Assembly (NCBI GenBank): GCA_003218885.1
Contig: QHOV01000092.1
Coordinates: forward strand, 1 to 33,895
Reading direction: 5' to 3'
DNA from: Verrucomicrobiota bacterium
GTDB taxonomy: Bacteria; Verrucomicrobiota; Verrucomicrobiia; Chthoniobacterales; UBA10450
Length of the DNA stretch: 33,895 nucleotides
Shown: in pieces, positions 1-33,895 of the stretch
How the letters are laid out: every line of letters begins with the position of its first letter
Position numbering within the stretch: the first letter of the stretch is position 1
Notes under the pieces: generated by a model
Told to the model about the DNA's origin: nothing
What the model saw: only the letters and a program-made list of their open reading frames with translations
Database searches by the model: none
Program-made: the position numbers and the translations under genes

Positions 1-36
1 CGCGTAGGCAAAGTTACGCCACCTTTCCGAAGCCCA

Positions 37-1146
37 ATGAAGAGTCTAAGGCCGTTGCTGCTCGCGTTCACATTTGCGATTTCAACCCTGAATGCAACGC
101 CAGCGACCCCAGGTTCGCCGGGGCGCGCGACGAATGTCGAAGTCCCGCCGCCGGCGCCGGGAAAACTTTATCACGGCTTTTACTGGGGCGGTGTTGGAAC
201 CAACAACCACGATCCAACTGAACACGATGTCACGCCGGCGGATGTCGCGCGGTACGAACGAGCGGTCGGCAAACGAACTGCTTGGATCTATTTTTCAGAT
301 AACTGGTTTGAGTCTCGAAGATTTCCAGCCGCGACGTGTAACTGGATCCGCGATCTCAACAAAATTCCGTATATCCGGCTGATGCTCCGTTCCAACGTCG
401 ATCAAAGACATTCGGAGAAAACTTTCTCGCTTCGGAAAATTATCGCTGGCGCCTTTGATGCCGATCTTCGGGCCTGGGCGCGAGAGGCGAAGGATTTTGG
501 TTCGCCAATTTTAATTGAGTGGGGAACAGAGCCGAACGGAGACTGGTTTAGCTGGAACGGCCGGTGGAACGGCGGCCAAAGGGACGGTCCAACGCGTTAC
601 GTTGCCGCTTACCGCCACATTGTCGATCTGATGCGCGTCGAGGGCGCGGATAATCTGCAGTGGGTCTGGCATGTAAACTGGCTGGATCAGCCCGAGCGAA
701 AATGGAACGCATTCGAGAATTACTTTCCCGGCGCAAACTATTGCGATTGGGTCGGCCTCAGCGCATACGGCCCAACGACGCCTATGACTCGCGATGGCAC
801 GGAAAGTTTCGCGTTCAAAATGCGTAACGCCTATTCACGCCTTGTGAAAATTGCGCCCGGCAAACCGGTCGTTATCGCCGAGTTCGGTTGCGATCTACAC
901 AACCGGCGTGTCAACGCGGCAAACTGGGCAAAAGCCGCCCTCGAGAATCTATTCTCAAATCGATGGCCCGGTATCGTTGGCTTTTGCTGGTGGAACGAAG
1001 GCTGGCAAAACGACGACCACAAAGAACACGACACCGACATGATCATTCTGCACGATCCCGGGCTTACCAGCGTCTTTCGAGACCAGTTTGCGAAGTACCC
1101 GGACAAGGTTCAGGAAACCCCAGTTGAAATGACGAATGACAAATGA
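37..1146 (+). CDS. secreted GH26-like glycoside hydrolase (beta-mannanase type)
   Basis: The 369-residue product starts with a Sec signal peptide (basic MKSLRP, hydrophobic to about residue 18, likely cleavage after LNA near 20). The rest looks like a single TIM-barrel catalytic domain of clan GH-A. EWGTEPNGDW at 161-170 matches the family GH26 acid/base region, making E165 the likely proton donor, and VVIAEFG at 278-284 places the likely nucleophile at E282. The many tryptophans between (WNGRWNGG, WVWHVNWL, CWWNEGW) fit a sugar-binding cleft. GH26 enzymes cleave beta-mannans and some beta-glucans; the substrate here cannot be read from sequence. It has no carbohydrate-binding or dockerin module. 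It converges with the csbD-like gene, so it is probably transcribed alone or from upstream of the window. Confidence 0.8.
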   Translation: MKSLRPLLLAFTFAISTLNATPATPGSPGRATNVEVPPPAPGKLYHGFYWGGVGTNNHDPTEHDVTPADVARYERAVGKRTAWIYFSDNWFESRRFPAATCNWIRDLNKIPYIRLMLRSNVDQRHSEKTFSLRKIIAGAFDADLRAWAREAKDFGSPILIEWGTEPNGDWFSWNGRWNGGQRDGPTRYVAAYRHIVDLMRVEGADNLQWVWHVNWLDQPERKWNAFENYFPGANYCDWVGLSAYGPTTPMTRDGTESFAFKMRNAYSRLVKIAPGKPVVIAEFGCDLHNRRVNAANWAKAALENLFSNRWPGIVGFCWWNEGWQNDDHKEHDTDMIILHDPGLTSVFRDQFAKYPDKVQETPVEMTNDK

Positions 1147-1180
1147 AGTCCGGCCGCCCACTTGAGCGCTGCGTGTTTGC

Positions 1181-1366
1181 CTAGAGGCTGCCGATTTCTC
1201 TTCGCAGTTCTTCCTTCGTTTTGCCTAGTTTTTGTTCGAGTCGTCCTAGCAGTTCATCCTCTTTCCCTTCGGCAAATGCGAGGTCGTCATCGGTCAACTG
1301 AGCGTATTTCTGTTTCATCTTGCCTCTTACTTCGTTCCAACTGCCTTTGAATCCCAGTTTCGTCAT
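1181..1366 (-). CDS. CsbD family stress protein
   Basis: A 61-residue hydrophilic protein beginning [20 protein letters not shown], which carries the CsbD hallmark of an early GxWNxxxGK(x)K motif followed by an acidic, lysine-rich helical tail. CsbD proteins are small, abundant general-stress proteins (sigmaB regulon in Bacillus, YjbJ in E. coli) with no known biochemical activity. An upstream in-frame ATG at 1429 would add 21 residues that do not resemble the family, so the start at 1366 is preferred, although no good Shine-Dalgarno sequence precedes either. It lies downstream of a DUF1328 gene on the same strand, in a neighbourhood of small stress/envelope proteins and an ECF sigma factor. 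Confidence 0.8.
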
Positions 1367-1447
1367 AGCAATAAATATATCGCCTGCGGAACGAAGATTA
1401 GTTGCCTTACACGTTGAAAAGAAGTGCAAGCGCGCGCCGGAACCTTC

Positions 1448-1552
1448 TCAAGCGCAGCTCCGGATTAGAACAACGATGCACAATGCAAGCAAGATTGCCA
1501 AAAGCCAAAGCAAATTGCGGGCAATCGGAACCGAACGCTTAAATTTTCGCAT
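1448..1552 (-). CDS. possible 34-residue single-pass membrane peptide
   Basis: An ATG at 1552 opens a 34-codon frame ending in TGA. The peptide has a basic N terminus (MRKFKRSVPIARN), one uninterrupted hydrophobic segment of about 19 residues and a short RSCA tail, the layout of a small inner-membrane protein. It sits between the DUF1328 and CsbD genes, all on the minus strand. No Shine-Dalgarno sequence is evident and I recognise no family, so this could be chance. Comparative conservation of the frame would decide. Confidence 0.35.
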   Translation of the reverse strand: MRKFKRSVPIARNLLWLLAILLALCIVVLIRSCA

Positions 1553-1693
1553 GGAAACTTTGTTTCAGCGAAATGTGCATTAGGACATTTCGAGTCGTTA
1601 TGCCGCGACGGCGGAAGCGGGCAGTTCTGTGATCCATCTTCCCACCTGCGTGCGCGCCTAAGCACGACGCATCCAAATTGTGGATTACGAGTC

Positions 1694-1867
1694 TTACGGG
1701 ATCCTTCTGCCTGCCGAGATGCCGAGAATAAAAAAGACCAGGCAGACGACCAGGAACAGGAAGAACAGGAATTTGGCGATTCCCGCAGCCGTAGCAGCAA
1801 TACCGGTGAATCCAAAAAGCGCCGCCACCAGCGCGATGATCAAAAAGATTAAGGCCCAACGTAGCAT
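1694..1867 (-). CDS. DUF1328 family small membrane protein
   Basis: A 57-residue protein starting [20 protein letters not shown], with two hydrophobic helices separated by a short Gly/Ala-rich turn, matching the DUF1328 (YtjA-like) family in length and in its MLRWAxxFLIIAxVAAxxGF opening. The start is secured by a near-perfect ribosome binding site, AGGAGGTG, about five bases before the ATG. Function is unknown; members are small integral membrane proteins often found with CsbD, DUF3309 and other stress-associated genes, as here. It is divergent from the DUF3309 gene at 2011, so the region 1868-2010 should contain promoters for both directions. Confidence 0.85.
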
Positions 1868-2010
1868 CTTTTCACCTCCTCAAAAAAGAATCGGATCACT
1901 CGACTGCTGCGCGTGTTCTTAAGCCTAACAAATCCGAAGACATTGTGAAATACGTTCTTTCTCTTAGGAGAAACAGACGAAGGAGATTGATGGCAAGCTA
2001 AGGAGATCTT

Positions 2011-2163
2011 ATGAGCACAATTCTATTAATTATTCTTATTCTTCTGCTAATTGGAGCGTTTCCTGCCTGGCCGTACAGCCGCGGCTGGGGCTACTATCCA
2101 AGCGGGGGACTCGGTTTGATTCTTTTGATCGTGATAATCCTGGCGCTCTTGGGCGCGATCTGA
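2011..2163 (+). CDS. DUF3309 family small membrane protein, copy 1
   Basis: A 50-residue protein: hydrophobic N-terminal helix, then the conserved central block PAWPYSRGWGYYPSGGLGLI, then a second hydrophobic helix. This W-P-Y-S...GWGYYPSGG...GL signature defines the DUF3309 family (function unknown, probably membrane-embedded hairpin). AAGGAG lies about six bases before the ATG, giving a clear start. A second copy with the same block lies at 2632, separated by a lipoprotein gene, so this is a local duplication or a paired system. Confidence 0.85.
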   Translation: MSTILLIILILLLIGAFPAWPYSRGWGYYPSGGLGLILLIVIILALLGAI

Positions 2164-2300
2164 ACGGGATGGGCTGGACGTCGCGAGCGCATCCGGCGCT
2201 TCGCAAGAGGAGGCGGTAGTTCAAACTGCTCGCCTCATCTGTGTACTCCAATTTCAATGATTAAGGCGGCGCTGGCGGCGCTGCGATACGATTCATTTGT

Positions 2301-2525
2301 ATGAAAAAATATATCTACATACTCGCCAGCCTGGCACTACTGGCGGCTTGTGAGCAAAAGGAAACAACGGTTACAAATCCCCCTGCAGAGAAGAAAGAGA
2401 GTAATACCACCGTGGTAAATCCACCTGAACAGAAAAAAGAAAGCAACACTACGGTAGTAAATCCAGCCAGTGAGACCAAGAAGGAGAAAACCGAAGTAAA
2501 CATCAATACTTCACCTTCTCCTTAG
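2301..2525 (+). CDS. small repeat-containing lipoprotein
   Basis: The 74-residue product begins with a lipoprotein signal peptide; LLAAC at 13-17 is a good lipobox, with lipidated Cys17. The mature part is strongly hydrophilic and contains three imperfect repeats of the pattern TTVxNPPxxKKESN (two nearly identical, the last ending ETKKEKTEV), followed by a Ser/Pro tail. No globular domain is evident; it may act as a flexible envelope-anchored spacer. It lies between the two DUF3309 genes on the same strand. The internal repeats are present at DNA level too (GTAAATCCACCTGAAC-like units), so the copy number may vary between strains. The function is not recognised. Confidence 0.65.
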   Translation: MKKYIYILASLALLAACEQKETTVTNPPAEKKESNTTVVNPPEQKKESNTTVVNPASETKKEKTEVNINTSPSP

Positions 2526-2631
2526 TCATTATTGCGCCCGGCCAGGCGAACCTTTAAATCCGTTACATCCCATGCGGGAGATTGCGCGCAGCAGGTGCTT
2601 GAGATGCGATTTAGAGAGAAAGAATTAACCT

Positions 2632-2778
2632 ATGCGCTTCATCTTGCTTTTGATCCTGCTACTGTTGCTAATCGCCGCGTTGCCTTCGTGGCCGTATAGC
2701 GCCGGCTGGGGATATTATCCCAGCGGCGGTTTGGGTCTTATTCTCTTGATCGTGTTGCTGATCATTTTGCTGCGCTAA
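2632..2778 (+). CDS. DUF3309 family small membrane protein, copy 2
   Basis: A 48-residue protein with the same design as the one at 2011: a leucine-rich first helix, the conserved block PSWPYSAGWGYYPSGGLGLI and a second hydrophobic helix ending ILLR. It differs from copy 1 mainly in the helices. The ribosome binding site is weak (AGAGAGAAAGAATTAACCT). Two copies flanking a lipoprotein gene suggest a small envelope-associated unit; function is unknown. Confidence 0.8.
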   Translation: MRFILLLILLLLLIAALPSWPYSAGWGYYPSGGLGLILLIVLLIILLR

Positions 2779-2812
2779 GGCCGGCGGCGATTGGCGATCG
2801 GTCCTTTTACTA

Positions 2813-2943
2813 ACACCTCGCTTCAGCGAGGTGTATCGAGCGAAGTTCTGCTTCAACCGCTTCAGCGGTTTTGTTTGCGACCGTCAAAACCGCTGAAACG
2901 GTTATGAGTACGTCTTATGCAGCTTCCACGCCGCTAAAGCAGG
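2813..2943. repeat. cluster of short palindromes sharing a CGCTTCAGCG-like core
   Basis: Three hairpins occur in succession: ACACCTCG/CGAGGTGT around CTTCAG (2813-2834), AACCGCTTCAGCGGTT (2855-2870) and AACCGCTGAAACGGTT (2888-2903), and a decayed half-site with GCCGCTAAAGC follows near 2928-2938. The cores are variants of one motif (CGCTTCAGCG / CGCTGAAACG). The cluster lies between the second DUF3309 gene and the 3' end of the sigma factor gene, so it could serve as a bidirectional terminator, but there are no T tracts. It looks like a small dispersed palindromic repeat. Confidence 0.6.
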
Positions 2944-2977
2944 GGGTTAATGACACGGGCAAATTAACTCGCCCAGA

Positions 2978-3577
2978 TCAGACTTTGTGCCTCAGCGGTC
3001 TTAATGCGTGAGTTAGTTTTTGCAGGCCAAGCTCGAGTCGCGTTTTTACTGTCCCAAGCGGAGCATGTGTGGCCTCGGCAATTTCCCTGTGGCTCAGTCC
3101 CTTGAAGAAAGCCAACTCGACCGCCTCGCGTTGAAACTGAGGCAACGCCCGGATGTTTTTCTTCAAGAAATGGCGGAGATCATTCAAAACTAATGCTTCG
3201 GCCGCGTCGCGACGCGGGCTTTGCGAGTCTTGCATCACTCGCTTCTCATAACGCTCTCGCGCGCGGGAATAAGCCTGGCGCCGGCGCAGTCGGTCGATCG
3301 CGCGACGGCGCGCGATGGTGACCATCCATCCGAGCGGCTTGCCCGCTTTGGATGAATAACGACCTGCCTCCTCCCAAACCTGGAGAAAAATTTCCTGCAA
3401 AACATCGTCCGCTTCGGCCTCTTGATGAACAACGCCATCAATCGTAGCTCGCAGTCTCTTGCTATGCCGTCCATATAACTCGGTAAGTGCTTCGTGACGC
3501 CTGCGCGAAATATCTTTCATTAGCACCTCGTCCGGCACTGATGCTACTCCCGGCTGATCAAGCGTGGAGTCGATCAT
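2978..3577 (-). CDS. ECF-type RNA polymerase sigma factor
   Basis: A 199-residue protein with the two-domain plan of extracytoplasmic function sigma factors. Sigma2 spans roughly 25-100 (DEVLMKDISRRRHEALTELY, then ADDVLQEIFLQVWEEA and GWMVTIARRRAIDRLRRR, the -10 recognition and core-binding helices) and sigma4 roughly 130-195 (LPQFQREAVELAFFKGLSHREIAE followed by the helix-turn-helix THAPLGTVKTRLELGLQKL). No anti-sigma factor gene with the usual membrane zinc-binding domain follows; instead the gene begins only five bases after a zinc-ribbon gene, so the two are probably co-transcribed. The DEVLM segment before ISRRR is family-typical, which favours this start over an internal ATG at residue 20 that has a better ribosome binding site. 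Confidence 0.88.
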   Translation of the reverse strand: MIDSTLDQPGVASVPDEVLMKDISRRRHEALTELYGRHSKRLRATIDGVVHQEAEADDVLQEIFLQVWEEAGRYSSKAGKPLGWMVTIARRRAIDRLRRRQAYSRARERYEKRVMQDSQSPRRDAAEALVLNDLRHFLKKNIRALPQFQREAVELAFFKGLSHREIAEATHAPLGTVKTRLELGLQKLTHALRPLRHKV

Positions 3578-3582
3578 AAACG

Positions 3583-3906
3583 CTAACCGTGTGCCCGCAG
3601 CGCTGAAACAAACGCGCGGCGCTCGTGTTTTTCACCGGCGGGACGCCACCAGTCCGATTCAGCTACGTGAGAGACCAGCGGTGTTGTTGGGTAGATCCAC
3701 AGATGCGGTCTTGAATTGCAGCCTTCAGTTGGACAGTGCAATTCATATTTGCGATTGCCCGCGCGGCGGATTTCCACCTGGCGGCCGTTAAATTTTCTTT
3801 TGCAGATGATGCAGAGACGCTCGTCGTCGAGCGCGCGCCAAGTTCTAAATCGATCTTCCGCACGCAGGACCGCGAGCCGATCGTCGAGTTTAAGATGGGC
3901 GACCAT
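3583..3906 (-). CDS. small zinc-ribbon protein, paralogue of the one at 4088
   Basis: A 107-residue soluble protein with four cysteines in a zinc-ribbon arrangement: LDDERLCIICKRKFNG (CxxC) and LHCPTEGCNSRPHLWIYP (CxxxxC). The flanking pattern, W-R-x-L-D-D-E-R-x-C before and C-P-T-x-x-C-N-S after, recurs in the neighbouring gene at 4088, so these are paralogues. No catalytic domain accompanies the ribbon. Its stop codon lies five bases before the ECF sigma start, implying an operon; a role in controlling sigma activity is possible but is inference only. I do not recognise a named family. Confidence 0.6.
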   Translation of the reverse strand: MVAHLKLDDRLAVLRAEDRFRTWRALDDERLCIICKRKFNGRQVEIRRAGNRKYELHCPTEGCNSRPHLWIYPTTPLVSHVAESDWWRPAGEKHERRAFVSALRAHG

Positions 3907-4038
3907 AATGCAACAACCAGCAGTCTGCTCGTTGCACCGAAACAGACAATCGGGCCGCTGGATGATTGTGTGATCGGGTAAAATCCTACCAAATCACATC
4001 TGGCAACTAGCGAACACTGCTATGGCCGAAAGCAGAGT

Positions 4039-4068
4039 CTGCGGGCCCGCCCAGGGTCAGGCCCGCAG
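4039..4068 (-). terminator. hairpin downstream of the second zinc-ribbon gene
   Basis: CTGCGGGC (4039-4046) pairs perfectly with GCCCGCAG (4061-4068) across a 14-base loop. It lies about 20 bases beyond the stop codon of the minus-strand gene at 4088 and before the next minus-strand start at 3906. There is no clear T run, so it may be an attenuating or stabilising hairpin, not a full terminator. Confidence 0.35.
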
Positions 4069-4087
4069 GAGTTGGAGGGGAGAGGCT

Positions 4088-4675
4088 TCAAGAAGGTCGC
4101 TTGAAATGAAATGTGAACTTGCGCAATTGCGATGCGATGCCGCTGTGTCGACTATCAGCGCGCTCACGCCCTCCATTGCTGCGACTAGCCGCCGCCCGTA
4201 CCGCAGCTTTGCGTTCTTCGGCGATCATCTTCTCCACCTTGGCGAGGATTTCATCGGTGGGTAGCACCCAATCCATCGGGATTGAGTTACAACGCACCGT
4301 TGGACAACTGAGCCGTAGCGGTCCGTTGCCGCGTGTTCCGCCCGCTACCTGGATTTGCTGGCCAGTAATGATTTTGCCGCAAACCAGACAGTAACGTTTT
4401 TCGTCGAGTGAACGCCACTGCCGAAATTGATCGAGCCGGCGTAGCGCATCCAGTGTATCCGCGTCAGACAATGCAATTGGCGGAGACAAGACCACGGTTA
4501 AACATATATGTTCCCTGCAAGTGATCGCACAATCGGGCGCGCGGTGGATTCTCCTATAGGTGAAAATCTTATCGAGCCTGAAAGCTGTAGCCGGACCCGC
4601 CGATCCCGGCTGTTTGGATGAGCCAGCATGACGTATCTGTTTAGCGTTGTTTTTAGTCGCCTCGCTGCCTGCCAC
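4088..4675 (-). CDS. zinc-ribbon protein, paralogue of the one at 3583
   Basis: The conserved part runs from about residue 72 to 150: ALRRLDQFRQWRSLDEKRYC, then LVCGKIITGQQIQV, then LRLSCPTVRCNSIPMDWVLP, giving CxxC and CxxxxC ligand pairs spaced as in the adjacent 3583 gene. After the ribbon comes a charged helical tail (ILAKVEKMIAEERKAAVRAA). The first about 60 residues from the ATG at 4675 are low-complexity and unlike the paralogue; a GTG at 4495 would give a 135-residue protein of more credible composition, so the start is uncertain. The gene points toward the first zinc-ribbon gene and the ECF sigma gene. The function is unknown. Confidence 0.5.
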   Translation of the reverse strand: MAGSEATKNNAKQIRHAGSSKQPGSAGPATAFRLDKIFTYRRIHRAPDCAITCREHICLTVVLSPPIALSDADTLDALRRLDQFRQWRSLDEKRYCLVCGKIITGQQIQVAGGTRGNGPLRLSCPTVRCNSIPMDWVLPTDEILAKVEKMIAEERKAAVRAAASRSNGGRERADSRHSGIASQLRKFTFHFKRPS

Positions 4676-4826
4676 GCCGAAGCTATGCGAAGGCGGGTGT
4701 CGAGGCGCTCAGTGCGTTGCCACCCGCACGACGACACAGCGCCGTGGCTACGACCTCGCACATGTGCTGTCTACGGCTGCAAAAAACCACATCCAATTCC
4801 ACCGAGGCATGCGTTTCTAAACGAAA

Positions 4827-5147
4827 ATGAAGAAAAATAATGGTCAGATTTCGCGTGGGCGGCATGTCGCGGACTATGCATCGGCGGCGGTGGAACAAAT
4901 GGAATTTTATTGCGCGTCTCATCCCGGCAGTCCGTCGGCCGTGCGCCGTCCTCAGTTATTTTTTCGCAGCGAGCTTTGGATCGCGTTGCTTGGGCCAAGC
5001 ATGGAAGAAGGGATCGTTGGGATCGGGCCCACTGTCGCGGCAGCCCTTCGCGCGTTCGACACGCAATATTTGGCCTGCCTCCGTCCGCCGCGCGAGGCGA
5101 TCAAGTCTCGTCGGTCATTTCGCAGCGCATCGATGTCGGCTGCCTGA
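4827..5147 (+). CDS. uncharacterised protein, 106 residues
   Basis: The frame from ATG 4827 reads as plausible protein: VADYASAAVEQMEFYCASHP, RRPQLFFRSELWIALLGPSM and VGIGPTVAAALRAFDTQYLA, with an alternation of hydrophobic and helical segments and few rare codons, whereas competing frames over the same DNA are rich in Arg/Ser and look random. It has no signal peptide, transmembrane helix or metal motif. Other frames of similar length are open here, so the call rests on composition. The upstream ribosome binding site is weak. I do not recognise the family with certainty. Confidence 0.45.
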   Translation: MKKNNGQISRGRHVADYASAAVEQMEFYCASHPGSPSAVRRPQLFFRSELWIALLGPSMEEGIVGIGPTVAAALRAFDTQYLACLRPPREAIKSRRSFRSASMSAA

Positions 5148-5669
5148 TTGCTGAAAAATTACCTCAACCAATCTTCATCTTCGTCCGTAGCCAAGGCAGC
5201 TGGCTCAACTTGAAGAACGCGACCGCGAGCTGCCGAACGATTTGTCACAACCGCTCCCGTACTGTGATGCGAACTACCTGAACAGGAAAGGACTCACGAG
5301 GGGGGGATCGTCGATGGGAGCGGCACGACTGAGGCAAACGAACTCACGAATGTCGAAGACCAGACGCAGACTGAGCAAACGCTCGGGAACATCGCGGCCG
5401 GAAACGATGAATGACGATGAATCTACCCAAGCTGAAGAAATTGACAGGCTCCTACTTTCGTCGCTGAGGTTCTGGGAGGTTGAGCGTGATTTAATTGAAG
5501 AACGCCTGGCCGCAAGAGGCCGGTGACCGTTCCTTTGTGAGGAAGCGACATCCGAGAGCAGTTAGCTTCCACATTTCGCGCTGAAGACTTCGATTTCGCT
5601 CAGACGCACGCGCTGTTCTGAATCGCAGCTTGTGTGATGCATAGCCTCAAGCTAACGTAAAAACGGCCC
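5148..5669. other. poorly coding interval with possible gene remnant
   Basis: No confident gene is visible here. Between 5268 and 5412 one frame without a start codon reads as a very acidic peptide (ELPEQERTHEGG followed by VDGSGTTEANELTNVEDQTQ) and ends with TGA overlapping the ATG at 5407. Just upstream, in a different frame, AQLEERDRELPND reads similarly. This might be a frameshifted remnant of an acidic protein gene. A run of seven G at 5300-5306 lies exactly in this zone and could be a slippage point. Confidence 0.3.
5407..5526 (+). CDS. possible 39-residue acidic helical peptide
   Basis: From ATG 5407 the frame gives MNDDESTQAEEIDRLLLSSL and continues to ERLAARGR, a short amphipathic acidic helix predicted by its i, i+3/4 leucine pattern. 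The frame is open upstream to 5242, but the upstream residues look random. No strong ribosome binding site precedes it. It may be a genuine small protein or the tail of a decayed gene. Confidence 0.25.
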   Translation: MNDDESTQAEEIDRLLLSSLRFWEVERDLIEERLAARGR

Positions 5670-8282
5670 ATGGCCGCAAAGCGAAAAGCGACGCCGAGAG
5701 CATCCTCCTCGCGAGTGAAAACGAGTGGCACAAAATCGTCGCAATCAAAATCAACCAAGCAAAATTTGAGTTGCCCGATTGTGGGCATCGGCGGCTCGGC
5801 TGGTGGGTTCGAAGCGGCCATGGAGCTGTTGCAGAATTTGCCGCCGAGAACCGGTATGGCTTTTGTGATCGTGCAACATCTCGATCCGCATCACGCCAGC
5901 CGGCTTCCGAATTTGCTCGGAAAAATGACCGCAATGCCAGTCAAAGAGGTTGCGGGAACGACCACGCCGAAACCGAACACCGTTTACGTCCAACCACCGA
6001 ACAAGTGTGTAATTGCGAAGGACGGCGTGCTCACTCTGGTCCACCGAACAGAGAGACTCAACGTCGCAATCGATCATTTTTTTGAGTCGCTCGCTGAAGA
6101 ACACGGGTCGCGTGCGATCGGCATCGTGCTCTCCGGAACTGGGAGCGACGGCACGGCCGGTCTGCGCGCGATCAAAGCAGCTGGTGGTTTGACGTTCGCC
6201 CAAAATCAACAGAGCGCGAAGTTCGACGCGATGCCGCGGAGCGCGATCCGTGCCGGCTTCGTCGATCTTGTTCTGACGCCGCGCGAAATTGCCCGCGAAA
6301 TCGAGCGCATCGCCGATCATCCCTACATCCGGCGGCCACTGAGCGATCCGGAGGAAATCGAGAAAGCCGCCTATCGCCAGGCGGACGATCTGGGCCGCAT
6401 CTTTCTGTCGCTAAAGAAGCAAATGGGTGTCGATTTCAGCGCCTACAAGGAAAGCACGCTGATCCGGCGGATCCAACGGCGAATGGCGCTGCACCGGATC
6501 GAAAAGATCAGTCAATACGCGCGGTTCCTGCGCGACAACAAAAAGGAGATCGAAGCGCTTTTTGACGATCTGCTCATCAACGTGACGCGCTTTTTTCGGG
6601 ACCAAGCACTGTTTCGCGCTTTAAAGAAACGTTTTCTGCCGGCGCTGCTCAAAAACAAAAGCAAAGATCGGCAACCTGAGTTGCGCGCGTGGGTGCCGGG
6701 CTGCGCGACCGGCGAAGAAGTGTATTCGCTCGCCATTTGCATTCTGGAAACGCTCGGCAGCCGCCTTTCCAAAATGCGCATCCAGATTTTCGGCACCGAT
6801 CTGAGCGAATCGGTGATCGAACACGCGCGGCTGGGAATTTATTCGAGCGCAATCGAAAAAGACGTGTCGTCTGCGCGATTGAAACGATTTTTCGTGAAAC
6901 GGGACGGCACTTACCAAATTCATCGCAACGTGCGCGACATCTGCACGTTCGCGCGACAAAATATTACAGCCGATCCGCCTTTCTCCCGGCTGGATCTGAT
7001 CAGTTGCCGCAACGTGCTCATTTATCTGAGCCCGGAATTGCACAAGCGCTGCATCCCGCAGTTTCACTACGCGCTCAACGCTGACGGCTATTTGATTCTC
7101 GGGCCAGCCGAATCGGCCGGCCTGTACGATGAGCTTTTCAAATTAGTGGACAAGAAAAACAAAATTTACGCGAAGATAGCGGGGACGACGCCGCGCATGG
7201 CGAACCTCATCCCGCAGGGCGGCCTTGAACTCGCGCACTTCGGGCCCAGATTGACAGCCGCTGCTGGCGCAAACTTCGGTGGTGACCTTTTAAAAGTGGC
7301 CGACCGCATCATGCTCGGCACCTACGCGCCGGCGGCGGTGGTAATCGATCAGGACATGCACGTGCAACAGTTTCGCGGCCGCACGGACCTGTTTCTCGAA
7401 CACGCGCCGGGTCCGGCGACATTCAATCTCCTCCAGCTTGCGCGGCCATCTCTGGTCGCAGATTTGCGCGCCACGATTCGTCGGGCCATCAAAACGGACA
7501 AACCCGCCCGGACAGAGCGCGCGAAAGTGAACCTTATGGGCAGAAGCCGCGAAATAAATATTCAGGCTGTGCCATTCAAAATCCCCGAGTCCGGCAAATC
7601 GTGGTTCCTGGTTATTTTTGACGAGACCACCAAAGGAACCAAGGGAGAGAAACTGCCGCGGGCGCTGGGAAAAACGGCTGCGCAACGCGACGTGGCTGAG
7701 CTGCGTCGCGAATTGGCCGCTTCCAAAGAGTCGTTGCAAGGCATCATCGAAGAGCAGGAGGCGACCAATGAAGAGCTGAAGTCGGCCAACGAAGAAATTG
7801 AGTCGAGCAATGAAGAATTGCAATCGACCAACGAAGAACTCGAGACGGCGAAGGAAGAATTGCAATCGACCAACGAAGAGCTGACCACGCTGAACGAAGA
7901 GCTGAGCAATCGAAACCTCGAGATGATGCAGCTGACCAACGAACTGAACAATCTGCTGGCCAGCATTCAAATGCCGATCGTGATGGTGGACAATGCGTTG
8001 ACGGTGCAACGCGCAACGCCTGCGGCACGGGGCGCTTTTAATATTCTGCCCACCGACATCGGCCGTCCGCTGAGCGAGTTGCGGCCAAACATTGACGTGC
8101 CCGATTTGGACAACATTTTGCGCGAAGTGATCGAAACCTTGGGTACGCGCGAGCGCAAAGTGACCGATAAAAGCGGCCGCAAGTATTCGCTGCGGGTCCG
8201 GCCGTATCGCACGACCGACAACAAAATCGACGGAGCCGTTCTTACGCTGGTGGATATCGATGGAACGAAGAAAAGTGATTAA
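5670..8282 (+). CDS. CheB-CheR-PAS hybrid chemotaxis-type signalling protein
   Basis: This 870-residue cytoplasmic protein fuses the two receptor-modifying activities of chemotaxis. After a basic Ser/Lys-rich tail (1-33), a CheB methylesterase domain spans about 34-220, with the triad Ser43 (GGSAGG), His70 (IVQHLDPHH) and Asp160 (SGTGSDGT). A CheR methyltransferase domain spans about 235-505: an N-terminal helical region, the SAM-binding GCATGEE at 344-350, FGTDLSE, and SCRNVLIYL. A PAS-like segment (about 543-650) precedes a long coiled coil at about 675-765 built from NEELxSxNEE repeats, then a second PAS domain (about 765-865). No receiver domain precedes CheB. The last 23 bases overlap the next gene, a PAS histidine kinase, so the two are translationally linked. 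Such hybrids usually act in non-motility sensory pathways. No chemoreceptor or flagellar gene is nearby. Confidence 0.93.
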   Translation: MAAKRKATPRASSSRVKTSGTKSSQSKSTKQNLSCPIVGIGGSAGGFEAAMELLQNLPPRTGMAFVIVQHLDPHHASRLPNLLGKMTAMPVKEVAGTTTPKPNTVYVQPPNKCVIAKDGVLTLVHRTERLNVAIDHFFESLAEEHGSRAIGIVLSGTGSDGTAGLRAIKAAGGLTFAQNQQSAKFDAMPRSAIRAGFVDLVLTPREIAREIERIADHPYIRRPLSDPEEIEKAAYRQADDLGRIFLSLKKQMGVDFSAYKESTLIRRIQRRMALHRIEKISQYARFLRDNKKEIEALFDDLLINVTRFFRDQALFRALKKRFLPALLKNKSKDRQPELRAWVPGCATGEEVYSLAICILETLGSRLSKMRIQIFGTDLSESVIEHARLGIYSSAIEKDVSSARLKRFFVKRDGTYQIHRNVRDICTFARQNITADPPFSRLDLISCRNVLIYLSPELHKRCIPQFHYALNADGYLILGPAESAGLYDELFKLVDKKNKIYAKIAGTTPRMANLIPQGGLELAHFGPRLTAAAGANFGGDLLKVADRIMLGTYAPAAVVIDQDMHVQQFRGRTDLFLEHAPGPATFNLLQLARPSLVADLRATIRRAIKTDKPARTERAKVNLMGRSREINIQAVPFKIPESGKSWFLVIFDETTKGTKGEKLPRALGKTAAQRDVAELRRELAASKESLQGIIEEQEATNEELKSANEEIESSNEELQSTNEELETAKEELQSTNEELTTLNEELSNRNLEMMQLTNELNNLLASIQMPIVMVDNALTVQRATPAARGAFNILPTDIGRPLSELRPNIDVPDLDNILREVIETLGTRERKVTDKSGRKYSLRVRPYRTTDNKIDGAVLTLVDIDGTKKSD

Positions 8283-10056
8283 GCAAAAACAGGCAGCGAG
8301 ACGAAAGATGTCTCGTCGCGTAAATAAAAAGCACCGGGCAAAGCGTGATGGCCAAAACCGGGATGGTGCCGTCCGACGCAATCCCAAATCCATTCGAGCA
8401 GCCACGAAAATGACGAACGGAACGCCCGGGACGGTCAGGAAGAATGGCGCGCCCATTCGTTCCAGGCGCGCACCAGCGTTCCGGAATCCAAAGACCGAAC
8501 TGGAAGCCGCTATTCAGCGCTTTGTCGATCTTTACGATTTTGCGCCGATCGCGTACGTCAGCTTCGACCGCGCCGGACGGATTGAGGAAGCCAATCTGGC
8601 GGCGACCGAGCTTCTGGGCGACCCGCGAGATTTATTAATTGGCCGGCCCTTCGCGTTCTACGTGGGCGATTTGGATTCTTTGCTGCGGCACTTGCTTTAT
8701 TGCCGCACCTCGCAGCAACAGGTGGAGACGGAATTAGAATTGAAGCCGCGAAAAGGCGAACGGATTCCGGTGCTACTTCGTAGCGCGCCAATCACTTCGA
8801 CGACTAGAAATGGCGCTTTGCTCTATCAAACCGCCATCGTGGATTTGAGCGAGCGTAAACGTGCGGAGGAAGCGTTACGCGCCAAGGAGGCCGAGTTGGA
8901 AGCGATCATCAATCGCACGCCTTTCATGCTCACCCGTTGCAGCCGCGATCTTCGCTACCGATTCGTCAGTCGCGCGTACGCGGAAATGCTTGGCCGCACA
9001 CCGGAAGAAATCGCTGGCAAGCCGATCGTTGAAATCATGGGCGAAGAGGGTCTGAAGACAATTTCTCCCTACCTTGAAAAGGTGCTGAAAGGCCACACGG
9101 TGGAATACGAAGCGGAAGTATCTTTTCGAGGGGTCGGAGCCCCTTGGCTGCATTCTGTTTATACGCCGGACCGGGATGCGAAAGGCAACGTAGTTGGATG
9201 GTTCGCTTCCATTACTAATGTCGCCCGACGCAAAAGTGCGGAATTAGCTTTGCAAGAGTCGAAAGAGCTGCTGGAAGAGCGCGTGCGCGAGCGAACACAC
9301 GAGTTAGACGCGGCAAATACAGAATTAAAAAACGAGATCCAGCGTCGCAAGGGGCTGGAAGGAGAGATCCTTGCTGTTTCCGACCGGGAGCAACAGCGGC
9401 TGGGTCAGGAATTACATGACGGAATTTGCCAACACCTCACCGCGGTCGCATTCATGGCGCGCTCGGTCGCGTTGCGTCTGAAGAACCATCGTGTCATCGA
9501 AGTAAGTGATATCGAGAAAATTGCGCAGCTAGTAAACCAAGCTGCGAGCGACATGCGCGATCTTTCCCGCGCTTTGCATCAGAGCGACGTCGACGCGGCT
9601 AAACTGGCCGCTGCATTGCAAGATTTGGTTGACCGGGAAATCTGGAGAGTGCCCTGCCGGCTGGAAGTCAAACCATCATTTCATATCGAGGATGACGCAG
9701 CCGCAGCGCAGCTCTATCGGATCGCGCGCGAAGCGGTCATCAACGCTAACAAGCATGCGCAGGCGCGGGAAATTGTCATTAGACTGGAGCGATTGCCAAG
9801 GGGAATGGTTTTGCGCATAACCGATGACGGTGTCGGATGTTCAAATGGGCCGAAATTGGCGCGCGGCCTGGGTTTTCACATCATGAATTACCGCGCTCAA
9901 GTGATGGGCGGCCGTTTGGACATTGAGTCTCCAAAACGAGGCGGCACGCGTGTGTCCTGTTATTTACCGAATAAGGTAGTACAATCGCGCAAGAAAGAAA
10001 ACGCCGGCTCAGGGCTCCCAGGGAAAATCGCAAACGCATTGGCGGCCTTGATCTAA
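8260..10056 (+). CDS. PAS/PAS sensor histidine kinase, NarX/DegS type (HisKA_3)
   Basis: The product has 598 residues and no transmembrane segment, so it is a soluble sensor. A very basic N terminus (about 1-75) precedes two PAS domains (about 85-200, ending ALLYQTAIVDLSERKRAEEA, and about 210-325, ending SITNVARRKSAELA), then a coiled coil. The dimerisation domain has REQQRLGQELHDGICQHL with phosphoacceptor His386, typical of HisKA_3 kinases. The HATPase domain shows the N box around REAVINANKHA (490-500), the G1 box DDGVG (522-526) and GLGFHIM. This class pairs with NarL/FixJ regulators, and one follows 62 bases downstream. The first ATG lies inside the preceding gene; a second ATG at 8308 is also possible, giving a shorter basic tail. 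Confidence 0.9.
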   Translation: MERRKVIKQKQAARRKMSRRVNKKHRAKRDGQNRDGAVRRNPKSIRAATKMTNGTPGTVRKNGAPIRSRRAPAFRNPKTELEAAIQRFVDLYDFAPIAYVSFDRAGRIEEANLAATELLGDPRDLLIGRPFAFYVGDLDSLLRHLLYCRTSQQQVETELELKPRKGERIPVLLRSAPITSTTRNGALLYQTAIVDLSERKRAEEALRAKEAELEAIINRTPFMLTRCSRDLRYRFVSRAYAEMLGRTPEEIAGKPIVEIMGEEGLKTISPYLEKVLKGHTVEYEAEVSFRGVGAPWLHSVYTPDRDAKGNVVGWFASITNVARRKSAELALQESKELLEERVRERTHELDAANTELKNEIQRRKGLEGEILAVSDREQQRLGQELHDGICQHLTAVAFMARSVALRLKNHRVIEVSDIEKIAQLVNQAASDMRDLSRALHQSDVDAAKLAAALQDLVDREIWRVPCRLEVKPSFHIEDDAAAAQLYRIAREAVINANKHAQAREIVIRLERLPRGMVLRITDDGVGCSNGPKLARGLGFHIMNYRAQVMGGRLDIESPKRGGTRVSCYLPNKVVQSRKKENAGSGLPGKIANALAALI

Positions 10057-10118
10057 ATTTTCTACATCGGGCGAGCCGCCGAGCAGCGAATCGGTAAAAG
10101 AGAACTAGAGGAAAACTC

Positions 10119-10862
10119 ATGACTCGCAGTGCGACAACGCCAGCCGAACCGCCCACAGCCAAAACCAATATTGCGCGCGCGACTAACAAGAATCCCCGAT
10201 GCGACCCACCGGAGGCGAAGAGCATTTTGATTGTGGATGACCACCCGCTATTTCGCAAAGGCCTCGAGCAGTTGATTGATTCCGATGGCGCTTTCGCCGT
10301 CTGCGGTGAAGCGGGCACCGCTTCCGAAGCGATGGATGTAATTCGCAAACTGAATCCCGATCTGGCGATTGTCGATCTTAGCTTGCCAGGCGCCAACGGC
10401 ATTGAGCTTATCAAGAATATCCGCGCAGAATTTCCGAAGTTGCCAATTCTCGTGCTCTCGATGCACGATGAATCGCTCTATGCGGTGCGCGCGCTGCGTG
10501 CGGGAGCGGACGGTTACGTCATGAAACACGAAGCGATGGCCAATGTAATCCACGCCATTCGAGAAGTTTTTGATGGACGCCCTTATCTAAGCCCGGCCAT
10601 GGCGGCCCAGGTAATCACAAAATTCGCCCATCGCCAGGCCGAAGGCGAGGCCGACGCGGTCGAGAGACTGAGCGATCGCGAACTTGAAATTCTGGAACTG
10701 ATCGGCAAAGGCAAGGAAGTCCGCGAGATCGCGAAGCTATTGCATCTCAGCCCCAAGACGGTGGAAACACACCGGGCGCATATCAAAGACAAACTCGACC
10801 TAAAAAACTCGCGAGAGGTCGCGCGTTTCGCCCTTCAATGGCTGAACGCGCGCGAGGCGTAA
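10119..10862 (+). CDS. NarL/FixJ family response regulator
   Basis: This 247-residue transcription factor is the likely partner of the upstream kinase. A 33-residue Thr/Pro-rich leader precedes the receiver domain: acidic pair Asp40-Asp41 (LIVDDHP), phosphoacceptor Asp86 (AIVDLSLPG), Ser114 (VLSMHD) and the conserved Lys136 (GYVMKHE). The C-terminal LuxR-type DNA-binding domain has LSDRELEILELIGKG and the helix-turn-helix VREIAKLLHLSPKTVETHRA. All phosphotransfer residues are intact. AGAGGAAAA lies a few bases before the ATG. Targets are unknown; regulation of its own operon is common in this family but not shown here. Confidence 0.93.
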   Translation: MTRSATTPAEPPTAKTNIARATNKNPRCDPPEAKSILIVDDHPLFRKGLEQLIDSDGAFAVCGEAGTASEAMDVIRKLNPDLAIVDLSLPGANGIELIKNIRAEFPKLPILVLSMHDESLYAVRALRAGADGYVMKHEAMANVIHAIREVFDGRPYLSPAMAAQVITKFAHRQAEGEADAVERLSDRELEILELIGKGKEVREIAKLLHLSPKTVETHRAHIKDKLDLKNSREVARFALQWLNAREA

Positions 10863-10895
10863 GGCTTCTCATTAACACCGGCGTTCGCATGTGCG

Positions 10896-11120
10896 TAGCG
10901 CCAAAGGCGCAGCATTCAGGGGCAGCCTGTGGCAGCGCCCCAGGATTTGTAGAACAGCAAAAGCATCAGCGCTGATAGCGCGATTCACTTGCGGCACCGG
11001 TTCCATGCGGTGCCCCAAACGATCCGCCCCGGCTGAATCACGCTTTCAGCGCTTGGTTCCCGACAATCGGATTCCCGGGGTGATACCCCAGGCTAGCATG
11101 AGACAGCGCCCTTGGCGCTA
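10896..11120. repeat. about 225-bp imperfect inverted-repeat element
   Basis: The ends are TAGCGCCAAAGGCGC (10896-10910) and GCGCCCTTGGCGCTA (11106-11120), reverse complements with one mismatch. Inside them a second matching pair occurs (GGCAGCCTGTGGC near the left, CCCCAGGCTAGC near the right) with further small palindromes such as GCACCG/CGGTGC and GGGGTGATACCCC. No open frame of credible composition is inside. It looks like a non-coding palindromic repeat or small non-autonomous mobile element between the response regulator and serine acetyltransferase genes. The right terminus ends on the first base of the called ATG of the next gene. Confidence 0.55.
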
Positions 11121-12118
11121 TGTGGATCAGTAAAGCCACAGGCCCTCCCACACTTTCCCCTTTTTTCATCAGCGACCCGGCGCATATTTCTGCGGTGGAC
11201 TCGACGAACCGCGAGGCGGTTGAGGAACTGCTTCAGACCTATGGCGAAACCGGCGGCATAAATTATCTCGATGCCGCGGCCACGCTCCCTTCGCGTCTCG
11301 CCATCGAGGCGGCGTGCGCAGAGCTGATGAGCTTGATGTTCCCCGGTTTTCGCAGCGAAGCGCTGGTGAGCTCCGAAGATCTGGCTGACACCACACGCAT
11401 TCGCGTCCGACATTTGCACGCCCGGTTGAAAACAGAAATCTGCAGAAGCCTCGGCAAAATCCCGCCCGATGAAGCAACCGAAGCAAAAGCGGAAGAGGTC
11501 TTGAGCGAGTTTTTGAAGCAATTGCCGTCGGTGCGCCGGCTGCTTTGGACGGACATCGACGCCGCTTACGAAGGCGACCCGGCTGCGAGAAGCTACGAGG
11601 AAATCATTCTCGCTTACCCCGCGCTCGAAGCGGTTGCCATTTATCGAATGGCGCATCTCCTTTACGACAAAGTGCCGTTGATTCCACGCATCATGACCGA
11701 ATGGGCTCATAGCCGCACCGGGATCGACATTCACCCAGGTGCGAAAATCGGCGAAAACTTTTTCATCGATCACGGTACCGGCGTAGTCATTGGTGAGACA
11801 ACGGAGATCGGGGCGCGCGTTAAGCTTTATCACGCGGTCACGCTCGGTGCGCGCAGTTTTCAAAAGGACGAGCACGGCAAAATCAAAAAAGGTGGGAAAC
11901 GACATCCGACCGTCGAAGACGACGTGACGATTTACCCGGGGTCAACGATTCTGGGCGGCGAAACCGTGATCGGCGCACGATCGACAATTGGCGGCAACGT
12001 CTTTCTTGTGCAAAGCGTCCCGCCGGATTCGCTGGTATATTACGAAGAAAAACAACTGCGCATCGTGCCCAAGCGAAAGAAGCGCCCGGCGACAACGCGC
12101 GATGAATTTCGAGAATGA
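11120..12118 (+). CDS. cysE: serine O-acetyltransferase (EpsC/CysE type)
   Basis: The product makes O-acetylserine from serine and acetyl-CoA, the first step of cysteine synthesis. The long N-terminal helical domain (LEAVAIYRMAHLLY, PRIMTEWAHSRTGIDIHPGA) is followed by a left-handed beta helix of hexapeptide repeats. FFIDHGTGVVIGET contains the catalytic Asp217-His218 pair and KLYHAVTLGA is also conserved. At 332 residues it is the EpsC-like long form. The start is doubtful: the only ATG (11120) lies at the end of the inverted-repeat element and its first about 20 residues are atypical; a GTG at 11195 would remove them. A cysteine desulfurase gene follows, so cysteine supply and sulfur mobilisation are adjacent. 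Confidence 0.88.
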   Translation: MWISKATGPPTLSPFFISDPAHISAVDSTNREAVEELLQTYGETGGINYLDAAATLPSRLAIEAACAELMSLMFPGFRSEALVSSEDLADTTRIRVRHLHARLKTEICRSLGKIPPDEATEAKAEEVLSEFLKQLPSVRRLLWTDIDAAYEGDPAARSYEEIILAYPALEAVAIYRMAHLLYDKVPLIPRIMTEWAHSRTGIDIHPGAKIGENFFIDHGTGVVIGETTEIGARVKLYHAVTLGARSFQKDEHGKIKKGGKRHPTVEDDVTIYPGSTILGGETVIGARSTIGGNVFLVQSVPPDSLVYYEEKQLRIVPKRKKRPATTRDEFRE

Positions 12119-12125
12119 AAGCGCC

Positions 12126-12171
12126 AGGGTTGGCGCGCTGCGCCGACCGGACGGCGCAGCGCGGCATCCCT
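12126..12171. repeat. inverted repeat with 12-bp perfect stem between cysE and the cysteine desulfurase gene
   Basis: 12134-12145 pairs with 12152-12163 (core GCTGCGCCG/CGGCGCAGC, loop ACCGGA), and an outer AGGG/CCCT pair extends it. There is no T run. It lies just after the cysE stop. A related sequence (GGGTT...GGCGCGC...CCCTACCA) occurs at 25901-25932, so this is probably a member of a dispersed palindromic repeat family that may also act as a transcription barrier. Confidence 0.55.
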
Positions 12172-12193
12172 ACCACCCCGTTCCGGCGATTAC

Positions 12194-12217
12194 GAGCAAG
12201 AGCACGAACAAGAGTAA
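12194..12217 (+). repeat. decayed 6-bp tandem repeat upstream of the cysteine desulfurase gene
   Basis: Four units of six bases in register: GAGCAA, GAGCAC, GAACAA, GAGTAA, trailing into GAATAG. It lies in the 120-base gap before the start codon at 12242. It is one of several short tandem arrays found at gene junctions in this window, with a unit resembling the GAGCAC units at 29623-29640. Confidence 0.55.
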
Positions 12218-12241
12218 GAATAGGATTAAAAGAAACGGTTA

Positions 12242-13426
12242 ATGATTTACCTTGATTACAACGCGACGACGCCGCTGTGCGATGAGGCGCGCGGCGCGAT
12301 GCTGCCGTACCTTGAGCGGCACTTTGGTAACCCATCGAGCGTGCACGCAGCGGGTCGCGACGCGCGCGCGGCCGTGGATGAAGCGCGGGACAACCTGGCC
12401 AGGTTGCTCCACGTAAAACCGCATGAAATCATTTTCACGAACGGCGGAACCGAATCGTGCAATCTCGCAGTGCTCGGTCTCGCGCGATGCCTGCCCGCCG
12501 GAGCTTTAGCGAAGGCGGGTCGATCGTCACGCGGCGGACATATCATCTCCAACAGAGCGGAGCATCACGCCGTTCTGAATGCGGCAGAGCATCTGGAAAA
12601 GCATGAAGGCTTCGAAGTGACATGGCTCAATGTCTCGCGTGACGGGATAATCGATCTCGATCAACTCGCTGCTGCCCTTCGGCCCGACACAAGACTTGTC
12701 TCGATCATGACCGCCAATAACGAGACGGGCGTGATTCAGCCGATGCGTGAAGTTTCGCAGATATGCCGTGAGCGCGGCGCTCTGCTGCACAGCGACATGG
12801 TGCAATCGTTTGGGAAAATCGAGACGGATCTTTCGCTCGTCGATGCCGCCAGTTTTGCTGCGCACAAATTTTATGGACCGAAAGGCGCGGGATTTCTTTT
12901 TTTACGAAGCGGCTTATCAATCCAACCCATTATGTTTGGTGGCGCGCACGAGAACGAGCGACGCCCCGGAACAGAAAATGTTCCCGCAATTGCAGGAATG
13001 GCAGCAGCGGCCGAGTGGACATCGCGCGATCGCGAGGAGGAACAGCAGCGCGAAACGAAATTACATGATGAACTCTGGACGCGAATTTCACAGAACGTTC
13101 CGGATGCCAAACAGAACGGTGCAAATGCGCCCCGGCTGGCAAACACATTGAACATCAGTTTGCTTGGGGTCGATTCGGAGACGCTTCTCATCGCGCTCGA
13201 TTTGGAAGGCGTGTGCGCGTCGAGCGGCTCGGCTTGCATGGTGGGCTCAGTAGTAGCGTCACACGTTTTGCTGGCGATGGGTTTGCCGATCGAGAGAGCC
13301 CGCTCGGCGGTTCGCTTCTCGTTAGGCAAATGGACGACCGCAGAGGAGATCAAAGCGACCGGAGACGCCGTGCAAAAAATTGTCGAACGTTTGCAGACCC
13401 GAAAAAGCGCATATGCCGTTGCTTAG
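12242..13426 (+). CDS. cysteine desulfurase (NifS/IscS family)
   Basis: A PLP-dependent enzyme of 394 residues that removes sulfur from cysteine for Fe-S cluster and other sulfur-cofactor synthesis. MIYLDYNATTP opens the fold, IFTNGGTESCN binds PLP phosphate, EHHA (107-110) stacks on the ring, HSDMVQ (183-188) holds the pyridine-contacting Asp, AAHKFYGPKG gives the Schiff-base Lys209, and ASSGSAC places the persulfide Cys332. Residues about 83-98 (CLPAGALAKAGRSSRG) are an insertion relative to the family and are encoded by a palindromic repeat. The gene follows cysE and overlaps the SprT-like gene by 14 bases. No iscU or iscR is nearby. Confidence 0.93.
   Translation: MIYLDYNATTPLCDEARGAMLPYLERHFGNPSSVHAAGRDARAAVDEARDNLARLLHVKPHEIIFTNGGTESCNLAVLGLARCLPAGALAKAGRSSRGGHIISNRAEHHAVLNAAEHLEKHEGFEVTWLNVSRDGIIDLDQLAAALRPDTRLVSIMTANNETGVIQPMREVSQICRERGALLHSDMVQSFGKIETDLSLVDAASFAAHKFYGPKGAGFLFLRSGLSIQPIMFGGAHENERRPGTENVPAIAGMAAAAEWTSRDREEEQQRETKLHDELWTRISQNVPDAKQNGANAPRLANTLNISLLGVDSETLLIALDLEGVCASSGSACMVGSVVASHVLLAMGLPIERARSAVRFSLGKWTTAEEIKATGDAVQKIVERLQTRKSAYAVA
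12492..12520. repeat. palindromic repeat inserted in frame in the cysteine desulfurase gene
   Basis: CCCGCC (12494-12499) and GGCGGG (12514-12519) flank GGAGCTTTAGCGAA, a short palindrome translated as PAGALAKAG. It sits exactly where related desulfurases have a short loop between the GGTESxN helix and the HIIxxxxEHHA strand. The GCTTTAGCG core resembles those of other small repeats in this window. Confidence 0.65.
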
Positions 13427-14048
13427 GCAACTGAAATTTGCATTTCGTAGCACAGACATCTTGTCTGTGGGGCAGCCGGGCGTCTCGCCTGGCGAATTCG
13501 TAATCCAACCGGCAGGCAAGATGCCCGCCAGCCCCACAGCCGAGACGGCCGTGCTACTGCGCGTCGCGCGCGAACTGTTGCGCGCCAACGGCGCACCGCG
13601 GATCGCGGCGGAACTTCGAGTCGAGTGGAATTCACGCCTCAAAACAGCTGCTGGCCGCGCTGATTATCGCCAGAAACTCATTTCGCTAAACCCGCGGTTG
13701 TCGGAGCATCCGGCCGAAATCGATCGCACGCTGCGCCATGAACTGGCCCATCTTCTCGCTCAATTTCGTGCCGGTCGGCGCCGGATCCTCCCGCATGGCG
13801 AGGAGTGGCAAGAGGCGTGTCGCGATCTTGGAATCAAGGGAGAAAGGCGCTGTCATAATCTCCCGTTTCCGGTTAGGCGATACGTGGCGCGCTTCGTTTA
13901 TCGGTGCCCAAATTGCCGCGAGAAATTTCCGCGCGTCCGCCGCGTACGCCGTGCCGTCGCGTGCCTGGCCTGCTGCCGCGCGCATAATGGTGGAGAATTC
14001 GACGCGCGGTTCCGATTACGGCTGGTTTCTTCCAGCGGCGGTCTGTGA
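13413..14048 (+). CDS. SprT-like zinc metallopeptidase-domain protein
   Basis: This 211-residue protein has the SprT-like signature: RTLRHELAHLLAQ with the HExxH motif at 109-113, a downstream PHGEEWQ whose histidine (128) is the likely third zinc ligand, and a C-terminal zinc ribbon (YRCPNC at about 163-168; ACLACC near 183-188). SprT/Spartan-family proteins are implicated in proteolysis of DNA-protein crosslinks; bacterial members are largely uncharacterised. The ATG at 13413 overlaps the desulfurase gene by 14 bases. Residues about 12-48 are encoded by a 111-bp palindromic element, so the native N terminus may begin near RVARELLRANG. The tail after FRLRL may be non-native. Confidence 0.75.
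   Translation: MPLLRQLKFAFRSTDILSVGQPGVSPGEFVIQPAGKMPASPTAETAVLLRVARELLRANGAPRIAAELRVEWNSRLKTAAGRADYRQKLISLNPRLSEHPAEIDRTLRHELAHLLAQFRAGRRRILPHGEEWQEACRDLGIKGERRCHNLPFPVRRYVARFVYRCPNCREKFPRVRRVRRAVACLACCRAHNGGEFDARFRLRLVSSSGGL
13447..13557. repeat. 111-bp composite palindromic element inside the SprT-like gene
   Basis: Termini GTAGCAC (13447-13453) and GTGCTAC (13551-13557) are exact inverted repeats. Inside lie ACAGACATCTTGTCTGT, itself a hairpin, TGTGGGGC matched by GCCCCACA further on, and CCGGGCGTCTCGCCTGG. The length is divisible by three and the reading frame stays open, giving the peptide STDILSVGQPG...GKMPASPTAETAVL. This looks like a dispersed repeat that has become part of a coding sequence. 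Confidence 0.7.
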
Positions 14049-14058
14049 CGGCCGATCA

Positions 14059-14073
14059 GCGCTCATAGAGCGC
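14059..14073. terminator. small hairpin between convergent SprT-like and prfB genes
   Basis: GCGCTC (14059-14064) pairs with GAGCGC (14068-14073) over a three-base loop, in the 27-base gap between convergent stop codons. It has no T run. It could act as a weak terminator in both directions. Confidence 0.3.
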
Positions 14074-14075
14074 CG

Positions 14076-15213
14076 CTACAGTTCCTCTTTCTCCCCTTTT
14101 GTGTTTTTCTCCCCGCGCAGTTTCGCCTGGATGAACACATCAATATCGCCGTCCATCACCTCCTGCACATTGCTAGTTTCTGCCCCGGTGCGGTGGTCTT
14201 TCACCATTTGATACGGCTGAAAAACGTAGGAGCGAATCTGATTTCCCCAGGCGATCTCGCCTTTTTCTCCGTATTGGCGCTCCATCTCAGCGCGTTTCTT
14301 GTCTTCTTCGAGTTGGTAAAGCTTTGCTTTCAACATTTTCATCGCCAGCTCGCGATTGCGTCCCTGGCTGCGCTCGGCCTGACAGGCCACCACAATTCCG
14401 CTGGGCTTGTGCAGAATCCGCACGGCAGTTTCTACCTTATTGACGTTCTGCCCGCCTTTGCCGCCACTGCGAAAGGTGTCGATCTCCAGATCGGCCGGAT
14501 TGACTTCAATCGGGGCGGTATCGGCAATTTCGGGAACAACATCGACACTGGCGAATGACGTGTGCCGCCGTTTGTTTGCATCGAACGGCGAGATGCGCAC
14601 GAGGCGATGCACGCCGCGTTCGGTCTGCAAATGGCCATAGGCATACTCACCGGTCACAAGCAGGGTCACCGATTTGATACCGACTTCTTCCCCCTGTTGA
14701 ATGTCCACGGTCTGCGATTTGGAACCGCTGCGTTCGATCCAGCGCTGGTACATCCGCAATAACATGTCGGCCCAGTCGCACGACTCGGTGCCGCCTGCGC
14801 CGGAGTGAATCGTAAGAAATGCATTCGCACGATCGTTCTCGCCCGAAAAAAACTGGCGCAGCTCGAACTCGTCGAGCTTGTGAACCAGGCGGTCGTGTTC
14901 GATCGCGACTTCTTTCTCTGCGTGAGCGCGGCCCGTCGGGTCGCTTTCTTCCGCAGCCAGCTGGTGCAACGCGCTAAAATCCTCGATCTCGCGTTCCAAC
15001 TCTTGAAACGGATTGATCAAGGAGCGCAGTCGCGAAACCTCCTCGACATCCGCCTGGACGCGCTCTCGATTCGACCAGAAATCGGGCGCCGCCATGCGCC
15101 CTTCGATTGCGGCTAGATCTTTCTGGAGCTTTTCGACGTCAAAGAAACCTCCGCACCTCGCAGACGCGCGATTTCAGATCCTCAGCATCTGGGATGGAGA
15201 TTTCCGTTAGCAT
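14076..15213 (-). CDS. prfB: peptide chain release factor 2, expressed by programmed +1 frameshift
   Basis: RF2 terminates translation at UGA and UAA. The gene starts at ATG 15213 and reads 24 codons ([14 protein letters not shown] to VRRFL) to an in-frame TGA at 15141-15139. A +1 slip at CTT-TGA-C resumes at GAC (15140) with [22 protein letters not shown] and continues to TAG at 14076, about 378 residues. Full-length numbering places the codon-recognition tripeptide SPF at 208-210 and the hydrolysis motif GGQ at 253-255, close to E. coli RF2. The slip site has the usual elements: a Shine-Dalgarno-like GGAGG three bases before CTT, and TGA followed by C. This is the known autoregulation: low RF2 favours slippage. 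A caller ignoring the shift would start at 15095. Confidence 0.96.
15138..15153 (-). promoter_or_regulatory. prfB: prfB programmed +1 frameshift site
   Basis: On the coding strand the site reads CGGAGGTTTCTTTGAC: an internal Shine-Dalgarno-like GGAGG, a three-base spacer, slippery CTT, and the in-frame TGA with 3' C context. TGA is codon 25, the usual position. All the elements known to stimulate RF2 frameshifting are visible. Confidence 0.95.
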
Positions 15214-15295
15214 ATAACAAAATAATTCAACTTAGGGCGAATCGCAAAGGTGTAGAGGCCGCGGTCGCGTTTTTTGATGGGGCGAGCCACGCGTA

Positions 15296-15760
15296 CTACC
15301 TGCGCACGGAATCGCTCGGCTTCGGTTTGGCTCGCGCTGTCTCAAGGCGAAAAATTGTTTCGCCTTCCTTCATCAGATCAAGGCGATCGCGCGCAATCGT
15401 TTCCAGATAAGTTACGTCCGTCTTGAGCAAATTGACCTCGCGGGTCTGACGGGCGAGCAAACTTTGCTGTTCGCTCACCTGTTGTTGCAGGTTGTCGATT
15501 TCCGCCCGGCTCTGCATCAGTTTCTTATACGGCGGAACAAACAAGCTCACGATCACCAGCCAGATCGCTATGATGAGCAGAACGAGGAGAATCCGGTTCA
15601 AACGCCGCCAGACGCTGGCTTCGCGGCGCGCGCGAAAATCGCCGTAAGTGTGATCCACTTGGCGGATTGTAGTGCCGTACACAGCTTTGTCACCAAGTTC
15701 TTCTTCGATTTGCCTCCCAGAGATTCCCGTTGGCAATTTGACGTAGGCACGCATAATCAT
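15296..15760 (-). CDS. septum formation initiator family protein (FtsB/DivIC-like)
   Basis: A single-pass membrane protein of about 154 residues. A cytoplasmic N-terminal part of about 55 residues (RQIEEELGDKAVYG and onward) is followed by a strong transmembrane helix (ILLVLLIIAIWLVIVSLFV), then a periplasmic coiled coil with heptad leucines (AEIDNLQQQVSEQQSLLARQ), then YLETIARDRLDLMKEGETIF, the conserved C-terminal motif of FtsB/DivIC proteins. These bind FtsL and FtsQ in the divisome. The extended N-terminal domain is longer than in E. coli FtsB. Starts at 15760 or 15754 are most credible; the divergent gene begins at 15766, so promoters must overlap coding sequence. Confidence 0.78.
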   Translation of the reverse strand: MIMRAYVKLPTGISGRQIEEELGDKAVYGTTIRQVDHTYGDFRARREASVWRRLNRILLVLLIIAIWLVIVSLFVPPYKKLMQSRAEIDNLQQQVSEQQSLLARQTREVNLLKTDVTYLETIARDRLDLMKEGETIFRLETARAKPKPSDSVRR

Positions 15761-15765
15761 GAGCG

Positions 15766-16581
15766 ATGATTCGTTTGTCCAGAGTGAGCGTGCTTGCATT
15801 GGTGACGGGCGTTTTCGCAGTGACGGCCGCCACGGACACTGGGCGTCTTCCAGCGGATCAACTTGAAAAAGCAGTCAGAAGCGACTCGATCTGCATCCCG
15901 ACACCGGGCGAACTTTTCGCCGCGCTTGGAAAGGCGGGGAAAACGAACTGGTCGGGTCAGTATCGCGGACCCATACCGGTAACCTACCGCAACCGCGCGC
16001 AGATCGCCCTGAACCTAGGCGGTTTGATTGCCGATGGCTTTATCGCGGTCGAAGCAAAGGACAGTCAGCAGGTCAAAAACATCGGGTCAGACATCATCAA
16101 GCTCGCAAAGGCGCTCGGAGTTAGCGAGCACCTGCTCGGGCGCGGCAACAGCATCAACGAATTCGCCGAGAACAACGAATGGGCCACGCTCCAGGAAGAA
16201 CTGGAAGCGACGCAAAACGAGGTAAAATCCTCAATGCAATCGCATGCGGATCAGGACTTGGTAATCCTTGTGACTCTCGGCGGCTGGATTCGCGGCACCC
16301 AGGTGGTCACCGCAGCGATCATGCAGAACTATGATGAGCACAGCGCAAAAGTCCTGCGCCAGCCCGCCTTGGTTCACTTCATGAAGTCAAAACTTAATGA
16401 GATCTCACCCGAATTACGGCAGGAGCCCCTGGTCAAGGATGTGAGCGAACAACTCGGCGAGATTGAGAAACTCGTTTCTTTTCCGGCCGGCAAGGCGCCA
16501 AATGCTAATGAAGTGCGGAAAGTCAATGAAGCGGTCGGCAAGGTGATGGCGGAAATAGAGAGCAAAGAACTGCCCAAATGA
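15766..16581 (+). CDS. exported protein of unknown function, 271 residues
   Basis: A Sec-type signal peptide (MIRLSRVSVLALVTGVFAVT, cleavage near residue 22) is followed by a mostly helical domain: PTPGELFAALGKAGKTNWSG, then LGGLIADGFIAVEAKDSQQV, then LVILVTLGGWIRGTQVV. There are no catalytic motifs, no lipobox and only one cysteine in the mature part, and I recognise no named family. The stop overlaps the next start in an ATGA arrangement, so it is translationally coupled to another exported protein. The two may act together in the periplasm. Confidence 0.72.
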   Translation: MIRLSRVSVLALVTGVFAVTAATDTGRLPADQLEKAVRSDSICIPTPGELFAALGKAGKTNWSGQYRGPIPVTYRNRAQIALNLGGLIADGFIAVEAKDSQQVKNIGSDIIKLAKALGVSEHLLGRGNSINEFAENNEWATLQEELEATQNEVKSSMQSHADQDLVILVTLGGWIRGTQVVTAAIMQNYDEHSAKVLRQPALVHFMKSKLNEISPELRQEPLVKDVSEQLGEIEKLVSFPAGKAPNANEVRKVNEAVGKVMAEIESKELPK

Positions 16582-17012
16582 AACGCTGGCTCCCGATTCT
16601 TCTCTCGATCTTTGTGCTGGGGGCGAGCATTGCTGTGCGCGCGGAAACAGATGCCGAGGTACGCGCACGCAAAGAGGCGCTGGACGTTGCCGGAGCATTT
16701 TCAAACGATGGTTTCAAGATCCGAGACGGACATTGGTGCGGCGTCCTGAAGCCACATGACCACGCCCTGGTAGCGGTAAATCTTTACGCGGGAAACCAGT
16801 ATTGGTTCTCCGCTGCGGCGGCGGAACCGGCGAAAAAAATTGCCGTCAGCGTCTATGATGAGACCGGAAAACAAGTGACGACGGAAAGCTACAATAACGA
16901 GGAAAAAGCGGCGGCCGGGTTCTCACCGGCGAACAGCGGCCAGTACTTTGTTTCGGTCGATCTGGTCGAAGGCGAGGGAGGCAGTTTCTGTCTCGTCTAT
17001 TCGTACAAGTGA
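16578..17012 (+). CDS. exported protein of unknown function with PPC-like beta domain
   Basis: The 144-residue product has a signal peptide (MKRWLPILLSIFVLGASIAV, cleavage near AVRA-ET at 22) and a compact beta-rich domain: NLYAGNQYWFSAAAAEPAKK, then VSVYDETGKQVTTESYN, then SGQYFVSVDLVEGEGGSFCL. This strand order and the phrase pattern recall bacterial pre-peptidase C-terminal (PPC) domains, but the match is by eye. The two cysteines (WCGV, SFCLVY) might form a disulfide. The ATG overlaps the preceding stop by four bases (ATGA), so it belongs to the same operon as the upstream exported protein. Confidence 0.7.
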   Translation: MKRWLPILLSIFVLGASIAVRAETDAEVRARKEALDVAGAFSNDGFKIRDGHWCGVLKPHDHALVAVNLYAGNQYWFSAAAAEPAKKIAVSVYDETGKQVTTESYNNEEKAAAGFSPANSGQYFVSVDLVEGEGGSFCLVYSYK

Positions 17013-17039
17013 AACGCCAGTACTGTCATGAGGGTCACC

Positions 17040-17315
17040 ATGATTTCGCTCCAAGTTTTCTACGAAGGAAACGTTCAAGGCGTCGGATTTCGCTGGTCGG
17101 TGCGCGACGCCGCCAAAGGATTCGACGTGACCGGGTGGGTCCGTAACCTGCTGGATGGCCGCGTGGAACTTCAGGTTACGGGAGAGGAAAACGAAGTGCG
17201 CGCTTTCCTCGATCGCGTCGCGCAAGGCGAACTCCACTCGCTGATTCACAGGCAAACCGAAAACAAGTTGAACAAACCGGTCACTGCTCGCGGCTTTGAG
17301 ATTCGCCATGACTAA
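17040..17315 (+). CDS. acylphosphatase
   Basis: A 91-residue protein with the acylphosphatase signature GNVQGVGFRWSVRDAA, where Arg18 binds the phosphate, and GWVRNLLDGRVEL, where Asn36 positions the water. It hydrolyses acyl-phosphates such as 1,3-bisphosphoglycerate and carbamoyl-phosphate; the physiological role is unclear. GAGGGT lies six bases before the ATG at 17040, which favours this start over the ATG at 17028. The end overlaps the ABC ATPase start by eight bases. Confidence 0.9.
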   Translation: MISLQVFYEGNVQGVGFRWSVRDAAKGFDVTGWVRNLLDGRVELQVTGEENEVRAFLDRVAQGELHSLIHRQTENKLNKPVTARGFEIRHD

Positions 17316-18180
17316 TCCGGCGGTAGCCGTTCACGGACTAACCAAGATTTTTTCCGTTCCGTTTCATCCCAGTCGCGGGATTGTCGCGGTGAAGGATCTC
17401 AACCTTCGCATCGAACCGGGCGAGGTGTATGGGTTGCTCGGGCCGAATGGCTCCGGTAAAAGCACCACGCTGAAAATTATTCTCGGCCTGGTGTCTCCAA
17501 CGCGCGGACGCACGGAAATCTTCGGACGGGACAGTCGTCTCGTACAAAGCCGGGACGCGGTCGGCTTTCTGCCAGAGAATCCGTACTTCCAAAAGTTTCT
17601 TACTGGCAAGGAAACGCTGCGTTTTTTTGGGCGCCTTTGCGGACTGCAAGGCGCAAAACTGAGGAATCGCGTGAACGAATTGCTCGACCTCGTCGGGCTC
17701 GACAAGGCGCGCAACCGCCGGCTGGGGACTTATTCCAAAGGGATGTTGCAACGCATCGGGCTTGCGCAGGCATTGATTCATGACCCAAGGCTGGTAGTGC
17801 TGGACGAACCCACCGCCGGCGTCGATCCGGCAGGCTCCCGGGACATTCGCGATTTGATCTTCGACCTAAAGCGCCGCGGGATCACCGTGCTGCTTTCTTC
17901 GCATTTGCTCGCGCAAGCGCAGGAGATTTGCGACCGCGTTGGCATTCTCGCCGACGGCGTGCTGGTGCGCGAAGGGCATTTGCAGGAACTGATCGCGATC
18001 GAAAATCAAACTGAGTTTGTAATCGAGGATGCTTCTGAGGAACTCGTCCGGGAAATCGAATCGGTCGTTAACCGCTCAAGGGCGAAACTAATCGAGCGGC
18101 GCAAATCGACCACCACACTGGAGAGATTGTTCCTCGAGGCAACAGCCAAGAATGACGAAGGAGTGACCAAGCAGAAATGA
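17308..18180 (+). CDS. ABC transporter ATP-binding protein (ABC-2 export type)
   Basis: The product is 290 residues. Walker A is GPNGSGKST (45-53), the signature YSKGMLQR lies at 142-149 (a variant of LSGGQ seen in ABC-2 type ATPases such as CcmA/NosF-like exporters), Walker B is LVVLDEP (162-168) and the H-loop is LLSSHLL. The C-terminal 60 residues carry a typical regulatory extension. ATG 17308 overlaps the acylphosphatase stop. The stop overlaps the permease start as ATGA, so ATPase and permease are made together. The substrate cannot be inferred. Confidence 0.93.
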   Translation: MTNPAVAVHGLTKIFSVPFHPSRGIVAVKDLNLRIEPGEVYGLLGPNGSGKSTTLKIILGLVSPTRGRTEIFGRDSRLVQSRDAVGFLPENPYFQKFLTGKETLRFFGRLCGLQGAKLRNRVNELLDLVGLDKARNRRLGTYSKGMLQRIGLAQALIHDPRLVVLDEPTAGVDPAGSRDIRDLIFDLKRRGITVLLSSHLLAQAQEICDRVGILADGVLVREGHLQELIAIENQTEFVIEDASEELVREIESVVNRSRAKLIERRKSTTTLERLFLEATAKNDEGVTKQK

Positions 18181-19112
18181 CAGACGCCGAGCACGCTTCA
18201 ACGCTTCAACCCTTCAACGCTTCAACGTCCGCGAAGCGGTATCGACCCTTTTCTCTCTCTCGCATTTATGCGATTACGATCAACACAGTCACTGAGCTGA
18301 CACGCCTGAAAGTTTTTTACGTTCTGCTGATCTTCGCGCTTCTTTTGATCGGCAGCTCGATCTTCATGGCGCAATTTTCTTTTCAGCAGGAATTCCAGAT
18401 CCTGAAGGATGTTTCGCTCGGCGCGATCTCGCTTTTTACCTCGCTTCTGGCAATCGTTGCCACCGCGCGGCTGCTTCCACAGGACATCGAGGACCGCACG
18501 GTTTACACCATTCTCGCCAAGCCGGTGCCGCGCTTCGAATACGTGCTGGGAAAAATCTCGGGAGTCCTTTTGCTGCTGGCGATCAGCACTGTAGTCATGG
18601 GGGCGGCGTTTCTGCTCGTGCTGTACACGCGCGAGCAGGCCGTGATGTACGCGACGTTGAGGCAAATGTCCGGCGCGCCGCCTGACCAAGTCGCTGATGC
18701 TGTGCGTACCATTCGGTCTTCCGCGTTCAACATCGATATCTTTCCCGGAATTGTGATTATTTACCTGAAAGCCTGTCTGCTCGCGGCGCTTACTCTGTTT
18801 GTTTCCACCTTCGCCACGTCGAACATTTTCACCATCGTGGTCATGGCTTTCATTTATTTCATCGGACATTTGCAAGCCACCGCCCGTGACTATTGGCTGC
18901 AGGAACATAGCAGCGGACTGGTTACTCGCGTTTTTCTCGCGGTGGTGGCGCTGTTCTTTCCGGATTTGCAGGCCTTCAATTTGGTGGATGATATCGTCGC
19001 GGGCACCGCGATTTCACTCGCGGTTTTTGCCAAGACCGCCGTGCTCGGCGTTTTCTACACTGTGATCTACACGCTGTTGGCAGCATTCGTCTTTTACGGA
19101 AAAGAATTATGA
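18177..19112 (+). CDS. ABC-2 type transporter permease
   Basis: A 311-residue polytopic membrane protein with about six hydrophobic segments: FYVLLIFALLLIGSSIFMAQ, a segment after SLGAISLFTSLLAIV, the GVLLLLAISTVVMGAAFLLV helix, and three later ones. The motif ATARLLPQDIEDRTVYTILA resembles the intracellular coupling region of ABC-2/NatB-like permeases. The first 20 residues (STLQPFNASTS region) are encoded by an 8-bp tandem repeat and are unlikely to be conserved. It is translationally coupled to the ATPase and to the next gene, each by an ATGA overlap. Confidence 0.85.
   Translation: MTDAEHASTLQPFNASTSAKRYRPFSLSRIYAITINTVTELTRLKVFYVLLIFALLLIGSSIFMAQFSFQQEFQILKDVSLGAISLFTSLLAIVATARLLPQDIEDRTVYTILAKPVPRFEYVLGKISGVLLLLAISTVVMGAAFLLVLYTREQAVMYATLRQMSGAPPDQVADAVRTIRSSAFNIDIFPGIVIIYLKACLLAALTLFVSTFATSNIFTIVVMAFIYFIGHLQATARDYWLQEHSSGLVTRVFLAVVALFFPDLQAFNLVDDIVAGTAISLAVFAKTAVLGVFYTVIYTLLAAFVFYGKEL
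18196..18227 (+). repeat. 8-bp tandem repeat (CTTCAACG)4 at the permease N terminus
   Basis: Four units in register: CTTCAACG, CTTCAACC, CTTCAACG, CTTCAACG. The array begins 16 bases after the ATPase stop and is translated within the first 20 permease codons. Its unit is close to the GTTGAAGA-type units near ispD, read on the other strand. Confidence 0.8.
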
Positions 19113-19882
19113 TGCGGACCGTAGCCGTGCTGGGAGTATTGATCGCGGTCGGCACGCTCAAATTGCCAATTGAACGCAACCTGGCGGCGCTTCATCGACA
19201 GGAACATTTCCGCGGCGTCGAATTCAATCTCGATCTTCGCGAAAAAATCGGACAACTCGGATTCATCGCGGCCTTGAGCGGGTTTCGAGCGATCGTGGCG
19301 GACGCACTTTTTATCCAAGCGTTTGCGGCATGGGAAAACACGGAATGGGGTCGGATGTTGTTGTTGTTCCGGCACATCACAACGCTCCAACCACGGGTGC
19401 TGCTGTTTTGGGATACGGCGGCCTGGCATATGGCATGGAACGCGAGCGTGGCCGCGATGAATGATCAAACCCAGCCGCGCCTTGCGCTGCGAGTCAAAGC
19501 GCAGCGAGAATATTTTGCGCTGGGCAAAGATTTCCTCGAACGCGGGATAAAAAACAATCCCGATCGCCCTGACCTCTATGAAGCGCTGGCCCGGTTATAC
19601 AAGGAGAAATACAAAGACCACGAGCGCGCATCAGAATATTACGCCAAGGCAGCAGCCTTGCCCGGGGCGCCGACGTTCGACAGGCGTTTCTCGGCCTATG
19701 AGCTTTCCTACTGCGAGGGACGCGAGCGCGAAGCGTATGAGCGCCTTCGCCGCCTTTATGACGAAGGCCCGAAGGAGCGGCTGCCTACCTTGATCAAGCG
19801 GCTGAAGTTCCTCGAAGACAAACTCGGAATGCCGCAAGAACAACGAATTCCCGTAAACCAAGACAAATCGCCAAATAGCTAA
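19109..19882 (+). CDS. membrane-anchored TPR-like protein
   Basis: The 257-residue protein starts with one N-terminal hydrophobic helix (MMRTVAVLGVLIAVGTLKL), a signal anchor. The rest is helical, with a TPR-like repeat at PDLYEALARLYKEKYKDHE followed by RASEYYAKAAALPGA, and a second pair around FSAYELSYCEGREREAYERL. It starts within the permease stop (ATGA), completing an acylphosphatase-ATPase-permease-TPR operon. It probably works with the exporter, as a scaffold or substrate-handling factor; that is inferred from coupling only. Confidence 0.72.
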   Translation: MMRTVAVLGVLIAVGTLKLPIERNLAALHRQEHFRGVEFNLDLREKIGQLGFIAALSGFRAIVADALFIQAFAAWENTEWGRMLLLFRHITTLQPRVLLFWDTAAWHMAWNASVAAMNDQTQPRLALRVKAQREYFALGKDFLERGIKNNPDRPDLYEALARLYKEKYKDHERASEYYAKAAALPGAPTFDRRFSAYELSYCEGREREAYERLRRLYDEGPKERLPTLIKRLKFLEDKLGMPQEQRIPVNQDKSPNS

Positions 19883-19966
19883 ATCGTTGAATTGTTTATT
19901 CATCGAGGCGACCAAGCGCTTTCATTGTAACGTTGTAGCTCTTTAAGGGTTTAACCTGTGTCGTAA

Positions 19967-20692
19967 ATGCGTTTTGCAATTTTCAGTGACATCCACGCTA
20001 ACCTCGAAGCGCTCGAGGCAGTACTGGCGGACGCGCGCGAACGCAGGTGCACGCACTTTGTGTGCCTGGGCGACGTGGTCGGTTATAATGCCAATCCGCG
20101 CGAATGCATAGAACGCGTACGCGAACTGAATTGCCCCGTGGTAAAGGGCAATCACGACGAGGAGGCAACCCTTTCCGCGTCCTCGGAGCGTTTCAATGAA
20201 TTAGCTGAGCGCGCCATCCAGTGGAACCGGGACAATTTGACGGATCAGGACAAGGAATGGTTGCGCAGTTTGCCGCTACAGAAGCGAGTACACGATTTTA
20301 CGATCGTGCACGCCACGCTCGATACGCCCGGTCAATGGGGCTACGTTTTTAACAACCTCGACGCGGTCGCAAGTTTCACCTATCAGCGCACGGCCGTCTG
20401 TTTTTTCGGCCACACCCATGTGCCCATGGTTTTTATTCGGGGCCAGAGCGGCGTACGGCAGGAAAGGAAAGAACATATTCGCATCGAGCTTGGCGGGAAG
20501 TATTTCATCAACGCAGGCAGCGTGGGTCAACCACGCGACGGTAACTGGCGTGCGGCGTACTGCATTTACGATATTGAAAACAACCTGGTCGAACTGTTGC
20601 GGGTGAAATATGATCTGGCGACCGCGCAAAAGAAGATTGTTAAAGCCGGTCTGCCGCGGCCGCTCGCCGAGCGGCTTGCAATTGGACGCTGA
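19967..20692 (+). CDS. metallophosphoesterase (YfcE/MJ0936-like)
   Basis: A 241-residue protein with every metal-ligand motif of calcineurin-like phosphoesterases: FSDIHAN (Asp8, His10), CLGDVVGYNANP, KGNHDEE, the IVHAT histidine and FFGHTHVP. The size and the GDVVGYNANPRECIE pattern suggest a small phosphodiesterase or protein-phosphatase-like member; the substrate is uncertain. It follows the TPR gene by 84 bases and ends convergent with ispD. Confidence 0.9.
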   Translation: MRFAIFSDIHANLEALEAVLADARERRCTHFVCLGDVVGYNANPRECIERVRELNCPVVKGNHDEEATLSASSERFNELAERAIQWNRDNLTDQDKEWLRSLPLQKRVHDFTIVHATLDTPGQWGYVFNNLDAVASFTYQRTAVCFFGHTHVPMVFIRGQSGVRQERKEHIRIELGGKYFINAGSVGQPRDGNWRAAYCIYDIENNLVELLRVKYDLATAQKKIVKAGLPRPLAERLAIGR

Positions 20693-20707
20693 CGCTAATG
20701 GTCAGCG
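20687..20707. terminator. hairpin between convergent metallophosphoesterase and ispD genes
   Basis: CGCTGAC (20687-20693) pairs with GTCAGCG (20701-20707) over a seven-base loop. The left arm includes the TGA stop of the plus-strand gene. It has no T run, so it may be a weak or factor-assisted terminator. Confidence 0.4.
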
Positions 20708-20717
20708 CCGGACAAGG

Positions 20718-21410
20718 TCAATTCGCGACAGGTTTCCTCCGTTGCGTAAGAACAAAGTCCGCCAGCGGCAGGTCGCGCGGATAAGTAATCTTGAAATTGA
20801 AGTCGTCGTTGAGAACAAGGACCACCTTGCCAACGATTAACTCCACCGCTGAAACCTCGTCGGTTACGGAAATACCTTGGGCGTAGACAGCGCGATACGC
20901 CTCCTCGATCAATTGCCGCGCGAAAATCTGCGGCGTTTGCATCGCGTACACTTGATGTCGATCCACCGGCTCGGTGACCAGCAGATCGGCATCTGCGCGT
21001 TTTAATGTGTCATTGATCGGCTCAGCCAAAGCGGCCGCACCGTGGATGCGGCACTGTTCGAAGACGCGATCGATCTGCTGCGGAGTAACCAGCGGCCGCG
21101 CGGCATCGTGCACCGCGACGTATCGTATAACGGATTCCAGATGATCCAGACCAGCGCGCACGGAATCCTGCCGGCGCTTTCCGCCTGGAATAATCGACTT
21201 AACCTTTTTGAAATTTTCATCGCGAACGATCGTTTTGATTTCTTCGTGTCGATCTTCCCGGGCGACGACGATGATTGCGTCTACGGAGCTGGCACGCTCA
21301 AATGCGCGGATCGTGTGCGCGATCAAAGGTTCGCCGGCAATCGCCGCAAACAATTTATCGAAACCCATGCGGCGGCTGTCACCGGCCGCGACAATGATGG
21401 CGTTTAGCAT
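20718..21410 (-). CDS. ispD: 2-C-methyl-D-erythritol 4-phosphate cytidylyltransferase
   Basis: IspD transfers CMP to methylerythritol phosphate in the MEP isoprenoid pathway. The 230-residue product has the CTP-binding loop IIVAAGDSRRMGFDK at 5-19, GGKRRQDSVRAGL, and VHDAARPLVTP, all diagnostic. PVDRHQVYAMQTPQIF and VTDEVSAVE complete the active site. The start codon is directly preceded by 8-bp repeat units, so there is no evident Shine-Dalgarno sequence. The upstream YqeY-like gene is on the same strand. Confidence 0.93.
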   Translation of the reverse strand: MLNAIIVAAGDSRRMGFDKLFAAIAGEPLIAHTIRAFERASSVDAIIVVAREDRHEEIKTIVRDENFKKVKSIIPGGKRRQDSVRAGLDHLESVIRYVAVHDAARPLVTPQQIDRVFEQCRIHGAAALAEPINDTLKRADADLLVTEPVDRHQVYAMQTPQIFARQLIEEAYRAVYAQGISVTDEVSAVELIVGKVVLVLNDDFNFKITYPRDLPLADFVLTQRRKPVAN

Positions 21411-21411
21411 G

Positions 21412-21502
21412 GTTGAGAAGTTGAAGAGTTGAGAAAGTGAATGGAATTCGATTGTTGGCAGGCGGATGCACTCAACCTCTCAACTCCTCAACCGCTCAAC
21501 TG
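21412..21502. repeat. two opposed 8-bp tandem arrays forming an imperfect inverted repeat
   Basis: The left array is GTTGAGAA, GTTGAAGA, GTTGAGAA (21412-21435). The right array is CTCAACCT, CTCAACTC, CTCAACCG, CTCAACTG (21471-21502). The two are near reverse complements and could fold into a stem of about 22 bp with a few mismatches. The array fills the gap between the YqeY-like stop (21488) and the ispD start (21410), and reaches both genes. Confidence 0.8.
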
Positions 21503-21943
21503 TTTTTGCACCTCCGCGCTCAGCGTCTTGCCGTCCGTGCGACCGGCGACTTTCGCCTGCAACGCTTTCATCACGGCGCCCATCTGCGCCTTTGATGTGG
21601 CGCCGACTTCCGCAATCGTTTCGCGCACGACCTTGGCCAGTTCGTAGCCGCTCATTGCTTCGGGCAAATATGCATTCAAAATCGACAGTTCTTCTTTCTC
21701 CTTGCTGGCCAGTTCCGCGCGCCCGCCTTTTTCAAAACTCTCTATCGAATCCTGGCGTTGCTTGACTTGTTTGCGAACTACATGCGCGGCTTCGGCGTCA
21801 CTCAGTTCGGCTTCTGTTCCGGACTTTGCAATCGCAGCATACTTCAAAGCTGATTTGAGCATGCGCAAGGCGCCAAGCTTCGTTGTGTCCCTGGCGCGCA
21901 TAGCCTCTTTCAAATCCGAATCAACGCGCTGTGAAAGACTCAT
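21488..21943 (-). CDS. GatB/YqeY domain protein
   Basis: A 151-residue helical protein of the YqeY family: LSQRVDSDLKEAMRARDTTK, GALRMLKSALKYA, VVRKQVKQRQDSIESFEKGG, LNAYLPEAMS and MGAVMKALQAKVAGRTDGK. The fold is the tail domain of GatB, which binds tRNA in the amidotransferase; free-standing members are common and of unknown function. Its last codons overlap the 8-bp repeat array. It is upstream of ispD on the same strand and probably co-transcribed. Confidence 0.9.
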   Translation of the reverse strand: MSLSQRVDSDLKEAMRARDTTKLGALRMLKSALKYAAIAKSGTEAELSDAEAAHVVRKQVKQRQDSIESFEKGGRAELASKEKEELSILNAYLPEAMSGYELAKVVRETIAEVGATSKAQMGAVMKALQAKVAGRTDGKTLSAEVQKQLSG

Positions 21944-22037
21944 TTTATGAGGCTACGGCAATGATTGTCCTCCGCAACAACGCCGGAGAAGAAGCAGCGG
22001 TCATCCGCTTTCGCGCAGCTACCGCGCGACAGATCGC

Positions 22038-23201
22038 CTAACGAATAGTCACCGGGCCAGCTTCTGCCTCATCGCGTTGCGGCTTTGCAATCGGCTGGGA
22101 TTTGGGCGGCGTGATCTTCACCCAGCCCGCTTCATCAAAGAACCACGAGCGGCGTTCCAGTTTAACAAAAATGGCGGACGCAGATGAAAAGATGGAGACC
22201 GGAATGGTGAGTCCGCCCGCGAAAGCGTTTCCGCAATATTGTGCCTCAGCGATGCAGTCCAGCGAGCTCGAGTCCAGCATTTCAATACCTGAAGACCGGG
22301 CCGGGATGCGCACCGTCATACAACGCAACGCGCCGGCTTCGTCCCGTCCCAAAACGAAAAGCGTCGGTTCGGACATGCGCATGGCTTTCGGGGAGAGCCG
22401 CAGCTCTACGCGAAGCGAGTGAGGCAGCCTGAAAACTGAAGTAATTGAGCCATCGGCGATGGTTTTATCGCGCGCGCCAAGTTTGACCAGACGCTCCGGC
22501 CGACCAGCATATCCGAGAAATCTTTTCCGCGATAATTTGAGTTGCGTTTTGTGACAACGAATCGCCCGCAGCTTGGTCGCTGCTTCGATGTCGGATTGGC
22601 AGATCGTTTCTGCATGATCAAAGAACGCGAGGCTCCTGCCGTGAACAACATAACTCCAGACGGCCGTCTGTCCGGTCGCCACCGGGTCCGAAAAAGATTC
22701 GCTCAAGACAAGCCGAAGCATTACTGCGAGCGCGCTATGGTCGGGATGCGTATCAGAAATCGACGGCACGAGAAGATCCGTCGGTCCCCAATCAGCAATG
22801 ATTGCTGCAAAGCGCTCTAGCGCAGATTGACCGCCGCACATTAACATGGCGCTCAATTTTTGGTCGGGTAAACCCAGAAAACACGCCGCCGAACCGTGCA
22901 TACCCAGAACACGCAATGCCGCGAGCGCTTCTGTACGCCGCAACCTTCCCCAACGCCTGCGGTCGTTACCGTTCAGGCGCCATTTGCGTTCGAGCACGCG
23001 TTGCGGCCAAGGATTATCGTCGCCGTCCGTAACATAGACGACACGAACCACTGCACCGGCGCTAACTGCTCGTTGCAGAAGAATGCTGCATCCGAGCGAT
23101 TCATCGTCCGGATGCGGTGCGAATAGCAACAAGCGAGAACGCGAAGTAAAGGCTGGAACCGGCACGGCTAAGTCTTCTAGCAGAAGCGCAGCCAAAGGCA
23201 A
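22038..23201 (-). CDS. PIG-L/LmbE family N-deacetylase with C-terminal extension
   Basis: The N-terminal 230 residues are a PIG-L deacetylase domain: LLLFAPHPDDESLG with the zinc and catalytic motif HPDDE (30-34), the Asp-rich VYVTDGDD, RRTEALAALRVLG, and SISDTHPDHSAL, whose histidine is the third zinc ligand. The family removes acetyl groups from N-acetylglucosamine on lipids or small molecules. The last 150 residues are beta-rich, end in FFDEAGWVKI, and are not part of the core domain. It starts 17 bases after the FabD-glycosyltransferase stop, so both are one transcript; this suggests a glycan or glycolipid pathway. Confidence 0.85.
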   Translation of the reverse strand: MPLAALLLEDLAVPVPAFTSRSRLLLFAPHPDDESLGCSILLQRAVSAGAVVRVVYVTDGDDNPWPQRVLERKWRLNGNDRRRWGRLRRTEALAALRVLGMHGSAACFLGLPDQKLSAMLMCGGQSALERFAAIIADWGPTDLLVPSISDTHPDHSALAVMLRLVLSESFSDPVATGQTAVWSYVVHGRSLAFFDHAETICQSDIEAATKLRAIRCHKTQLKLSRKRFLGYAGRPERLVKLGARDKTIADGSITSVFRLPHSLRVELRLSPKAMRMSEPTLFVLGRDEAGALRCMTVRIPARSSGIEMLDSSSLDCIAEAQYCGNAFAGGLTIPVSIFSSASAIFVKLERRSWFFDEAGWVKITPPKSQPIAKPQRDEAEAGPVTIR

Positions 23202-23218
23202 TGCCAGAACTCCTATCG

Positions 23219-25852
23219 TTATGGCTGCGGCCGGGAGTATTTCTCGGGGAGAAAATCCCGATCCACTGCCTGTGCCCAGAGAAAAGCGAGTTGTGTTCTT
23301 GATGACGTTTGCACAAAAGTGTGTCCGCCCGGCGCGAGAAACCGCGCACCGTCATATGGCGTTCCGTCCAGCATTCCTCTCACAGGGCCCTCGCGTGCGA
23401 TAATCTTGTAAGGCGCGGGGATCACAACTTCGAACTCCATCCGCCTGCCGTCGGTTGCAGAGGGTTTCAAGAACCTGCCAGCTACCTTCAAATCGTCGCC
23501 GACAGGAATATAATTTTTCCAGATAAATTTTTTGGCCGTGGGGGGCATTCGGCCCTTCATGACCGCGACGCACGTTTGAGTCTCAACGGCGCGCTCGGCG
23601 GCGTTATCGGCTACAAGTCCACGCTTAAGGCGCGCCAACATGATCGATTCCGTGACCGGCCAAAAGCAGCGCTGCCGAAAGATGGTTTCGCCTTTGCAAT
23701 CGAGAACGTAACCACCGGGATCGGTCAATCTTAAAACGCCACGGAGCAAACTTGTCTCGATTTGAGCGCCGTTGATCCAAAACGGGTGCGTGACAATCAC
23801 GAAAGAAAAATCGATCAGAGCGACAAACGCAGGCAAAGGAACCCGCCGCAGATAATGGCTGACATGCAAGTCGTGCTTCGCCAGGTAAGAAGACACGATA
23901 AGTAAAGCTCCGCTTAGCAGAGTGAATGCGAGAGGATAAAATGGAAGATAATCCTGGCGACTGCGCAGGTTCCAAAAACTGTGCAGAGCTGGCACATAAA
24001 GACCGCAAATCAGAAAGATGAAAACACGCCGAAACGCCGTTACCGAGTCAGGAACCGCGTGAACGATTCGCCGCGCAGCGTAAATGACTAAAGGAAATGT
24101 GATTGGGAAAATGATGATCCACCAAGGTGGATGATTTCTGAGGGCGAGCTGCGGCAGCAAGTTATGGTCAAAATTGTAATAGCGAAAATCGCGCCACAGA
24201 CCGGCAACTGCGAACGCGACAGCAATCGCACCGGGAACTGACGCGGCTGCACCAATAAAAGCTGCCGTACAGCGCGCGAGATGTGGCCATGATTGACCAA
24301 GTTGTTTTCTCCCCACAAGGAAGAGCGCAATCACCGCACTGACCACAAGCGTTAGCAACAACAGAATCGTCTTCATCGAAACGCCGAAGCAGAACCCCAG
24401 CAAAAGGCCAGCGATCAACGCTCGAGGTACGGCAAGCGCGCCGCTAAGCAGCGTGGCGACGCATAAAAGCCAGAGTGGCGCCCAGAGGTTGTCAGTCCGA
24501 AATTCGAATGAGATGAAATGATACTTCGGATAAAGGCCAGTCAAAATGACCGCCCAAAGCCCGGCGCGCCGGGAAAAAAGTAATTCCCCAATTCGATAAG
24601 TGCACCACGCTGCGACAAAATACAGCGGCAACAGGATGAAGCGCATCCAGTAAAGAATGGTGGGCCGGTCGCCAATCAGTCCAAAAATTGGCGCGAACAT
24701 GATCTGGAAGAGCGGCATATGATTATCGAAAACATCGCGGTACTGAATGAAGCCGCGTGCCCAGGCCCAGATCACGTGCATATGCTGCGACTCGTCGGTA
24801 TCGAATCGGGACTGCATCATGTTCGCGAGCATGATTACAATCATGAGCGTGAAAAGAATCGCAGCCGTCATAAACTCCGCTGACCCGGACATGCCAAAGT
24901 ACTCGGCGCCCCGTTGCGCGAGCGATCTGCCTCGTGAAGATGCAGGAGGACTTATCGATGTTGCAGATTCCAGTGCCATCTCTGGGTGAATCCTAGCGGG
25001 GCGAATTTTTAAACCAGCCAGCACACCGCCCGGACCCAGTTCGACAAAAAAATCGCAGCCAAGTGCTGCTAGCCGCTCCACGCAATCCATCCATCGCGCC
25101 GTGCCTGTGACCTGATCCTGCAAGGTGCGGCGAATTTCGATCGGCGTTCCCGCTTCTTCGCCAGTCACATTACTAATCACAGGAAAACGCGGCGGTTGCA
25201 CCGTGACATGCTGAAGCGCCGCCCCCAACCTTTGATAAGCGCTTTCCATCAAACGTGAATGATATGCGCCGGCAACATTGAGCAGCGTCGCGCGGCGAAT
25301 TCCATATTCCCTGGCCACGCCGACTGCTGCTTCCACTTTCGCTAGCTCACCCGAGATGACGATCTGGCCGGGCGCATTGATGTTCGCAATATCGACGTCT
25401 TCATCCGCTGCAAGCTGGCGCACCACGTTTTCATCTACGCCGATCATTGCCGCCATTGCGCCGTTTGTCGCCGCGCAAGCTTCATCCATCAATTCGCCGC
25501 GTCGCTGCACAAGCTTCAGGCCACTCGCAAAATCAAAAGTGCCAGCCGCCGCATGAGCGGTCATCTCGCCTAACGACAATCCGGCCGCGCCACCAATGGG
25601 AAAATCGCCTGCCAGTTCGCGCAGGACCGACAAGCACGCGAGCCCGTGAACGAAAAGTGCAGGCTGGCAGTTTGAAGTCTTCGTCAATTCGTCGATCGGA
25701 CCGTTCCACGCAATTTGGCTTAACTTCCGCTCGAGAATTTCGTCCCCTTGCTGAAACAATTCCGCCGCGCCAGGAAATTGCTCGGCGACATCACGTCCCA
25801 TTCCGACGCTTTGCGCGCCCTGGCCTGCGAAAAGCAGTGCGATTTTTTTCAT
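23219..25852 (-). CDS. fusion of malonyl-CoA:ACP transacylase (FabD) with a GT-C type membrane glycosyltransferase
   Basis: This single 877-residue frame has two unrelated halves. Residues 1-300 are FabD: LLFAGQGAQSVGMG, GLSLGEMTAHA with nucleophile Ser93, AGAYHSRLM with catalytic His198, and FFVELGPGGVLAGL. FabD loads malonate onto acyl carrier protein for fatty acid synthesis. Residues about 325-740 form a membrane domain with 10 or so helices beginning MTAAILFTLMIVIMLANMMQ; DTDESQHMHVIWAWARGF in the first loop resembles the acidic motif of dolichol/undecaprenyl-phosphate-sugar transferases (GT39/GT83 superfamily). A soluble tail follows. The junction (about 300-325) is Ser/Arg-rich. In-frame ATGs at 24979 and 24892 could give a separate glycosyltransferase. 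Both domains have all expected motifs, so neither looks dead. Confidence 0.85.
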   Translation of the reverse strand: MKKIALLFAGQGAQSVGMGRDVAEQFPGAAELFQQGDEILERKLSQIAWNGPIDELTKTSNCQPALFVHGLACLSVLRELAGDFPIGGAAGLSLGEMTAHAAAGTFDFASGLKLVQRRGELMDEACAATNGAMAAMIGVDENVVRQLAADEDVDIANINAPGQIVISGELAKVEAAVGVAREYGIRRATLLNVAGAYHSRLMESAYQRLGAALQHVTVQPPRFPVISNVTGEEAGTPIEIRRTLQDQVTGTARWMDCVERLAALGCDFFVELGPGGVLAGLKIRPARIHPEMALESATSISPPASSRGRSLAQRGAEYFGMSGSAEFMTAAILFTLMIVIMLANMMQSRFDTDESQHMHVIWAWARGFIQYRDVFDNHMPLFQIMFAPIFGLIGDRPTILYWMRFILLPLYFVAAWCTYRIGELLFSRRAGLWAVILTGLYPKYHFISFEFRTDNLWAPLWLLCVATLLSGALAVPRALIAGLLLGFCFGVSMKTILLLLTLVVSAVIALFLVGRKQLGQSWPHLARCTAAFIGAAASVPGAIAVAFAVAGLWRDFRYYNFDHNLLPQLALRNHPPWWIIIFPITFPLVIYAARRIVHAVPDSVTAFRRVFIFLICGLYVPALHSFWNLRSRQDYLPFYPLAFTLLSGALLIVSSYLAKHDLHVSHYLRRVPLPAFVALIDFSFVIVTHPFWINGAQIETSLLRGVLRLTDPGGYVLDCKGETIFRQRCFWPVTESIMLARLKRGLVADNAAERAVETQTCVAVMKGRMPPTAKKFIWKNYIPVGDDLKVAGRFLKPSATDGRRMEFEVVIPAPYKIIAREGPVRGMLDGTPYDGARFLAPGGHTFVQTSSRTQLAFLWAQAVDRDFLPEKYSRPQP

Positions 25853-25900
25853 TCAATCTTGATCATCGTTGCCCGGCTTGGACGATTCAATCGAGAAGTC

Positions 25901-25932
25901 GGGTTAGGCGCGCCCGGCGGTCGGACCCTACC
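25901..25932. repeat. short palindromic repeat in the fabD/nuoD divergent intergenic region
   Basis: GGGTTAGGCGCGC ... GGACCCTACCA shares its ends and GC-rich centre with the repeat at 12126-12171. It lies between the divergent starts of the FabD fusion (25852) and nuoD (26019), so it overlaps the space that must hold both promoters. Confidence 0.4.
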
Positions 25933-26018
25933 AATTTGAGCTTGCATGGGCTGGTTCACTCGCCAGCGTAAATGTTACGTTTTGACACTCCAACGCTTTT
26001 AACTTTGTAACTGCTTTC

Positions 26019-27278
26019 ATGCCATTTACGACGCGCGAAATTGAATTGCCCGACCCAGTCACGCGAGTGGCCGCAGCCGACGCGGCACTGCGGGAGCCTG
26101 CTGACGCCGACATCGGCGAGAAGATGGTGCTGAACATGGGACCATCGCATCCGGCGACGCACGGTGTTTTGCGACTCATACTCGAGCTCGATGGCGAGAT
26201 CATTACCAAGGCCACTCCGGACATCGGTTTTCTCCATCGCGGCGACGAGAAGATCGCCGAGAACATGCAATACAACCAGTTCGTGCCTTACACCGACCGG
26301 CTCGATTATCTCGCACCACTTTCGAACAACGTGGCTTACGCGCTGGCGGTGGAAAAATTGATGGCCTGGGAAATCCCGCCGCGTGGAAAAGCGATTCGCA
26401 CCATTTGCTGTGAAACGTCGCGTATTTCGTCGCACCTGATGGGTCTTGGCGCGATGGCGCTCGATCTCGGCGCGATGACGGTCTTCCTCTACACGTTCAC
26501 CGAGCGCGAAAAACTTTATGACCTTTTCGAGCTGCTCACCGGCGCGCGTTTTACCACTTCCTACACACGCGTAGGCGGGCAAATCCGCGATTTGCCCGAG
26601 CACTTCATCCCGCAACTGAAAAAATTCCTCGATGACTTCGGTCCGAGTCTCGATGAATGCGATAAGCTACTCACACGCAACCGCATTTTTGTCGATCGAA
26701 CCAAAGACATCGGCGTCATTTCGAAGGAGCGCGCGATTGCTTACGCTCTTTCCGGCCCGAACCTGCGCGGGAGTGGGATCGAGCACGACCTGCGGCACAA
26801 ACATCCGTATCTCGACTACGACAATTACGATTTCGACGTGGTGATTGGCAGCGCGGGCGATTGTTATGATCGTTATCTGGTGCGGATCGAGGAGATGCGC
26901 CAAAGCGTGCGGATCTTGCGTCAGGTGATCGACAAACTGCCCGGCGGACCGATCAATGTCGCGGATTGGAAAAACATGACTCCGCCCAAGTCACGGGTAA
27001 TGACGAAGATGGAGGAGTTAATTCATCATTTCATTGTGGTGACGGAAGGGCTCGACGCGCCGCCGGGCGAGATTTATTTCGCGGCCGAAAATCCGAAGGG
27101 CGAGCTTGGCTTTTACATCAATAGCAGAGGAGGCGGCGTGCCGTATCGTTTGAAAATTCGCGCTCCATCGTTCGTGAACCTCAGTATCCTGCCAGAGCTT
27201 CTGCCTGGTTGCATGGTGAGCGACGTGCCCGCTGTGTTAGGGAGTCTGGACTTCGTCATGGGGGAATGCGACAGATAA
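26019..27278 (+). CDS. nuoD: NADH-quinone oxidoreductase subunit D
   Basis: The 419-residue 49-kDa subunit of respiratory complex I forms part of the quinone-binding cavity in the peripheral arm. LNMGPSHPATHGVLRLILEL, FLHRGDEKIAENMQYNQ, YTDRLDYLAPLSNN, SYTRVGGQIRDLPEHF and the C-terminal DFVMGECDR are hallmark blocks, including the HPATHG loop and the Tyr of YTDRLDY. It is a stand-alone NuoD, not a NuoCD fusion. It is the first complex I gene here; nuoA, nuoB and nuoC are not upstream, where a divergent fabD fusion lies. The short N-terminal tail of 33 residues is less conserved. Confidence 0.97.
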   Translation: MPFTTREIELPDPVTRVAAADAALREPADADIGEKMVLNMGPSHPATHGVLRLILELDGEIITKATPDIGFLHRGDEKIAENMQYNQFVPYTDRLDYLAPLSNNVAYALAVEKLMAWEIPPRGKAIRTICCETSRISSHLMGLGAMALDLGAMTVFLYTFTEREKLYDLFELLTGARFTTSYTRVGGQIRDLPEHFIPQLKKFLDDFGPSLDECDKLLTRNRIFVDRTKDIGVISKERAIAYALSGPNLRGSGIEHDLRHKHPYLDYDNYDFDVVIGSAGDCYDRYLVRIEEMRQSVRILRQVIDKLPGGPINVADWKNMTPPKSRVMTKMEELIHHFIVVTEGLDAPPGEIYFAAENPKGELGFYINSRGGGVPYRLKIRAPSFVNLSILPELLPGCMVSDVPAVLGSLDFVMGECDR

Positions 27279-27565
27279 CCGTGGCAATCTGGCAATCGGC
27301 CTCGAGATTTGTGCTCGTGCTCTTGCTCGTGCTATGCGTTTCCTGTTCCAGCAAACGCATCACCAAAGCGAACGTAGATCAGGTGACGGAAGGCATGTCG
27401 AAGAAACAGGTCGAATCGATTTTGGGCCCGCCCACGTCTCTTAGCACTGAGGATTTTGTGATCATGAAAAAAACGACCTACGTTTATCGCCAGGGCAAGG
27501 ACACAGTAACGGTCATTTTTAAAGACGACAAAGTGCAGTCAAAAGACAGCACGTTGTCCGATTAA
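27266..27565 (+). CDS. small lipoprotein of BamE/SmpA-like fold inside the nuo operon
   Basis: About 99 residues from ATG 27266: a hydrophobic signal (FVLVLLLVLCVSC) with a probable lipidated Cys (the preceding CVS is a weak lipobox), then ITKANVDQVTEGMSKKQVES, ILGPPTS and TTYVYRQGKDTVTVIFKDDK, a BamE/SmpA-type pattern in which the VxxGMxxxxVxxxLGxP motif is diagnostic. BamE assists outer-membrane protein assembly; short relatives have unknown roles. It starts within the last codons of nuoD and lies between nuoD and nuoEF, so it is in the complex I operon. A GTG at 27281 is an alternative start. Confidence 0.7.
   Translation: MRQITVAIWQSASRFVLVLLLVLCVSCSSKRITKANVDQVTEGMSKKQVESILGPPTSLSTEDFVIMKKTTYVYRQGKDTVTVIFKDDKVQSKDSTLSD
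27311..27334 (+). repeat. 6-bp tandem repeat encoding the lipoprotein signal core
   Basis: GTGCTC, GTGCTC, TTGCTC, GTGCTA in frame encode Val-Leu pairs of the hydrophobic signal region. The unit is the same hexamer, GCTCGT-like, seen at 29579-29608. Confidence 0.6.
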
Positions 27566-27579
27566 TCGACCACTTTTCG

Positions 27580-29565
27580 GTGGACTCGACGAGCATAGCT
27601 GTTCCCGCCGAGCTGGAGCGGAAAATGGATGAAGCGATTGCGCGCTATCCGAGCGATCACCGGCGAAGCGCAGCCATGCCGCTGTTGCATTTGTGGCAGG
27701 AACACTTCGGCTTCATCAGCGACGAAGCCGTGTTATGGATCGCGAAGAAGCTGGGCTTGCAACCGATCAATATTCTGGAGCTGGTAACATTCTATCCAAT
27801 GTTTCGCCAGAAGCCGGCTGGCAAAACCCATATCCGCGTCTGCCGCACACTCAGTTGCGCCATGGCTGGCGGCTTCGAGCTCATGGAGAATTTGTGTGCT
27901 GCCCTTGAAATCCAGCGCCCGCCGGATGGCGACGGAATTCATGACCCCATCGCCGTTAGCGCGGATGGTAACTACAGCGTCGAGTTTGTTGAATGCCTGG
28001 CAAGCTGCGGCACCGCGCCCGTGTGCATGATTGGCGAACAGCTGTATGAGCAACTCGATCCAAATTCGATTGCCGATCTTCTCCCAAATCAAACATCAAA
28101 CATCAAACGTCAAACATTCCCTCACCCTCTCGAACACCGTTTGGTTTACAAAAACATCGGACGCACGGATTGGACAACCGACATCGATTGTTACCTGCGC
28201 GATGGCGGTTACGAGCAGTTGAAGCAAGCGCTGACCATGTCGCGCAGTGACATTGTCAACAAAGTCAAGAACTCCGGTCTTCGCGGCCGCGGCGGAGCGG
28301 GATTTTCCTGCGGTCTGAAATGGAGCTTCATCAAACCGGACGAAAAGCGGCCCGTCTATCTGATTTGCAACGCCGATGAATCAGAGCCGGGCACGTTCAA
28401 GGATCGCTACATCATTCACGAAGACCCGCATCAGCTGTTGGAAGGAATCTTGATTTCATGTTACGCGCTCAACGCGCGCACGGCTTACATCTACATGCGA
28501 GGCGAATTCCCAGAGGGCGCGAAAATCCTCGAACGTGCCATCGAAGAAGCGCGGCAACACAATCTTCTCGGGAAAAACATTCTTGGATCCGGATTTGACG
28601 TCGAAGTTTACATTCATCGCGGCGCGGGCGCTTACATTTGCGGGGAAGAAACAGGTTTGATTGAATCGCTCGAAGGCAAGCGCGGTTATCCGCGAATCAA
28701 GCCGCCGTATTTCCCGGCGGTGCTTGGCCTTTACATGTGCCCGACAATCGTCAACAACGTCGAAACACTCTGTGCCGTAAAACACATTATCGCCATGGGC
28801 GGCGCGGAATATGCGTGCCTCGGCCGGCCTAACAACACTGGCACGCGCATTGTGTGTGTAAGCGGTGATGTTCAGCGACCAGGTTACTTCGAAATTGAAG
28901 TTGGGGCGGTGACTATGGGCCAGCTGATCTATGAGATGGCTGGTGGCTTGACACCGGGCCGAGAATTAAAGGCAGTCATTCCGGGCGGAAGTTCTGCCAA
29001 GGTTTTGCGAGCCGGCGAACGATTTAAACTCAAGCAGAGACAGGCCGACGGATCGACAGTCGACCGGGAGCTGTCGATCGAGGAGATCCCGATGGACTTC
29101 GACTCGCTGACAGCGGCGGGCTCCATGGCCGGTTCGGGTGGTGTGATTGTGCTCGATGATTCCCGAGACATGGTCTGGGTTCTCAACAACATCAACGAGT
29201 TTTATGCGCATGAAAGCTGCGGCCAATGCACCCCTTGTCGGGAAGGTTCGCTTTGGATGAAGAAAATCACCGACCGCATGCTGCGCGGCGGCGGCGTTGT
29301 GGAAGATCCGCACACGCTCAAGACCATTGGCGACAACATCGCCGGGCGCACCATCTGCGCTTTCGGCGAAGCCTGCGCATGGCCGACGCAAAGTTTTGTC
29401 GAGAAATTTCCGGAGGAATTCGCGACCCGCGCCCAGAAACCAGTCCCTCCGCCGCTGCCGCCCGAATACACGCCGGAAGCATTAATCGAGGAGCAACAAA
29501 TCCCGACCGCTCCGCTGGCGCACGATCCCGGTTGGGAAAGAGCCGGGGCTGATGCGGTGACTTGA
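27580..29565 (+). CDS. nuoEF: fused NADH-quinone oxidoreductase subunits E and F
   Basis: The product is a single 661-residue chain. Residues 1-165 are NuoE: the 2Fe-2S ligands Cys88-x4-Cys93 and Cys139-x3-Cys143 are complete. A linker at about 165-185 follows. The rest is NuoF: the FMN-binding GLRGRGGAGF, NADESEPGTFKDR, the NADH/FMN-binding GAGAYICGEETGL, and the 4Fe-4S ligands Cys547, Cys550, Cys553 and Cys593. Together they form the NADH-oxidising tip of complex I. The linker contains ten residues encoded by a 7-bp tandem repeat. The frame opens with GTG 27580, 14 bases after the lipoprotein stop; an ATG at 27625 is an alternative. Confidence 0.95.
   Translation: MDSTSIAVPAELERKMDEAIARYPSDHRRSAAMPLLHLWQEHFGFISDEAVLWIAKKLGLQPINILELVTFYPMFRQKPAGKTHIRVCRTLSCAMAGGFELMENLCAALEIQRPPDGDGIHDPIAVSADGNYSVEFVECLASCGTAPVCMIGEQLYEQLDPNSIADLLPNQTSNIKRQTFPHPLEHRLVYKNIGRTDWTTDIDCYLRDGGYEQLKQALTMSRSDIVNKVKNSGLRGRGGAGFSCGLKWSFIKPDEKRPVYLICNADESEPGTFKDRYIIHEDPHQLLEGILISCYALNARTAYIYMRGEFPEGAKILERAIEEARQHNLLGKNILGSGFDVEVYIHRGAGAYICGEETGLIESLEGKRGYPRIKPPYFPAVLGLYMCPTIVNNVETLCAVKHIIAMGGAEYACLGRPNNTGTRIVCVSGDVQRPGYFEIEVGAVTMGQLIYEMAGGLTPGRELKAVIPGGSSAKVLRAGERFKLKQRQADGSTVDRELSIEEIPMDFDSLTAAGSMAGSGGVIVLDDSRDMVWVLNNINEFYAHESCGQCTPCREGSLWMKKITDRMLRGGGVVEDPHTLKTIGDNIAGRTICAFGEACAWPTQSFVEKFPEEFATRAQKPVPPPLPPEYTPEALIEEQQIPTAPLAHDPGWERAGADAVT
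28088..28115 (+). repeat. 7-bp tandem repeat (ATCAAAC)4 in the NuoE-NuoF linker
   Basis: Three perfect units ATCAAAC and a fourth GTCAAAC in register, encoding NQTSNIKRQT near residues 170-179. It lies exactly between the NuoE and NuoF parts, where separate genes would have had an intergenic gap. Confidence 0.85.
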
Positions 29566-29578
29566 AATGAAACCGCTT

Positions 29579-29642
29579 ACTCGTGCTCATGCTCGTGATC
29601 GTGCTCGAGATTTTTCGATTAGGAGCACGAGCACGATCACGA
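29579..29642. repeat. 6-bp tandem arrays forming a 14-bp perfect stem before nuoG
   Basis: Left units: ACTCGT, GCTCAT, GCTCGT, GATCGT, GCTCGA (29579-29608). Right units: GAGCAC, GAGCAC, GATCAC (29623-29640). The arm 29594-29607 is the exact complement of 29628-29641, with a 20-base loop. The stem ends eight bases before the nuoG ATG (29650). This hairpin in the nuoEF-nuoG spacer could shape mRNA stability or nuoG translation. Confidence 0.8.
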
Positions 29643-29649
29643 AAAGATA

Positions 29650-31389
29650 ATGGCCGATCAAACTCCATCACCGCAGTTGTTCAACGTCCAGATTGACGGC
29701 GTATGGCATCAGTTTCCGAAAGGCACGCGCGTGATCGAGGCATGCGCGCGGGTGGGTGTTTTCGTGCCGCGCTATTGCTATCACAAAAAGCTCAGTTCGC
29801 CCGGCAACTGCAGGATGTGCTTGATCGAAATGGGCTTCCCGAGGCTCGGCCCGGATCGCAAACCCGAGCTCGGTGCCGACGGCAAACCGATCATCAACTG
29901 GATACCGCGTCCGCAAATTTCCTGCGCCCAAGACGTATCCGAAGGCATGGCGGTTCGCACCAATTCGCCCCTCGTGAAGGAATGTCAACGCGGTGTGATG
30001 GAATTCCTTCTTATCAATCATCCGCTCGATTGCCCGATTTGCGATCAGGCCGGCGAATGCCGTTTGCAGGAATTCAGCGTCGATTTCGGCAACTCCAAAT
30101 CGCGTTTTCTCGAGAACAAAGTCAAGAAGCCCAAAAATGTTGTGCTCGGACCGCGGGTCACGCTGGATGATGAACGTTGCATTCTCTGCTCGCGGTGCAT
30201 CCGCTTTTGTCAGGAGATCGCACACGATGACGTCCTTGGGTTCGTCGATCGCGGCAGTTACACGGCGCTAACTGCGCATCCTGGCAAACGGCTCGAGAAC
30301 AATTATTCTCTTAACACCGTTGATATCTGCCCGGTGGGCGCGCTCACCTCGACTGATTTTCGTTTCAAGATGCGCGTCTGGTTCCTGAAAGAAACAAAAA
30401 GCATTTGCACCAGTTGCGCAACGGGCTGCAACACCATCATCGGCACGCGCGAAGACGTCATTTACCGGCAGACACCGCGGGAAAACGATCACGTCAACTC
30501 CTGCTGGATGTGCGATTACGGACGGTTGAACTTCAAATATCTCGAAGCCGAAAACCGTTTGCTCGAGCCGCAGATTCGATCCGACGGAAATCTGATCGCC
30601 GTGGATTGGCCGATGGCAATCGCGGAGGCGGCGCTTCAGTTAAAGCAGTTCGCCGGTCATGAAATTGCCATCATTGCTTCCGGCCGCATGACTAATGAGG
30701 AGCTTTGGCTTACGTCGCAGTTGGCGAAATCCTTAGGCGTGCAGTGGATAGACATCGTCCCGCGGCGCGGGCCCGGTGATGACATTTTGCTCAGCGAAGA
30801 CCGCAACCCGAACACAAACGGCGCGCGCTTGATTCTTAGACCGACGTCTGAGCCCGGTGCGAAACTCACGGCGATTGCTGAAGCTGTAAAATCCGGAGAA
30901 GTCAAAGCGCTGATGATTTTGAAAGAAAACACGATGCATCTTGGCATATCCGTCGAACAACTCGCGCGCCTCCCTGCACTGATCGCGATGAATGTTTTGT
31001 CGAACGAGGCGACTGAAAAAGCGACTGTGGTTCTGCCCGCGTGCAGTTTTGCCGAGAAACGCGGCTCAATGATCAACGGCAAAGGCCGATTGCAACGATT
31101 GAATCGCGCCGTGCGGCCGCCCGGGAACGCGCGCGATGATTGGGAAATCTTGCGTGATTTGCTCCAGGCAGTCGGTGGAGGCGATTCGCTTTCGTCGGTG
31201 GATGATGTTTTTCGCCGCATCAGCGAGACAGTCCCGCAATTCGCCGGGTTGACCTTGAGTAAAATCGGCGATCTCGGCGTCCACATTTTACAAATGGAAG
31301 AATTGCCGACGATGCGTCCGAGCGACGAAGAAAACATCGAGCAAGCCGTCGCGATCCAGGCAAGGCGCCGCGCAGTCCGCTCACACTGA
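29650..31389 (+). CDS. nuoG: NADH-quinone oxidoreductase subunit G
   Basis: The 579-residue subunit carries several clusters in the peripheral arm: 2Fe-2S (Cys43, 54, 57, 92), the His124-Cys128-Cys131-Cys137 4Fe-4S site in HPLDCPICDQAGEC, and a second 4Fe-4S site around Cys177, 180, 183 and Cys227 (ICPVGAL). A CxxCxxxCx27C motif at 253, 256, 260 and 288 matches the N7 cluster of enterobacterial NuoG. The C-terminal molybdopterin-oxidoreductase-like domain is short relative to the 700-900 residues common in this subunit, but still ends with a normal stop 1 base before nuoH. The upstream hairpin leaves little room for a Shine-Dalgarno sequence. Confidence 0.95.
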   Translation: MADQTPSPQLFNVQIDGVWHQFPKGTRVIEACARVGVFVPRYCYHKKLSSPGNCRMCLIEMGFPRLGPDRKPELGADGKPIINWIPRPQISCAQDVSEGMAVRTNSPLVKECQRGVMEFLLINHPLDCPICDQAGECRLQEFSVDFGNSKSRFLENKVKKPKNVVLGPRVTLDDERCILCSRCIRFCQEIAHDDVLGFVDRGSYTALTAHPGKRLENNYSLNTVDICPVGALTSTDFRFKMRVWFLKETKSICTSCATGCNTIIGTREDVIYRQTPRENDHVNSCWMCDYGRLNFKYLEAENRLLEPQIRSDGNLIAVDWPMAIAEAALQLKQFAGHEIAIIASGRMTNEELWLTSQLAKSLGVQWIDIVPRRGPGDDILLSEDRNPNTNGARLILRPTSEPGAKLTAIAEAVKSGEVKALMILKENTMHLGISVEQLARLPALIAMNVLSNEATEKATVVLPACSFAEKRGSMINGKGRLQRLNRAVRPPGNARDDWEILRDLLQAVGGGDSLSSVDDVFRRISETVPQFAGLTLSKIGDLGVHILQMEELPTMRPSDEENIEQAVAIQARRRAVRSH

Positions 31390-31390
31390 G

Positions 31391-32455
31391 ATGGATTTTG
31401 CCTTCGTCGTCACGTCACTGCTGAAAATCGTCGGCATCCTGGTAGTAATTCTGACCATGGTTTCCTATGCCGTTTACGCCGAGCGACGCGTGAGCGCGTT
31501 TATTCAGGACCGACTTGGGCCAAACCGCGTCGGCCCTGCTGGTCTATTTCAACCAATCGCGGACATGTTCAAATTGCTGCTGAAAGAAGATTTCACGCCG
31601 CGCTCGGCGAACACATTTTACTACTGGCTCGCGCCATGTCTGGCTGTGATGCCGGCCATCATCACGATTGCTGTGGTCCCGTTTGGCAGCACCCTGTTTG
31701 GTGTTCCCATGGTGATCGCCGATGTGAACGTGGGAATCCTCTTCGTATTCGCCATCGCCTCGCTCGGCGTTTACGGAATCGTCATCGGCGGTTGGGCATC
31801 GAATTCCAAATATCCATTCCTCGGCGGCATCCGTTCCAGTGCGCAAATGCTTTCCTATGAACTTTCACTCGGGCTAGCGGTAATCCCCGTTTTTCTTTTA
31901 GTTGGAAATTTACGCCTGACCAGCGTGGTGCGTTACCAGATTGAGCACGGCTGGTTCATCGCGCCGTTTGTCGGCGACTGGACGAATCCGTGGAAGTGGC
32001 TGCTTGCGATTCCGATGATCATTTCCTTCCTCGTGTTCATGATTGCTATTTTTGCGGAGACAAACCGCCTGCCGTTCGACCTGCCGGAAGCAGAGCAGGA
32101 ACTCGCCGGCGGTTACAACATCGAATATAGTTCGATGAAGTTCGCCTTATATTTTCTCGGCGAATACGCCGCGATGATCACCGGTTCGGCCGTCATCGTC
32201 ACATTGTTTTTAGGAGGCTGGCATTTCCCAGGAATCCCCGACGGCTCGCATGGATGGATCTTCGGCCTGATCAACATCGCAGTGTTCTTCGCGAAAGTCG
32301 CCGCCTTGATTTTTATTTTTATGTGGGTGCGCTGGACGTTGCCCCGTTTTCGCTATGATCAACTTATGCGGCTCGGTTGGCTCTTCTTTTTCGAAATTGC
32401 GCTTGTGAATATTTTTCTTGTCGCAGCAATTCTTCCTTACACTTCAAGGTTATGA
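31391..32455 (+). CDS. nuoH: NADH-quinone oxidoreductase subunit H
   Basis: The 354-residue polytopic protein forms the quinone-site interface of complex I with about eight membrane helices. YAERRVSAFIQDRLGPNRVG in the first loop, ADMFKLLLKEDF, and IFAETNRLPFDLPEAEQELA, which is the conserved acidic/quinone loop, are diagnostic. GYNIEYSSMKFALYFLGEYA follows. It starts one base after nuoG stops (TGAGATG), consistent with tight coupling. Confidence 0.97.
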   Translation: MDFAFVVTSLLKIVGILVVILTMVSYAVYAERRVSAFIQDRLGPNRVGPAGLFQPIADMFKLLLKEDFTPRSANTFYYWLAPCLAVMPAIITIAVVPFGSTLFGVPMVIADVNVGILFVFAIASLGVYGIVIGGWASNSKYPFLGGIRSSAQMLSYELSLGLAVIPVFLLVGNLRLTSVVRYQIEHGWFIAPFVGDWTNPWKWLLAIPMIISFLVFMIAIFAETNRLPFDLPEAEQELAGGYNIEYSSMKFALYFLGEYAAMITGSAVIVTLFLGGWHFPGIPDGSHGWIFGLINIAVFFAKVAALIFIFMWVRWTLPRFRYDQLMRLGWLFFFEIALVNIFLVAAILPYTSRL

Positions 32456-32459
32456 ATCT

Positions 32460-32483
32460 GGAAACTAGGAAGCCAGGAACAAT
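32460..32483 (+). repeat. degenerate 8-bp tandem repeat between nuoH and nuoI
   Basis: GGAAACTA, GGAAGCCA, GGAACAAT in register, in the 74-base gap after nuoH. The gap also holds GAAGCCA matched by TGGCTTC downstream. It is a weaker example of the junction repeats. Confidence 0.4.
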
Positions 32484-32529
32484 CGAAAAATCTTTGATGG
32501 TGGATTTTTGGCTTCGAGATTAGCAAGTC

Positions 32530-33060
32530 ATGGCCATCACTGTTCCACGACCAAAACTGAACTGGCGCGAGCGATCGTATCTGCCTGCCATCGTCGCCGG
32601 CCTGGCCATCACTTTTAAGCATTTCAAGAACATGCTGCTCGGACGCACCAAGGTCACCATGCAATATCCCGAGCAAAAATGGGACAGCAGCCTGCCGGAT
32701 CACTACCGCGGCGCGCCTGCGCTCGTGCAAGACGAGGATGGCCGGGTGCGCTGCGTGGCATGTCAGCTCTGCGAATTCATTTGTCCGCCGCGCGCGATCA
32801 AGATTATTCCCGGCGAAATTCCCTCAGCAGATCGCTTCGCCAAAGTCGAGAAATACCCGGAGGCGTTCGATATCGACATGATCCGCTGCATTTTCTGCGG
32901 CATGTGCGAGGAGGTTTGCCCCGAGCAGGCGATTTTCCTGCGTAAGGATTATGCCATTACGGGCTTTACGCGCGCGGACATGGTGCATCACAAGGAGAAA
33001 CTCCTCGAGATCGGCGGAGTAATGCACGGCGTGGTGTTGAAATGGAACGAGAAAAAGTGA
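32530..33060 (+). CDS. nuoI: NADH-quinone oxidoreductase subunit I
   Basis: The 176-residue ferredoxin-like subunit passes electrons toward quinone. Two 4Fe-4S motifs are complete: CVACQLCEFICP and CIFCGMCEEVCP, both CxxCxxCxxxCP. A hydrophobic N-terminal stretch (YLPAIVAGLAITFKHFKN) anchors it near the membrane arm. It lies between nuoH and nuoJ in the usual order. Confidence 0.96.
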   Translation: MAITVPRPKLNWRERSYLPAIVAGLAITFKHFKNMLLGRTKVTMQYPEQKWDSSLPDHYRGAPALVQDEDGRVRCVACQLCEFICPPRAIKIIPGEIPSADRFAKVEKYPEAFDIDMIRCIFCGMCEEVCPEQAIFLRKDYAITGFTRADMVHHKEKLLEIGGVMHGVVLKWNEKK

Positions 33061-33070
33061 CCGGCATTGC

Positions 33071-33112
33071 CAATTCCCAATTCCCAATTCCGCAATCCGC
33101 AATCCGCAATTG
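33071..33112 (+). repeat. 7-bp tandem repeat array between nuoI and nuoJ
   Basis: Six units in perfect register: CAATTCC three times, GCAATCC twice, GCAATTG once. The array begins 11 bases after the nuoI stop and ends three bases before the nuoJ ATG at 33116, filling the gap and replacing any ribosome binding site. Confidence 0.85.
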
Positions 33113-33115
33113 ATT

Positions 33116-33616
33116 ATGTCGCCATTCTTATTTTGGGTCTTTGCACTGATGACGTTGATCTTTGGCGCAGCGGTTGTGGTCAATCGCAACCCGGTCGCGA
33201 GCGCGCTCAGCCTCGTTGTTTCGTTTCTTGGGTTGGCCGCTCTTTTCATGTCGCTTGACGCCTTCTTTGTCGGAATCATTCAGGTGCTGGTTTACGCCGG
33301 CGCCGTGATGGTGCTTTTCCTTTTCATCATCATGCTTCTTAACCTGCAGGCTGAAGAACGGCGTCGAATCAATTGGCTCGCTGCCGCGGGCGGAATCGGC
33401 GTGGCGGTAATCTTGCTCGTTCAGATTTGCTTTGTGATTGGAGATTTCCAAGCCGCCCAACAGACTTTTCCGCCGCTCGCGGGATCGACAGACGATGTGT
33501 GGAATATCGGAGCGCTGCTTTTCCGCAACTACAATCTGCCGTTTCAAATCGTCGGTGTTCTCGTGCTGGTGGCGACTGTCGGCGTGGTGCTTTTGAGCAA
33601 ACGCGAGCCTCGATAG
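33116..33616 (+). CDS. nuoJ: NADH-quinone oxidoreductase subunit J
   Basis: A 166-residue membrane subunit with five predicted helices: [60 protein letters not shown] and two more. [19 protein letters not shown] is the conserved NuoJ helix containing the pi-bulge region. The ATG at 33116 is preferred; a TTG at 33110 is also open. No Shine-Dalgarno sequence is seen because a 7-bp repeat abuts the start. Confidence 0.95.
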
Positions 33617-33617
33617 G

Positions 33618-33895
33618 ATGATCACACTCGGCGATTATCTCCTCGTAAGCGGCATTCTTTTTTCAATTGGGTTTGCCGGAGTGATGTTGCGACGCAATCT
33701 CATCATCATCTTCATGTCACTGGAGTTGATGTTGAATGCAGCAAACCTATCCCTCGTTGCTTTCTCGCGATTCCGTGTCGATCCAAACGGCCTGCCCAAT
33801 TACAACGCCCAGGTGTTTGTCTTTTTCATCATCACAGTGGCAGCTGCCGAAGTTGCGGTGGGCCTTGCCATTCTCGTCGCCCTATTTCGCGTAAG
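33618..33895 (+). CDS. nuoK: NADH-quinone oxidoreductase subunit K, cut by the window end
   Basis: The first 92 codons start at ATG 33618, one base after the nuoJ stop. [20 protein letters not shown], the [20 protein letters not shown] helix with the key glutamate (Glu in SLELML), and [20 protein letters not shown] with the second buried Glu are typical of NuoK, a three-helix proton-channel subunit. The natural length is about 100 residues, so only the tail is missing. Confidence 0.96.

Follow-up and report, generated by a model that had tools for sequence, protein, structure and literature searches.

FabD is the malonyl-CoA:ACP transacylase, a cytoplasmic enzyme that charges acyl carrier protein with malonyl groups, and its gene is normally essential. 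The family is described by TIGR00128, an equivalog model with a curated cut-off, and by the structures 1mla, 2cuy and 3hjv. The second group of proteins of concern here is that of the ArnT-like GT-C glycosyltransferases (PF13231; ArnT structures 5ezm and 5f15), which have a membrane fold with an acidic motif after the first helix. The closest loci are those of the same Verrucomicrobiota genus (e.g. G032, G007 and G034), where fabD, a glycosyltransferase gene and a PIG-L gene are found with the same order and orientation as in the window, the whole stretch of 33,895 nucleotides analysed here. Unlike in the window, fabD and the glycosyltransferase gene are separate in these loci, and fabD keeps its full tail and its stop. 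A literature search for a fusion between FabD and a glycosyltransferase gave nothing relevant.

The 877-codon frame and its parts

A single frame runs from an ATG at 25852 to a stop ending at 23219 on the minus strand of the window, without internal stop and without any N, and encodes 877 amino acids, with MKKIALLFAGQGAQ at the N-terminus and PEKYSRPQP at the C-terminus (Table 1). The first-pass annotation had read it as FabD joined to a polytopic GT-C type glycosyltransferase, and the frame is indeed present at these coordinates and encodes FabD followed by a PMT_2/ArnT-like GT-C membrane protein. All the FabD motifs that it listed, GQGAQ, GLSLGE, YHS and GPGGVL, are found, and so is the acidic motif DTDESQH, but at residues 351–357 and not from about residue 325. 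The FabD motifs were placed within residues 1–300, where they do lie, but genuine FabD sequence covers residues 1–281 only. Residues 282–291 form the linker of the apparent fusion, and Met292 opens the glycosyltransferase. A frame of 877 codons holding two complete domains is far more than chance would produce, and the question is how the genes got joined.

Table 1. Coordinates of the joined frame, its parts and the downstream gene in the window.
Feature	Position	Strand	Evidence
FabD (malonyl-CoA:ACP transacylase), residues 1–281, cut at the junction	25010..25852	-	TIGR00128 over cut-off; gap-free 94% DNA identity to G032 over 25010–27278
Junction, 85 bp of G032 absent	25009..25010		Alignment with G032; no microhomology
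Linker of ten codons, KIRPARIHPE, out-of-frame fabD end and intergenic spacer	24980..25009	-	DNA alignment with nine relatives; pLDDT <50
GT-C type glycosyltransferase (PMT_2, ArnT-like fold), normally its own gene from ATG 24979	23219..24979	-	PF13231; G032 orthologue; Foldseek match to ArnT 5ezm
PIG-L family de-N-acetylase, downstream partner of the glycosyltransferase	22038..23201	-	PF02585, 80 bits

The match to TIGR00128 extends over residues 3–284 with 276.8 bits against a cut-off of 260.9, so that the window shares nearly the whole profile with known FabD proteins. The catalytic motifs GQGxQ, GxSxGE, YHS, DQVT and GPG are all present, and they are conserved with the relatives save for one GPG variant (L086). 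In contrast to known FabD proteins, that of the window is without the C-terminal strand and helix, which take up about 30 residues after GPGGVLAGL and are present in 10 of 10 aligned relatives. Their place is taken by an out-of-frame linker and a membrane protein. The total loss compared with G032 is 33 residues, and the lost segment of the G032 protein can be aligned as far as the Thermus FabD 2cuy. In a model of the G032 protein this segment forms a strand (290–294) and a helix (297–311) with a pLDDT of about 92, whereas the corresponding segment of the 877-residue model is disordered, with a pLDDT below 50 at residues 265–306. The alignment behind the FabD half of the latter model is shallow and its confidence low, and hence stability is not read from it. 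It had been suggested that this may be the only FabD, and this is supported, the frame being the sole FabD match in the draft assembly (217 contigs, 82% complete), with one fabD per genome in the family. Substitution counts in FabD are 15 synonymous and 10 nonsynonymous on the window branch and 9 and 5 on the G032 branch; they give no sign of relaxed selection since the fusion, though none would be expected after a recent event.

The glycosyltransferase half of the 877-residue model is well modelled, with many helices. Pfam PMT_2 (PF13231) matches residues 378–533 with 32.9 bits against a cut-off of 26.1, and the acidic D-x-DE-x-QH motif, located after the first helix as in ArnT, is kept in nearly all homologues. 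Foldseek matches are ArnT and STT3-type oligosaccharyltransferases, and the model resembles ArnT 5ezm with an E-value of 2.3e-4 and a TM-score by target of 0.55. The sequence identity to ArnT is only 13%, glycosyltransferases of the window type are normally encoded by a gene of their own, and sugar transfer from a lipid-linked donor is putative. The orthologue in G032 (L003:1531–3288) is 92% identical and has its own start. Of the internal starts proposed earlier, 24979 is the true glycosyltransferase start as judged by the relatives, where the protein begins with MALES or MALEA in eight orthologues and with MVPES in one.

The order of a glycosyltransferase followed by PIG-L is also found in L080, L083 and L085, where the glycosyltransferase is relocated. 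Ahead of several relocated copies lies a decayed piece of the fabD 3' end, corresponding to about residues 254–313 (L079:2803–2910, L080:2822–2953, L082:2795–2963 and L085:2792–2963), and none could be detected in L083. The pieces are broken, and none of them is a fusion. As sequence scars they suggest that the glycosyltransferase cassette was copied or moved from behind fabD.

Separate genes in the relatives

The whole 877-residue protein was searched against 58 related genomes, and in those of the genus the FabD part and the glycosyltransferase part each gave a match of their own. The junction was read in nine relatives with complete sequence (G032, G007, G002, G008, G026, G034, G010, G009 and G013), a tenth (G031) having an N-filled gap at this position. 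In all nine, fabD has about 30 more residues after GPGGVLAGL (LLRRTRKD.DVISVSDAESVRKCAEKI.AQN) before its stop, and a few nucleotides separate this stop from the start of the glycosyltransferase. The two reading frames differ in eight of the nine; in G002 they are the same but the fabD stop lies between. The nearest relative, G032, with the same gene order and a DNA identity of 94%, has a FabD longer by 33 residues, a stop, and the glycosyltransferase 13 nt downstream in another frame, starting at an ATG equivalent to 24979 of the window. Named genomes were scanned as well, and in the 40 loci obtained fabD is separate wherever a full copy precedes the glycosyltransferase. A confident fabD was found in 70 of 83 family genomes, one in each, with an open frame of 199–457 amino acids in all except the window genome (877 amino acids), and the same join was not found in an independent relative among these 70. 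The first-pass annotation had held that a join would fall if relatives always had two genes, and this is what is seen in every relative with a readable junction.

The 85-bp deletion

The window is collinear with G032 and about 94% identical, with gap-free matches over 22832–25009 and 25010–27278. Exactly between these, with about 2.2 kb of gap-free alignment on each side, G032 holds 85 extra bases. The placement of the break is unique, and fabD DNA alignments from 27 other genomes of the genus end at or before the junction. The missing piece corresponds to 28 and a third FabD codons, and behind it the last five FabD codons, together with the stop, fall into another frame. Since 85 leaves a remainder of 1 on division by 3, the frame shifts into that of the glycosyltransferase and continues past the old stop.

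One of two alternatives in the first-pass annotation, that neighbouring genes had been merged, was thus right in kind, while the other, a real bifunctional protein, is not supported. The lost stop codon by which the merger was explained is not what is found: what sets the window apart is the loss of 85 bp shortly before the fabD end, which shifts the frame so that the stop is no longer read, and a simple point loss is ruled out. Slippage, whether between direct repeats or at a stable hairpin, is ruled out as well: there is no microhomology at the junction, and the deleted segment, taken together with its flanks, shows no better folding than shuffled sequences (z +1.2). A join to a relocated glycosyltransferase copy with a fabD-tail scar is ruled out by the collinearity of the glycosyltransferase and both its flanks with G032, and only one such glycosyltransferase is found in the assembly, which also counts against it.

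The window differs from G032 also at three intergenic sites (27278–27296, 27569–27584 and 29549–29678), where G032 has inserts (L062:9116–9260, 8712–8841 and 6238–6745). Two of these are self-complementary, one of the TTCGTCATT type, which is also present in G026, and one with a hairpin around GACGTGACGCAG. One of the three inserts is ORF-sized and flanked by inverted copies of a sequence that is also located at 32453–32479 of the window. NuoE and NuoF domains (PF01257, PF01512 and PF10589) lie together in one frame of 661 amino acids at 27580–29565, and unlike the FabD-glycosyltransferase join this one aligns gap-free to G032.

Deletions in sister draft genomes

Other draft genomes of the genus were examined for deletions that cannot be biological, with rpoB as a control gene. 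Exactly 85 bp are missing from within the single rpoB copy of G034 (L113), the same length as the deletion in the window, and the single copies of G033 (L114) and G017 (L115) lack 40 bp each. All three deletions lie within contigs, have no Ns and break the frame; no cell could live with such an rpoB, and assemblies of the genus therefore contain small internal deletions as artefacts. In the only fabD of G009 (L111) 49 bp are missing, among them the GLSLGE elbow that carries the catalytic serine; the only fabD of G025 (L109) lacks 19 bp, and both frames are broken. The fabD of G006:C78 (L110) has nine gaps of one or two bases and several stops, and is either poor sequence or a decaying gene. 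Most records of the genus among the relatives are '_curated' scaffolds of one soil study, and the window probably comes from the same project. For that study each sample was assembled on its own, mostly with IDBA-UD, and scaffolding errors were corrected afterwards (PMC6784897). The reads of the set that includes the records of the nearest relatives are deposited under BioProject PRJNA449266, and the proteome of the study is PXD013110.

Origin of the joined frame

The fusion is likely to have been produced by a small local deletion in the assembly, and from the sequence comparison it would best be filed as no real feature, pending reads. The organism should have fabD, a 13-nt spacer, the glycosyltransferase gene and the PIG-L gene as adjacent genes, fabD and the glycosyltransferase being separate as in every close relative. 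In the contig, 85 bp close to the fabD 3' end would have been left out, the remainder of fabD with its stop would be read out of frame, and the shifted frame would run on into that of the glycosyltransferase. The missing 85 bp, their loss in this genome alone, the separate genes of the relatives and the deletions in essential genes of sister drafts that cannot be biological are observed directly, whereas we infer that this particular deletion is an assembly error and not a real mutation. Some observations speak against an artefact. The assembly is not generally poor, as rpoB and dnaN of the window genome are intact and the rest of the window shows no frame-breaking coding indel against G032, only indels of 3 nt, a rate of frame breaks judged from the window, rpoB and dnaN only. 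In addition, there are no Ns at the junction, and only about a third of random deletions would bring two given frames together.

A true recent deletion in the sampled strain is, with all its forms taken together, possible but rather doubtful. If it were present in the strain or in a subpopulation, the glycosyltransferase might still be made from ATG 24979, which is its conserved start in the relatives, and the shortened FabD might work poorly, or intact cells or copies might make up for it. With an assembly that is 82% complete a second copy could be missing, but one fabD per genome throughout the family, and a gene that is normally essential, make this reading unlikely. It is quite improbable that the deletion instead gave a working FabD-glycosyltransferase protein, with FabD on the cytoplasmic side of the membrane and both activities supplied. 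This would be a very recent in-frame fusion in one soil Verrucomicrobiota strain, whose only FabD would have become the cytoplasmic head of a membrane glycosyltransferase while still supporting fatty-acid synthesis, and it is equally improbable. The frame is fully open with the catalytic FabD motifs and the acidic motif all kept, it holds the sole FabD of the assembly, and the window branch has no excess of amino-acid changes compared with G032. The join is, however, unique in the family, the conserved C-terminal strand and helix are lost, the linker consists of an out-of-frame tail and spacer with a pLDDT below 50, and scars of the same kind occur in sister drafts in genes that cannot be broken. 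A conserved fusion family that tethers malonyl transfer to the membrane is highly improbable. The adjacency of fabD, the glycosyltransferase and PIG-L is kept in part of the genus, but the genes are separate in every readable relative, including the 94% identical G032, and without recurrence in an independent relative such a family is refuted within the sampled genomes.

Meaning for the organism and its genus

With the deletion taken as an assembly error, the living cell would have a cytoplasmic FabD and a separate ArnT-like membrane protein, followed by the gene for a PIG-L de-N-acetylase, and the membrane protein may take part in envelope glycan synthesis, as suggested by family membership. 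The 13-nt spacing in G032 indicates that fabD and the glycosyltransferase gene are probably co-transcribed, while a physical tie between the two activities is not supported. Small internal deletions of 19–85 bp recur in this genus, even in rpoB, and a missing piece that merges adjacent genes can therefore mimic a two-domain protein; domain fusions seen in a single genome of draft metagenome assemblies need to be checked against relatives. Both the FabD and the glycosyltransferase parts are ordinary members of known families, and if the deletion were real, FabD would be shown to tolerate the loss of its C-terminal strand and helix.
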